Assembly (NCBI GenBank): GCA_027064425.1
Contig: JAMOPO010000052.1
Span: forward strand, 1-52,371
Source: Methanobacteriota archaeon
Lineage (GTDB): Archaea > JAADCQ01 > Methanopyri > Methanopyrales > Methanopyraceae
Direction: 5' to 3'
DNA length: 52,371 bases
The translations under genes and the position numbers were made by a program. This document shows positions 1-52,371 of the stretch, piece by piece; position 1 is the stretch's first letter; each line of letters opens with the position of its first letter. The notes below the pieces were generated by a model. That model was not told the origin of the DNA and did not search any database. It saw only the letters and a list, made by a program, of their open reading frames with translations.

Positions 1-849
1 GCCGATCTCGTTGTCGATGTACGTGGTCACGTGGTACTGCAGCAGGTCCCACTGGTCCTCGATGATGGGCTCCGGCGCGCCCGACTCGAGCGACTCCTTC
101 AGCCGCAGGTTGACCCGGACGATGTCTACCAGCTTGTGCGTGAGGTCGTCCTCCGCCCGCTCGCCCGTCTCCAGGATGATCGACGGGCGCATCGTCACCG
201 GTGGGACCGGGAGGACCGTGAGCACCGCCCACTCCGGTCGGGCCCGCTCCGGGTGGAAGCCGAGGATCTCGACGTCACCGTCCGGGATCTTCTCCAGCCA
301 CGACCGGATGTCCACCGGCCACAGCCGCTCGTCGTTCATCAGGATCGTCGTCGGCTTCTGGTACGTGATCTTTGGCGCCTCGGCGCCGCAGTGCGGGCAG
401 GACTCCCGCTCCTCCGCCCGCTCCACCACCTCCGCCGCGATCGACTTGACCGGCCGGATGCCCTCGCGCACCTCGCGCCGGTACTCCTCGATATCGTCCT
501 CCGGCAGCCGGACCCTACCGCACTCCGGGCACGTGGCCCGGAGCACGTCCTTGATCCGCTCGGCGAAGCGCGGGTGGAGGACCGGGCGGGCCAGCTCGAT
601 GTGGCCGAAGTGGCCCGGGCACTTGCCCGCCGGCTGTCCGCACGTCCGGCACCGCAGGCCCGGGTCGATCACGCCCATCCGCGTGTCCATCACGCCGCCC
701 TCGATGGGGTAACCGTCCTCGTCGTACGTCTCCGGCGTGGTCACCTCCACCTTGGACATCTTCCGGATCTTCTCGGGTGGGAGGATGCCGAAGAGGATCC
801 TGCGCACGTACTTCGGAGGATCTTGAACGTGCGGCTCCTCAGCGACCAT
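1..849 (-). CDS. rpoA1: RNA polymerase subunit A' (Rpo1N), N-terminal part, cut by window edge
   Basis: This is the largest-subunit N-terminal half (clamp and active-site side) of archaeal DNA-directed RNA polymerase. It reads from ATG at 847-849 leftwards off the window, giving 283 residues with no stop. The N-terminal zinc site is visible as C67, C70, C77, H80 and H83 in the motif CPGHFGHIEL. A second CPHC pair lies further in, around the complement of position 380. Both are typical of A'. The start lies 14 bases after the rpoB' stop, with a purine-rich ribosome site in the gap, so it is translated from the same mRNA as rpoB'. The C-terminal part is not visible. Confidence 0.96.
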   Translation of the reverse strand, partial: MVAEEPHVQDPPKYVRRILFGILPPEKIRKMSKVEVTTPETYDEDGYPIEGGVMDTRMGVIDPGLRCRTCGQPAGKCPGHFGHIELARPVLHPRFAERIKDVLRATCPECGRVRLPEDDIEEYRREVREGIRPVKSIAAEVVERAEERESCPHCGAEAPKITYQKPTTILMNDERLWPVDIRSWLEKIPDGDVEILGFHPERARPEWAVLTVLPVPPVTMRPSIILETGERAEDDLTHKLVDIVRVNLRLKESLESGAPEPIIEDQWDLLQYHVTTYIDNEIG

Positions 850-863
850 GACCACCCACCTCC

Positions 864-2873
864 CTACTCACCCTCCTCCTCTTCCTCCTCACCACCCTCT
901 TGAGCCTCCTCCTTGGACAGCGGGCCGACCTCAAGGACCGCGTCCATGCAGAAGGACTTGAGCTCGTCCAGCAGGATCTTGAACGCGTACGACATCTCGA
1001 CCTTGTCCGCCCTCACCTCGCCGCACACGGGACAGATCGTCTTGCCCGTGGCCGCGTGCACGTAGCACAGCTCGCCGCAGTTCGGACACACGTACGCCTC
1101 GTACCGGTCCGACTCGTCCAACAGTCGTTCCTTGAGGAACATCGACGCGCCCCAGGCCACCAGGTCGTCCCGCTCCATCTCGCCGAACCGTAGTCCGCCC
1201 TCCCGCGCCCGGCCCTCCGTCGGCTGCCTCGTGAGCACCTGGACCGGTCCCCGCGACCGCGCGTGGCACTTGTCCTTGACCAGGTGGTACAGCTTCCGGT
1301 ACAGGCACACGCCGACGAAGACCTCGACCTCGAGCTTCCGACCCGTCCGACCGTCGTACATGACCTCCTTGCCCGTCGGCTCGAAGCCCAGCTCCTTCAG
1401 CAGCTGCTTGATCTCCTCGTACTTGTCCTTCGGCTTGGACGTGAACGCCGAGCCGTCGATCCGCTTCGCCGCCAGCGCCGCCGCCTTACCCGCCAGCATT
1501 TCCAGGATGTGCGCGACCGTCTCACGCGAGGGCAGCGCGTGCGGGTTCAGGATCAGGTCCGGCGTGATGCCATCCTCCGTGAACGGCATGTCCTCCTCCG
1601 GCACGATCATCCCGATGACGCCCTTCTGACCGTGCCGCGACGAGAACTTGTCACCCAGCTCCGGCACGCGCTCGTCCCGGATCCGCACCTTCACCAGCTT
1701 GTGCCCGTCGCTCGTCTCCGTGATGATCACCGAGTCCACGATGCCCGAGTCCGTGTGCCGGATCGCCGTCGACGACTCCCGCCGCTCCTCCGCCGGCAGC
1801 TCCTCCGGCCGCACCTCCTCCAGGAACCGCGGTGGGCTCGTCTTACCGATGATCACCGCCTTACCCTCGACCTTCTCACCCACCTCGGCCAGACCGTCCT
1901 CGCCCAGGTGCTTGTACGCCTCCTTCGACCGGTACCCGCGCACGCCCTTCTCCGGGATGCAGAACTTGTCCTTCAGACCGCCTGGGTACGTCCGGAGCTC
2001 GTCCTCGAACGTCTTGAAGAAGAACGACCGGGCGAGACCCCGCTCGATCGCGGACTCGTTCATGATGATCGCGTCCTCCATGTTGTAGCCCTCGTACGTG
2101 AGCACCGCCACGATCATGTTCTGGCCGGCGGGTCGCTCGTCGTAGTCGAACGCCTCCGTGCCCCGCGTCTTCACCAGCGGCCGGTGCGGGTAGAACAGCA
2201 GGTGACCGCGGGACTCCATCCGGATCGGGTGGTTCGCGGCGTAGAAGCCCAGCGCCTGCCGGGTCATGTTCGTGCCCATCGTGTTACGCGGCGCCGAGTT
2301 CGACTCCGGCCACGGGATGCAGCTGCAGCACGTGCCGAAGATCGCGGCCGGGTCCAGCTCCACGTGCGTGTACTTCTTCCGCTCCTCCTTCGGCTTCGAG
2401 TAGAACTCCTCCAGCGACTCGGCGATGAGCGCGTTCTCCTCCTCCTCGGCGTCCAGGAACTCGATGACGCCCTCCTCCTCCAGGTCCTTCCACGAGATCT
2501 CGCCCTTCCGCAGCTTCTCCAGGTGCTCCTCCGTGAGCTTGACCTCACCGTCCTCCACGACCAGCAGCGGTCGGACGACCCGACCCCGGTCGCAGTTCAC
2601 GTGCACCTCGTCGAGATCCTCGTGGTACGCGATGTTGACCCGCTTGTCCAGCACGCCCTCGCGCCGGAGCTTGCGCGCCTCCTCCACGAACTTCTCCGGG
2701 TCCTCGACGTAGCCCACCAGGCGACCGTTCACGTACACCGGCGTGAGCTCCTCTTCCTCCTCCGCACCCGTCAGCACCTGCTCGACCGCGCGATCCACCC
2801 GGCTCTCGATGTCACCCGCCTCCGAACCCTCGGCCTCAGACCCGGACTCCGGGGACTCGCGCGCCTCGGCCAT
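864..2873 (-). CDS. rpoB1: RNA polymerase subunit B' (C-terminal half of the second-largest subunit)
   Basis: This 669-residue protein is the catalytic half of the split beta-type subunit, the arrangement found in methanogens. Visible signatures are EDAIIMN (about residue 264), the block RHGQKGVIGMI, and a C-terminal zinc site with CPNC and CPVC pairs around residues 594-616. The first 60 or so residues are a very acidic, low-complexity leader (ESPESGSEAEGSEAGD) before the conserved region. It follows rpoB'' by 26 bases and precedes rpoA', in the usual archaeal order H-B''-B'-A'. The C-terminus is also acidic (EEEEEE). Family assignment is secure; the role of the acidic leader is unknown. Confidence 0.97.
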   Translation of the reverse strand: MAEARESPESGSEAEGSEAGDIESRVDRAVEQVLTGAEEEEELTPVYVNGRLVGYVEDPEKFVEEARKLRREGVLDKRVNIAYHEDLDEVHVNCDRGRVVRPLLVVEDGEVKLTEEHLEKLRKGEISWKDLEEEGVIEFLDAEEEENALIAESLEEFYSKPKEERKKYTHVELDPAAIFGTCCSCIPWPESNSAPRNTMGTNMTRQALGFYAANHPIRMESRGHLLFYPHRPLVKTRGTEAFDYDERPAGQNMIVAVLTYEGYNMEDAIIMNESAIERGLARSFFFKTFEDELRTYPGGLKDKFCIPEKGVRGYRSKEAYKHLGEDGLAEVGEKVEGKAVIIGKTSPPRFLEEVRPEELPAEERRESSTAIRHTDSGIVDSVIITETSDGHKLVKVRIRDERVPELGDKFSSRHGQKGVIGMIVPEEDMPFTEDGITPDLILNPHALPSRETVAHILEMLAGKAAALAAKRIDGSAFTSKPKDKYEEIKQLLKELGFEPTGKEVMYDGRTGRKLEVEVFVGVCLYRKLYHLVKDKCHARSRGPVQVLTRQPTEGRAREGGLRFGEMERDDLVAWGASMFLKERLLDESDRYEAYVCPNCGELCYVHAATGKTICPVCGEVRADKVEMSYAFKILLDELKSFCMDAVLEVGPLSKEEAQEGGEEEEEEGE

Positions 2874-2899
2874 GAGCGTTAGACCCCCAACCCGGGGCC

Positions 2900-4501
2900 T
2901 CAGTCGGCCCGGATCATACCCAGCTCTTCGAGGATCTCGATCACCTCGTCCTCGTCCGCGTCCTCGTGCACGATCTCCGCGTACAGGGCCAGGTTCTTAA
3001 TCGCACCGCAGTTCGCGCCCTCGGGCGTCTCGTTCGGGCACAGCCGGCCCATGTGCGTCGGGTGCAGGTAGCGCGCCTCCTTCGGGATCGACCACTTGCC
3101 CACGCCCAGCTCCGTGGCGGCTCGGATCCGTCGCAGGTGCGACATCGTGGACATCCAGGTGTGCCGCTCCAGGATCTGCGAGACGCCCGTGCGCGGCCGG
3201 TAGTGACCCGTCCGCCAGGTGCCCGTCGCCATGCAGCTCCGGATGTGGTCCGTGACCTTGTCCGGCCGGACGATGTACCGAATCGTCGGCTCCCGACCCC
3301 GGGAGTAGGCGCGCTCGAACTGGTACCTCATCTCCCGCGCCAGCTGCTGGAACGCGTACTCGTACGCCTCGTACAGCAGGTCGCCCGCGAGCTTGATCCG
3401 CTTGTTCGCGTAGTGATCGCGGTCCCGCACGCTCTTCACCTTAACCCGCTTGTACTTCAGCTCCAGCACCTCGCGCACCATCCGCAGGACTTCCTCCGCC
3501 TTCTTCCGGAACGCCTCCTTCAGCTTCTCCTCATCGTCCACGTCGTCGAGCTCCGCGATGTGCGGCAGGAAGTACTTGGCCAGCACCTCCTTACCGCGCT
3601 GAATCCGGTCCTCCCGCGTGTCCTCCGCCCCGGACAGGCGACCGATGTACTCCAGCGCGTCCTCCTGCGTCGCGATCTCCTCCTTCACCAGGATCCGCAG
3701 CTGCTCGGCCATCACCGTCGCGAACTCCGAGCCCACGCCCTCGAGGATCTCCTCCTCGCTCAGACCCAGCGCCCGCAGCAGGATGACGACCGGGAACCGC
3801 CGGTGCACGGCCGGCATGTCGACCACGAGCCGACCCTTCCGGTCGATCACGTCCACCGGGCCGCGGTACCGCTCACCCCGCGAGTACACCCGCGACCGGA
3901 TCTCGTCCAGCACGCCGCGCTCCCGGATCTTCTCGTTCACGCGCCGGTTCGGCGCGATGTCCTCCAGCGACATCAGCACGCGCTCCGAGCCGTTGATGAT
4001 GAAGTAGCCGCCCGGGTCCTTCGGGTCCTCGCCGACCTCGATCAGCTCCTCCTCGGACATCCCGTACGTGTTGCACAGCTTCGACCGCACCATCACCGGG
4101 AGCTCGCCCACGTACACCGTCTCCCGCTCCACCTCCTCCCCGTCCTCGTACATCACGATCTCCGCGTACATCGGCGCGGAGTACATCATGTTCCGCAGCC
4201 GGGCCTCCATCGGGTAGATCCGGCGCCGGGCGCCGTCCGGCTCGATGGAGGAGGGCTCACCGAACTCGATCTTCTCGAACTCGATCCGGTAGCTGGCACC
4301 CTCCACGTCCGGCTCGATCGGCTCCAGGTTCTCGATCAGCTGCTGCAGTCCCTCGTCGATCAGCCAGTGGTAAGACAGGAAGTGGTGAATGATGAGCGGG
4401 TGCGTCTTGACGTCTCCCACCCGCTCCTCGTTCCGCCTGAGGTACCCCTCGAGCAGCGCGTAGTAATCCTCCTCCGACAGGGACCGGACCGGCTCGGCCA
4501 A
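2900..4501 (-). CDS. rpoB2: RNA polymerase subunit B'' (N-terminal half of the second-largest subunit)
   Basis: This 533-residue protein is the lobe and protrusion half of the split B subunit. It shows the conserved N-terminal block HHFLSYHWLIDEGLQ and a C-terminal block with HPTHMGRLCPNETPEG near residue 480, as in other B'' proteins. Translation starts at TTG (4499-4501), with the purine-rich CTGGAG directly upstream and the rpoH stop 12 bases before. It lies in the polymerase operon between rpoH and rpoB'. Length fits the family. Confidence 0.97.
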   Translation of the reverse strand: MAEPVRSLSEEDYYALLEGYLRRNEERVGDVKTHPLIIHHFLSYHWLIDEGLQQLIENLEPIEPDVEGASYRIEFEKIEFGEPSSIEPDGARRRIYPMEARLRNMMYSAPMYAEIVMYEDGEEVERETVYVGELPVMVRSKLCNTYGMSEEELIEVGEDPKDPGGYFIINGSERVLMSLEDIAPNRRVNEKIRERGVLDEIRSRVYSRGERYRGPVDVIDRKGRLVVDMPAVHRRFPVVILLRALGLSEEEILEGVGSEFATVMAEQLRILVKEEIATQEDALEYIGRLSGAEDTREDRIQRGKEVLAKYFLPHIAELDDVDDEEKLKEAFRKKAEEVLRMVREVLELKYKRVKVKSVRDRDHYANKRIKLAGDLLYEAYEYAFQQLAREMRYQFERAYSRGREPTIRYIVRPDKVTDHIRSCMATGTWRTGHYRPRTGVSQILERHTWMSTMSHLRRIRAATELGVGKWSIPKEARYLHPTHMGRLCPNETPEGANCGAIKNLALYAEIVHEDADEDEVIEILEELGMIRAD

Positions 4502-4513
4502 GCTCCAGTCCCC

Positions 4514-4792
4514 CTACTCGGGCGGGCTCGTCACGACCCGGTACACGACCACCTTGCCCGCGGTCGGGCTCTCGCGCTCGATCCTCACGAGCGCACCCGG
4601 CTTGATCTTCCGACCGAGCTTCTCGCTCAGGGCGACGATCACGGGGTCGTTCGTGTGGATTCTCGGGAGGTCGTCCTTACTCACCCCGAGCTCGTCCAGG
4701 ATCTTCTTGATCTCCTCCTCGTCCTCGATCACCTCGTGCTTCGGAACGAGCTCGTGATTCAGCACCACGTCCGGATCCAGACGCTCCGCCAT
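4514..4792 (-). CDS. rpoH: RNA polymerase subunit H (Rpo5)
   Basis: This is a 92-residue archaeal RNA polymerase subunit H, the jaw subunit equivalent to the C-terminal domain of eukaryotic RPB5. The typical block HELVPKHEVI is at residues 13-22, followed by a basic core and the conserved end VVYRVVTS. The ATG at 4790-4792 is chosen because it has a strong ribosome site (GGAAGGAG) and gives the normal length. The reading frame stays open further upstream, but that part is non-homologous and overlaps the ferredoxin gene. It is the first polymerase gene of the H-B''-B'-A' string. Confidence 0.95.
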   Translation of the reverse strand: MAERLDPDVVLNHELVPKHEVIEDEEEIKKILDELGVSKDDLPRIHTNDPVIVALSEKLGRKIKPGALVRIERESPTAGKVVVYRVVTSPPE

Positions 4793-5300
4793 ACTCCTTC
4801 CCCCACCCCATCGGGCACGCTTCGATGCACAGTCCACAGTCCACGCACGCGCCCTCCCGGAAGGACAGGAAGGCCTCACGAACGGCCGGCACTGGCGGGA
4901 GCAGGCAGTCCACCCGCGGGCAGGACTCCCAGCACTCCCCACACAGCCGGCACGGGCCCGAGACCACCGCGCGCCCGTCGCGGACCTCGATGACCCCCTC
5001 CTCGCACGCGTCCGCGCACAGCCCACACCCCGCGCACCGCTCCCCGCGCACCCACGGGTGCGGGAGCAGCTCCTCCGCCCAGCGCTGCGTCATCGCGATC
5101 GGGCACACCTCGCCCGCGACCTCCGGCGGCAGACGCTCCACGCTGACCGCGTCGCAGAGCCCGCAGGCCTCGCAGAACAGCCTCTTGACCCGCTCTCGGA
5201 CCCTCAGCGAATCAGTGGGGCACGCCTCAGCGCACCTTCCGCAGGCCACACAGGCCCTGAAGTCCGGCTCCGGCCGGAAGTCCCTGAAATCCCGATACAA
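4677..5300 (-). CDS. Polyferredoxin-like 4Fe-4S protein overlapping rpoH
   Basis: This cysteine-rich protein of up to 207 residues carries several 4Fe-4S binding motifs: CVACGRCAEACP, CEACGLC, CAGCGLCADAC, CRLCGECWESCP and CVDCGLCIEACP. It is therefore probably a soluble electron carrier or an Fe-S subunit with about four or five clusters; the partner is unknown. Translation probably starts at TTG 5298-5300, 24 bases after the rad50 stop. The frame has no stop before 4677, so its last 38 or so residues (Ser/Gly/Arg-rich, no motif) run 116 bases into rpoH in another frame. The gene lies between rad50 and rpoH on the same strand. Its real C-terminus could end sooner if a frameshift exists. Confidence 0.75.
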   Translation of the reverse strand: MYRDFRDFRPEPDFRACVACGRCAEACPTDSLRVRERVKRLFCEACGLCDAVSVERLPPEVAGEVCPIAMTQRWAEELLPHPWVRGERCAGCGLCADACEEGVIEVRDGRAVVSGPCRLCGECWESCPRVDCLLPPVPAVREAFLSFREGACVDCGLCIEACPMGWGKEYGGASGSGRGAESRARSEARGDRGRGGDQEDPGRARGE

Positions 5301-5324
5301 GGGCTTCGACCCGGAACTCCCCGG

Positions 5325-7958
5325 TTAGGACGGTGTCTCCTTACTTACCTCCGACCTCCCACCCACGTTCTCAATGCGCCATAGCGTGTCCGCGGCCTCC
5401 TCAAGCTCCTCATCGTGGGTCACGACGATCGCCTGCTTGATCCTCCCCTCCTCCCCCAGCCTGAGCTCCCTGAGCGCCTGCGCTAACCGCTCCCTGTGCT
5501 CGGAGTCCAGGTGCTCCGTCGGCTCGTCGAGCATTATAAATGGCGCGAAGCTCGACCCCACCATGGCAAGCGCGAGCCTCAACGCCAACCCAATTATAAC
5601 TTTTTCCCCACCGCTCATCCGCTCCGCGTCCAGCAGGTACCCACCCGGGGTCAGCACCCGAATCCGCTGTCCCTCCTCCTCCAGCTTCAGCGACCCGTAC
5701 CTGTCCGACAGCGCCTCCAGCAGCTCCGACGCCTCCCGCTCCACCACCGGTAACAGCGCCTCCCTCGCCACGTCCCGAGAGTGCTTGAACCCCTCCTTCG
5801 CCAGCTCCAACGCCCCCTTCAGCGACTCGAGCACGCGACACTCCCGCTCCGCCTTGCGAAGCCTCCTGACGTCCCTCCTCAACCTCTCCCGCTCCTTACG
5901 CAGCTCCTCCAGCTGTCCCTTGCACCGCTGAAGCTCACTCTGAACCCGCTCGTAATCCTCCCTAACCCGCTCCCGCCGCTCCTCGATCTCCTCCAGCGAC
6001 CCCCACTCGCTCATCAGCCTCTCCCGCTCCTCCTCCAGCTTCCTCAGCCTCTCCTCCAACTCCGACCGCCTCTCGCGCAGCCTGCGAAGCTCGCTCCGGA
6101 GCTTCTCCTCCCGCTTCACCTCCTCTCTCAGCCGCTCATACTCCCGGACGTCCTCCCGGACCCTCCTCAGCTCCTCCTCCAGCCGATCGCGCCGCTCCTT
6201 CAGCTCCTCGATCATCCGCCTCGCCTCGTCCTCATCCTCCGGGCGCTCACCCAGCGCCTCGCCCAGGCGATGGAGTAGCTCCTCCCTCTCCTCACGCGCC
6301 CTCTCCAGCTCCTCCTCGAGCCGGTCCAGCTCCCGGAGCCAACTCTCAACGGTCCCGACCACCTCGCACGCCCTCCTGATCCGGTCCAGGTCGCCGCCCA
6401 GCAGCGAATAAGCCTCCAGCCCCTTGAGCCGCTCCACCTCCTCCAGCCGCTCCTCCAGCTCGCGAACCCGCTGCCTCAACTCCCCCCGCCGGTCCCGGGC
6501 CCGCTCGAGCTCGGCCTCCACCCGGTCCCGCTCCTCCTTCAGCCCCCGCTCCCGCTCCCTCAACCGCTCCAGCTCCTCCTCGACGCGCCGAAGCTCCTCC
6601 TCGGTCTCTCCGCGCAACCGCTCCGCCTGCTCGGGCGTCAGCCTCCGCAGGCAGACCGGGCACCTACCCTCCGCCTCGCGCAGCTTCTCCAACCGCTCCT
6701 CCAGCTCTCGGCGCTCGGAGCGGAGCCTGGCCCGCTCCTCGCGGACCTCTTCGAGCCTGTCCCGCAGCTCGTTCCACCTCCCCTCCAGCCGTCGAAGCTT
6801 CTCCTCCAGCTCCTCTAACTCCCCCACCAGCTCCTCCCGCCGCTCACGGAGCTCATCCTCCCGCTCGAGCTCCTGGAGCCCACGATTGAGCTCCTCCAGC
6901 TCACCGCGCAGCTCCAGCAGTCGCCGAGGCTCAACGCCCAGCTCTTCCCGAATCTCGTCCAGCCTCTCCCGCCGCCGCTTCAGGTTCTCCCTCAGCGACT
7001 CGATGCGGGCGGTAACCCGCTGCAGCTCGTCCCGAAGCCTCTCAGCCCGAGCGAGCCGCTCCTTCAGCCGGTCCAGCCGCTCCCGCAGCTCCCGGGCCCG
7101 CTCCACGGACTCCTCAAGCTCCTCCAACCGGCGCCGCTTCTCCTCCAGCTCCCCCAGCCGCTCCTCCAGGTCGCGAATGCGCTCCCGGCAGTGCTCCAGG
7201 TCCTTCCTCACCGACTCGATCTCCCGCTCAACCTCACGCAGCCGCTCGTACGCCCGCTCCAGTCGGTCAACCTCCTCCCGGAGCTCGTCCACCCGAGGCT
7301 CGAGCTCCTCGACGCGCCGCTCCAGCTCCTCGATCTCAGACTCAGCCTCCTTGAGCCGCCGCCGGGACCCCCGCAGCTCCTTCACGCGATCCCGAGCGTG
7401 CTCTAGCCTGATCTCCACGTGTCGCAGCAGCTCGTGGGCCTGCTCCCGGGCCTTCCTGTAGTCGGTCATCCCCAGGGTCCTGTCGATGAGCTTCTTCCGC
7501 TCCTCCGGGCTCGCCTCGACCAGCCGAGTGATCTCGCCCTGCCGGATGTACACCGCCTCGCGGAAGACGTCCTTGTCCACACCACCGAGAACCTCCACGA
7601 TTTTCCGGTCGACGTCGCGGGCCCGGTCCTTCGCGATGACCCGCCACCCGTCCCCATCCTCGACCAGCAGCCGCGGCTCCCGCTGCCCCGCACCACGGAC
7701 GAACGTCCTCTCGACCCGGTACCGGCGACCGTCGACGCGGAAGGTGACTCGAACCTCGGCCCGCTTCTCCCCCTCCCGAATCAGGTCGTCGTAGCTGCGG
7801 AAGGTGCGGGCGTCCGGGAAGAGGGCCAGGCAAATGGCCTCAAGCACGGAGGTCTTGCCGGCGCCGTTCGGCCCGACCAGGACGTTGATCCCCTCGGTGA
7901 ACTCCAGAACCGTGCGCTCGTGCGAGCGCAGGTTGAAGATCTCCACGCGCTCGATCAA
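5325..7958 (-). CDS. rad50: Rad50 double-strand break repair ATPase
   Basis: Rad50 is the SMC-like ATPase of the Mre11-Rad50 complex that tethers and processes DNA ends. The 877-residue chain shows the Walker A motif GPNGAGKTS at residues 29-37. A very long charged coiled coil follows, with the zinc hook CPVC at C433 and C436 in its middle. A second coiled coil leads to the ABC signature RMSGGEKVIIG and Walker B FIMLDEPTEHLD near the C-terminus. It starts 18 bases after mre11. The pairing with mre11, herA and nurA supports a DNA-end resection role. The Glu/Arg/Leu-rich coil makes the opposite strand open in several frames; those are not genes. Confidence 0.97.
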   Translation of the reverse strand: MIERVEIFNLRSHERTVLEFTEGINVLVGPNGAGKTSVLEAICLALFPDARTFRSYDDLIREGEKRAEVRVTFRVDGRRYRVERTFVRGAGQREPRLLVEDGDGWRVIAKDRARDVDRKIVEVLGGVDKDVFREAVYIRQGEITRLVEASPEERKKLIDRTLGMTDYRKAREQAHELLRHVEIRLEHARDRVKELRGSRRRLKEAESEIEELERRVEELEPRVDELREEVDRLERAYERLREVEREIESVRKDLEHCRERIRDLEERLGELEEKRRRLEELEESVERARELRERLDRLKERLARAERLRDELQRVTARIESLRENLKRRRERLDEIREELGVEPRRLLELRGELEELNRGLQELEREDELRERREELVGELEELEEKLRRLEGRWNELRDRLEEVREERARLRSERRELEERLEKLREAEGRCPVCLRRLTPEQAERLRGETEEELRRVEEELERLRERERGLKEERDRVEAELERARDRRGELRQRVRELEERLEEVERLKGLEAYSLLGGDLDRIRRACEVVGTVESWLRELDRLEEELERAREEREELLHRLGEALGERPEDEDEARRMIEELKERRDRLEEELRRVREDVREYERLREEVKREEKLRSELRRLRERRSELEERLRKLEEERERLMSEWGSLEEIEERRERVREDYERVQSELQRCKGQLEELRKERERLRRDVRRLRKAERECRVLESLKGALELAKEGFKHSRDVAREALLPVVEREASELLEALSDRYGSLKLEEEGQRIRVLTPGGYLLDAERMSGGEKVIIGLALRLALAMVGSSFAPFIMLDEPTEHLDSEHRERLAQALRELRLGEEGRIKQAIVVTHDEELEEAADTLWRIENVGGRSEVSKETPS

Positions 7959-7976
7959 CCGGCCGACCCCGCCCCG

Positions 7977-9365
7977 CTACATGAACTGGTCGAGCGAGGA
8001 CTGGCCCGCGGGGCGGGCCGGCCTGGGCCCAGCCCTCCGACTCCTCCCCCGCCGATCCCCGCTCCGCCCTTCGGTCCGCTCCTTTTTCGCCTCGCCCTCC
8101 TCAACCTCCTTCTCGGACTCCTCCGCTTCCTCCTCGACGCCGACGCTCTCCTCCCCCTCTGCCTCCTCGGCTTCCTCCCCGACGATCTCCTCCTCGAACT
8201 CCCGAATCAGCTCGCCTAGATCCAGCTCCTCCCCCTCACGAACCACCCGCAGGACCCTCCTCATCAGGTCGAGCACCAGGTCGTCGTCTACCCCCGAGTC
8301 CCGGAGCGTCGCCCGGCGGGCCCGGCGCAGGGCGCGCCTGAGGATCTCGTCCTCCGTGAGGGCCTCCGACGGTTCCTCCTCAGTGGATTCCTCCCCCGCC
8401 TCCTCCCTCACGTCGACCAAGCACCGCTCGGCCCCCGCTCGCTCCGCGGTCCGCTCGATCTCCTCCGGACTCGCATCCACGCTCGTGGCGACGATCTTCA
8501 CGACGGGACCGCCGTACCGGGTCCGCCGCCTGACCCGCCGGACCTCCCGCTCCAGCTTCTCTCTCCAGTCCTCACCGGAGACTTCCACGGTGGAGAGGCC
8601 GCGGCTCCACTCGATCTCCACGAACTCGTACTCCACCGCCCCGTCCCGGCCCGCTTCCAGCAGGTAGAACCCGCGCCGGTCGCCCCGGGCCTCGGTGAAG
8701 GTGATGGGCTCGGGGCTGCCCGGGTAGCAGGCCGGGCTGCCGTGCAGGGTGAGCTCCAGCCCCGGCGTGTGCACGTGCCCGAGCGCGTAGTAATCGTACC
8801 CCTCGGGTAGGTACGCCTCCTCGACCACCTCCGACTCGGTCGGGATCGTGTTCGGCAGGGCGACGTGCATCAGGGCGATGTTCGCGTCCGCCCCGGGATC
8901 GGGTCGGAAGGTCCGCCGGATGCGCGGTGACTCGTTGATGAAGTCCCGCTTCGGCAGGTACTGGAGCCCGTGCACGCACACGACCGTCCCGTCCGCCTCG
9001 AGCCGGTGCTCGTGCGTGCGCTCCCCGGGCGAGTAGTAAAGGTGCCTGAGGAGCCCGGTCCGCTCCAGGACCCGGAGCGGTGAGACGGCGCCCTCCCGGC
9101 GCCGAACCTCGTGGTTGCCGGAAACGGCGAGGACCTCGACCCCGTCCTCCCGCAGCCGAGAGAGCTCCCGGACGGCCAGGTCGAGCGCCTCGGTCTTGGG
9201 CCGGGCGTGGTCGAAGAGGTCGCCGGCGATGAGCACCGCGTCAACGGAGCACTCCCGGACCTCGCGCATCAGCCGCCTGAACGTCTCCATCACCGCCTCC
9301 TCGCGGGGCTTGAGGTTCATCAGGGCGTGGCCGAGGTGCACGTCGGCGATGTGGGCGAGGCGCAA
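7977..9365 (-). CDS. mre11: Mre11 nuclease
   Basis: Mre11 is the Mn-dependent 3'-5' exonuclease and endonuclease partner of Rad50. Phosphoesterase motifs are visible in order: D8 and H10 (ADVHLG), D49 (AGDLFDH), N84-H85 (SGNHE), H167, and H197 with H199 (GHVHTPG). The protein has 462 residues. After the capping domain, a long Glu/Arg-rich low-complexity tail ends in SSLDQFM; this resembles a short partner-binding peptide, which is an inference. Translation starts at TTG 9363-9365, three bases after the herA stop, so the two are tightly coupled. Confidence 0.96.
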   Translation of the reverse strand: MRLAHIADVHLGHALMNLKPREEAVMETFRRLMREVRECSVDAVLIAGDLFDHARPKTEALDLAVRELSRLREDGVEVLAVSGNHEVRRREGAVSPLRVLERTGLLRHLYYSPGERTHEHRLEADGTVVCVHGLQYLPKRDFINESPRIRRTFRPDPGADANIALMHVALPNTIPTESEVVEEAYLPEGYDYYALGHVHTPGLELTLHGSPACYPGSPEPITFTEARGDRRGFYLLEAGRDGAVEYEFVEIEWSRGLSTVEVSGEDWREKLEREVRRVRRRTRYGGPVVKIVATSVDASPEEIERTAERAGAERCLVDVREEAGEESTEEEPSEALTEDEILRRALRRARRATLRDSGVDDDLVLDLMRRVLRVVREGEELDLGELIREFEEEIVGEEAEEAEGEESVGVEEEAEESEKEVEEGEAKKERTEGRSGDRRGRSRRAGPRPARPAGQSSLDQFM

Positions 9366-9368
9366 GGG

Positions 9369-10946
9369 TCAGATCCCCATGGTCGGATCCTCCTCGGCCT
9401 CGTCCTCCTTCCACCGCTCCAGCTCCTCGAGCACGTCCGGGGTCTCGCCACCGTGCTTCGTGCGGCGCGGCCGGATGTCGACGAAGGCGGGGATGTTGAT
9501 CGCGCTCCCGGTGACGAAGGCCGTGCCCGTGGGCAGACCCTTGATCCGCTCTAGAGCCTCCTTGGTGATGCCCTCCCCGCTCTTCCGGATGTTCTCGAGG
9601 TCGTCCGGGTTCGTGGTGCGCAGCACGATCATGGTGTTGCACTGCGAGAGGACGGTCGTGTCCACGCGACCCGGGCGCTGGCTGACCACGCAGAGCCCGG
9701 CCATGAACTTGCGACCCTCTCGGGCGAAGTCGCGGACGACGGAGAGCGCCGTTTTCGAGGTCGTCCGCTCCTCTCCCGCGGGCGCGAAGTTGTGGGCCTC
9801 CTCGAGGACGACGAACACGGGCGGGATCCGGTCCCGCTGGCGCAGCTCGAACAGCCGCCGGAGGAAGTGCGTGACGACGATCTGCTGCGCCCGGTCCGGC
9901 ACGCCCCGGAGGTTCAGGACCACCACCCGGCCCGGCCGGACGTGGCGCTCCAGGTCGGGCGACTCCTGGGTCTTGAAGATGCCGTAGCGGAGCAGCGGCT
10001 TCAGGTCGCGCAGGGCCGCGCGCGCCGCCTGGAACTCGGCCATGTCACCGGCCGCGCGGGCCCGGCTGGCGTGCTGCTCCAGGAGCTCGACCACGTCCTC
10101 CAGCGAGTACTTCTCACCCTCCTCGTTCTGCCGGCGCCGGAGCTCCCGAAGGATCCTGCCGAGGACGTCCGGCGCGGCCCTCCGCTTGGCCAGCTCCGGG
10201 GCCAGAGTCTCGAAGTCGTCCAGCCCGAGCTTCGTCGTATCGATCATGATGGGGTAATCCCGAACGCCCTCCGACCCCTCCGGGGCGAAGATGACGACGT
10301 CGTCCAGCCCCTTCGGCTCCAGCCCCCAGCGCTCCAGGCGCTCCCGGTCCGGGGACGGCTCGCGCAGGCTCGTGTACTCGCCGTGCGGGTCGATGACCAC
10401 GACCGGGATGTCGCGCTCCACCATCTCCTCGATCAGCACGCCCACCGTGTAGCTCTTACCGCTGCCCGTCATCCCCAGGACCGCGCAGTGCAGCGTGAGC
10501 AGCTCGTTTAGGCCCAAGAAGATGCGCGCCCGCGAGTCCTTCAGCCGGCCCAGGAACAGCTCACCCTCCGAGAACAGCTCCTCCAGCTCCGGCTCCGGGA
10601 GCTTGTACACCGGGTCCGTCGGGCGCGCCGGAACCCGAGGGTCCCGCAGGTCACCGTCCTCCAGCGCCCCCACCACCTCGACCTTGGCCACCACCGTCCA
10701 GTCCAGGTTCGGGACGGGCCGGCCGCTCACCATCGAGGCCCGCGCGATCTCACCCTTGATCCCCTCGTGCACGTCCCGGGAGACGTCCTCCACGCGGCCC
10801 AGCAGCTCCCGCCCGTCCGACCCCGGCTCCCGAACGACCACGTAGTCCCCAACGCCCACGTCGCCCGCGTCCCGGCTGACCACGAACGTGAACTCCCGCA
10901 CGGACGGGCTCTCGTAGACGTACCCCACCACCTCCCGCTCGCTCAA
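9369..10946 (-). CDS. herA: HerA bipolar DNA helicase
   Basis: HerA is the hexameric FtsK/HerA-class DNA translocase that works with NurA to resect DNA ends. The 525-residue protein has an N-terminal beta-barrel (HAS) domain, then Walker A GMTGSGKS at residues 158-165 and Walker B VFVVLEEAHNF near 372-378. The C-terminal block VSQRPGRVDTTVLSQCNT, with the arginine and sensor residues, is typical of the family. The TTG start (10944-10946) overlaps the nurA stop by four bases, which implies translational coupling. The order here is nurA-herA-mre11-rad50. Confidence 0.96.
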   Translation of the reverse strand: MSEREVVGYVYESPSVREFTFVVSRDAGDVGVGDYVVVREPGSDGRELLGRVEDVSRDVHEGIKGEIARASMVSGRPVPNLDWTVVAKVEVVGALEDGDLRDPRVPARPTDPVYKLPEPELEELFSEGELFLGRLKDSRARIFLGLNELLTLHCAVLGMTGSGKSYTVGVLIEEMVERDIPVVVIDPHGEYTSLREPSPDRERLERWGLEPKGLDDVVIFAPEGSEGVRDYPIMIDTTKLGLDDFETLAPELAKRRAAPDVLGRILRELRRRQNEEGEKYSLEDVVELLEQHASRARAAGDMAEFQAARAALRDLKPLLRYGIFKTQESPDLERHVRPGRVVVLNLRGVPDRAQQIVVTHFLRRLFELRQRDRIPPVFVVLEEAHNFAPAGEERTTSKTALSVVRDFAREGRKFMAGLCVVSQRPGRVDTTVLSQCNTMIVLRTTNPDDLENIRKSGEGITKEALERIKGLPTGTAFVTGSAINIPAFVDIRPRRTKHGGETPDVLEELERWKEDEAEEDPTMGI

Positions 10947-12103
10947 CCCGCCTCACCCCCGTGCCGGTGCAGGATCTCCCGGCGCACCTCCTCGCTCGAC
11001 ACCGCCCTCGGCCGCGACTCCCGGCGCAGCCTCCGGAACACGGTGAAGATGACGTCCAGCTCGCCCCGGGAGGCCAGCTCCTCCAGGATCCCCTCCTCCA
11101 GCCAGTCGATCAGCGACCGGGTCACCTTGGCGAACTCGTCCGCCATCACCAGGGGCAGCGGGATCCCGTAGCCGCCGTACTCCACCGACGTGCCCAGCAC
11201 AACCGACGCCGCCTCGTCCGGGTCCACGAACTCGGGGATCTCCACCCGCACCGGGGGCGAGTACTCGGTCGTCCGCACGTAGAACGTGTGCATCTCGTAC
11301 CCCGTCGCGCGCTCGAACTCCCTCACCACCGGGTACTCGCTGCTCGGCAGCCGGAACGCGTGCGTCCGCTCCCCTACCCTCAGCACCGGCTCGCCTCCCA
11401 GCCGCCGCGAGAGCGCCACCGGATCGTTGAGCGCCTTCAGCGAGTCCAGCGAGCCCTCCTCCCCCAGCTCCGCCTCCACGCTCCGCAGCAGGTGCCTCGC
11501 CTTGCAGTCCTCGATCACGCCCATCACCACGACGCCCTCCTCCTCGCACACCTCCAGCAGCCGCCTCCGCGCGCGCAGCAGCTGCCCCCAGTAGTCCTTC
11601 CGGTTCGGACTATCCTCGTTCGCCCCCTTCAGATCATGATGCGGCACGATCGGGCCGTCCAGCATGACCACCTCACCACGCTCCGCCGCCCGCGTCGCCA
11701 CGTCCGACTCCAGCTTCACCCGCCTCGCGGCCACCCGCACCTGCGGCGCCCGCGTTCTCGACAGCGTCCCGAAGTCCCAGGAGGAAAGCACGTCATCCTC
11801 CGACCACGCCGCCGCCCGCGTCACGTACAGAACCACGCCCTGGTACTCCCTCATCCCCTCCCCACCATCCACGCCGAACGTCGAGCTCAGGTCCGGGGTC
11901 CTCGGCTTGACCCGGCGCTTCCGCTCCCGAACGTACTCCAACACCCTCCTCAGCCGAGAGTTCCGCTCGGGCGAGATCCGCTTGTTGACTCCGATCACCT
12001 CCTCTGCCAGCTCGCTGCGGCGGCGCGAGATATCGTCCAGCATCCGGCTGTAATCGCGCCCACGCCGCACGTCGCAGCGCTCAAGGAACCGCTCCAGATC
12101 CAA
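10943..12103 (-). CDS. nurA: NurA 5'-3' nuclease
   Basis: NurA is the Mn-dependent nuclease that forms the end-resection machine with HerA. The first catalytic region is FGVDGGEG with D79; a second acidic site is MLDG with D149, followed by VIEDCKARHLL. Length is 386 residues. Translation starts at TTG 12101-12103. A weak A/T element in the complement of about 12139-12148 could be its promoter, but the signal is poor. It heads the operon that continues through herA, mre11, rad50, the ferredoxin and the RNA polymerase genes. The region upstream holds a 19-bp palindrome and tRNA-Asp. Confidence 0.94.
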   Translation of the reverse strand: MDLERFLERCDVRRGRDYSRMLDDISRRRSELAEEVIGVNKRISPERNSRLRRVLEYVRERKRRVKPRTPDLSSTFGVDGGEGMREYQGVVLYVTRAAAWSEDDVLSSWDFGTLSRTRAPQVRVAARRVKLESDVATRAAERGEVVMLDGPIVPHHDLKGANEDSPNRKDYWGQLLRARRRLLEVCEEEGVVVMGVIEDCKARHLLRSVEAELGEEGSLDSLKALNDPVALSRRLGGEPVLRVGERTHAFRLPSSEYPVVREFERATGYEMHTFYVRTTEYSPPVRVEIPEFVDPDEAASVVLGTSVEYGGYGIPLPLVMADEFAKVTRSLIDWLEEGILEELASRGELDVIFTVFRRLRRESRPRAVSSEEVRREILHRHGGEAG

Positions 12104-12165
12104 GGACGGTCACGTCCCCCGCCCCGGCCGCGACCCGAACGATAACAGCCTTGCGGGAAGCGAAA

Positions 12166-12184
12166 CGTTACGAAATTCGTAACG
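12166..12184. repeat. 19-bp perfect palindrome 3' of tRNA-Asp
   Basis: cgttacgaaattcgtaacg consists of two 9-base arms that are exact reverse complements around one central base. It begins 10 bases beyond the tRNA-Asp CCA end. A near-identical copy follows tRNA-Leu at 29366-29384, and the only differing arm position is changed on both sides. As RNA it could form an 8-bp hairpin; as DNA it could be a dyad binding site. Candidate roles are tRNA 3'-end processing, transcription termination, or an operator for nurA. Confidence 0.8.
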
Positions 12185-12194
12185 ATTCCTCGTT

Positions 12195-12272
12195 TGGCGC
12201 CCCGGCCGGGATTTGAACCCGGGTCCCGGGCTCGACAGGCCCGGATGATAGACCGGGCTACACCGCCGGGGC
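12195..12272 (-). tRNA. tRNA-Asp (GUC) with C at position 8
   Basis: The complement folds as a tRNA. The acceptor stem is GCCCCGG with CCGGGGC. The anticodon arm is CGGGC, loop CTGTCGA, GCCCG, giving anticodon GUC. The T arm is CCGGG, TTCAAAT, CCCGG, with discriminator G and an encoded CCA. The base after the acceptor stem (12265, complement C) is position 8, where nearly all tRNAs have U. A genomic C8 that must be edited to U8 is known in Methanopyrus kandleri, where the cytidine deaminase CDAT8 does this. Confidence 0.96.
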
Positions 12273-12307
12273 GCCCTCGCTCCCATGCCCCGCGCGGTTC
12301 ACCCCCG

Positions 12308-12322
12308 CTTATAAACTTTTCT
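12308..12322 (-). promoter_or_regulatory. Promoter of tRNA-Asp (BRE plus TATA box)
   Basis: On the minus strand GAGAAAAGTTTATAAGC contains a good archaeal TATA box (TTTATAA) with a purine-rich BRE upstream. The box centre is about 40 bases before the tRNA 5' end, so transcription should start about 15 bases upstream of the mature tRNA. It directly abuts the stop codon of the upstream pseudopilin gene. Confidence 0.75.
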
Positions 12323-12323
12323 C

Positions 12324-12761
12324 CTACCGCTCACGGACCACCGTCACCTTCGACCCACTCACGATCACCCGATACCGCGCCCACATCCCCTCAACAGGGT
12401 TCGAGATCTCGCTCACCGACTTGGGCCTGCCGTTGACCGCCACGTAGACGTGGAACAGCACGTTGCGGTACAGCAGCTCCCGCACCGCCTCCCAGTTGGT
12501 GCCGCTAAAACCCAGCTCGAACGTCACCTCGTTATCCGTACAGACCACCCGCCTGACCCAGAGCCGCCCGGACACCGACCCGCCCTGATACGTGATCCCC
12601 ACCGCCACCTCGTCGCACGTCTTAGCCACCGCGTCGGTCGCCGCCTTCTTCACGCAGTACCACTCGTACTCCGGGCCCAGGTACCCGACGGCGAGGGCGC
12701 CGACCAGGCCGACCAGGACCATCGACAGCAGCGCGAACTCGACCGAGATCTGGCCCCGCAC
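12324..12761 (-). CDS. Pseudopilin-like protein with class III signal peptide
   Basis: This is a 145-residue protein of unknown specific function. It starts at GTG (12759-12761) immediately before the class III prepilin signal RGQISVEFALL and a single hydrophobic helix of about 20 residues. An EppA-type peptidase would cut before the Gln. The mature part is beta-rich, with cysteines C36, C49 and C74 by eye. It is the last gene of a three-gene minus-strand group and lies next to the pilus genes. A minor pilin or pilus-associated surface protein is the likely role, inferred from the signal and the context. Confidence 0.8.
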   Translation of the reverse strand: MRGQISVEFALLSMVLVGLVGALAVGYLGPEYEWYCVKKAATDAVAKTCDEVAVGITYQGGSVSGRLWVRRVVCTDNEVTFELGFSGTNWEAVRELLYRNVLFHVYVAVNGRPKSVSEISNPVEGMWARYRVIVSGSKVTVVRER

Positions 12762-12774
12762 CGCGTGATTCCCC

Positions 12775-13362
12775 CTACCCGGCCGGGATCACGTAGAACC
12801 CGAAGCTGAACGGCTGACCGGAGGTGGAGCACCACCACTCACTGCCCGGCGGCCACTCGTTGACCTGGACGATGGAACCCCACTGCCGGTAGGCGTTCGG
12901 GTCGATCATCACCACGCCCGGCCTCCACGGGGAGAGCGACCCGAGCAGCACGGGCACGTCGACGACGACCTCCACCTTCCTCTCCCACCGCCCACCCAGC
13001 TGCAGCACCACCTCGATCTCACCTATCGTGAGCCCGCTCACGGAGGCCAGCTCCTTGGCCCGGAGCTTCAGGTAGTACTCACTGTCACCGATGCGCTCGG
13101 GCAGGTAGACCTGGTTGGCCGTGGCCTGCCAGTCCGGCAGCCAGCTGATGGTGCCCGCCACGGCGCTCGCCACGTAGCTCGCGATGCGGTGCGCCTCAAC
13201 CAACGCCGAGATGTCGCCCGTGCGCAGGAAGGTCTCCAGGACGGAGTTGGCGAAGTAAAACCCCACCAACAGCATGACCAGGAAGAGCAGAGAGAACTCC
13301 AGCGTAACCTGACCGCGGCTAAGCGTTGCGCACGACCACGACCTTCCGACCCTTAACCTCAT
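12775..13362 (-). CDS. Pseudopilin-like protein with class III signal peptide
   Basis: This protein of up to 195 residues carries the class III prepilin motif SRGQVTLEFSLL and a hydrophobic segment of about 20 residues. The nearest in-frame start, ATG 13360-13362, lies 17 codons before the motif and 44 bases inside the upstream gene, so the leader is longer than usual. The mature part has aromatic and Pro-rich stretches (PWRPG, NEWPPGSEWW) suggestive of a surface-exposed beta domain. No family beyond the signal is recognised. The gene overlaps 13319-13780 and is followed 13 bases later by another pseudopilin. Confidence 0.78.
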   Translation of the reverse strand: MRLRVGRSWSCATLSRGQVTLEFSLLFLVMLLVGFYFANSVLETFLRTGDISALVEAHRIASYVASAVAGTISWLPDWQATANQVYLPERIGDSEYYLKLRAKELASVSGLTIGEIEVVLQLGGRWERKVEVVVDVPVLLGSLSPWRPGVVMIDPNAYRQWGSIVQVNEWPPGSEWWCSTSGQPFSFGFYVIPAG

Positions 13363-13780
13363 GGACCTCCACCACCACCAGCCCCGGGACCTTCACCCCG
13401 CTGGTGTCGAAGCTCACCCCGAAGCTCGAGAAGAACCGGGCCTTACCTTGAGCGTTCTCCCCCGAAACGACCACGGTGTACACGTCCTGGCTCCCCGGTG
13501 GCGGCGGCTCCACGGAGACGGAGTACCGGCGCTCCCCGGCGCCCGGCCTCCCCCGAATGTACACCTTGAACGTGGTGCCCTCATCGCACTCGGCCGCCTT
13601 CTCCAGCACGTCGGCCAGCTGCTCCGCCATCGACTTCGCCTCCAGGGCCGACTCCGCGCGCTCCGCGTGCCCGAGGCCCCCCTCCACGTAGGAGAGGACG
13701 ACCGCTAAGAGGCCGACGCAGGCCAGCAGGAGCAGTCCGTACTCAACGGTGACCTGACCGCGGAGAGATTTAATAAGCAC
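13319..13780 (-). CDS. Pseudopilin-like protein with class III signal peptide
   Basis: This 153-residue protein starts at GTG 13778-13780 with a short basic leader (MLIKSLR) before the class III motif RGQVTVEYGLL and a hydrophobic helix. The mature part has an Ala/Glu-rich helix followed by Val-rich beta strands, typical of pilin-like folds in general terms. It heads the minus-strand trio 13780-12324. Its first codons overlap the likely promoter of the divergent plus-strand gene at 13819. Specific function unknown; probably a minor pilin. Confidence 0.8.
   Translation of the reverse strand: MLIKSLRGQVTVEYGLLLLACVGLLAVVLSYVEGGLGHAERAESALEAKSMAEQLADVLEKAAECDEGTTFKVYIRGRPGAGERRYSVSVEPPPPGSQDVYTVVVSGENAQGKARFFSSFGVSFDTSGVKVPGLVVVEVHEVKGRKVVVVRNA
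13766..13777 (+). promoter_or_regulatory. Probable promoter of the 862-residue surface protein gene
   Basis: The plus strand reads gagatttaataa, a TATA-like TTTAATAA with a purine-rich upstream flank. A start of transcription about 25 bases downstream (near 13795) would leave a short leader containing the G-rich ribosome site before GTG 13819. The box lies inside the first codons of the divergent minus-strand pseudopilin. Confidence 0.5.
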
Positions 13781-13818
13781 CGACCCTCCCCCCGGACGGG
13801 GGAGAGGGGGCTGGGCGG

Positions 13819-16407
13819 GTGCCCCGCGGGCGCGGCCAGATATTCACTTTGGACGCAGCCGTGGCACTATTATTAGCTTTGGTAGCCATCTCCGCCGCCC
13901 TGAGTTACGTCCACATCGCCCGGCCCACCACGTACTCCGGCCAGGTCCAGGTCTCCACGACCGCCGTGGTCCAACCCGTTAAGTGGGGCTGGGTCGCCAC
14001 CGGCTCGTTCAGAGGCGAGCTTCCCCACCTCGAGGTCAAGGAGGTAAGGATCACCAACTGGCATAGGAAGGGATGGTTCCACCCGAACGTCTACTACTCC
14101 GCGCACGTCGACATCCGCGTCCCACCCAAGAAGAGGATCGTAACAGCCTTCCTAGTTCTCATGATCGGAGACAACCACGTGGTTGAAGCGTTCGACGCTA
14201 AGGATCGAGACCTCGGTGTCTTCGTGACGGTCAACGGGGTCAAGTGTCGCGTTTTCCCGACCGTGCCGATCGACTGGAAGGGGGACGTGGGCTGGAAGCG
14301 TTACAACCTGTACACGACTTACAACGGCCGCATTTGGGAGAAGACCGTCATCGACCTGACCGTGGACCCGTGGGGCAACCCGCTGCTCGCCAAGCGCACC
14401 GACAAGGATCACATCAGCCTTGACATAAAGATCCGCGTTCGGGGGTCTTGGGGAGAGCGGTACCTGAACAGGACGCGCGTGATCATGGTGCTGGCACCCG
14501 ACTGCTACGACGTGGCGGTCCGGACGTGGCTGCCGCAGGGAGAGCAGACGGGCCCGTGCCCGGCCAACAAGAACGGTAACCCCGTTCGCGGACCCATCGC
14601 TCGCAACTTCGATGAGGCGAACGACGGGAGGCACCCCGTGACGAACTTCGCGGACTGGTACGGCCAGGACCTCGATGACGATCCCCAAAACATCACCATC
14701 CGGGACTTGATCAACAAGATCGGGCCGGCGCCGTGGAAGGTGAGCGACGCGCCGGACGTCATCGTGGACAGGCGCTCCTGGTACTACGCCTGGTACCTGA
14801 CCGCCGGGACCGGCGACGCGCAGAGAGCCGACGTCAACATCGACCCGAGGGACCCCAACGGGGACGGTATCGACGGGATCCTGCTCCGCGCCACGGGGGA
14901 CAGGGTTGGCCAGGACTACCGACTGTTCGCCGCCTACGTCATGATGCCCCGGACGTTCTCATCCTGTGTAACGGCGGACGCGCCCCGGCTCGCCCTGACC
15001 CGGGACACGTCCAGCTTCAGCGCCCCACCCGAGTTCGTGGTGCACGCGGGCTTCCGAGACCCCACCTACGTCGACTCCTACTTCCTGTCTGACCCGACCA
15101 AGTCGCTGGGAGGGGACTGTCGGAGCGCCACGCCGATCCGAGGCCGCCTCTACTGGCCGGTATGGAGGCCGTGGTACGAGGTAAACATCTGGAACCTCAC
15201 GCCGGACATGCTGAAAAAAGGAAAGAAGTACGAGGCCAGCGGCGAGTGTCGCGTCCTCGAGGCCTCGGACCGCTGGTACATGAACTACGCCGGGGTACCG
15301 CCAGACTACCCGTTCGGAGCGGCAGGGTACGGCCACCTGGTCATGATCGACCCGCACGCTCGGTGGTCACCCGACACCAACGAGACGGTGGAGGACGTCC
15401 TGCGGACCCACAACACGCTCCGAGCCTACCTGCTGATCCCCAACCGTGGCGGCGGACCGCACATCTACTGGTGGTTGAATTACTACAAGGACGGTCACCG
15501 GAACAACCCGTGGATGAAGTTCCCGGGCGGGTTCGCCGTCCAAGGAGGCCCGCAGCCTCGGCTGGTTACGGTCTGGATCCGCGCTCCGGGATGGCTCTTC
15601 CAGTGGAACCCGTGGACGGATGGGACCAGGACGACCAAGTTCGGCTTCGCCAACACGCGGTTCAAGAACGTGCCCGGCGGCGACCGGCCCGACGAGCTCG
15701 AACTGTCGTTCAAGATCAGCCGGCCTCCCGGGATGCCGAGCTACATCAGGTACTGGAGCGTCCAGGACGTCTACATGTTCGGCAACATGGACGAGGACCC
15801 TGACATGTTCCGGCTGTACATCGACGGCCGGCAGGTGTGGGACGACAAGTGGGCCCCGCCGGTCATCGAGGACCTGAAGGCGCTCTCCGGCGGCGAGGTT
15901 GCGACCCCGGGCCAGCACACGGTCCGGATCTGGGAGTACGAACAACCGTCACCGGAGGCGGTGGAGATCGGCCCGTACAGCGTCCTGGTCCTTTACCGAG
16001 GCATATTCTACGTGACCGTGCCGACGCTCCAGCCGACGAAGCGGGATGCTGTCGAGAAGGCCAGGCAGATGGTGACGAGCATCCTCAACTACCTCGGCAT
16101 CCGGGATCAGAAGTTCATCAACGAGAACCTCCGGATCACCGTCGCGCCCGCCCGGGGCTACGGAAAGCCCCACCAGTTCAAGCTGGTGCTTAAGGGTCCG
16201 CACCCGCCGGACGAGCTGAGGAGAATGGCCACGAGGATCCTATCCCAGATGCAGTCCTCCGGGATCCTGAGCTACATCGCGATGTGCGAAGAACACGGTC
16301 GACCGTTCGACACGAACGCGATCAAGGGCTACATCGAGAGCGTGCTCTGGGGCGACGTGCACTACGAGCTGTACATGGACGGCCGGCTGATACTCAGTGG
16401 CCCGTAA
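13819..16407 (+). CDS. Large secreted protein with class III-like signal, possible pilus tip or adhesin
   Basis: This 862-residue protein starts at GTG 13819 with the signal RGRGQIFTLDAAVALLLAL, a variant of the class III motif with Asp replacing the conserved Glu. A single N-terminal hydrophobic helix follows. The rest is Trp/Tyr/Pro-rich and beta-like, with an Asp-rich loop (DPNGDGIDG) that resembles a calcium-binding loop. No enzyme motif is seen. It is the only plus-strand gene within a minus-strand pilus cluster and has its own promoter. A tip adhesin or other large surface protein processed by the local prepilin peptidase is a reasonable inference, not a demonstrated function. Confidence 0.7.
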   Translation: MPRGRGQIFTLDAAVALLLALVAISAALSYVHIARPTTYSGQVQVSTTAVVQPVKWGWVATGSFRGELPHLEVKEVRITNWHRKGWFHPNVYYSAHVDIRVPPKKRIVTAFLVLMIGDNHVVEAFDAKDRDLGVFVTVNGVKCRVFPTVPIDWKGDVGWKRYNLYTTYNGRIWEKTVIDLTVDPWGNPLLAKRTDKDHISLDIKIRVRGSWGERYLNRTRVIMVLAPDCYDVAVRTWLPQGEQTGPCPANKNGNPVRGPIARNFDEANDGRHPVTNFADWYGQDLDDDPQNITIRDLINKIGPAPWKVSDAPDVIVDRRSWYYAWYLTAGTGDAQRADVNIDPRDPNGDGIDGILLRATGDRVGQDYRLFAAYVMMPRTFSSCVTADAPRLALTRDTSSFSAPPEFVVHAGFRDPTYVDSYFLSDPTKSLGGDCRSATPIRGRLYWPVWRPWYEVNIWNLTPDMLKKGKKYEASGECRVLEASDRWYMNYAGVPPDYPFGAAGYGHLVMIDPHARWSPDTNETVEDVLRTHNTLRAYLLIPNRGGGPHIYWWLNYYKDGHRNNPWMKFPGGFAVQGGPQPRLVTVWIRAPGWLFQWNPWTDGTRTTKFGFANTRFKNVPGGDRPDELELSFKISRPPGMPSYIRYWSVQDVYMFGNMDEDPDMFRLYIDGRQVWDDKWAPPVIEDLKALSGGEVATPGQHTVRIWEYEQPSPEAVEIGPYSVLVLYRGIFYVTVPTLQPTKRDAVEKARQMVTSILNYLGIRDQKFINENLRITVAPARGYGKPHQFKLVLKGPHPPDELRRMATRILSQMQSSGILSYIAMCEEHGRPFDTNAIKGYIESVLWGDVHYELYMDGRLILSGP

Positions 16408-16576
16408 GTGAGCCGAAGCGAGTGGTGATGAGGGGAGCTGAAAGGACGAGGCTCGGGCGGGGTGCGGGAGGGAGCCGGGCCGGAGGCGAGAATCAGGAGA
16501 ACCGGGGCGGGGCGGGTGCCGTCGGCGCGCCTTGACGCCCCTCGGTGCCTCCCGACGCTCTGCTTCTCCCCGCTCT

Positions 16577-18238
16577 CTAGGCCCTGGGCCAGACCTTGAT
16601 CACGTGCCCGTTCTTCTCCACCATGCTCGTGTTCGTGCCGGGCAGTATGAACCAGTTGAGCAGCGAGACTCCGGGCAGCGCGAACCCCTTCGGTTCGGCG
16701 TCGGTCGCCACCTTGATTCCTATGGAGCGCAGTACGGAGACGATCCGCTGAACGGTCCTGTCGCCCGAGTTGAACCCGTACAGCCAGAACAGGTGTACCG
16801 GGTGGTACCACTGGTCGGTGGCCTTGTGGCTCACCCACCTGTACATGGCCCCGCGGAGCCCGGGGGAGCGCGTGCACAGGGCCTCCATCCACGCCATCCA
16901 GTCCACGGTCCCGTGCGGGCCGCCCGGCAGGACGGTCACGTACTGGCTCGGCAGCGCCGGGATGAGCGTCTCCATCCCTACCCTACACCTCCATACGGCG
17001 TCGAAGCCGGACTTGATCCCGTCCACGGACAGCGTGTTCCCGTCCGGCAGCACGTAAAGGATGCCGGCCGCCCGCTCGACGAAGTTGGGCGGTCGGCCGG
17101 TCTCGTCGTTCCACCTTACCGGGAAGTACGGTTGGATCACCCACGGCGGGTCCTCGGGGCGAACGTCAGGGGGCATGCTGACATCGTCCCACGGTAGCGA
17201 CTTGGCCGGGACCGACAGCATGTGAGCCAGCCGGAGCTTGTCGGCGTCGTAGGTGCTGTTCCGCCCCTCCCCGTTGACCCAGTTCAGGTACGCGTGGAAG
17301 AACCGGATGGCGTCCGACTGCTTGATCGGCTCCCCGGCGAGCGTGCCGGCGTTTCCTACCGCGATCTGGTAGTTGCCCGGAACCAGCTGGGGCTTGAACC
17401 TCAGCGGTGGGTTATCGCCCCACCTCGCCTTGGCCGCGTAGTACGCCCAGATCGGGAGCGGGTCCAGGATGGGTCGATGCTCCCAGGCCACGACCGGCGC
17501 GTAGCCCTGAACGGACACCGTCACGGTGGTTTGGCCCAGGTCCATGTAGATGAGCTCCCACCTCGGTGCCTGCACGATGAGCGTTAACTGCACCCGAACG
17601 TAGAGCGTGGACGGGTCGTCCGAGCTTGGAACGATCGGCATGCTGCCGACGGACGACGGGTCCGAGGGGATGTATCGCGGCAGGTAGATGCGCCAGGTCT
17701 TGAGGTCCAGCAGCAGCGCCGGTTCCCCGGTCACGTAGCACCGCGGGATGACCCAGACCTCGGCGTTGGTGTTCCGCTTGATCTTGTCGTGGATGTCAAC
17801 CGCCAGCCGCGCGAACTCGTAGTCGATGTAGTACCTGAGGGACTCGATCACGGTCTTGTACGAGTCGTAGCTGCCGTCCAGGGAGCCCACGTCCACGAGC
17901 CGGTAAGGGGCCGCCAACCCCTCCGGGGTCACCCACTCGATGTTCGATCCGCCGGCGTGGACGGCCACGTACCCGTTCCTGTACCCGTTCGTACCGCCCT
18001 TGGGTAGGTTCACGCCGTTGATGAAGTCCACGACTCCCAGGTACGCGGCGCGGCTGAGCTTCTGATGCGTCATGGCCAGGACGGCCTGATTGACCACCGG
18101 CTTGATGTACTCGGCCCGAACGATGTACCCGCTCTCACGGCCCATGAACGTTAGGTACGACGTGGACAGTAGCAGCAGAAGGATGGCGAAGGCCACGATG
18201 GGGGTGAAGATGAACCCGCGCTCGCGGCGCGCGATCAC
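16577..18238 (-). CDS. Large protein with N-terminal pilin-like helix, unknown function
   Basis: This 553-residue protein starts at GTG 18236-18238, overlapping the preceding gene's stop by four bases, so translation is coupled. The N-terminus RRERGFIFTPIVAFAILLLL looks like a pilin leader and helix, but the usual Gln after Gly is Phe and the usual Glu is absent. The remainder is Trp/Pro/Tyr-rich and looks like an extracellular beta-rich protein. It ends the pilus operon, convergent with the 862-residue gene; 169 G-rich bases without a gene separate the two. Possibly a minor pilin or pilus-anchored surface protein. Confidence 0.65.
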   Translation of the reverse strand: MIARRERGFIFTPIVAFAILLLLLSTSYLTFMGRESGYIVRAEYIKPVVNQAVLAMTHQKLSRAAYLGVVDFINGVNLPKGGTNGYRNGYVAVHAGGSNIEWVTPEGLAAPYRLVDVGSLDGSYDSYKTVIESLRYYIDYEFARLAVDIHDKIKRNTNAEVWVIPRCYVTGEPALLLDLKTWRIYLPRYIPSDPSSVGSMPIVPSSDDPSTLYVRVQLTLIVQAPRWELIYMDLGQTTVTVSVQGYAPVVAWEHRPILDPLPIWAYYAAKARWGDNPPLRFKPQLVPGNYQIAVGNAGTLAGEPIKQSDAIRFFHAYLNWVNGEGRNSTYDADKLRLAHMLSVPAKSLPWDDVSMPPDVRPEDPPWVIQPYFPVRWNDETGRPPNFVERAAGILYVLPDGNTLSVDGIKSGFDAVWRCRVGMETLIPALPSQYVTVLPGGPHGTVDWMAWMEALCTRSPGLRGAMYRWVSHKATDQWYHPVHLFWLYGFNSGDRTVQRIVSVLRSIGIKVATDAEPKGFALPGVSLLNWFILPGTNTSMVEKNGHVIKVWPRA

Positions 18239-19215
18239 TCGGGCTTAACCCCCACCTTCAGCCTCACTGGGAACAGCCCGCACGCCCAGGTCAGCGTGCC
18301 CGGAAGCTGCTGGAACTCTCCCAGGCCGACGCCGGCGGGCCGCGAGAGCCGCAGCTGGACGAGGAACCGATCCCCACCGATGGCCAGCACGGTGATCGAC
18401 AGGCCCGAGCAGGTCCCCTCCGAGATCACCTTTCGGATGAAGTCCACGGGGTCCTCCGAGACCCATCCCGTCGAGGAGTAGAACATGATTTTATTGCCAC
18501 CGGAGTCGATCAGGAGCGCCTCCCGGGCCAGCTTCCGGTACGCCTCGTCCTCGGACAGGCCCGACTCCACCAGCTGGTTGAACCGACGGTGCAGGTACAT
18601 CACCCACCAGCGCAGGCCCGCGCCGGACAGCGTCACCCACGCCACCTTCACGCCCGGCACCGTCGCCGGGTAATACAGGACGATCCGCCCCTGGTCCCCA
18701 CTGGTCGACGCCCAAACCTGCGGTAGGTTATCGTCCCACACCCACGTGTCGGCGCGCTTAACCAGCGCCACCCGGTACGATTTTACGATCATCTCTCCGG
18801 GCGCGCCGGCCTGCCCCGCACCGACGTCATCCCGAGGGAAGACCAGGTCCGCCGTGGCGTTACCCACCTTGATCGGGCGATCCAGCCCGCCCGCGCACCG
18901 AACCCACTTGTACGCGTCCACGGCCAGGTACATCCGGTACCCGGAGCGGAGCGGCGCCAGAGCCCAGCTCGGTCCCCACCGGATCGTGGGCTCTCCCGGG
19001 TTCACGAACGACTGCCACGTCAAGTTGGTCCCGACCCAGGACGGAGAGAGCAGGGTCGTCACGAACCGGTCGACCGAGGAGTAGGACTTGTGCACGCTGG
19101 TCAGGTAGAACAGCCCGTGCGACTTGATGATGCCGGCTACGCTCGTCAGGATGAGCAGTATTAGGGCCGAGATCAGCGAGGCCGTGAGCGCGTCCAGCGT
19201 GAGCTGACCCCGCAA
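18235..19215 (-). CDS. Pseudopilin-like protein with class III signal peptide
   Basis: This 326-residue protein starts at TTG 19213-19215 immediately before the class III-like motif RGQLTLDALTAS and a strong hydrophobic helix. As in the 862-residue protein, Asp replaces the conserved Glu. The mature region is beta-rich with several Trp residues and cysteines near its middle and end (CAGG, CSGL, ACGL). It lies three bases after the 66-residue pseudopilin gene and overlaps the 553-residue gene downstream. Likely a minor pilin or surface component of the same system. Confidence 0.75.
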   Translation of the reverse strand: MRGQLTLDALTASLISALILLILTSVAGIIKSHGLFYLTSVHKSYSSVDRFVTTLLSPSWVGTNLTWQSFVNPGEPTIRWGPSWALAPLRSGYRMYLAVDAYKWVRCAGGLDRPIKVGNATADLVFPRDDVGAGQAGAPGEMIVKSYRVALVKRADTWVWDDNLPQVWASTSGDQGRIVLYYPATVPGVKVAWVTLSGAGLRWWVMYLHRRFNQLVESGLSEDEAYRKLAREALLIDSGGNKIMFYSSTGWVSEDPVDFIRKVISEGTCSGLSITVLAIGGDRFLVQLRLSRPAGVGLGEFQQLPGTLTWACGLFPVRLKVGVKPE

Positions 19216-19218
19216 GGC

Positions 19219-19416
19219 TCACGATCCCGCCGAGCTCTCCATGGCCCGTCGGACGACCTCGTCCGCCACCACGCTCATGGCCTGACTCCATCCGGACCCA
19301 ACCGTGTGCACGAACGTCCTCAATCCCATGGCGAACACGGCCACGGTCACGATGACCGCCATCAACAGTAGGGCCATCTCCAGAGATACCTGCCCCTTAC
19401 ACCCACCGGGACGCAC
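19219..19416 (-). CDS. Small class III pseudopilin
   Basis: This small protein has the motif KGQVSLEMALLLM and a hydrophobic helix, then a short amphipathic tail. GTG 19414-19416 is preferred as the start because it gives a short leader (seven residues before Gly-Gln). An in-frame ATG at 19456-19458 would add an unlikely Pro/Arg-rich extension. The start overlaps the end of the preceding pseudopilin gene. It belongs to a run of three tiny pilin genes directly after the prepilin peptidase gene. Confidence 0.7.
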   Translation of the reverse strand: MRPGGCKGQVSLEMALLLMAVIVTVAVFAMGLRTFVHTVGSGWSQAMSVVADEVVRRAMESSAGS

Positions 19417-19642
19417 ACTCGGCGATCGCCCGGGCGGCAGAGCTCTCAGCGCTGCCAACGTCCACCAGCCCCTGACTCGTCGATCCTACGGACGAGGTGA
19501 AGTACCACGCAATGACGGCGGTCAGCCCGATGACGACGATCAGCATCAACAGCGCCTCCACACCCGTCTGACCGCGCTCACAGCTTCTTACTGTTAACGC
19601 TCTCAGCGAACCCCACGAGGCCCTGAGAGACCGTGGAACCAA
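19397..19642 (-). CDS. Small class III pseudopilin, start uncertain
   Basis: This protein of at most 81 residues contains ERGQTGVEALLMLIVVIGL, a class III prepilin signal and helix, and ends in a short Ser/Ala-rich tail. The only standard in-frame start (ATG 19640-19642) lies 25 residues before the motif and 65 bases inside the upstream pilin gene. Either the leader is unusually long, or an atypical start such as CTG or GTA near 19590-19605 is used through coupling with the upstream stop. Function probably minor pilin. Confidence 0.65.
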   Translation of the reverse strand: MVPRSLRASWGSLRALTVRSCERGQTGVEALLMLIVVIGLTAVIAWYFTSSVGSTSQGLVDVGSAESSAARAIAECASRWV

Positions 19643-19772
19643 GGCTTCCGGCCCCCTGTCCCAGCTGCGAGGCCGCCGCGTACACGAAGTACCCTATGAC
19701 GGCGGCCAGCCCCACGAAGGCGGCGAGAATGAGCAGGTTCTCAACACCGCCCTGTCCCCTCACCCCCAGCAT
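19578..19772 (-). CDS. Small class III pilin
   Basis: This 64-residue mini-pilin has a four-residue leader (MLGV), the class III motif RGQGGVENLLIL, a hydrophobic helix and a Gly/Ser/Gln-rich tail. It closely resembles the other two QGG-type pilins at 21825 and 22129. Its start overlaps the end of the prepilin peptidase gene, so peptidase and substrate are translationally coupled. Candidate fibre subunit. Confidence 0.85.
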   Translation of the reverse strand: MLGVRGQGGVENLLILAAFVGLAAVIGYFVYAAASQLGQGAGSLGSTVSQGLVGFAESVNSKKL

Positions 19773-20746
19773 TTCAGGACGCTCCCCCCGAGAAAGTACG
19801 TCACCGCGTAGCCCAGCGCGATCGCGGGGGCGAACGGTGTGGCGTGACCGACCCGGATCCTCCTCACCCCCAGCTCCTTTAACTTCTCGATGTCCCGCGC
19901 GGTGAGGCCCTCACCGGAAGGGACCACCTCCGGAACCGCCCGCCCAGTCACCAGCAGCAGCGCCGCCCTTAACCGCCCCACCTTCCTCACGCGATCGCCC
20001 ACCCGAACGACCACCTCTACCGGGATTTCACCCTCCCTCAGCTCATCCACATCCTTCTCTACGGAGGCCATCCGCGCGGTCGCCATCGTGAGACTCACCA
20101 ACAGCGCCACCGCCGCCCACCACAGCGGCGTCCAAGGGCCCAGGAGCAGCGCGTAGGCCCCCGCGAGCACCGGGCCGAGCAGGACGGCCCGGCCCAGCCC
20201 CCGGCGCCGCACCACCACCCACAGCCCCACCACGACCGGGAGCTCGATCACCGCCGCCTCCAGGGGCGGCAGCACCACCGACAGCGGTCCCACCGCGGCG
20301 TACAGGAGGAGCAGCTCGCAGGCTCCCCTGCCCACGGCCCGCAGGAACCTCACACCGCGCAGCTTCAGCGCTCGCGCGCTGAGGTAGCACAGCCCGAACG
20401 GCGCGTACAGGAGGATCGAGTTGACTAGAACGTCCAGCCCCCACCAGGGCGACCGGCCCCGATGTAGGAACATCGCCAGCGCGGGAAGCAGCTTCACGTC
20501 GCCACCGCCCATCACACCCGCCAGATGAAGGGCCAGCGCCGCGAGGAACGCGACGAGGCCGTCGAGCAGGGCCCAGCCCGTGAACCACCACCCGTTGAGC
20601 GCGCCCAGCGCCAGCGCGTAGGCCACGGCCGCCGCGTTGGCGGGCAGCGTCAGACGGTTCGGGACGAGCCCCGTCTTCAGGTCGGTGTACGCGGCCGCTC
20701 CGGCCACCACCAGTCCCGCCGAGAACCCAACCAGCTCCGCGTCCAA
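19760..20746 (-). CDS. Prepilin peptidase, A24 aspartic protease (EppA/FlaK/TadV type)
   Basis: This 328-residue membrane protease is predicted to remove the short positively charged leader from class III prepilins. The two catalytic aspartates are visible: D22 in AYTDLKTGLVPN and D83 in MGGGDVK (GxGD motif). They are 61 residues apart, the same spacing as in archaeal FlaK. Several hydrophobic segments span the chain. A soluble insertion of roughly 60 residues (DVDELREGEIPVEVVVRVGD) lies before the last membrane helix, as in EppA-like enzymes. It sits among its likely substrates. Assignment to EppA rather than FlaK rests on the class III signals nearby. Confidence 0.9.
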   Translation of the reverse strand: MDAELVGFSAGLVVAGAAAYTDLKTGLVPNRLTLPANAAAVAYALALGALNGWWFTGWALLDGLVAFLAALALHLAGVMGGGDVKLLPALAMFLHRGRSPWWGLDVLVNSILLYAPFGLCYLSARALKLRGVRFLRAVGRGACELLLLYAAVGPLSVVLPPLEAAVIELPVVVGLWVVVRRRGLGRAVLLGPVLAGAYALLLGPWTPLWWAAVALLVSLTMATARMASVEKDVDELREGEIPVEVVVRVGDRVRKVGRLRAALLLVTGRAVPEVVPSGEGLTARDIEKLKELGVRRIRVGHATPFAPAIALGYAVTYFLGGSVLKCWG

Positions 20747-20750
20747 GCGA

Positions 20751-21776
20751 TCACACCCGAAGCACCTCGATCAACAGCGAGAGGCCCTTGAGCACGTCCC
20801 CCTCACTTAGCCGCTCCAACGCCTTCTTGGACAGCTCTCGCTGAGAGCTGACCCCCGCCGCGACGTCACCCTCCCCCAGCGTCTCCTCCTCCCGCATCTT
20901 CAGCCTGCGATGCAGCTTGCGCACGGCCCCGATGACCGTGGCGGACCTCAGCACGCGCTCTAGCTCCTGCGTGTATTCTTTCCCCAACTCCTCGTGGAGC
21001 CTGGAGCAGACCCGCAGCACTCGGTCCAGGTGACGCACGCTCTCGCTGCTGAGGTGCCCCAGCAGCAGCTCCCGATCCCCGATCTCCCGCACGAGCCGAG
21101 CGTGCAGCGACCACACCTTCGACATGACTCTCAACACGAGCCGCTCAACGTCCGTCAGCACCCCATCCTCACCGAACCTGCACCGGCGAAAGAGGCCCTC
21201 GGACCGCGCCTCCTCACCAACCTCCTTCAGCGCCTCGGAGAGCGGAAGCACCTCGAAGGAGCCGGCGATCGTCTCGAACACCCTCACCGCCCGGGACAGC
21301 GGCAGCTCGTTCCCGGCCCGAAGGACCACCAGGTCGTACCTGTCCGCCCGCTCCACGACCCGCTTGACGCACTCGCCGTCGTGCACGTCGCACGTGATGG
21401 GAACCTCCGTCACGCCGTCGATCTTCAACACGCCACCCTTCGAGTAGAACCCCGTTGAGTCCACGTCGATCACGTCCGACAGGGCGCGGAGGTGCTTGCG
21501 TCCCATAGCCAAGTAAGGGGCCCTGAACGCGTCCCCCAGGCAGCCGCTCGTAGCGCGCGCGTGGTCCAACAAGTCCTCCTTCGGGACGAACGAGGCGGGC
21601 ACGTCGGATACCACGGGGCAGTGGACCTCGCCGGAGAACTTCTCCAGCTCGTCCCTAACTTTCCTCAAAGTAATGTAGTCCGAAAATAACGTGACGCCGT
21701 TGATATCTGCCAGCTCACCGAGCACCTGGCGCGGTAATTCGCCGAACCCATCCACGGTCAAAACAAAAACTGTCAA
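20751..21776 (-). CDS. Unknown protein, weak resemblance to polysaccharide deacetylase fold
   Basis: This is a 341-residue protein from TTG 21774-21776. A GTG 24 bases further upstream (21798-21800) is an alternative start. The N-terminal half has beta-alpha alternation with LTVDGFGELP at the start, a block FRAPYLAMG resembling the FRAPY motif of NodB-type deacetylases, and LRAGNELPLSRAVRVFETIA. The usual double-Asp metal motif is not seen. The C-terminal 150 residues look helical and charged, possibly a separate domain. It lies in the pilus operon between a mini-pilin and the prepilin peptidase. The assignment is tentative; a role in pilus modification or assembly is possible from context only. 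Confidence 0.5.
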   Translation of the reverse strand: MTVFVLTVDGFGELPRQVLGELADINGVTLFSDYITLRKVRDELEKFSGEVHCPVVSDVPASFVPKEDLLDHARATSGCLGDAFRAPYLAMGRKHLRALSDVIDVDSTGFYSKGGVLKIDGVTEVPITCDVHDGECVKRVVERADRYDLVVLRAGNELPLSRAVRVFETIAGSFEVLPLSEALKEVGEEARSEGLFRRCRFGEDGVLTDVERLVLRVMSKVWSLHARLVREIGDRELLLGHLSSESVRHLDRVLRVCSRLHEELGKEYTQELERVLRSATVIGAVRKLHRRLKMREEETLGEGDVAAGVSSQRELSKKALERLSEGDVLKGLSLLIEVLRV

Positions 21777-21824
21777 GGTGCGGGGGGCCCAGGGCGTCAC
21801 TGGGCCTGCGGTCGCCGCTCTCGC

Positions 21825-22061
21825 TTACCCTCCGCCTCCTCCTGGCTGGTACTGGTTCCACGCCTGGGTGCCTGCCTGCGACGCCTTAGTCGCGGCCTGG
21901 GATGCAGCACCTGACGCGCTCTGACCGGCACCGCTGTACGACGTCAGGAAGTAGTAAGCCACTACTGCCGCGAGACCGATCAGCGCCGCTAGCAGGAGCA
22001 GGTACTCGATACCACCCTGACCGCGCTCCTCCTTGAGCAGCTCCTTGATCCGGGCCAGCAT
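21825..22061 (-). CDS. Small class III pilin
   Basis: This 78-residue mini-pilin has a longer basic leader (MLARIKELLKEE) before RGQGGIEYLLLL, then a hydrophobic helix and an Ala/Ser/Gln-rich tail ending in a run of glycines. It matches the archaeal class III signal family and is similar to the pilin at 22129. A promoter-like sequence upstream suggests that it can be expressed separately, as would be expected for an abundant major subunit. Confidence 0.87.
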   Translation of the reverse strand: MLARIKELLKEERGQGGIEYLLLLAALIGLAAVVAYYFLTSYSGAGQSASGAASQAATKASQAGTQAWNQYQPGGGGG

Positions 22062-22099
22062 CTTCCCGCTCCCCCCGTGACTAGCCGTGTCGGGATCCC

Positions 22100-22118
22100 T
22101 TACAAAATCTTTTCTCTA
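22100..22118 (-). promoter_or_regulatory. Possible promoter before mini-pilin gene 21825-22061
   Basis: On the minus strand AGAGAAAAGATTTTGTAAG shows a purine BRE-like stretch followed by an A/T-rich TATA-like element. It lies in the 67-base gap between the two mini-pilin genes and resembles the tRNA-Asp promoter flank (GAGAAAAG). Transcription would start about 20 bases before the coding region. Confidence 0.45.
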
Positions 22119-22128
22119 CCGCGTTTCC

Positions 22129-22323
22129 TCACGGCTTATAATACTGCCACATTTGGACGCCCTGAGAGGCCTTCGTCGCGGCTTGTTCAGCCTCTCCCGG
22201 TATCGGGTTGCCGGCCTGGAAGTACGACGTGATCACGTAGTAGGCCGCGATGGCCGCTATCCCGATAATCGCTGAGAGCAGGAGCAGGTACTCAACTCCG
22301 CCTTGGCCGCGCGATCCCAGCAT
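22129..22323 (-). CDS. Small class III pilin
   Basis: This 64-residue mini-pilin has the short leader MLGS, the class III signal RGQGGVEYLLLL, a hydrophobic helix, and a tail with Gln, Ala and aromatic residues (MWQYYKP). Its ATG (22321-22323) directly abuts the stop of the TadC-like platform gene. It is one of three very similar QGG-type pilins in this locus and a candidate main fibre subunit. Confidence 0.88.
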   Translation of the reverse strand: MLGSRGQGGVEYLLLLSAIIGIAAIAAYYVITSYFQAGNPIPGEAEQAATKASQGVQMWQYYKP

Positions 22324-23337
22324 TTAGGGCCCCCCACCAACCTGGGCGAGCAACGATGGGAAAACCGTTACGAGTCCCAGGTAGGCCATCGCGGACGCCG
22401 TGGAGATTCCGAAGGCGAACTTCAAACCCTCCCTCGGGTCGCCGTACCTGATGATCCCGATCGCGATCCCGGAGAGGAACCCGACCGTGGCGGGGTAAAT
22501 GACCATGTAGCGGGACAGGAGCTGGTACATGGGTAGGAGCGCGCCCATGGTCGTGGCACCTCCCGACTTGGCTCCGAGTCCCATCACGGCCCCGAGGGCG
22601 ACCCCGACCGGGATGGCGCAGATAACCCCTCCCATGCCCATCGTGAGGCAGGGCATGGTGGTCACGGCCTGGCGCTCGAGCTCGATGCGGCGGACCTCTC
22701 GGATGTCGTTCTCCACGGCCTCGAGCACGTCGGCCAGGGTGCCCCCGCTGATTGAGATCCGCACGGTGAGCCGGATGGCGCGGCGGAGGATCTCGGAGTC
22801 GACGCGCTCGGCCATGTCGAGCATGGCCTCCTCGAACGTCTTGCCCATGTCCATCTCTCGCACGACGATGGAGAACTCCTCGGACAGGGCGCCGTAGTTG
22901 CTCTCAGCCACGCTCTTCACGACCTCGAACACGGAGGAGCCGGCGCGCAGCTCCTCCACCATCTGCCGGAGCGCGTCGGGCAGGTTCTCTTCGATCTCCT
23001 TGATCCTGGCGCGCTGGACGACCTGCGGGTAGAGGATCATCGAGGCGGGTAGCGCGATCGGGGCCAGCGCCAGCGGGTGGTGCAGGAGCTTGAGGAGCAC
23101 GAGTCCCAGGACCGCGGTCACGATGCCGTAGAGCACGACGGCGGCCATGTAAATCTCGTACGGGACGTCGACGTTCGTCACACGCAGGAGGTAGTCGCGG
23201 CGCTTCAGCTCGTCCAGGTCCATCCGCTGAACGATGATCCGGGCTATGGGGAAGGAGACGGGGGCCGCCAGCAGGGCCGCGATGCGGAAGAGTGGGCCGA
23301 AGGCCTTGAGCGCGTCCGGGCCGAGGCTCGGGAGCAT
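22324..23337 (-). CDS. Pilus assembly platform membrane protein, T2SF/TadC type
   Basis: This 337-residue inner-membrane platform protein belongs to the type II secretion F family. The cytoplasmic domain shows the conserved pattern PDALRQMVEELRAGSS, then GALSEEF, and FEEAMLDMAERVDS, flanked by hydrophobic segments at both ends and a Gly-rich helical hairpin at the C-terminus. It follows the first platform gene by 15 bases. Two tandem T2SF proteins with one ATPase is the Tad/archaeal-pilus arrangement. Confidence 0.9.
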   Translation of the reverse strand: MLPSLGPDALKAFGPLFRIAALLAAPVSFPIARIIVQRMDLDELKRRDYLLRVTNVDVPYEIYMAAVVLYGIVTAVLGLVLLKLLHHPLALAPIALPASMILYPQVVQRARIKEIEENLPDALRQMVEELRAGSSVFEVVKSVAESNYGALSEEFSIVVREMDMGKTFEEAMLDMAERVDSEILRRAIRLTVRISISGGTLADVLEAVENDIREVRRIELERQAVTTMPCLTMGMGGVICAIPVGVALGAVMGLGAKSGGATTMGALLPMYQLLSRYMVIYPATVGFLSGIAIGIIRYGDPREGLKFAFGISTASAMAYLGLVTVFPSLLAQVGGGP

Positions 23338-23352
23338 CGTCGCCCCCGCCCG

Positions 23353-24687
23353 CTAGATCTTCGGCTCCATCGCCTTGAACATGTAGAGGAACGCCCCCGC
23401 CAGCATGCCCACCAGCATCGTGACCGCCAGCGCGAACTGGGCTGGCGGGAGCATGAGCGATCCGGACATGTTCGCGGCGATGATCCCGGCGACGAGGAAC
23501 ATCGTGGGCAGGACGATGGTGCACATGATGTACGGGAAGGCCATGGACTGGAGCCGGTGACCGTACTCTCGGTACTTCTGCCGGAGCTCGTGCGCGATCT
23601 CGTCCGCGAGCACCATTAGAGTTTTCGCGATGTTGGCACCCGACTCCATGGCCTGGAGGATGAAGCGGACCGCGGACCTTAGGCCCGGGATGTCCCACCG
23701 GTTGGCCAGCCGTCGGAGCGCCGCCTCGACCGGGGCGCCTCCGTGGATCTCGGCCACCACGCGCTCGAACTCCTCGGATAGGGCGCCGTAGTCTGACTCG
23801 GCGACGCTCTTCATGGACTCGATCAGGGACAGGCCGGCGGAGACCTCGGTGGCCATCTGTCGGATCGCGTACGGGAGCTGCCGGGCGATCTCGTCCTGGC
23901 GCTGCTTGATGCGGATCTGCAGGAAGAGGTTCGGAGCGGCGGCTCCCGAGATGAACCCCACGATCGGCGCCACCGCCTTGAGCAGCGTTGGGAAGGTCAG
24001 GAGGGCCGCGGCCGCCGTCAGTAGTGCGGCCGTGATCGTCGCTGAGAGCCCGATGAGCGATGCGAAGGCGGTCGGGGTGATACCCAGTCCGGCCTTGCGG
24101 AGCTGCTCACGGTTCGGGGCGAACGCTCGGAAGGCCGCGCCGATCCGGGCGGCCATGTCGGACTCCGTGATCGTCTGGATGACCTCCTCGATGGCACCCT
24201 TGCGCTGGGCCTGCAGCCGCCTCAGCCGCTCCTCGAGCTCTCGGGCCTCGCGGTCCCGAGCGGTCTCCGCCTCCTCTTCCTCCTCGGTCTTGAGCACCAG
24301 CTGCTTGATCCGCTCAACGTCCTCGGCGGTTCCGGGTCCTCCGGCGTGGCGCATGGCGCGTGCGCGCTCCGCGACGCTCTCGAACGGTAGGGCCCGGCCA
24401 CCTCCACCTGAGATGCTGCTCAGCGCCTCGGTCACGCGGGCCAGTGGGTTCCCCCCTCCGCCCTCACCTCCCCCGAGCCTGAGCGCGTCGGTCAGTCGCT
24501 CCACCAGGGAGGACAGCGATAGGGAGGCGCCGCCTCCCTCCCGGGTCGAGGTGATCCTGCTGACCTGATGCAGGGCGTACTCCACGTACAGGCCGATCTG
24601 TTCCACGACCCGGAGGCGCGCGGCCAGGAGCAGGACGATCAGGAACGCCGCGGCTGCGGCGAGGAGGAACTGCAGCAGGACGGGCAT
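23353..24687 (-). CDS. Pilus assembly platform membrane protein, T2SF/TadB type
   Basis: This is a 444-residue platform protein with an N-terminal membrane helix, a long charged coiled-coil-like linker (residues roughly 100-175), a central membrane pair and a T2SF domain. The T2SF domain shows LPYAIRQMATEVSAGLSL, GALSEEFERVV and EAALRRLANRWD. A C-terminal membrane hairpin follows. It starts with ATG one base after the secretion ATPase stop. Together with the downstream TadC-like protein it should form the base on which the ATPase acts. Confidence 0.9.
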   Translation of the reverse strand: MPVLLQFLLAAAAAFLIVLLLAARLRVVEQIGLYVEYALHQVSRITSTREGGGASLSLSSLVERLTDALRLGGGEGGGGNPLARVTEALSSISGGGGRALPFESVAERARAMRHAGGPGTAEDVERIKQLVLKTEEEEEAETARDREARELEERLRRLQAQRKGAIEEVIQTITESDMAARIGAAFRAFAPNREQLRKAGLGITPTAFASLIGLSATITAALLTAAAALLTFPTLLKAVAPIVGFISGAAAPNLFLQIRIKQRQDEIARQLPYAIRQMATEVSAGLSLIESMKSVAESDYGALSEEFERVVAEIHGGAPVEAALRRLANRWDIPGLRSAVRFILQAMESGANIAKTLMVLADEIAHELRQKYREYGHRLQSMAFPYIMCTIVLPTMFLVAGIIAANMSGSLMLPPAQFALAVTMLVGMLAGAFLYMFKAMEPKI

Positions 24688-24688
24688 T

Positions 24689-26485
24689 CTACGTGTACCC
24701 CGAGATGCCCACCTTCTGCAGCACCTCCTCCCGGTTCTTGTAGAACTCGTGGATGAACTCGCCGACCTCCTTGACGTGCCGGATGTTGTTGTCGACCATG
24801 TACTTGAGGATCTGCTTCCTGATCTCCACCTCCTGCATGATCTCGTCCATGCTCATGCCGGTCTTCTCCTGAATCTTCTTGAAAACCATGCTAGGCACGT
24901 CCGTGCTCTCGACCTTGTCCGTCTCCGGCTTCCACTCGAACACGGTGTTCAGCTGGACCGTGTCGCCCTCCATGCCCGCGATCTCTGCGATCTCGGTCAC
25001 GCGGCGGATCGAGCCCGAGCCGCGCTGGATGAAGCGCTGCTGCATGACGATGATGTCGAGGGCCGGGATCATGATCTTCGGCACGTTCATAGGCTCGTTC
25101 GTGAGCCGGGTGATCGTCTCGCGGGCCGTGTTCGCGTGCAGCGTGCCCATGCACCCGTCGTGACCCGTGTTCATGGCGGTGAACAGGGTCCGAGCCTCGG
25201 GACCGCGGACCTCACCCACGATGATCCGGTCGGGCCGCTGGCGCAGGGTGTTCTTGACGAGGTCGTCCATCGTGACCTCGCCCTTCCCTTCCACGTTCGG
25301 CGGCTTGGTGGTGAGCCGCACCCAGTGCTCGTGGGGCAGCTGGAGCTCGAGCGTGTCCTCGATCGTGATGATCCGCTCCTCGGGCGGGATGAAGATGCAC
25401 AGGCAGTTCAGCGTGGTCGTCTTGCCGCTGCTCGTACCGCCCGCGATCAGGATGTTCGCGCCGTGCTCGACGGCGAGCCACAGGTAGGCGGCCGCCTCGT
25501 AGCTGAGCGTCCCGAACTTGATGATGTCCGTGATCGTGAGCGGATCCTCCCGGAACTTTCGGATCGTGATCGTGGGCCCGTCCGGGCTCACGGGCGGGAT
25601 CGTCGCGTTCACGCGGCTGCCGTCCGGCAGGTGCGCGTCCAGCAGCGGGTTCTCCCGGTCGATCCGCCGGCCCGACTCCCTCGAGATCCGCTCGATCACG
25701 GTCCGGGCCGCGCGCGAGGGGATCTTGAAGTTGCACAGGCACATGCCGTGGTCGCGGTCGTACACGTACACGAAGCACTCGCGCGCCTGCCCGCTCAGAA
25801 CGACCTGAGGCACGACCATGATCTCCTCCAGGTTATCGTCCTTGAGCAGCGGGTGGATCTGCTTGTAGCCCACCATCTCGTACACCAGGAGCTGCTTCAG
25901 GTCCTCCTCGATGACCTCCAGCTCCGGGTACTCGTCCAGGACGTTGTCGAAGACCTCCTCAACCTCCTCCTTGAACGCCTTCTCGCGCTCCTCCAGGTTC
26001 GGGTACTCGGTCGGGTCGAAGTCAATGTTCATGGACAGGATGTCCTTCACGTCGTCAAGCACGCGCTCGAACTCCTTGTCGTCGCGCGCGTAGCGGGGCG
26101 CGTTCGCCCCCAGCTTCTTGACGATCTTGTTGCGTAGGTTCTCGAGCTTGTAGTACCGGTTATAGTCCTTCGAGATGTAAATGGGAACGGGCTGATCCGG
26201 GTACTCGATGATCCGGCGCAGCTCGTCGTCGCACAGGACCTTGCCCTCTCCCTCCTCCGCCTTCTCGTGCTTCTCCAGAACCTTCTCCGCCTCCTCCGCC
26301 GGCAGGGGCTTGACCTTACTCTCCTCGGACTCACCCGCCTTCTGAGCCTCCGAGGGCTGGGCCTGAGCTGAGCCAGCCTCTCCCTTTCTCTCCTTCGGCT
26401 TCTCCTCCTCGCCCAGGATGTCCTTCAGGAAATCGTCGTCCTCGAGATCGCCCAGCAGGCCCTTAACGTCCCGCCGCTTGGCCAC
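24689..26485 (-). CDS. Pilus assembly / type II secretion ATPase (GspE/TadA type)
   Basis: This 598-residue hexameric ATPase powers pilus assembly. Walker [10 protein letters not shown] is at about residues 348-356, followed by the Asp box ([10 protein letters not shown]), Walker B ([16 protein letters not shown]) and the His box ([10 protein letters not shown]). The N-terminal 110 residues are an acidic, low-complexity extension (Glu/Lys/Ala-rich) not typical of the core. Translation starts at GTG 26483-26485, 12 bases after the AAA+ ATPase gene. It precedes the two T2SF platform genes. Confidence 0.93.
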
Positions 26486-26497
26486 GGGCCGACACCC

Positions 26498-28303
26498 CTA
26501 CTCCAGGTCCTTGAGCAGGTCCTCGACCTCCTCCAGCTCGGAGTCCAGATCCGCCGTCTTTGCCTCCTCGTCGACTCCGGCCCCTTCCTCGACTTTAGCC
26601 GTTTCTTCAGCGGTGGCAGCCTCGCCGGCCTCGGACTCGCCTCCGGACTCGGCCACTTCCTCCACCTCTCCCTCCTCGCCGCCCTCCATGAGCTCCTCCA
26701 TCGCCGTGGCCTCGGCCAGGATCGAGGACTGGAACGTGCCCAGGAACTTCACGTCGGAGAACTCGATGCCCTCGCGTCGTAGGTTCTGGATGAACTGCGT
26801 CGGGGAGAGACCCTCCAGGTCCACGTACACGTCGTCCCCGACGCGGACCGCGCTCCGGACGCCGGGGATGTTCTCGATCCTGTCGGCCTCGTCGCCGGCT
26901 CCCTTGACGAGCACGGTCGTGACCTGGACCTCCGTCTCCTCCGATCCGAACTTGTCCAGGTCCGCCCCGTGCCGCTGCAGCGTTAGCACGATGTGCCGGC
27001 GGAGCGCCTTCTCCACGATCTCCGCGTCGATGACGTCCTTGCCCTCCTGGATGCGGATCGCCTGGGCGATTTGCGCCACGTCGCGCGCGTAAGCGAACGT
27101 TGGCTTGAGACCCCATCCACCCTTCTCCTTCGGCAGGAACGCCTTCCGGTACGTCTCGATGGCGTCCTCCGTGTACTTCTCCCCCATCTCCTCCAGCCGC
27201 TTCCGGAAGAGGTCGACGGCGTCCTCGAGCGGCGGGTGCGTGAGGTGGACGAACAGCGGGGCTCGTCGCAGGTGCGCCTCGTCGAACACGGTGATCGGCA
27301 GGTTGGTCGAGAACGCCGCGATGAAGTCGCAGTAGACCTCCACCGCCGTGCCCGCGACGTGGATGATGTCCTTCTTGTTCTCCATCGGCACGATCAGCCG
27401 GTTCAGGATCGCGATGTGCGAGTCCCGCTGCCGGCCCACGTCGTCCACCAGGAACACGCCACCGTGCGCCTTCACGTGCGGCGGGACCTCGTACACGCCC
27501 TTCTCCGCGTCGTACCGACCCTGCAGGTCGTCCAGCGTCAGCTCGGCGCCCGTGAACACGAACGGGGCGTGGATCTTCACCCAGCGCTCGTCCTCCGGCT
27601 GCTCCCGGCGCGGGCGCGGGTCGTGGAAGTCCGGGTCGTACAGCTGCAGGACGCTGCCCGCCACGTACACGGCCTTCGGGATGACGATCGGCGGCAGGAG
27701 CTTCGCCATCCTGCTCAGCGTGAACGTCTTACCCGTGCCGGGCGGTCCGTACACGATCAGACCGCGACCCGAGGTCGCCGCGATCCGGTAGACCCGCTTC
27801 GCCTCCTCCGCGCCGATCACGTCGTGGAACGCGTACTCGACCACCTCCTCCGGGATCTCGATCGGGTAGCGACCCTCCACCTGCTCGCCGACGATCTCCT
27901 TGTAATCCTCGTACGGAACCGGGCAGACGCCGATGTACGGGTCCTCCTTCATGATGTTCTCGGCCAGATCGCGCCCCTTCGGAGTCACGTCAAAGGTGGT
28001 GTTCTGGAACATCGGGCCGCCACCGGTGTGACCGACCAGTTTCCGGTCCTCCAGCTCGCCCACGATCTCCTCCAGGATGGGGACCGGAATGCGCGTGACC
28101 TCGTAGATCTCCCGGCCCGTGAGCGGGCCCCGGTCCGCGATGACCTTGAGCACGAGGTTCTCCACGTACTCCTCCGGCAGCCCGAGGTCATCGATGGACT
28201 CGGGCTTACGGAGCGACTCCACCAGCTCCACGATCTCAGGCTGGTTGTAATACTCCTCTACCGCCTCGAGCACCTCGCGGGGCAGCCCCTCCTCCTCGGA
28301 CAA
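26498..28303 (-). CDS. AAA+ ATPase with N-terminal winged-helix-like region, in pilus operon
   Basis: This 601-residue protein has an N-terminal helical segment resembling a winged helix (LTGREIYEVTRIPVPILEE, about residues 60-80). An AAA+ module follows with Walker A GPPGTGKT at about 183-191, Walker B GGVFLVDDVGRQ, and a sensor-like region (AAFSTNLP). A small beta-rich domain comes next, and the tail is a highly acidic run of about 80 residues. The TTG start lies six bases after the methyltransferase gene. Similar AAA+ proteins accompany some archaeal and bacterial pilus loci. A remodelling or regulatory role is inferred from position only. Confidence 0.75.
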   Translation of the reverse strand: MSEEEGLPREVLEAVEEYYNQPEIVELVESLRKPESIDDLGLPEEYVENLVLKVIADRGPLTGREIYEVTRIPVPILEEIVGELEDRKLVGHTGGGPMFQNTTFDVTPKGRDLAENIMKEDPYIGVCPVPYEDYKEIVGEQVEGRYPIEIPEEVVEYAFHDVIGAEEAKRVYRIAATSGRGLIVYGPPGTGKTFTLSRMAKLLPPIVIPKAVYVAGSVLQLYDPDFHDPRPRREQPEDERWVKIHAPFVFTGAELTLDDLQGRYDAEKGVYEVPPHVKAHGGVFLVDDVGRQRDSHIAILNRLIVPMENKKDIIHVAGTAVEVYCDFIAAFSTNLPITVFDEAHLRRAPLFVHLTHPPLEDAVDLFRKRLEEMGEKYTEDAIETYRKAFLPKEKGGWGLKPTFAYARDVAQIAQAIRIQEGKDVIDAEIVEKALRRHIVLTLQRHGADLDKFGSEETEVQVTTVLVKGAGDEADRIENIPGVRSAVRVGDDVYVDLEGLSPTQFIQNLRREGIEFSDVKFLGTFQSSILAEATAMEELMEGGEEGEVEEVAESGGESEAGEAATAEETAKVEEGAGVDEEAKTADLDSELEEVEDLLKDLE

Positions 28304-28309
28304 CGGCGC

Positions 28310-28915
28310 TCACCCCGGCGCCCTCAGAACCCAGTAACCAGCCCCTCTGGCCGCCACCTCCGCCGAGCCAAAGGTCTCCTCCATGAGCTTAAGCACGCGC
28401 TCGGCACCCATCTTGCGACGGACCACCAGCCAGAGCTCGCCATCATCCTCCAGATGCCCGGGCGCCTCCTCGATTATTTTGCTAACGATCTCCAGACCCT
28501 CCCGCACCGGCGGGTTGGATACGATCAGGTCGAACGACTCGCCCTCCACCGGCTCGTACAGGTCTCCCCTGCGCACCTCCACCACGTCTTCGACCCCGTT
28601 CAGCTCCACGTTCTTCCTCGCCAACCACACCGCCCTCGGGTTAATGTCCGTCATCACGACGCGGCCCTCGCCCATCTCCCGCGCCGCGACGATGCCCAGA
28701 ACCCCGTACCCGCAGCCGAGGTCCATCACGCTCTCGACCCGGTCGAACGGGGCGGTCTCCGCCAGCAGGTGCGTGCCCTTATCCACCCGCCGCCACGAGA
28801 ACACGCCCGGGGCGGTGAGGAACCGGTACTCCTTCCCCCTTATCCTCGCGATGATCATCCCCATCTCGTCCCGGGAGGGTCGACCGCGCCCGGAGTAAGG
28901 TGCCCGCACGCTCAC
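28310..28915 (-). CDS. Class I SAM-dependent methyltransferase, RsmC-like small domain
   Basis: This protein of up to 201 residues has the SAM-binding motif MDLGCGYGVLG (residues 64-74), an acidic loop MTDINPRA and the catalytic NPPV (134-137). The last is found in N-methyltransferases acting on RNA guanine or adenine and in protein-Gln methyltransferases. The pattern is closest to RsmC-type rRNA methyltransferases. The GTG start at 28913-28915 is used; an internal ATG at residue 18 or 20 is possible. It is the first gene before the pilus machinery genes, six bases from the AAA+ gene, though its link to pili may be only shared transcription. Confidence 0.82.
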   Translation of the reverse strand: MSVRAPYSGRGRPSRDEMGMIIARIRGKEYRFLTAPGVFSWRRVDKGTHLLAETAPFDRVESVMDLGCGYGVLGIVAAREMGEGRVVMTDINPRAVWLARKNVELNGVEDVVEVRRGDLYEPVEGESFDLIVSNPPVREGLEIVSKIIEEAPGHLEDDGELWLVVRRKMGAERVLKLMEETFGSAEVAARGAGYWVLRAPG

Positions 28916-29040
28916 TCACCCTCGGGCCGCGCGATTGTTTCCGTGCCATCCCACCTCGGCGGCGCAATAACGCTTCCCGCCGCTCGGGGCCGGGTCCCCC
29001 GGGTGAGCCGCGGGGCCGGGCCGGGACCTCCTCGACCCGG

Positions 29041-29055
29041 GTTATATTTTTCTCC
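29041..29055 (-). promoter_or_regulatory. Probable promoter of the methyltransferase-pilus operon
   Basis: The minus strand reads GGAGAAAAATATAAC: a purine BRE followed by a TATA-like AAAAATATA, matching the style of the tRNA-Asp promoter. It lies about 130 bases before the first codon of the methyltransferase gene, so the mRNA would have a G/C-rich leader of about 100 bases. Read on the plus strand (GTTATATTTTT) it could instead drive an RNA from the hairpin region. Confidence 0.5.
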
Positions 29056-29065
29056 AAGTAAACGA

Positions 29066-29094
29066 GCCGCCGGGGGCTTACGCCTCCCGGCGGC
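29066..29094. repeat. Strong inverted repeat (hairpin)
   Basis: The arms GCCGCCGGG and CCCGGCGGC pair perfectly over 9 bp. A further GGC/GCC pairing after a one-base bulge closes a TTAC loop. It lies about 10 bases from the A/T-rich promoter element, so it would form the very 5' end of a plus-strand RNA. Alternatively it could act as a terminator or insulator upstream of the minus-strand operon. Confidence 0.6.
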
Positions 29095-29365
29095 CCCGCG
29101 GTGGAGTACTCTCCGCTCGGTGTGCGCACATCGGATTCACTCTACTGGGTCCGCCGGCAGCGGGCGCTCCGTCAGGGCGCGCGCCGCCCTGACCGTTCGT
29201 CGCTCCCCCTCGGTCGACCCTCCACGGATGGGGGCTACCTCCGAAAGTGTGGATCACGCTGTGACGGTGTGGGAGCCTCGCGCGGGCTGGCCGCTCCGAG
29301 AGCGGCTACAGTGGAACGATTGAGAGGGTGATCGGAACGGGGTGCCCCGGCACCGCGGGCCGCAT

Positions 29366-29384
29366 CGTTACGAGACTCGTAACG
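29366..29384. repeat. 19-bp perfect palindrome 3' of tRNA-Leu
   Basis: cgttacgagactcgtaacg has two perfectly complementary 9-base arms around a single base, extended by one further T-A pair outside. It begins 8 bases beyond the tRNA-Leu CCA end. On the tRNA strand it shares ggaatcgttacga with the copy after tRNA-Asp, and the one arm difference (A-T to G-C) keeps the pairing. Confidence 0.8.
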
Positions 29385-29392
29385 ATTCCGGC

Positions 29393-29482
29393 TGGTGCGG
29401 GGGCCGGGATTTGAACCCGGGACGGCCCTACGGCCACGGGATCCTAAGTCCCGCCCCTTTGACCAGGCTCGGGCGCCCCCGC
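29393..29482 (-). tRNA. tRNA-Leu (UAG) with C at position 8
   Basis: The complement folds as a class II tRNA. The acceptor stem is GCGGGGG with CCCCCGC. The anticodon arm is CGGGA, loop CTTAGGA, TCCCG, giving anticodon UAG. A long variable arm (TGGCC, GTAG, GGCCG) is followed by T arm CCGGG, TTCAAAT, CCCGG, discriminator A and encoded CCA. The complement of 29475, directly after the acceptor stem, is C at position 8, as in the tRNA-Asp of this window, which implies C-to-U editing. No intron is seen. Confidence 0.96.
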
Positions 29483-29508
29483 GCCTCCAGGCGGACCCTC
29501 GGCGCGTC

Positions 29509-29525
29509 GGTATTTAACGTTTTCC
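29509..29525 (-). promoter_or_regulatory. Promoter of tRNA-Leu (BRE plus TATA box)
   Basis: The minus strand GGGAAAACGTTAAATACC has a purine-rich BRE and a TATA-like TTAAATA (29511-29518), about 32 bases before the tRNA 5' end. It abuts the stop codon of the membrane protein gene at 29526, the same tight layout as at tRNA-Asp. Confidence 0.7.
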
Positions 29526-30761
29526 CTACAGCGGCACGTGCGACCGTCTCAGGGGCGGCTCCCACCCCCGCCAGTCCATGTCGTACGGGGTCACCTTGGG
29601 CGGTACGCGGTCCACCTCGTAGTATAACCATGCCTCGAACGGCGGACTCAGGCCCCTCCCCCAGGGCTCACGGTATCGCTTGAGCCGGTTGACGATCACC
29701 GGCTTCATGCTGTTCCAGCCCGGGTACTTCTGCCAGAACTCCTTCCAGTGGAGTGCCTGCGTCATCGTGACGGCGTACAGCGAGGACATCACGCAGCAGG
29801 GGAGCTCCCACCACGCGGGCCCCAGCAGCAGCGCCGAGGCCGTCCCGAACCTGTAGATTACCAGCCCGGAGGACATGCACACTAGGGCCGCCAGGCGCAC
29901 CTTGGTCCACTCTGGCCTTCTCGCCATCAGGGCCCCGGCGATCGGTAAGGCGACGAGGTAGAACCACGTCGGCACCGCGCTCTCGAAGGTCTCCGGCGGG
30001 CTCCACTCCCTTATGTTCCCGATCAGCTTCGGAACCAGGCCGGGGGAGTGGTAGGTCAGCAGCCCGTGGGATGCGGTTCCGGGGATCGCCACGGTGACGC
30101 CCGCGCCCAGCGAGAATCCGGCTAGCACCGCCAGGAGCTTGACCCGGGCGCGCCTCGGGACGTCCGGGACCAGGGCCGTCAGTCCGAAGATCACCGGGAC
30201 CTCGGGCCATCCATCGTAGCATGCCCCGGTGATCGATCCCAGCGCTCCCGCCGTCAGCGCCCGGACTCGAACGCTCCGGCGCGGGGGGTCGTGCAGCAGG
30301 GTGGAGAGTGCCAGGGTGCCGAGGATGGGGTACGTGAGCAGGCAGATCGTGCGCTTGCCGCCCAGGAACCCGGCGTAGTGAAGGTTGTAAACGGCGGTGA
30401 CGAACCACGGTACGACCGTACCCATTCTCGGCTCGATCAGCCAGGAGATCACCGACGCGGTGACGCCGAAGATCAGGGCGAGGATGAATCGGTAGTCGTG
30501 GTGCGGGCCGGCTCGGGGGTCGACGAGCAGGGAGGAGAGCGCGATGATCGGGCTCTTGTAGATGAACGGCGGCTGGTCCTCCCTCCACCAGCTGACCTTC
30601 GGGTAGTCGCCGTGCTTCGCGTAGTACTTCGCGATGAACCCGTAGTAAAACCAGTCCGGAGCGTTCGACGGCCAGAGGTGGGAGAGGTAGGTGGAGAGGG
30701 CGAGCGTGGCCAGGCCGGCGAGGAAGATCGCGAGGCGGAGCCGGGCCTTCCGGTCTCTCAC
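29526..30761 (-). CDS. Polytopic membrane protein, possible GT-C type glycosyltransferase
   Basis: This 411-residue protein has roughly nine or ten hydrophobic segments. The first is followed by an exo-side loop containing PDWFYYGFIAKYYAKHGDYP, and WREDQPPFIYKSP comes soon after. A first loop of this composition is reminiscent of GT-C/PMT-family glycosyltransferases that use lipid-linked sugars, but no diagnostic acidic pair is certain. The C-terminal 90 residues are soluble and aromatic-rich. It is the last gene of the coaBC-hisD-aspS operon, 9 bases after aspS. Function unproven; a transporter is the alternative. Confidence 0.6.
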   Translation of the reverse strand: MRDRKARLRLAIFLAGLATLALSTYLSHLWPSNAPDWFYYGFIAKYYAKHGDYPKVSWWREDQPPFIYKSPIIALSSLLVDPRAGPHHDYRFILALIFGVTASVISWLIEPRMGTVVPWFVTAVYNLHYAGFLGGKRTICLLTYPILGTLALSTLLHDPPRRSVRVRALTAGALGSITGACYDGWPEVPVIFGLTALVPDVPRRARVKLLAVLAGFSLGAGVTVAIPGTASHGLLTYHSPGLVPKLIGNIREWSPPETFESAVPTWFYLVALPIAGALMARRPEWTKVRLAALVCMSSGLVIYRFGTASALLLGPAWWELPCCVMSSLYAVTMTQALHWKEFWQKYPGWNSMKPVIVNRLKRYREPWGRGLSPPFEAWLYYEVDRVPPKVTPYDMDWRGWEPPLRRSHVPL

Positions 30762-30770
30762 GGTACCACC

Positions 30771-32066
30771 TCACGGGTGGAGGCGCTTTCGGTCGCGCGG
30801 GAACAGGGTCACCTCCCTGATGTTCTCCATCCCCGTGATGGTCATCAGCGTGCGCTCGAGGCCGAGGCCCCAGCCTCCGTGAGGCGGCATCCCGTACTTG
30901 AACGCCTCGAGGTAGTGCTTGAAGTCGTCCGGGTTCAGCCCCTGCTCCTTGATCTGATTCACCAGGATCTCGTACCGGTGCTCGCGCTGGGCGCCCGAGG
31001 CCAGCTCCAGGCCCTGGTACATCAGGTCGAAGGCTCGGGTCACCTCGTCGTCCTTGGCCATGGTGTAGAAGGGTCGGGTCTCTCGCGGCCACTCGGTGAT
31101 GAAGATCGGCTCGTCGAAGATCTCTCCCAGCTTGCGCTCGGCCTCCGTGGGCAGGTCCTCGCCCCACTCGACCTCCACGCCGTGCTCCGAGAGCAGGTCC
31201 AACGTCTCCTCGTACGTGAGCCGCTCGAAGGGGGTCTCGAGCTCGGGGAGCTCCACGTCGAGCGTCTTCAGCTCCTCCTCACACTCCTCGGTGACGCGCC
31301 GGAACACGTGCGCGAGCAGCTCCTCGAGGACGCGCATGACGTCCTCCTCGCTCTCGATGAAGGACATCTCGATGTCCACGGAGATGGCCTCGTTCAGGTG
31401 CCGCCGCGTGTTGTGCTCCTCCGCGCGGAAGATGGGGCCGATCTCGTACACGCGCTCGAAGCCGGCCGCCATGAGCATCTGCTTGTACAGCTGCGGGCTC
31501 TGGGCCAGGTACGCGTCCTGCTCGAAGTACACGACCGGGAAGAGCTCGGTGCCGCCCTCCGTGGCGGACGCGATGATCTTCGGCGTGTGCACCTCGATGA
31601 ACCCGCGGTCCTCGAGGAACTCCCGGATCGCCGTCGTCACCACGTCCCGGATCCGGAAGACCGCCCGCGGTTCCTCCCGCCGCAGGTCGAGCACGCGCGC
31701 GTCCAGCCGCGTGTCCAGGTCCGCGTCCACCTTGCCCGTCGGGTCCAGGGGCAGGTGCGTCTCGGACTCGGAGAGCACCTCGAGCTCCTCCGGGATGACC
31801 TCCACCCCACCCGGGGCCTGCTCGTTCGCCTGAACGGTGCCCCTGACCCGAATCACCGACTCCTTCTTCAGCTTCGGGACCTTCTCGAACACCTCCTCCG
31901 GCACCTTCTGCCGCGGGCAGGTGATCTGCACGATGCCGGAGCGGTCGCGGAGCAGCAGGAACTTGATCCCACCCAGGTCCCGGATCTCGTGCACCCAGCC
32001 CGCGAGCGTGACCTCCTCACCGTCCCGATCCGGGGTGACCTCTGCGGCCTGCGTGTCCTTCAGCAC
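30771..32066 (-). CDS. aspS: Aspartyl-tRNA synthetase (archaeal type)
   Basis: This class II synthetase charges tRNA-Asp. The 431 residues comprise an N-terminal OB-fold anticodon-binding domain (GWVHEIRDLGGIKFLLLRD) and the catalytic core. Motif 2 is FRAEEHNTRRHLNEA and motif 3 GWGLGLERTLM near the C-terminus. The length fits the short archaeal/eukaryal form. Whether it also charges tRNA-Asn cannot be settled here. The start overlaps the 3' end of hisD by seven bases. The tRNA-Asp gene is in the same window but not linked. Confidence 0.96.
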   Translation of the reverse strand: MLKDTQAAEVTPDRDGEEVTLAGWVHEIRDLGGIKFLLLRDRSGIVQITCPRQKVPEEVFEKVPKLKKESVIRVRGTVQANEQAPGGVEVIPEELEVLSESETHLPLDPTGKVDADLDTRLDARVLDLRREEPRAVFRIRDVVTTAIREFLEDRGFIEVHTPKIIASATEGGTELFPVVYFEQDAYLAQSPQLYKQMLMAAGFERVYEIGPIFRAEEHNTRRHLNEAISVDIEMSFIESEEDVMRVLEELLAHVFRRVTEECEEELKTLDVELPELETPFERLTYEETLDLLSEHGVEVEWGEDLPTEAERKLGEIFDEPIFITEWPRETRPFYTMAKDDEVTRAFDLMYQGLELASGAQREHRYEILVNQIKEQGLNPDDFKHYLEAFKYGMPPHGGWGLGLERTLMTITGMENIREVTLFPRDRKRLHP

Positions 32067-33379
32067 GCCCGGTCCCCCCGAGATCGCTCCGATCTGACCC
32101 TCGCGGCCTCGGCGTGGTTCGGCAGGCCCTCCCGCGCGGCCAGCTCCTCCACCACGGGGAGCAGGGCCTCGACGTCCGCCTCGTCGAGCCGCTGGTACAG
32201 GATGAACTTAAGGAAGTCCCAGGGCCCGAGCGCCCCACGCGCCCGGGCGAACCCGCCCGTCGGCAGCACGTGGTTGGGCCCGGCGGCGTAGTCACCGAAC
32301 GGGACGGCGGAGAGGTGACCGACGAAGACCGCGCCCGCGTTCTCGACCCGTGGCAGCAGCTCCTCCGGGCGCTCAACCGAGAGCTGGAGGTGCTCCGGGG
32401 CGTACTCGTTCGCCACCCTCACGCACTCCTCCAGCGAGTCCAGAACCACGATCCAACCGTGCTCGTCCAGCGCGCTCGTGACCACGTCCTTCCGGTCGAT
32501 TCCACCCTTTAGGATCTCTTCCACGCGGTCCTTCACCTCGCGGGCCAGCTCCTCGGAGTCCGTCAGGAGCACGGCGGAGGACTCCGGGTCGTGCTCGGCC
32601 TGCGCGATCAGGTCCCAGGCCAGCCACTCCGGGTCGGCCGACTCGTCCGCGATTATCAGGATCTCCGTGGGCCCGGCCGGCATGTCCACGTCCACGCCGG
32701 CCCGCGTGTAGGCCAGAAGCTTCGCGGCGGTGACGTACACGTTCCCCGGGCCCACGATCTTGTCCACGCGCGGGATCGCGTCGGTCCCCACCGCCAGCGC
32801 GGCCACCGCCTGCGCGCCACCCACCCGGAAGATCGCGTCCGCGCCCGCAATGTCCGCCGCCACGAGCACCTCGGGCGAGGCTCGCACCGCGTTGTCCGCG
32901 GGCGGGGTGCACACGTAGACCCGATCGCATCCCGCCACCTTGGCCGGGATCACCGTCATCAGGGCCGTGGACGGGTACGCGGCCCGCCCCCCTGGGACGT
33001 AGCACCCCACGGTCGGAACCGGCCGGACGAGCACGCCGCACTCGGTTCCCTCCACCGACACCGAGAGGGAGTCCCAGTCCGGGGCGACCTTACGGTGGAA
33101 CTCCTCGATGCGATCCGCCGCGCGCTCGATCGCGTCCAGCGTCGCATCGTCCACGAGCTCCATCGCCCGCTCCACGTCGTCCTCCGACACGCGCAGCTCG
33201 TCCGCCTCGAGCTCGACCCCGTCGAACCGCTCCGTGTACTCCAGCAGCGCCTCGTCACCACGCTCCCGCACGTCCTCGAAGATCTCCTCCACGTCCGGAA
33301 GGACCTCCTCGACGCGCACCTCCGACCGCCTCAGCACCTCCCGGAGCTCCCGCTCGCTAGGATTCACCAGCATCCTCAT
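32060..33379 (-). CDS. hisD: Histidinol dehydrogenase
   Basis: HisD catalyses the last two oxidation steps of histidine biosynthesis (histidinol to histidine), with NAD and Zn. The 439-residue length fits the family. Recognisable blocks are VPGGRAAYPSTALM, GPGNVYVTAAK, the metal and substrate block IAQAEHDPESSAVL, and HLSAVPFGDYAAGPNHVLPT. The ATG start lies 23 bases inside the upstream ligase gene, so the genes are coupled. No other his genes are in the window; the operon mixes CoA, His and translation functions. Confidence 0.96.
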   Translation of the reverse strand: MRMLVNPSERELREVLRRSEVRVEEVLPDVEEIFEDVRERGDEALLEYTERFDGVELEADELRVSEDDVERAMELVDDATLDAIERAADRIEEFHRKVAPDWDSLSVSVEGTECGVLVRPVPTVGCYVPGGRAAYPSTALMTVIPAKVAGCDRVYVCTPPADNAVRASPEVLVAADIAGADAIFRVGGAQAVAALAVGTDAIPRVDKIVGPGNVYVTAAKLLAYTRAGVDVDMPAGPTEILIIADESADPEWLAWDLIAQAEHDPESSAVLLTDSEELAREVKDRVEEILKGGIDRKDVVTSALDEHGWIVVLDSLEECVRVANEYAPEHLQLSVERPEELLPRVENAGAVFVGHLSAVPFGDYAAGPNHVLPTGGFARARGALGPWDFLKFILYQRLDEADVEALLPVVEELAAREGLPNHAEAARVRSERSRGDRAC

Positions 33380-34130
33380 CGGCCAGCACCCTCAGCCGCC
33401 GGGAGATGTGCTCCAACACCTCCGCCAGGACCGCGTCGTTATCGTACGCGTCCAGCACCTCCCGGGCCCTCTCCTTATCCATGTTTTCGTACTCGCGAGC
33501 GATCTTCCTCACGCACCTGACCACGTTGTCCACGATCGTGATGTCCGCGTCCCGGGCCGTCCGGGAGAGCGGGTTCAGGTCGATGGCGGCGACCCGCTTC
33601 CCCAGCTCCTTCAACGCCCGCGTCCGGTCCCCATCCTCCAGCGGCACGAGGACGAAGTCCGCCCGGTAGATCCCGCGCTCGTCCACGATCCCTCGGCGGG
33701 AGGAGAGGTTCGGAAGCCGGGTGAGGTGCTCCCGATCCACCCCGAGCACGTCCCGGGCGCCGGCCTCCTCCAGCACCTCGCGGATCCTGCGCGCCCGCTC
33801 CTCCGTGCGGTGGAACAGGTTCACCTCGAGGGGGGCGCCGGTGACCTCGGACAGCTCCACCAGCTCGTCCGGGCACAGCGCGGCCACGTTCCCGTTCACG
33901 GAGATCACCGGGCGCTCCGCGAGGTGGAACGCGGCCGCGGTGGCACGGATCGCGCGGCGCGCCGGCGGGATCGTCCGCTCCCCGATCAGGTAGTCAAACG
34001 CCTCCCCACGCCCGTGCGCGATCAGCCCCTGCGGGACCACGTAACCCTCCTCGAACCCGCTGACCAGACGCTCCCGGATCCGAAGAACCTCCGCCCGGGG
34101 ATGATCAGGAGGAATCTCCTCCACCACCAT
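33357..34130 (-). CDS. 4-phosphopantoate--beta-alanine ligase (archaeal PPS)
   Basis: This 257-residue ATP-dependent ligase makes 4'-phosphopantothenate from phosphopantoate and beta-alanine in the archaeal CoA route, replacing bacterial PanC. Family blocks seen are PPDHPRAEVLRIRERLV at the N-terminus, GLIAHGRGEAFDYLIGE, SVNGNVAALCP and AIDLNPLSRTARDADI. It overlaps coaBC by 26 bases upstream and hisD by 23 bases downstream. Placement beside coaBC fits successive steps of CoA synthesis. Confidence 0.93.
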   Translation of the reverse strand: MVVEEIPPDHPRAEVLRIRERLVSGFEEGYVVPQGLIAHGRGEAFDYLIGERTIPPARRAIRATAAAFHLAERPVISVNGNVAALCPDELVELSEVTGAPLEVNLFHRTEERARRIREVLEEAGARDVLGVDREHLTRLPNLSSRRGIVDERGIYRADFVLVPLEDGDRTRALKELGKRVAAIDLNPLSRTARDADITIVDNVVRCVRKIAREYENMDKERAREVLDAYDNDAVLAEVLEHISRRLRVLADEDAGES

Positions 34131-35247
34131 CTCCCCCGAGCCGCTCGATGAGCAGGTCCCGGAGGACCCGGGCCAGCTCGGTCTTGGGACCGCGCACGCG
34201 CTCCACGACCTCCCCGTCGCGGTCCAGGATCCACCACTCCGATTCCTCCGCGCCCAGGGTCTCCGGCGGGTTCGCCACCACCAGGTCGCAGGGGACTCTC
34301 TCCAGGAGCCTCCGCGCGCCCTTCACCGGCTCCGGGTCCACCTTGAACGCCACCTTCACACCGTCGAACTCCGGGAAGACCTCCTCGATGATCTTCGGGG
34401 TCGGAACGAGCTCCACCGTGTGGCGCGACCGGGAGTCTAGCTTCCCCCTCGCCCGCTCCCGGGGTCGGAAGTCCGACGGGGCGGCCGCCATCACGATCGC
34501 GTCGACGTCTCCGACCCGCTTCCGAACCTCCTCCAGCATCTCCTCGGTGGTGCGCACCTCCACCCGCTCGTCCGCTCGGGCCTCCTCTCGCATGGGTCCG
34601 TGGACGAGGATGACCTCGGCGCCCGCGGCGCGGAGCTGCTCGCAGATGCGGGCGGCGGTCTCCCCGGAGCTCGGGTTGGTGATCACGCGAACGTCGTCCA
34701 GGGGCTCGAGGGTGGGGCCGCCGGTGACGAGGATCCTCACCCCGGACAGCTCGCCCTCGACGGCGCGAACGAGCTCCTCCAGCTCGGCCAGCTTGGCCTT
34801 GCCCTCCTCGAGCCGGGGCGGGACGACGACCGCGCCCATTTCTTCCAGCCGCCTGAGGGCGCGGCGGGCCGGGGGCGACCGGTACATGTGCTCGGACATG
34901 GCGGGGGCGACGACCAATCGTTTCCCGGCGCCTAACGATGCGAGCGCGGTGAGGGTGACGGGAGTGTCGGCGATCCCGTACGCGAGCTTGGCCAGGGTGT
35001 TCAGGGTGGCCGGGGCGACCAGCACCGCGTCCGCCCACTCGGCGAGCTCCACGTGCTCGGCCCGCTCCGTAAGCTCGGTGATCACCTCCTCGGCGGCGAA
35101 GCCCAGCGCGTCCCTCCCCACGAACCGTAGGGCCTCCTCCGACGCGACGACCCGGACCTCATGACCCCGCCGGGAGAGCTCCAGGCAGAGGTCGGGGACG
35201 CGATAGGCGGCGACGCTGCCCGTGACGCCGACGACGACGTTAGCCAA
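34105..35247 (-). CDS. coaBC: Bifunctional phosphopantothenoylcysteine decarboxylase / phosphopantothenate--cysteine ligase
   Basis: This bifunctional CoA-pathway enzyme has 380 residues. The N-terminal flavoprotein half (CoaC) has GVTGSVAAYRVPDL, VLVAPATLNTLAKLAYGIAD and a PAMSEHMY block. The C-terminal half (CoaB) has LVTGGPTLEPLDDVRVITN followed by SSGETAARI, the nucleotide-binding start of the ligase, and MAAAPSDFRP. It follows the KH protein gene with an 8-base overlap and is followed by the phosphopantoate ligase, giving two consecutive CoA genes. Confidence 0.95.
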   Translation of the reverse strand: MANVVVGVTGSVAAYRVPDLCLELSRRGHEVRVVASEEALRFVGRDALGFAAEEVITELTERAEHVELAEWADAVLVAPATLNTLAKLAYGIADTPVTLTALASLGAGKRLVVAPAMSEHMYRSPPARRALRRLEEMGAVVVPPRLEEGKAKLAELEELVRAVEGELSGVRILVTGGPTLEPLDDVRVITNPSSGETAARICEQLRAAGAEVILVHGPMREEARADERVEVRTTEEMLEEVRKRVGDVDAIVMAAAPSDFRPRERARGKLDSRSRHTVELVPTPKIIEEVFPEFDGVKVAFKVDPEPVKGARRLLERVPCDLVVANPPETLGAEESEWWILDRDGEVVERVRGPKTELARVLRDLLIERLGGDGGGGDSS

Positions 35248-35761
35248 ACGTGACCTCCACCTCCATCCCCGTCAGCTCCTTGATCGCCTCCTGGATCTCG
35301 TCTACCGGCGCCGGCACCCGATTCCGGTCCCGGTGGTGGATGACCGCCTTGTACCGCTTCTCGTCGGGCTCGAACACGATGTTCACGCTGAGCAGCCGGG
35401 CGGGTAGGATCAGGTCCTGTATCACCTTACGCAGCTGCTTGATGTCCTCCGGGTTCTCCACCTCCTCCACGACCCGCACCTTCTTCTCGAGGTGCTCGGA
35501 CAGCGCCCTGGACACCCGGCCCCCCTTGCCGATCAGCTTGCCCGCCATCCCCGGCTTCGTGACCAGGACCACGAGGCTCCCCGTGTCGATGGTCCTCAGC
35601 AGGACCACGTCCTCCAGCGACGGGTACTCCTCCTTCAGCTCCACCAGCTTCTTCGAGACCTCCACGTCCGTCTCCGTGATCTCCCCTTTCTCCAGCTTCT
35701 CCTCGCATCCCGGACAGAGAAGTCCCGTCTTCGCGCACACCTCGCAGATGGGCAGCTCCAA
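35240..35761 (-). CDS. Zinc-ribbon and KH-domain RNA-binding protein (NusA-like, archaeal)
   Basis: This 173-residue protein has a small N-terminal zinc finger (C6, C9, C16, C19), a short linker and a KH-type fold with the GxxG loop GKGG at residues 78-81 (KLIGKGGRVSRAL). The C-terminal half continues as a conserved alpha/beta extension. Archaeal proteins of this kind are usually annotated as NusA-related transcription factors or predicted RNA-binding proteins. It starts the operon that continues with coaBC. Precise RNA target unknown. Confidence 0.82.
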   Translation of the reverse strand: MELPICEVCAKTGLLCPGCEEKLEKGEITETDVEVSKKLVELKEEYPSLEDVVLLRTIDTGSLVVLVTKPGMAGKLIGKGGRVSRALSEHLEKKVRVVEEVENPEDIKQLRKVIQDLILPARLLSVNIVFEPDEKRYKAVIHHRDRNRVPAPVDEIQEAIKELTGMEVEVTFG

Positions 35762-35810
35762 GCCGATACCCCCGCGGAGAAGAATCAGGTCGTGGGAGGC
35801 CCGGACTGAG

Positions 35811-35823
35811 TCGTTAAAAAGTT
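35811..35823 (-). promoter_or_regulatory. Possible promoter of the KH protein-coaBC-hisD-aspS operon
   Basis: The minus strand reads CAACTTTTTAACGA, an A/T-rich TATA-like block in an otherwise G/C-rich gap, about 50-60 bases before the ATG at 35759-35761. A purine BRE is not obvious, so confidence is modest. Confidence 0.45.
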
Positions 35824-35860
35824 GACCCGCGGCGCCCAGGGCCCGCGTACCCCATTCCCG

Positions 35861-35872
35861 AAAGCATTATAC
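35861..35872 (+). promoter_or_regulatory. Promoter of alba
   Basis: The plus strand aaagcattatac has a TATA-like CATTATA with a purine-rich flank, about 48 bases before the alba ATG. Transcription would start around 35893, leaving a leader of about 25 bases with GCGAGG as ribosome site. Confidence 0.55.
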
Positions 35873-35917
35873 CGGCTTCCCCCAGGCCCCGGACGGGCGC
35901 GAACGGGGGGTGCGAGG

Positions 35918-36199
35918 ATGGCAGAGGAAGAGAACGTCGTCTACGTCGGCAGCAAGCCGGTAATGAACTACGTTTTGGCCTGTATTACGCAGTTCAACGA
36001 GGGTGCTAACGAGGTCCGAATCAAGGCCAGGGGCCGGGCCATCAGCCGGGCCGTCGACGTCGCCGAGATCGTCAGGAACCGGTTCATGCCGGAGGTAGAG
36101 GTGAAGGACATCAAGATTGGAACCGAGGAGCTGGAGACGGAGGAGGGCGACACGGTTAACGTGTCCACCATCGAGATCGTGCTGGAGAAGTCCGTCTAG
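35918..36199 (+). CDS. alba: Alba DNA/RNA-binding chromatin protein
   Basis: This is a 93-residue archaeal chromatin protein that binds DNA and RNA as dimers. The family block is clear: [19 protein letters not shown] (residues 8-26), then [19 protein letters not shown] and a C-terminal strand [11 protein letters not shown]. The conserved acetylatable lysine is K13, in GSKPV. The ATG 35918-35920 is chosen because it gives the family length and has GAGG directly upstream; the in-frame extension upstream is non-homologous. The gene stands alone on the plus strand with its own promoter and a T-rich terminator. Confidence 0.96.
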
Positions 36200-36217
36200 C
36201 TCCTCACCGCTCCGCAG

Positions 36218-36231
36218 CTCTTTCTTTCTTC
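36218..36231 (+). terminator. T-rich terminator after alba
   Basis: ctctttctttcttc follows the alba stop by 18 bases in an otherwise G/C-rich stretch. Archaeal transcription commonly ends at such T-rich runs on the coding strand. Confidence 0.6.
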
Positions 36232-36278
36232 AAGCAACGCCCGGCCCCGACCCCGCCCGGCCGCGCTAATTCTCGACC

Positions 36279-36290
36279 GAAAAACTTATA
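36279..36290 (+). promoter_or_regulatory. Promoter of the CO dehydrogenase/acetyl-CoA synthase operon
   Basis: The plus strand gaaaaacttata has a purine BRE and TATA-like ACTTATA about 85 bases before the cdhA ATG. The predicted transcript start near 36313 gives a leader of about 60 bases that is G/C-rich and contains a small GGCGG/CCGCC inverted repeat near 36301-36312. Confidence 0.65.
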
Positions 36291-36374
36291 CCACCCCTCG
36301 CGGCGGTCCGCCGGGATCTCCCGAAACACCTTTCGCCTTGCCCCGAAGCCCGGCCGCGGCCCGGGTGGTCGTGA

Positions 36375-38657
36375 ATGGCACGATTCAAGCTCGACTTCGA
36401 GGGCATCAAGATCGAGATCGGGAGCGTCGAGAGCTTCGAACCGGAGGGTGAGGGACCGCACCCCTGCCCCTCCCTGTCGGATCTAAAGGACTGGGACCGG
36501 CGGCTGTTCTCCCGGTACAGGATCGCCGCGTTTCCAGTTTGCGACATGTGTTGTCTCTGCACGTTCGGCCGGTGTAACCTCGCGGAGGGAAGGCGCGGGG
36601 CGTGCGGGATCGATCTCCGCGCCAACGTGGCCCGGATGACCACCATCAAGACGTGCATCGGGGCCGCGTGCCACACCAGCCACGCCCGGCACCTGATCGA
36701 GTACATCCTCGAGAACGTCGGCGACGTGGAGATCGACCTCGGGCCCGAGATCGACGTTAAGATGCCCATCTTCGAGACCCTCCTCGGGTTCGAGCCCGAG
36801 ACGATCTCCGACCTGGAGAAGGGGCTCGAGTACATCGAGCGCGAGCTGACCAAGATCCTCGCCTCCGCCCACATGGGCCAGGAGTCCGACCCGCACGACT
36901 ACGAGTCCAAGGCCCTTCACGCCGGTATGCTCGACAACCTCGCGCTCGAGCTGGCCGACGTGGCCCAGATCGTCGCCTTCGACATGCCCAAGGGCGAGTC
37001 CCCGCTGGTCGAGTTCGGCCCCTTCGCGGCGGACGACTCCAAGCCCTGCATCCTACTCATCGGCCACAACGTCGCGCCCGGTACCGAGGTGCTGGACTAC
37101 CTCGAGGAGCGCGGTCTGGACGAGGAGGTCGAGGTCCTGGGCATCTGCTGCACGGCGTGGGACGCGTCCCGGGTCGAGAAGCGCGCCAAGGTCATCGGGC
37201 CGCTCTCCCGGCAGCTACACTACGTGAGGATGGGCATCGCGGACGTGATCATCCTGGACGAGCAGTGCGTGCGGGCGGACATCGTGGAGGAGGCCAAGGA
37301 GGTGGGCAGCCGCGTTATCACGACGCGGGACGTCCTCATGGGCGGCCTAAGGGACGTCACGGACGAGCCCGCGGACAAGATCGTGGAGAAGATGGCGTCC
37401 GGCGAGTGGATGGCCGTGTACATCGAGGACCTCGAGAAGGCGGCGAAGGTGGCGGTCGAGGTCGCGCTCAGGGTCCACGAGGAGCGTAAAAAGGAGGTCC
37501 CGCGGCCCGACCCGGACGAGATCAAGGGTCACGCGGAGCGCTGCCTGGAGTGCGGTGACTGCGAGCGCGTGTGCCCGAACGACCTCCCGATCGTGGAGGC
37601 GATGCGGAAGGCTCGCGAGGGCGACCTCGAGGACCTGGCCGAGCTCTTCTACCGGTGCGTGGGATGCGCTCGGTGCGAGTCGGAGTGTCCCGCGAGGATC
37701 CCGGTGATGAGGATCATCGAGGACGCCTGGCGCCTGAACGTTCGGAGGGAGCGGTACAAGGTCCGGACGGGTCGCGGTCCGATCAAGGACGTGGAGATCC
37801 GGCAGGTCGGCGGCCCGATCGTCATGGGTGACATCCCGGGAGTCGTCGCGTTCGTCGCCTGCCCGAACTACCCGGATGATATCCGCGAGATCGGTAGGAT
37901 GGTCGAGGAGCTCCTCGAGCGGAACTACATCGTGCTCACCTCCGGCTGCACGGCCATGGCCCTGGGGTACTACACGGACGAGGAGGGTAGGACGCTCTAC
38001 GAGAAGTACGAGGACCGGTTCGACGCCGGCTGCCTCGTGAACACGGGCTCCTGCATCTCGAACGCGCACATCCTCGGCGCCTGCATCAAGATCGCCGCGA
38101 TCTTCGCGAAGAAGCCGCTCAAGGGCAACTTCAAGGAGATCGCGGACTACATCATCAACCGGATCGGCGCGTGCGGCGTGCTCTGGGGCGCCATGAGCCA
38201 GAAGGCCCTCGCGATCTCGACCGGGTTCACGCGCTGGGGCATCCCGATCGTCTACGGGCCGGCCGGGCTCAACTACCAGACCCTGTACATCGGCGACCTG
38301 GACGGCGACTGGACCGTGTACGACGCCCGCACGGGCGAGAAGCGCGAGGAGCACTGCCCGATCCACCTCAAGTACGCGGCCGAGGACTGGCGTGAGGCCC
38401 TCGTCCAGGCCGTGAAGCTGTGCATCCGACCCAACGATACGCCGCAGGGCCGGCAGACCAAGCTGCAGAACTACGTGGAGCTGTACAAGAAGTTCTACAA
38501 CGAGCTCCCGCCCGACCTGCCCCTGTACGTGCGCGACGAGAACGACATCCCGCTCACGCTCAAGGACGAGATCATGGAGTACCTGGAGGAGGTCGGCTGG
38601 GAGCCCCGGGAGCCGATCTCCGAGCCCACGCTCCTGGAGGAGAACGCCCGGGGTTGA
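36375..38657 (+). CDS. cdhA: CO dehydrogenase/acetyl-CoA synthase complex, alpha subunit (NiFe CODH)
   Basis: This is the 760-residue catalytic alpha subunit of the archaeal ACDS complex, which interconverts CO2 and CO at the Ni-Fe-S C-cluster. B/D-cluster cysteines are C56, C59, C60, C62 and C67. Two extra 4Fe-4S motifs typical of the archaeal form are C390-C393-C396-C400 and C428-C431-C434-C438. Likely C-cluster ligands, matched by motif and spacing, are H231, C259, C298, C525, C560 and C600. The ATG start gives the normal N-terminus. It begins the operon and is followed six bases later by cdhB. Confidence 0.97.
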   Translation: MARFKLDFEGIKIEIGSVESFEPEGEGPHPCPSLSDLKDWDRRLFSRYRIAAFPVCDMCCLCTFGRCNLAEGRRGACGIDLRANVARMTTIKTCIGAACHTSHARHLIEYILENVGDVEIDLGPEIDVKMPIFETLLGFEPETISDLEKGLEYIERELTKILASAHMGQESDPHDYESKALHAGMLDNLALELADVAQIVAFDMPKGESPLVEFGPFAADDSKPCILLIGHNVAPGTEVLDYLEERGLDEEVEVLGICCTAWDASRVEKRAKVIGPLSRQLHYVRMGIADVIILDEQCVRADIVEEAKEVGSRVITTRDVLMGGLRDVTDEPADKIVEKMASGEWMAVYIEDLEKAAKVAVEVALRVHEERKKEVPRPDPDEIKGHAERCLECGDCERVCPNDLPIVEAMRKAREGDLEDLAELFYRCVGCARCESECPARIPVMRIIEDAWRLNVRRERYKVRTGRGPIKDVEIRQVGGPIVMGDIPGVVAFVACPNYPDDIREIGRMVEELLERNYIVLTSGCTAMALGYYTDEEGRTLYEKYEDRFDAGCLVNTGSCISNAHILGACIKIAAIFAKKPLKGNFKEIADYIINRIGACGVLWGAMSQKALAISTGFTRWGIPIVYGPAGLNYQTLYIGDLDGDWTVYDARTGEKREEHCPIHLKYAAEDWREALVQAVKLCIRPNDTPQGRQTKLQNYVELYKKFYNELPPDLPLYVRDENDIPLTLKDEIMEYLEEVGWEPREPISEPTLLEENARG

Positions 38658-38662
38658 GGCCC

Positions 38663-39142
38663 GTGCCGCTGCCCAAGGACCCGACGCTCATCTACACGAG
38701 CAAGGCCGAGGTCGCCCGGGCCCCGGTCATCCGGAGCCTCCTCTCCCGGGCGGACGAGCCCCTGTTCGTCGTGGGGCCCCGGGCCGTCGAGGACGACGAG
38801 TGGAGGGACCGGGTCGCCCAGCTCATCCGCCGGTTCCGGGCCGGCGCCGTCTGCACGGCCCCGTACGGTGGCGACGACCTGGGCCGCAAGATGGGGATGG
38901 TGGAGCTCGCCACCCTGCTCCAGCGAGACGCCCCCGTCCTCGGCTCGAACCCGGACGTGGTCGTGCTCACGGGCTCCCGAACGGACGTCACGGACCGAGT
39001 ACTCCAGAGCCTTCGGCACGCGCGCCCCGACCTCGTGAAAATCTCGCTGAACCCAGAGTACTGCCCGAGCGCCGACTACTCGCTCCCCACGATGGACATG
39101 GACGACTTCCTCAGGGAGCTGGAGGAGCTCCTGAAGGCGTGA
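38663..39142 (+). CDS. cdhB: CO dehydrogenase/acetyl-CoA synthase complex, epsilon subunit
   Basis: This is the 159-residue epsilon subunit that packs with CdhA in the alpha2-epsilon2 CODH component. It has a Rossmann-like nucleotide-binding pattern (PLFVVGPRAVED, then VLGSNPDVVVLTGS), as in the family. GTG 38663-38665 is preferred, with GAGG just upstream; a TTG at 38654 overlapping the cdhA stop is an alternative. The position between cdhA and the cdhA-like gene fits the ACDS operon. Confidence 0.9.
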   Translation: MPLPKDPTLIYTSKAEVARAPVIRSLLSRADEPLFVVGPRAVEDDEWRDRVAQLIRRFRAGAVCTAPYGGDDLGRKMGMVELATLLQRDAPVLGSNPDVVVLTGSRTDVTDRVLQSLRHARPDLVKISLNPEYCPSADYSLPTMDMDDFLRELEELLKA

Positions 39143-39146
39143 TCCA

Positions 39147-41072
39147 GTGGTACATGGGGGCCGCGATTCAGTGGAATTGGACGACGTCGAGGTCGAGATC
39201 GGCGAACTCATCGTGGAGGAGAAGCCGGAGGGAGAGGCCGAGGGTCCGACCCACCGCGAGCTTATCCACTGGGATCGAACGCTCACCTCGGTCTACGACC
39301 TGGTCGTCGTCCCGGGCGATTCCGAGGAGGAGCGGCGAGGGACGATCCGCACGATCGCCGAACTCTGCTGCAAGGGAGCGGCGACGCTGATCTCCACCGC
39401 CAAGCTAACGGTGGACCTGCTCCGCCAGACGGGCGGGAGGCTGGAACCCGGATTCGAGGCCGAGACTCCCCTCCCCATCTTCGAGACGCTCCTGGACGAC
39501 GCTCCCGAGCGCGCCGCCGATCTCGAGGCGGGACTCTCCTACGCCGAGCGGGAGCTTACGGCCTCGGTCTCAGAGCTCGCACGCTCCCACTCCGTTGAGG
39601 GTTACGAGGCCGTGGCACTGCACGCCGGCACGATCGGTCTCCTCGCGATGGAGATCGCGGACGCTGCCCTCTCCACGGTGATGGATACCCCGGACGCCGA
39701 GGACGTGTTCGAGATCGGGACCGAAAACCTGCCGAACCGCCCCACGGTCCTGCTGATCGGGCACCTACCCCTCATCGGGAGCGTCATCGTGGAGGAGCTG
39801 GGAACGCTCGCAAGACAGGTGGAATTCGTTGGGCTGACCCACACCGCGTGGCCCGACCGTAGCGACCACGTCAGGGTTGTGGGACCACTCTCGATGTACC
39901 GGGAGTACGTCTCCTCCGGCTTTGCGGACGTTGTGGTCGTGGACGGTGCGTGCCCGGGCGAGGACGTGGTTGAGGCGGCCCGCGGCGCCGGGTCCAAGCT
40001 GGTCGCCACCTTCGGGGCCCGCACAGCGGACCTCCCAGACGTCACCGACCAGCCCGTCGAGGAGGCCGTTGAGACGTTGGTCGCAGAGGAGGACGCGGTC
40101 TACGTCGAGGACCCCATCAAGGCCGTTGAGATCGCCGCGTGGGCGGCACTCCGCGTCGAAGGCTCCCGGGACCGCGGGGAACCGCCCTCGAAGAGCTTCC
40201 GAATCGGCCCACCCACCCGGCTCTCGGACGTGATCATCCGGGACGTGGGCGTACCGGTCGTATCCGGTAACATTCCCGGCATAATCGTGCTGCTATCCTG
40301 CCCCGAGAGGTCGGAGGACGTGGAGGAGCCGGTCAAAATCGCCGAGGCTCTTCTGAAGCGCGGCTACCTCGTGCTGGTCCCCGGCTGCCTGGCCATCGCG
40401 CTGGGCTCTTACCGGGACGAGGACGGGAGGTCCCTGTACGAGCGTTACCCGGACTCGCTCCTCCACGTCGGCCCCTGCACGTCCGCCGCGCACCTGGTCG
40501 GCGCCTGCGTCCGTATCGGAGTGATCTTCGGGAAGCTCTCGATCCGAGGGAAGTTCGCCCGGGTCGCCGACTACGTGCTCAACCGAGTCGGAGCCTGCGT
40601 AGTAGCGTGGGGTAGGGAGTTCTCGGAGCACCTGATCGCGGCCGCCTACGGGGTGACCCGGTGTGGGATTCCGGTGGTGATTGGACCGGACCCGGACGCG
40701 GGGTCCCTGCTAGTCGAAAGGGAGCCGAGGGTTATCGACGCTCGATCGGGTGAGGAGGCGGAAGATCCGACCCCGGAGCATCTCCGGTGCGCGGTCTCTG
40801 ACTGGAAGGAGGCGGCGGTCACGGCCGCGCGGCTCTGCATGCGTCCCAACGACACTCCGGAGTGCCGGCAGAGGAAGGTTGAGGCGTACGTCGAGCTGCA
40901 TCGGGAGCTCTACGGGGAGCTGCCGCCCGACCTTGACCGGCTCATCCGAGACGAGAACGACGTTCCCCCGGCGCTCAAGTCCGAGATCCGGGAGCGGTTG
41001 GAAGAGGCTGGATGGACGCCCGGATCACGCGCGTCCGATCCCACGCTGTTACCAGAGGAAAAGCAGGGGTGA
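39147..41072 (+). CDS. CdhA paralogue lacking B/D clusters and ferredoxin domain
   Basis: This 641-residue protein aligns with CdhA along its length. Shared blocks are PIFETLL, YAERELT, the H206 region (LLIGH), GCLAIALGSYRDEDGRSLYE and RPNDTP. The C-terminal PPDLDRLIRDENDVP also matches. It lacks the CdhA cysteine block CDMCCLCTFGRC and the whole two-cluster ferredoxin insertion of about 120 residues. Of the six C-cluster ligands, H206, C269, C414, C444 and C484 remain, but CdhA C258-C259 is replaced by T231-H232. The frame is open and full-length, so it is not a decaying pseudogene. GTG 39147 or GTG 39171 may be the start. Function unknown. Confidence 0.85.
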   Translation: MVHGGRDSVELDDVEVEIGELIVEEKPEGEAEGPTHRELIHWDRTLTSVYDLVVVPGDSEEERRGTIRTIAELCCKGAATLISTAKLTVDLLRQTGGRLEPGFEAETPLPIFETLLDDAPERAADLEAGLSYAERELTASVSELARSHSVEGYEAVALHAGTIGLLAMEIADAALSTVMDTPDAEDVFEIGTENLPNRPTVLLIGHLPLIGSVIVEELGTLARQVEFVGLTHTAWPDRSDHVRVVGPLSMYREYVSSGFADVVVVDGACPGEDVVEAARGAGSKLVATFGARTADLPDVTDQPVEEAVETLVAEEDAVYVEDPIKAVEIAAWAALRVEGSRDRGEPPSKSFRIGPPTRLSDVIIRDVGVPVVSGNIPGIIVLLSCPERSEDVEEPVKIAEALLKRGYLVLVPGCLAIALGSYRDEDGRSLYERYPDSLLHVGPCTSAAHLVGACVRIGVIFGKLSIRGKFARVADYVLNRVGACVVAWGREFSEHLIAAAYGVTRCGIPVVIGPDPDAGSLLVEREPRVIDARSGEEAEDPTPEHLRCAVSDWKEAAVTAARLCMRPNDTPECRQRKVEAYVELHRELYGELPPDLDRLIRDENDVPPALKSEIRERLEEAGWTPGSRASDPTLLPEEKQG

Positions 41073-41078
41073 GCGCGC

Positions 41079-42485
41079 TTGACGAGCCTCGCGGACCTGC
41101 CCGTGGACGTGAGCCCCCGGCACGAGGGCGAGCGGATCCGCAGCGGGGACATGTACGTGGAGCTCGCCGGCCCGAAGAGCTTCGGCGCCGAGCTCTTCCG
41201 CGTGGTGGACGAGGACGAGATCGAGCCGGACAAGGTCGAGGTGATCGGGCCGGACATTGACGAGATGGAAGAGGGTGAGCGGTACCCGTTCGGCATCCTC
41301 GTCAAGGCGGCCGGGGAGGAGCTGGAGGAGGACGTGGAAGGCGTCCTGGAGCGACGCATCCACGAGTTCTGCAACTACGTGGAGGGGTTCATGCACCTCA
41401 ACCAGCGGGACCAGATCTGGTGCCGCGTGTCCAAGGAGGCGGCCGAGAAGGGCTTCCGGCTCGAGCACCTGGGCATCGCCCTTCGCGAGCTGTTCAAGGA
41501 GGAGTTCGGCAACGTGATCGACGCGATCGAGGTCACTCTGATGACGGACGAGGAGCGCGTGAAGGAGTTCGTGGAGCAGGCTCGAGAGGTGTACAGGGAG
41601 CGGGACGAGCGGGCGCGCGAGCTCTCCGAGGAGGACGTGGACGAGTTCTACGTGTGCCTCATGTGCCAGTCCTTCGCGCCCACGCACGTGTGCGTGATCA
41701 CGCCCGACCGGCCGAGCCTCTGCGGCTCGATCACCTGGCACGACGCCAAGGCGGCGCACAAGATCGACCCGGAGGGCCCGATCTTCCCGATCGAGAAGGG
41801 TGAGTGCCTGGACCCCGAGGCGGGCGAGTACGAGGGCGTGAACGAGGCGGTCAAGGAGCACTCGCAGGGGACGGTGGAGCGGGTTTACCTCCACTCCTGC
41901 CTTGAGTACCCGCACACGAGCTGCGGCTGCTTCCAGGCGATCGTGTTCTACATCCCGGAGGTGGACGGGTTCGGCATCGTCGACCGCGAGTACTCGGGCG
42001 AGACCCCGCTCGGCATGCCCTTCTCCACGATGGCGGGCGAGGCGAGCGGCGGTGAGCAGAAGCCGGGCTTCGTGGGCATCTCGTACGGCTACATGGAGTC
42101 GGACAAGTTCCTCCAGCACGACGGCGGGTGGGAGCGCGTCGTCTGGATGCCCAAGGAGCTGAAAGAGCGGGTGAAGCACGCCATCCCGGACGACCTGTAC
42201 GACAAGATCGCCACGGAGGAGGACGCGACCACGGTCGAGGAGCTCAAGGAGTTCCTGGAGGAGGTCGAGCACCCGGTCGTCGAGCGGTGGGAGGAGGAAG
42301 AGGAGGTTGAGGAGGAGAAGGCCGAGGAGGCGGTCGCCGAGGAGGAAGAGAGGCCGGTGGTGGAGGCGGAGGAGCTGCCCGTCGCGCCCGGTGGTGGTCT
42401 CAACGTGAAGATCGTGCTCAAGAACGCCAAGATCTACGCCGAGAAGGTCATCATCAAGCGCGAGGACAGGGAAGGAAAGAGTTGA
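41079..42485 (+). CDS. cdhC: Acetyl-CoA synthase, beta subunit of ACDS
   Basis: This 468-residue subunit makes acetyl-CoA from CO, a methyl group and CoA at the Ni-Ni-4Fe4S A-cluster. A-cluster cysteines match the family spacing: C193, C196, C205, C215 and the CGC pair C282 and C284. An acidic low-complexity linker (about residues 405-440) precedes the conserved C-terminal tail GGGLNVKIVLKNAKIYAEK. The start is TTG 41079, six bases after the cdhA-like gene. The TTG start of the next gene overlaps its stop codon. Confidence 0.97.
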   Translation: MTSLADLPVDVSPRHEGERIRSGDMYVELAGPKSFGAELFRVVDEDEIEPDKVEVIGPDIDEMEEGERYPFGILVKAAGEELEEDVEGVLERRIHEFCNYVEGFMHLNQRDQIWCRVSKEAAEKGFRLEHLGIALRELFKEEFGNVIDAIEVTLMTDEERVKEFVEQAREVYRERDERARELSEEDVDEFYVCLMCQSFAPTHVCVITPDRPSLCGSITWHDAKAAHKIDPEGPIFPIEKGECLDPEAGEYEGVNEAVKEHSQGTVERVYLHSCLEYPHTSCGCFQAIVFYIPEVDGFGIVDREYSGETPLGMPFSTMAGEASGGEQKPGFVGISYGYMESDKFLQHDGGWERVVWMPKELKERVKHAIPDDLYDKIATEEDATTVEELKEFLEEVEHPVVERWEEEEEVEEEKAEEAVAEEEERPVVEAEELPVAPGGGLNVKIVLKNAKIYAEKVIIKREDREGKS

Positions 42486-43240
42486 TCCTCGCCTTCACCG
42501 GGAAGGGCGGGACGGGGAAGACCGTCCTCGCCGCCCTCTCCGTCCTCGAGCTCACCGAGCGCGGGCCCGGCGACCTTCTAGTCATCGATGCGGACCCGGA
42601 CGCGAACATGCCGGACGCCCTGGGCGTCGAGCCCGAGACCACGCTGGGCGAGGTTCGGGAGCGGTTCAAGCGCGAGATCGAGGAGGAGCAGCTCCCGCCC
42701 GGCTTTGACAAGCAGGCGTACATGGAGTACCTCGTCATGACCGCCCTCCACGAGACCGAGGACTTCGACCTCCTCGTCATGGGCCGCTCCGAGGGTCGCG
42801 GGTGCTACTGCGCCGTCAATCACTGGCTCCGCCGGGTCATGTCCGACCTGCTCCCCGAGTACGATCTCGTGGTGATGGACTGCGAGGCCGGGCTGGAGCA
42901 CGTCAGCCGCGGCATCATCGACGGCGTCGACCTGGTCCTGATCGTGGTCGATCACTCCCGGAAGGCTCTGCGGACCGCCGCCCGGATCGTGGAGCTCATC
43001 GACGAGCTCGAGTCCGAGGTGGGCGAGGTTCGGGTCGTTGCGAACCGCGTCACGGAGAGGGAGTACCGCGTGATCCGGCGCGAGGGGGAGCGGATGGGGC
43101 TCTCCTTCCTCGGCCGGGTTCGACCGGACGAGGAGCTGGTCGAGCTGGAGCTGCGCGGTCGGCCGCTCACCGAGCTCTCCCCCGACTCCAAGGCCCGGCG
43201 CGACGTCCGGGAGATCCTCTCCCGGGCGGGGGTGGTGTAG
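42482..43240 (+). CDS. cooC: CooC-type nickel-insertion ATPase for CODH/ACS
   Basis: This 252-residue P-loop ATPase of the SIMIBI/MinD class probably helps load Ni into the C- or A-cluster. The deviant Walker A is GKGGTGKT (7-14), followed by VIDADPDANMP. The CxC metal-binding pair of CooC proteins is C108 and C110 (GCYC). The TTG start overlaps the cdhC stop. It sits between cdhC and cdhD, the usual place for the accessory gene in methanogen cdh operons. Confidence 0.9.
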   Translation: MILAFTGKGGTGKTVLAALSVLELTERGPGDLLVIDADPDANMPDALGVEPETTLGEVRERFKREIEEEQLPPGFDKQAYMEYLVMTALHETEDFDLLVMGRSEGRGCYCAVNHWLRRVMSDLLPEYDLVVMDCEAGLEHVSRGIIDGVDLVLIVVDHSRKALRTAARIVELIDELESEVGEVRVVANRVTEREYRVIRREGERMGLSFLGRVRPDEELVELELRGRPLTELSPDSKARRDVREILSRAGVV

Positions 43241-44446
43241 TTGTCCGAGCGGGAGAGGGTCGACGAGCTCCTGGAGAAGCTGCTGAACCGCGTTCTCGGC
43301 GAGGGCGGGGTCGAGGAGGTCGAGCTCCGGAACGTTTCGATCGAGGTGGAGGAGCTGGAGCTGGACCTGCGCACGGTCGCTCAGGCGCTGCCCCGCGAGG
43401 TCTGGGAGCGGCTGGTCAAGCCCCGGGCGGAGGAGGCTCGGCGGGAGGTGGAGGTACCCGAGTACGAGCCTCCGGTCGAGGAGTACGAGGGGGAGGTGGC
43501 CGAGGTCCAGCTCGGGGCGACGCGCTCCGAGGGTGGCACCCGCGACCGGGTGGTCAAGCTCGGTGGCGAGCGCGCTTACTTCGTCTTCGAGGGCCCGCGA
43601 CCGAACCCGCCCGTCGTCACGTTCGACGTGTTCGACACCCCGGACGTCGGCATTCCCGGCCCCATCCGGGAGGAGCTGGGGGACGTGGTCGAGGACCCCG
43701 TGGACTGGGCTAGGACGGTCGTGAAGCGGTACGACGTGGACGTGATCACGCTCCACCTGGTGAGCACGTCCCCGAAGCTGCACGACGCGCCCGTGGAGGA
43801 GGCGATGAAGACCCTGGAGGACGTGCTCGACGCGGTGAAGGTCCCGGTCATCGTGGGCGGCTCGGGCGACCCGGAGAAGGACGTCGAGCTGTTCGTGAAG
43901 GCGGCCGAGGTGTGCGAGGGCGAGCGGGTGATGCTCTCCTCGATCAACGAGGACATGGACTTCGAGCGGGTGGTCGACGCGGCCAAGGAGTACGGGCACG
44001 TGGTCCTGACCTTCGCACCGGTCGATGTTAACATGATGAAAACCCTGAACAAGAAGGTGCTCAACCGGGGCCTCTCGAAGGAGGACGTGGTGATGGACCC
44101 GACCACGTGCGCGCTCGGCTACGGCATCGAGTACACGGTTGACGTGATGACCCGGATCCGGCTCGCCGCGCTCCGCGGTGACGAGTACCTCCAGATGCCC
44201 ATCTCGAGCGGCTCGACCAACGCGTGGGCGGCCCGAGAGGCCTGGATGAAGGAGGAGTCCTGGGGCCCGCGCGAGTACCGGGGCCCGCTCTGGGAGGCCG
44301 TGACCGCGACCACGGTCGCCCTGTGCGGCGCCGACCTCCTGATGATGTTCCACCCCTGGGCCGTCCGGGTCGTCCAAGAGGCGCTCGAGCACATGGGTCG
44401 CGAGCGGAAGGGTGGGGACGCCTACGTCACGGACTTCATCGCGTAG
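43241..44446 (+). CDS. cdhD: Corrinoid Fe-S protein small subunit, ACDS delta
   Basis: This 401-residue subunit forms, with CdhE, the corrinoid protein that carries the methyl group from tetrahydromethanopterin to the A-cluster. The TIM-barrel blocks are PVVTFDVFDTPDVGIPGPIR, DVITLHLVSTSP, VPVIVGGSGDPEKD and a C-terminal SSGSTNAWAAREAW. The first 100 or so residues are acidic and variable. TTG 43241 immediately follows the cooC stop. Confidence 0.95.
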   Translation: MSERERVDELLEKLLNRVLGEGGVEEVELRNVSIEVEELELDLRTVAQALPREVWERLVKPRAEEARREVEVPEYEPPVEEYEGEVAEVQLGATRSEGGTRDRVVKLGGERAYFVFEGPRPNPPVVTFDVFDTPDVGIPGPIREELGDVVEDPVDWARTVVKRYDVDVITLHLVSTSPKLHDAPVEEAMKTLEDVLDAVKVPVIVGGSGDPEKDVELFVKAAEVCEGERVMLSSINEDMDFERVVDAAKEYGHVVLTFAPVDVNMMKTLNKKVLNRGLSKEDVVMDPTTCALGYGIEYTVDVMTRIRLAALRGDEYLQMPISSGSTNAWAAREAWMKEESWGPREYRGPLWEAVTATTVALCGADLLMMFHPWAVRVVQEALEHMGRERKGGDAYVTDFIA

Positions 44447-44457
44447 GGGGGCCCGGG

Positions 44458-45852
44458 ATGCCCGAGGTCAGCGCCATGGACGTGTACAAGCTCCTCCCCA
44501 AGTCCAACTGCGGGGCCTGCGGCTGCAAGACCTGCATGGAGTTCGCGACCAAGCTGGTCAACCGGGAGGCCGACCCGGAGGACTGCCCCAACCTGGACGA
44601 GGAGGCCCTGGAGAAGCTCCGCGAGCTGCTCGCCCCGCCCATCCGCGAGGTCTCCATCTGCGAGGGCGATCGGAGGGTGGTCGTCGGAGGCGACGAGGTG
44701 CTCTTCCGGCACGAGCTCTCGTACTTCAACCCGCCCCCCGTCTTCATCGCCGTCTACGACGACATGGAGGAGGACGAGCTGCGCGAGAAGGTGGAGCGCG
44801 CCCAGGAGTTCCAGGTCGAGCGAGTGGGTGAGACCCTCCGGGTGGACGGGCTCGCCGTCGTCTCCCGGACCGGGGACCCCGAGCGCTTCGCAGCGGCCGT
44901 GGAGACGGCCGTCGAGCACTCCGAGGACCTCGCGATCGCCCTCGTGTCCCAGAGCCCCGACGTGCTGGAGTCGGGGCTGGACGTGTTCGACGAGCGCCCG
45001 CTGCTCTACCCGTGCACGGAGGAGAACCGAGACGACATGATCGAGCTCGCGGCGGAGCACGAGTGCCCCCTAGGGCTTCACGCGACCGAGGTCGAGGACC
45101 TGGTGGAGCTCGCGGCTCACGCCCGCGAGCGGGTGGAGGATCTCCTGCTGGACCCGGGGACGGAGCTCGGCCCGCACGACGTGGTCGCCACGACGGACAA
45201 GCTGGCCGAGCTCCGGAAGGCCGCCATCGAGGAGGAGTTCGAGCTCCTCGGGTACCCGACGCTGGTCACGACCTTCCCGTACCGGTTCCTGGAGGATGAT
45301 CCGGTGGAGGCCGCGCGGCGCGAGTCGTACCTGGCGTCCGCGTGCGTGCTCCGCTACGCGGACGCGCTGATCATGGACACCCTCGAGCCCTGGGCGCTGC
45401 TCCCCGTCCTGACCCAGCGCCAGTGCATATACACGGACCCGCGCGAGCCGCAGGAGGTGGACCCGGGCCTCTACAAGATCGGGGACCCGGACGAGCACTC
45501 GCCCGTGCTCGTGACCACGAACTTCACCCTCACGTACCACTGCGTGGCGGACGACCTGGAGAGCGCGGACGTCGACTGCTGGCTCCTCGTGATCGACACG
45601 GGCGGGCTGGCCGTCGACGTCAGCGTGGCGGGTGGGCAGTTCAACGGGCAGGCGGTGAAGGAGGCCCTGGAGGAGTTCAACGTCGAGGAGAAGGTGAATC
45701 ACCGGGTGCTCGTGATCCCGGGCAAGGCCGCGGCGGTAAAGGGGGACGTGGAGGACGCGACCGGTTGGAAGGTCGTGATCGGCACCCAGGACTCCTCCGA
45801 GCTCCCGGAGTTCCTTGAGAAGGAGGGCCTGCTCAGGATAGAGGAGGGATAG
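44458..45852 (+). CDS. cdhE: Corrinoid Fe-S protein large subunit, ACDS gamma
   Basis: This 464-residue large corrinoid subunit has an N-terminal 4Fe-4S domain with C18, C21, C26 and C43, a central TIM-barrel methyl-transfer domain, and a C-terminal corrinoid-binding region (LVIDTGGLAVDVSVAGGQFN). ATG 44458-44460 is chosen because it follows a good ribosome site and gives the expected start PEVSAMDVYKLLP; the open frame upstream is non-homologous. It completes the ACDS set cdhA-B-C-D-E. Confidence 0.96.
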   Translation: MPEVSAMDVYKLLPKSNCGACGCKTCMEFATKLVNREADPEDCPNLDEEALEKLRELLAPPIREVSICEGDRRVVVGGDEVLFRHELSYFNPPPVFIAVYDDMEEDELREKVERAQEFQVERVGETLRVDGLAVVSRTGDPERFAAAVETAVEHSEDLAIALVSQSPDVLESGLDVFDERPLLYPCTEENRDDMIELAAEHECPLGLHATEVEDLVELAAHARERVEDLLLDPGTELGPHDVVATTDKLAELRKAAIEEEFELLGYPTLVTTFPYRFLEDDPVEAARRESYLASACVLRYADALIMDTLEPWALLPVLTQRQCIYTDPREPQEVDPGLYKIGDPDEHSPVLVTTNFTLTYHCVADDLESADVDCWLLVIDTGGLAVDVSVAGGQFNGQAVKEALEEFNVEEKVNHRVLVIPGKAAAVKGDVEDATGWKVVIGTQDSSELPEFLEKEGLLRIEEG

Positions 45853-45855
45853 GCC

Positions 45856-46791
45856 GTGACCACCGTGCTGGTGACGGGCGGGGCCGGGTTCATCGGCTCG
45901 CACGTGGTGGAGGAGCTCGTCGAGCGGGACTACAACGTCGGCGTCATCGACTCGCTCGTCTCCGGGGACCTGTCCAACCTGGAGCGCGTGATCGACGAAA
46001 TTGAGTTCTGGCGGGTGGACGTCCAGGACCCGCGCGGCGTCGAGACCGTCTTCTCGGAGTTCGAGCCCGACGTCGTCGTGCACCTGGCCGCGCAGACGAA
46101 CGTCCGGTACTCCATGAGGAACCCCGTCGCCGACGCGAGCGTGAACGTGATGGGCACCCTGAACCTCGCCTCCCTCGCCTCCCGCTACGAGGTGGAGCGC
46201 TTCGTGTACGCCTCCTCGGGCGGGGCCGTGTACGGAGAGCCCCAGTACCTGCCCGTGGACGAGGAGCACCCGACCAGACCCATCTCCAGCTACGGCGCGT
46301 CCAAGCTGGCCGGCGAGCACTACGTCCGCGTGTACGCCGAGGCGGACGGCTTCGACCACGTCATCCTCCGGTACGCGAACGTCTACGGGCCGCGCCAGGA
46401 CCCGCGCGGCGAGGCGGGCGTGATCTCGATCTTCCTCCACCGGGCCGCCCGGGGCGAGCCGCTCCGGGTCTTCGGGGACGGCGAGCAGACGCGCGACTTC
46501 GTCTTCGTCCGGGACGTCGCCCGCGTGACCGCCGACGCGGTGGAGAAGGGCCGCGGCGTCTACAACATCGGCTCCGGCCGCGAGACGTCCGTGAACGAGA
46601 TCGTCGAGCTCGTCCGTAAGGTCACGGGCCGGGACGTGAAGGTCGTGTACGAGGATGCACGGGCGGGCGAGGTGCGTCGCATCTACCTGGACATCACCCG
46701 GGCCCGCAAGGAGCTCGACTTCGAGCCCGAGACGGACCTCGAGGAGGGCGTGAAGATCACCTGGGAGTGGATCAAGTCCAACGTTCCCTGA
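45856..46791 (+). CDS. NAD-dependent sugar-nucleotide epimerase/dehydratase (GalE-like)
   Basis: This 311-residue extended short-chain dehydrogenase has the NAD motif GGAGFIG (8-14), S120-S121 and the catalytic Y146xxxK150 in SSYGASK. It resembles UDP-glucose 4-epimerase, but the exact sugar cannot be told. The GTG start is three bases after cdhE, so it is cotranscribed with C1-metabolism genes though its chemistry is unrelated. Likely role in surface glycan or exopolysaccharide precursor supply. Confidence 0.88.
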
Positions 46792-46802
46792 GGGGATGCC
46801 TC

Positions 46803-47279
46803 GTGCCGGACACACTCGTCCTCGTGGTCGATCCGGACCGGTGCCAGGGCTGCAGCAAGTGCGTGAAGGCCTGCGAGGAGGCCCACGGGCACGCGCGCAT
46901 CTACAAGGTCTCCGAGGACGCGCCCCCGGTGACCTGCCTCCAGTGCGACGATCCACCGTGCGCCACCGCCTGTCCGATCGACGCGATCCGGGAGGAGGGC
47001 GGGGCGCTGGTTATCACCGAGGACTGCATCGGCTGCGGGCTCTGCGCCGTCGCCTGTCCCTTCGGGGCCATCGAGATCGTGAACGGACGGGCCGAGAAGT
47101 GCACCCTGTGCGTGGACGCGCCCAAGAAGGCGCCCGCGTGCGTGGAGGCCTGCGACCGGGGCGCCCTCCGCCTGCTGTCCAAGTCGGAGATCCCGCGCGA
47201 GAAGCGGGAGTGGCTCGCCTCCGAGCTGCAGCGCATCCACCGACTCCTCCCGGAGCGCGAGGGGGAGTCCACCGAGTAG
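46803..47279 (+). CDS. CooF-like polyferredoxin (4Fe-4S electron carrier)
   Basis: This 158-residue ferredoxin has several clusters: [37 protein letters not shown] and [18 protein letters not shown]. The pattern fits DmsB/CooF-type proteins with four 4Fe-4S sites. GTG 46803-46805 gives a short N-terminus, [13 protein letters not shown]. Lying in the cdh operon beside two CooC-type genes, it probably passes electrons to or from CODH or the 2-oxoacid oxidoreductase downstream. Confidence 0.88.
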
Positions 47280-47312
47280 CGCCCGGCAGGCGGCGCAGAG
47301 GGCGGGCGCGCC

Positions 47313-48071
47313 ATGGTCAAACTCGGGATCGTCGGCAAGGGGGGCGTGGGCAAGACCACCGTCGCCGCCACCCTCTCCAAGCTCCTGGCCGAGCGCGGGT
47401 ACGAGGTCCTCGCCGTGGACGCCGACCCCGACCCGGACCTCGCGTACTCCCTGGGACTTGACGAGTGCCCCACCCCGGTCGTTGAGCGCGACGATCTCAT
47501 CGAGGAGCGGACGGGAGCGCCGCCCGGCACGACGCTGGGCGCCGTCTTCAGGGTCAACCCGCGCGTCTCGGACCTCCCGGACCGACTGGCCGTGGAGGTT
47601 GAGCCCGGACTGCGGCTCCTGGTGGTCGGACGGGTGGAGGACGCTGGTGAGGGCTGCTTCTGCCCCGCGGCAGCGCTCGCGCGCCGCCTGATCCGCCACG
47701 TCGTCGCCGACCGGGACGAGGCGATCGTCGTGGACACGGACGCGGGGCTGGAGCACTTCGGCCGGCGGGTGCTCGAGGCGGTCGACTGGGTCGTGATCGT
47801 CTGCGAACCGTCCGTCAAGTCCTTCAAGAACGCGCGTGAGTCCGCCCGACTCGCCCGGCGGCTGGGCATCGACCGGGTAGCCCTCGTGCGGAACAAGTGG
47901 GTCGAGGGCGTGGACGGCCCGGACGTCGACGTGGACGCCTCCGTCACCATCCCCGAGTCCTCCAAGCTGAAGCGGCTCGAGCTCCAGGGTCGACCCGTGT
48001 GGGAGGACGAGACCGTCCGGGAGGCGTGCGAGGAGCTCCTTGATCGGATGCTCGAGCTCCAGCGGGGGTGA
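47313..48071 (+). CDS. Second CooC-type ATPase
   Basis: This 252-residue SIMIBI ATPase has Walker A GKGGVGKT (8-15), VDADPDPDLAYSLG and the CooC-type CxC pair C115 and C117 (GCFC). It is equal in length to, but only moderately similar to, the first CooC copy. It lies between the CooF-like ferredoxin and korD, with 33 G/C-rich bases upstream. Possibly it serves a second Ni site or the CdhA paralogue; this is inference. Confidence 0.87.
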   Translation: MVKLGIVGKGGVGKTTVAATLSKLLAERGYEVLAVDADPDPDLAYSLGLDECPTPVVERDDLIEERTGAPPGTTLGAVFRVNPRVSDLPDRLAVEVEPGLRLLVVGRVEDAGEGCFCPAAALARRLIRHVVADRDEAIVVDTDAGLEHFGRRVLEAVDWVVIVCEPSVKSFKNARESARLARRLGIDRVALVRNKWVEGVDGPDVDVDASVTIPESSKLKRLELQGRPVWEDETVREACEELLDRMLELQRG

Positions 48072-48075
48072 ACGC

Positions 48076-48294
48076 GTGGCCGAGGAGTACACGGTAAGGA
48101 TCGACGAGAGCCTGTGCAAGGGCTGCTTCCTCTGCGTCTGGGTGTGCCCCGCGGACGCCCTCCAGGAGTCCGACCGGAGGAACGAGCGCGGCTACCGGCT
48201 GCCCGAGTACGTGGGCGGCTGCCGAGGGTGCAGGCAGTGCGAGCTGATCTGCCCCGACCTGGCCATCGAGGTGAAGGAGGGTGGAGAGGAATGA
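48076..48294 (+). CDS. korD: 2-oxoacid:ferredoxin oxidoreductase, delta (ferredoxin) subunit
   Basis: This 72-residue two-cluster ferredoxin subunit has CKGCFLCVWVCP and CRGCRQCELICP. GTG 48076-48078 is the start, five bases after the preceding gene. It directly precedes korA, with the korA ATG overlapping its stop, as in other methanogen kor operons (order D-A-B-C). Confidence 0.92.
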   Translation: MAEEYTVRIDESLCKGCFLCVWVCPADALQESDRRNERGYRLPEYVGGCRGCRQCELICPDLAIEVKEGGEE

Positions 48295-49412
48295 GCGAGA
48301 AGGTCGAGTTCCTGCAGGGGAACGAGGCCTGCGCGGAGGGAGCGATCGCGGCCGGATGCCGCTTCTTCGCGGGTTACCCGATCACGCCGTCCACCGAGAT
48401 CGCCGAGCGCATGAGCGAGCGGCTGCCGGAGGTCGGCGGCGTCTACGTTCAGATGGAGGACGAGATCGCCTCGCTGGCCGCCGTCATCGGCGCCTCCTGG
48501 GCCGGCGTGAAGGCCATGACGGCCACCGCCGGTCCCGGCTTCTCCCTCATGCAAGAGCACATGGGCTTCGCGGCCATGACCGAGACCCCGTGCGTGATCG
48601 TGAACGTCCAGCGCGGCGGACCGAGCACCGGCCAGCCCACCAAGGCCTCACAGTCCGACGTGATGCAGGCCCGCTGGGGCTCTCACGGTGACTACGAGAT
48701 CGTCGCGCTGTCCCCCTCCACGGTCCAAGAGATGTACGACCTCACCATCGAGTGCTTCAACTGGTCCGAGCGCCTCCGAGTCCCGGCGGTGCTCCTCGCC
48801 GACGAGGTCGTGGGGCACATGCGCGAGCGCGTCGTCCTGCGGGAGGACGTCGAGGTCGTGGACCGCGAGCTGCCGGAGGAGGGGGAGGAGATCGAGGAGC
48901 CGTTCCCACTGGAGCCGGACGACCACGTCCCGCCCATGCCCGTGTTCGGGCGCGGGCACCGCGTGCACGTCACGGGCCTGACCCACGACGAGCGCGGCTA
49001 CCCGGCCACGGACGACCCGGAGGTGCACCGCAAGCTGGTCCGCCGACTCTGCAACAAGGTCCGCAAGCGCGCCCGCGAGATCCACGAGAGTGTCGGGTAC
49101 GACTTCATCGAGCGCGAGTCCGATCTGGCCCTCGTGGCCTACGGCGGCTGCGCTCGGACCGTCCTCGAGGCGGCCGAGGAGCTCGGCGCCACGGTCTTCC
49201 GGCCCAAGGTCATCCACCCGTTCGACGCCGACCTCGTTCGAAAGCTCCTCGACGGGTACGAGGTGCTCGTCGTCGAGATGAACCTCGGCCAGTACGTCGA
49301 GATGGTCGAGCGCGCCCTGGACGCGGAGTGCGTGCACCTGCTGGGTCACCCGGGCGGCTACCCGCCCACCCCAGAGCGCGTGATCAAGGAGGCGGAGCGG
49401 ATCCAGGGGTGA
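48291..49412 (+). CDS. korA: 2-oxoglutarate:ferredoxin oxidoreductase, alpha subunit
   Basis: This 373-residue alpha subunit has the family start FLQGNEACAEGAIAAGCRFF and GYPITPSTEIAE, the block ATAGPGFSLMQE, and RGGPSTGQPTKASQSDVMQA. ATG 48291-48293 is used, with GGAGAGGA upstream. The enzyme reversibly carboxylates succinyl-CoA to 2-oxoglutarate using ferredoxin. The choice of 2-oxoglutarate over other 2-oxoacids rests on the motif type and the adjoining sucCD. Confidence 0.93.
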   Translation: MSEKVEFLQGNEACAEGAIAAGCRFFAGYPITPSTEIAERMSERLPEVGGVYVQMEDEIASLAAVIGASWAGVKAMTATAGPGFSLMQEHMGFAAMTETPCVIVNVQRGGPSTGQPTKASQSDVMQARWGSHGDYEIVALSPSTVQEMYDLTIECFNWSERLRVPAVLLADEVVGHMRERVVLREDVEVVDRELPEEGEEIEEPFPLEPDDHVPPMPVFGRGHRVHVTGLTHDERGYPATDDPEVHRKLVRRLCNKVRKRAREIHESVGYDFIERESDLALVAYGGCARTVLEAAEELGATVFRPKVIHPFDADLVRKLLDGYEVLVVEMNLGQYVEMVERALDAECVHLLGHPGGYPPTPERVIKEAERIQG

Positions 49413-50224
49413 GCGCCGTGGACTGGAGGGAGCTCATCCGGTGGGAGCGAATGCCGCACATCCTCTGCCCCGGCTGCGGGAACGGGACCATCCTGAACGT
49501 CCTCGTCCGCGCCCTCGCCGAGAAGTTCGAGGAGGGCGAGCTCGACCCCGACAAGACCGTGCTCGTCTCCGGCATCGGCTGCTCCTCCCGGCTCCCCGGC
49601 TACGTGAAGCTCGACTCGCTCCACACGACCCACGGGCGACCCATCGCCTTCGCCACCGGGCTCAAGCTGGCCAACCCGGAGCTGGAGGTCATCGTCGTCA
49701 CCGGCAACGGGGACGCGGCCGCGATCGGCGGGAACCACCTGATCCACGCCGCGCGCAGGAACCTGGACATCACCGTGATCTGCTCGAACAACTACGTCTA
49801 CGGCATGACCGGCGGCCAGGCGAGCCCCACCACGCCGCAGGGCGCCAAGTCCACGACGACCCCGTACGGGAACCCGGAGCCACCCTTCGACCTCTGCGAG
49901 CTCGTCATGGGCGCCGGCGCCCCGCACGTCGAGCGGTGGACCACGGCGCACCCGCACCAGCTCAAGCAGGCCATCCACAGAGCCCTCGAGCGGGAGGGGT
50001 TCTCGTTCATCGACGTCCTCTCCCAGTGCCCCACCAACTACGGGCGCCGCAACGACATGAGGAGCCCGAGGGAGATGCTCGAGTGGCTGCGCGAGAACAC
50101 GAGCACCGAGGACGAGCCCGGGAAGATCCGGATCGGAGTCCTCCGGGACGAGGAGCGCAAGCCCTTCCACGAGCGCGTGTACGAGCTCGTGGAGGAGGTG
50201 AGCGGGGATGAAGAGGGAGGTTAG
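49409..50224 (+). CDS. korB: 2-oxoglutarate:ferredoxin oxidoreductase, beta subunit (TPP-binding)
   Basis: This 271-residue TPP-binding subunit has CPGCGNGTI near the N-terminus, then GIGCSSRLPGY, HGRPIAFATGLKLANP and the TPP motif GNGDAAAIGGNH ending in CSNNYVYGMTGGQ. The start is GTG 49409-49411, overlapping the korA stop. It overlaps korC by 17 bases. Together with korA it forms the catalytic heterodimer. Confidence 0.94.
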   Translation: MSAVDWRELIRWERMPHILCPGCGNGTILNVLVRALAEKFEEGELDPDKTVLVSGIGCSSRLPGYVKLDSLHTTHGRPIAFATGLKLANPELEVIVVTGNGDAAAIGGNHLIHAARRNLDITVICSNNYVYGMTGGQASPTTPQGAKSTTTPYGNPEPPFDLCELVMGAGAPHVERWTTAHPHQLKQAIHRALEREGFSFIDVLSQCPTNYGRRNDMRSPREMLEWLRENTSTEDEPGKIRIGVLRDEERKPFHERVYELVEEVSGDEEGG

Positions 50225-50741
50225 GATCAGCGGCTTCGGTGGCCAGGGCATCGTCCTGGCCGGGGTCGTGCTGGGCCGGGCCGCGGCCGTGTACGAGGAG
50301 TACAACGCCGTGCAGACGCAGTCCTACGGGCCGGAGGCGCGGGGAGGCGCGTCCCGATCGGACGTGATCATCTCGGACGAGGAGATCATGTACCCGTACG
50401 TCCGGGAGCCCGACTACCTCGTCGCGATGTCCCAGGAGGCTTACGACAAGTACGCGCCCGAGGTGAAGGAGGACGGTCTCATCGTCTACGACTCGACCCT
50501 GGTCGAACCGCACCGCGACGACGACGTAGAGCACGTGGGCGTCCCCGCCACCAAGCTCGCCGAGGAGGAACTGGGCCGCCGGATCGTGGCCAACATGGTG
50601 ATCCTCGGCGCCCTGCGAGAGCTCACCGACCTCGTGTCCGAGGAAGCCCTGAAGCGCGCCGTCGAGGACGCCGTTCCGCCCGGCACGGAGGAGATCAACG
50701 TGAAGGCCGTCGAGCTGGGTGCCCGGGGTGTCCGGGAATGA
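50208..50741 (+). CDS. korC: 2-oxoglutarate:ferredoxin oxidoreductase, gamma subunit
   Basis: This 177-residue gamma subunit has the typical N-terminus [20 protein letters not shown], followed by [20 protein letters not shown] and [15 protein letters not shown] 50208 lies inside the end of korB, and its stop overlaps the sucC start, so the kor and suc genes are translationally linked. Confidence 0.95.
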
Positions 50742-51814
50742 TCCGGCTGCTCGAGCACGAGGCCAAGAAGCTCCTGGCCGAAAAGGGGATCGAGGTCCCG
50801 GACGGCGACCTCGCCCGGACCCCGGAGGAGGCGGCCCGGATCGCCGAGCGCATCGACGGACCCGTGGCCGTGAAGGCGCAGGTACCCGTCGGCGCCCGGG
50901 GCAAGGCGGGCGGTATCCTGTTCGCCGACGACCCGGAGGAGGCCCGGGAGGCGGCCGAGCGGCTCCTCGGCTCCAAGGTCCGGGGCGAGGTGGTGGAGTG
51001 CGTCCTCGTGGAGGAGAAGGTGGACATTGAGGAGGAGTGGTACGTGTCGATCACCGTGGACCGGGGCGAGCGCGCCCCGGTCCTCCTGATCTCCAGGGAG
51101 GGCGGCGTGGACATCGAGGAGGTCCCGGACGAGAAGATCGCTCGGACCCACTTGGATCCGATCCTGGGCCTGCGCGGGTTCGAGGCGCGGCGGACCGCGC
51201 TCGAGGCCGGGATCCCGCGGCGGTATGCCCGGGAGGTGGAGGAGGTCGCCCTGGCCCTGTACGACGTGTTCGACGAGTACGATGCCCACCTGGTCGAGAT
51301 CAACCCGCTGGTCCTGACCAAGGACGACGAACTCGTCGCCGTCGACGCGGTCGTGAACCTGGACGAAGACGCGGCGCGCATCCGCCACCCGGAGTTCGTC
51401 GACGAGGGCGAGGACTTCCCCTTCGTGAAGCTGGGCGGCAACGTCGGCATCATCGCGAACGGGGCCGGGCTCACCATGGCCACCATCGACCTGGTCCGGG
51501 ACCTCGGCGGTGAGCCCGCCAACTTCCTCGACGTGGGCGGCGGTGCGGACCCCGCCCTGATCAAGCGGGCCATACTCAAGGTCGCCAGCCTGGACGTGGA
51601 CGTCATCCTCCTGAACATCTTCGGCGGGATCACCCGCTGCGACGAGGTCGCGAAGGGCATCGTCTCCGTCCTGGACGAGATCGACGTGCCGCTGGTCGTC
51701 CGCCTGGTGGGCACGAACGAGGAGGAGGGCCAGCGCATCCTCCGCGAGCACGGGATCGAGGCCTTCACCGACCTTGAGGAGGCCGTGAAGAAGGCCGTCG
51801 AGCTCTCGGGGTGA
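50738..51814 (+). CDS. sucC: Succinyl-CoA synthetase, beta subunit (ATP-grasp)
   Basis: This 358-residue beta subunit has an N-terminal ATP-grasp domain ([18 protein letters not shown], then [15 protein letters not shown]) and the C-terminal CoA-ligase part ([13 protein letters not shown], then [17 protein letters not shown]). [19 protein letters not shown] closes the domain. It couples succinate, CoA and ATP to succinyl-CoA. Its start overlaps the korC stop by four bases, placing product (succinyl-CoA) and consumer (Kor) in one operon. Confidence 0.95.
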
Positions 51815-51821
51815 GTCTCCC

Positions 51822-52371
51822 TTGATCGACGGCGACGTTCGCGTCCTCGTCCAGGGCATCACCGGCCGGCACGGCAGCTTCCACACCAAGCTGATGCTCG
51901 AGTACGGGACGAACATCGTCGCCGGGGTGACGCCGGGTAAGGGCGGGCAGGAGGTGCACGGAGTCCCCGTCTACGACACCGTCGAGGAGGCCGTGGAGGA
52001 GACCGGGGCCGAGGCCTCGGTGGTCTTCGTACCCGCCCCGGCCGCCCCCGACGCGATCATGGAGGCCATCGAGGAGGGCCTGGACCCGATCGTGGTGATC
52101 ACCGAGCACATCCCCACCCAGGACACGATGAAGCTCGTTGAGCTGGCGCGCTGGGAGGGCGTCCGGATCATCGGCCCCAACACGCCCGGCATCATCGTCC
52201 CGCCGGAGCGCGTCAAGCTCGGCATCATGCCGCACCACGTGTTCACCGAGGGCGAGGTCGCCGTCGCCTCCCGCAGCGGGACCCTCACGTACGAGATCGT
52301 CCAGGCGATGACGGAGGCCGGAATCGGTCAGTCCCTCTGCGTGGGCCTGGGCGGCGACCAGATCGTTGGGA
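51822..52371 (+). CDS. sucD: Succinyl-CoA synthetase, alpha subunit, cut by window edge
   Basis: The first 183 residues of the alpha subunit are present and run off the right edge. The CoA-binding Rossmann domain shows [20 protein letters not shown] and [20 protein letters not shown], then [10 protein letters not shown] and [11 protein letters not shown]. The start is TTG 51822-51824, seven bases after sucC. The active-site His region lies beyond the window. Confidence 0.95.

Follow-up and report, generated by a model that had tools for sequence, protein, structure and literature searches.

The cdhX locus

The window, meaning the whole stretch of 52,371 nucleotides that was analysed, belongs to a Methanopyrus genome of 1.54 Mb and carries an acetyl-CoA decarbonylase/synthase (ACDS) operon in the order cdhA-cdhB-cdhX-cdhC-cooC-cdhD-cdhE, with intergenic gaps of a few bases. 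The name CdhX is used here for a CdhA paralogue of 641 amino acids. Its reading frame of 641 codons runs without interruption from 39147 to 41072 (+), starting 4 bases past the cdhB stop and ending 6 bases ahead of the cdhC start, with a start codon that is uncertain by about 10 codons, the orthologues starting 5 to 10 codons further in. Against the CdhA family model TIGR00314 it scores 374 bits over two stretches, which is under the 781-bit equivalog cut-off. On this profile evidence CdhX is confirmed as a homologue of CdhA, and the sequence-only reading that first drew attention to an uninterrupted, full-length CdhA homologue right behind cdhB is borne out. The features of the locus are as follows.

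36375..38657 (+), cdhA, complete catalytic alpha subunit
38657..39142 (+), cdhB, divergent epsilon subunit; the longest frame starts at 38420
39147..41072 (+), cdhX, CdhA paralogue (frame, TIGR00314, orthologues in G001, G002 and G003, AlphaFold2 model)
39312..39317 (+), site of the deleted B/D-cluster block (P56-G57), replacing CdhA residues ~55-84 with all B/D cysteines (alignment)
39387..39407 (+), L81/T84/L87 at the HxxHxxH proton relay of CdhA (alignment)
39762..39764 (+), H206, matching the exo-iron His of the C-cluster (alignment with CooS)
39837..39842 (+), T231-H232 at the invariant Cys-Cys of CdhA, H232 at the exo-iron Cys position
39951..39953 (+), C269, C-cluster ligand position (Cys333 of Ch CODH-II)
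40185..40220 (+), site of the deleted E/F ferredoxin insert of ~90 residues
40227..40265 (+), helix alpha-A (361-373) with R365 (A-cluster Arg), V369 and V372 (CO alcove)
40299..40301 (+), C385, C-cluster ligand position (Cys446)
40386..40388 (+), C414, C-cluster ligand position (Cys476)
40476..40532 (+), helix alpha-B (444-462) with C444 (Ni-ligand Cys position), T445, A447, R456, F461 (alcove) and G462
40629..40631 (+), H495 at the invariant catalytic Lys position (CdhA K610)
40734..41054 (+), C-terminal extension, residues ~530-636; its equivalent touches ACS in Methanosarcina CODH
41079..42485 (+), cdhC, ACS beta subunit of the archaeal type without an A1 domain
42482..43240 (+), cooC1, CooC-type ATPase, also in the cdhX-less G004
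43241..45852 (+), cdhD and cdhE, corrinoid protein subunits
47313..48071 (+), second CooC-type ATPase, not specific to cdhX

Two neighbours of cdhX may be remarked upon in their own right. The Methanopyrus CdhB (window 38420-39142) is unusually divergent, scoring 48 bits against TIGR00315 with its cut-off of 101 bits, and cdhB evolves faster than the remaining genes of the operon. A galE-like epimerase gene (window 45856-46791) lies between cdhE and the second CooC gene and is found at the same place in three other Methanopyrus genomes.

Lost catalytic residues and retained cluster ligands

Residue losses were counted in four CdhX sequences against 69 CdhA sequences. Neither the B/D cysteine block nor the E/F insert is found in any of the four orthologues; the insert is the two-ferredoxin domain that was already reported as lost, together with that block, from the window sequence. 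Every B-cluster and type-I D-cluster cysteine is missing, and the E/F deletion removes eight cysteines that are invariant in CdhA. The replacement of the CdhA C258-C259 pair by T231-H232 likewise holds in four out of four, both cysteines being invariant in the 69 CdhA.

The C-cluster ligand columns were fixed by the CooS sequences within the alignment. H206, C269, C385, C414 and C444 are kept in CdhX, while H232 stands at the position of the exo-iron Cys in all four sequences, leaving the six-ligand set incomplete. The conserved His and Cys residues therefore do fall on C-cluster ligand positions. The count of five retained ligands agrees with that given in the sequence-only reading, but the membership does not: C484 had been listed, and the actual fifth ligand is C385. 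C484 was rejected as a ligand: 49 of 64 other CdhA have Val in its column, where CooS has Ser, Thr or Ala.

Two further losses had been overlooked. The proton relay of CdhA (H100/H103/H106) is Leu/Thr/Leu in CdhX, and the catalytic Lys (K610) is H495, each in four out of four; every one of the catalytic residues examined is lost. In CODH-II, changing Cys295 to Ala or Glu gives a Ni-deficient protein without CO oxidation (PMC9311411). Because the HxxH relay and the catalytic Lys are gone from all four sequences, and because the C295A/E forms of CODH-II are inactive, conversion between CO and CO2 by CdhX is very unlikely. Retention of five ligands points to continued cluster formation, and the former C-site probably holds a residual Fe-S cluster of structural function.

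The C-cluster of a CODH passes electrons to the B-cluster of the partner subunit. A heterodimer of CdhX with CdhA is unlikely, since CdhX is without the B-cluster that would accept the electrons of its partner's C-cluster.

Distribution, origin and selection

A homologue search and a CdhA tree had been proposed as checks on the sequence-only reading. In the search, cdhX was found in four of five Methanopyrus species, at the same place in the operon, immediately upstream of cdhC in each, with 75-78% identity; in two of the four it sits on single-contig genomes. The fifth species (G004, a draft) has a complete operon with cdhC directly behind cdhB, and CdhX was not found anywhere in its contigs. 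As that operon is complete without it, cdhX is dispensable. A CdhX profile search found no orthologue in ~385 other archaeal genomes, ~180 of which gave CdhA, with absence less well shown in the last phyla, where only a stringent threshold was applied. Second CdhA-like copies do occur in two genomes of Methanococcales type (L070 and L071, in G073 and G063), where the matches cross in-frame stop codons in the scan.

In a CooS-rooted tree built on 472 columns of the shared core, CdhX groups with Methanopyrus CdhA on a long branch, with support of 100/99. By this placement CdhX is shown to be a Methanopyrus-specific duplicate of CdhA. The tree was used because the C-terminal PTLL tail shared by the two proteins, which had been considered as proof of the duplication, is common among archaeal CdhA and was rejected. 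The five Methanopyrus CdhA form a group apart from CdhX with support of only 55/65, so a gain before the radiation of the genus followed by loss in G004 and a gain after the G004 split are inseparable.

A tree of Rossmann fold 2 (RF2) only, including the A1 domains of ACS, gave a different picture. In it CdhX came out between A1 and CdhA, as an ancient relict would, and the AU test rejected the grouping of CdhX with Methanopyrus CdhA (p 0.01). The A1 root landed inside the four CdhX sequences, however, as is expected of convergence or long-branch attraction, and the relict placement was rejected in favour of the 472-column tree.

Pairwise dN/dS is 0.14-0.25 for CdhX and 0.06-0.17 for CdhA, with synonymous sites near saturation in the wider pairs. 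By this measure CdhX is under purifying selection, with a constraint about half as tight as that on CdhA, and its values are far below those near 1 that had been named as speaking against a functional metal site. A pseudogene or assembly artefact was rejected, the gene being intact in four species with these ratios. The lower GC3 of cdhX was rejected as a sign of weak expression, as it occurs only in the window species. No description of cdhX was found in the literature on Methanopyrus CODH, and CdhX is apparently an undescribed, genus-specific pseudoenzyme of known fold.

The surface facing ACS

In the Methanosarcina CODH/ACS, CODH binds ACS through its RF2 and C-terminal extension; R500 of this CODH forms a bond with the glycine by which the A-cluster is coordinated, and the CO alcove and gate are made up of L504, V507 and F601 (PMC11474084). 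In Moorella ACS, changing the alcove Phe to Ala lowers CO affinity 30-fold (PMC11321310). Residues R365, V369, V372 and F461 of CdhX align with R500, L504, V507 and F601, and are present in all four sequences. An AlphaFold2 model gives a confident CODH fold (pLDDT 87, pTM 0.88) in which the alcove residues lie on helices 361-373 and 444-462, and the top Foldseek matches of the model are Methanosarcina CODH structures (TMq 0.83).

Columns that are invariant in CdhA are unevenly retained. CdhX keeps 32 of 47 in RF2 and 15 of 18 in the C-terminal extension, against 9 of 23 in the helical domain and 14 of 27 in Rossmann fold 1 (RF1), or 47/65 versus 23/50 when these are paired (Fisher p 0.007). 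The C-terminal extension is also the sole domain in which CdhX lies nearer to Methanopyrus CdhA (0.48) than the latter does to other CdhA (0.45). The best-surviving part of CdhX is its ACS-facing half, which has apparently been remodelled.

Resemblance to the A1 domain

The ACS of acetogens has an RF2-like domain of its own, A1. A structure paper from 2024 proposes that A1 derives from a duplicated CODH Rossmann fold 2, and that the extra module lengthens the CO path, favouring synthesis over re-oxidation. It has also been stated that all modern archaeal ACSs are without A1 (PMC11474084). An A1 region is nevertheless encoded in 21 of 36 genomes of the Methanococcales-type phylum (L103, L105-L125; G025, G041, G044 and others), within an ACS of ~740-780 aa where the frame is complete, in contrast with that statement.

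A profile of A1 was built from Methanococcales-type sequences, C. autoethanogenum and Carboxydothermus. The RF2 of CdhX scores 51-62 bits against it and that of Methanopyrus CdhA 35-40; CdhX outscores 68 of the 69 CdhA, the lone CdhA in its range being the ordinary L015 at 58 bits. On a CdhA profile, CdhX falls 110-130 bits below Methanopyrus CdhA. When the same sites were given random BLOSUM replacements, none of 2000 sequences (4 x 500 trials) attained the A1 score of CdhX, although this null is crude and ignores the constraints of the fold. One of the largest gains is at V369, an alcove position that is Gly in Methanopyrus CdhA and mostly Ala or Gly in others. The rest of the largest gains are at V485, I363 (an invariant Glu in CdhA), G462 (an invariant Ala), T445 and R456 (an invariant Lys), and the A1-ward substitutions lie mostly on the two gas-gate helices. 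The case that these helices have converged on the A1 domain is good but not conclusive, because it concerns one lineage, a post hoc comparison suggested by the data, and a null of the kind described.

Possible roles of CdhX

Methanopyrus is a heat-loving, CO2-fixing methanogen, in which ACDS runs in the synthesis direction. The favoured reading, in our judgement an evenly balanced proposition, is that CdhX derives from a CODH alpha subunit that lost catalysis and now serves this complex as a non-redox subunit binding ACS. Duplication of the Methanopyrus cdhA gave cdhX, whose product shed the chain of electron-transfer clusters, the proton relay, the catalytic Lys and the Cys of the exo-iron while retaining the fold, five C-cluster ligands, the CO alcove and the Arg that holds the glycine of the A-cluster. 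Its two gas-gate helices acquired residues typical of A1. With docking on ACS and membership of the ACDS complex presumed from sequence, the RF2 of CdhX would pack onto CdhC, as that of CdhA or A1 does, and close the alcove over the A-cluster, acting in trans like A1. This may stop the escape of CO or acetyl, or the hydrolysis of acetyl, so that CdhX would serve as a cap, an extended waiting room for CO or a docking site, making no CO itself, with an Fe-S cluster remaining as a structural element at the old C-site.

Two of the four suggestions of the sequence-only reading gain support here: that of a non-redox partner from the loss of redox clusters and acid-base residues, and that of a CO-channel or ACS-binding subunit from the unanimous retention of the A-cluster Arg and alcove and from the bias of conservation towards RF2 and the C-terminal extension. 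The same dock is kept by CdhA, and its retention in CdhX could partly be fold inertia; a metal role is suggested as well, because the five cluster ligands are retained. The more specific proposal, that CdhX evolved independently into a counterpart of A1 acting in trans, in which a whole CODH duplicate was stripped of its redox chemistry to become a CO-alcove and gate subunit for an ACS without A1, is put forward tentatively, as possible but on balance doubtful.

It is rather unlikely that CdhX is an assembly or holding protein, building or parking a cluster (Fe-S or Ni-Fe-S) that is destined for CdhA or CdhC. The five ligands are invariant in all four sequences though catalysis is gone, and a CooC ATPase adjoins cdhC, but both CooC ATPases occur in G004 without CdhX, and it is the ACS-facing half that conservation favours. 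We know of no CODH maturation that employs such a scaffold, which is counted against this role. The second CooC-like ATPase (47313-48071), earlier thought able to serve CdhX, has orthologues in G004 (64%, at a contig edge) and in distant archaea lacking CdhX (42-43%); for this reason co-occurrence does not make it a partner of CdhX, and it was rejected as a dedicated maturase.

A regulator or competitor, binding CdhC or CdhA without catalysis and so limiting the ACS that is engaged, or sensing CO, is an unlikely identity for CdhX. Such a protein would use the same retained dock, and its presence varies naturally between species; CdhX has no sensor domain, and its sequence cannot separate this role from that of a docking subunit.

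We think it quite unlikely that CdhX works as an enzyme on some other small molecule in the manner of a hybrid cluster protein (HCP) or CODH-V, with a different cluster whose exo-iron is held by two His. Known deviants change the same Cys, to Glu in CODH-V and HCP (PMC9311411, PMC10502027) and to Thr in clade G-1 (PMC6344411), and the ligands of CdhX are conserved. Neither Glu of the hybrid cluster is present, however (H232, S493), the absence of the B, D, E and F clusters leaves no electron path, the relay His and catalytic Lys are gone, and the CODH-II C295A/E forms are Ni-deficient and have no CO activity. The earlier idea of new chemistry at a His/His-ligated iron keeps its pair of His but is weakened by these absences. 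That CdhX is a functionless, decaying duplicate is very improbable: its rate of evolution is about double that of CdhA and it is missing in G004, but its dN/dS is low, it is intact in four species including two with single-contig genomes, its cluster and alcove residues are invariant and its predicted fold is confident.

How A1 arose is an open question that bears on how carbon fixation began. In bacterial ACS this domain houses the CO channel and alcove; the Methanosarcina enzyme does not have it. CdhX is a natural CODH duplicate, still separate from ACS, in a CO2-fixing archaeon with one species of the genus lacking it. Were it a trans-acting counterpart of A1, it would show in a present-day organism the kind of CODH Rossmann fold 2 duplication from which A1 has been proposed to originate. 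CdhX also adds a CODH without any electron-transfer clusters. Published surveys of CODHs describe filtering for sequences with no deletion of the D, B or C cluster and no change of C-cluster Cys; sequences of the CdhX type would have been dropped, which may be why CdhX has not been discussed before.

Comparison with known systems

CODH-V (CooS-V) and the hybrid cluster proteins are, like CdhX, deviant members of the fold in which the exo-iron Cys is replaced and CO chemistry is absent. They differ in their Glu ligands, at the Cys295 position and at a second site, where CdhX has H232 and S493, and CODH-V has electron-transfer clusters whereas CdhX has none. Two archaeal CooS (L138 and L139, in G060 and G059) have Glu at the exo-iron Cys position, as in CODH-V. 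The genome of the window also encodes a prismane-family protein (L104, G000 C57:176500-179800), a 738-aa open frame resembling class III hybrid cluster protein.

The nearest degraded groups within clade A of the Ni-CODHs are A-4 and A-6 (PMC6344411), which like CdhX have degraded exo-iron ligands and acid-base residues and keep the cubane Cys. These groups retain the B-cluster and E/F clusters and have D-P or N-S at the exo-iron, whereas CdhX has lost the clusters and has H-H. The combination seen in CdhX (no B, D or E/F clusters, H-H-C-C-C-C, Leu, His) is absent among the published Ni-CODH groups (PMC6344411).

With CdhA itself (TIGR00314; Ni-CODH clade A; PDB 3CF4, 9C0Q-T, 8RIU), CdhX shares the fold, RF1, RF2, the C-terminal extension, the A-cluster Arg, the CO alcove, five of six C-cluster ligand positions and the operon. 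CdhA has, and CdhX is without, the B, D, E and F clusters, the exo-iron Cys (His in CdhX), the relay His and the catalytic Lys, and CdhX stays below the family cut-off.

The A1 domain of bacterial and Methanococcales ACS (Moorella, Carboxydothermus, C. autoethanogenum) likewise has a CODH-type Rossmann fold 2, the Arg and the CO alcove. CdhX differs in being a separate, full-length CODH-like protein, unfused to ACS A2-A3 and encoded just upstream of cdhC. The helical domain CODH_A_N (PF18537) is matched by Methanococcales ACS and not by CdhX. Their ancestry is also distinct, CdhX, unlike the A1 domain, having come from the CdhA of Methanopyrus.
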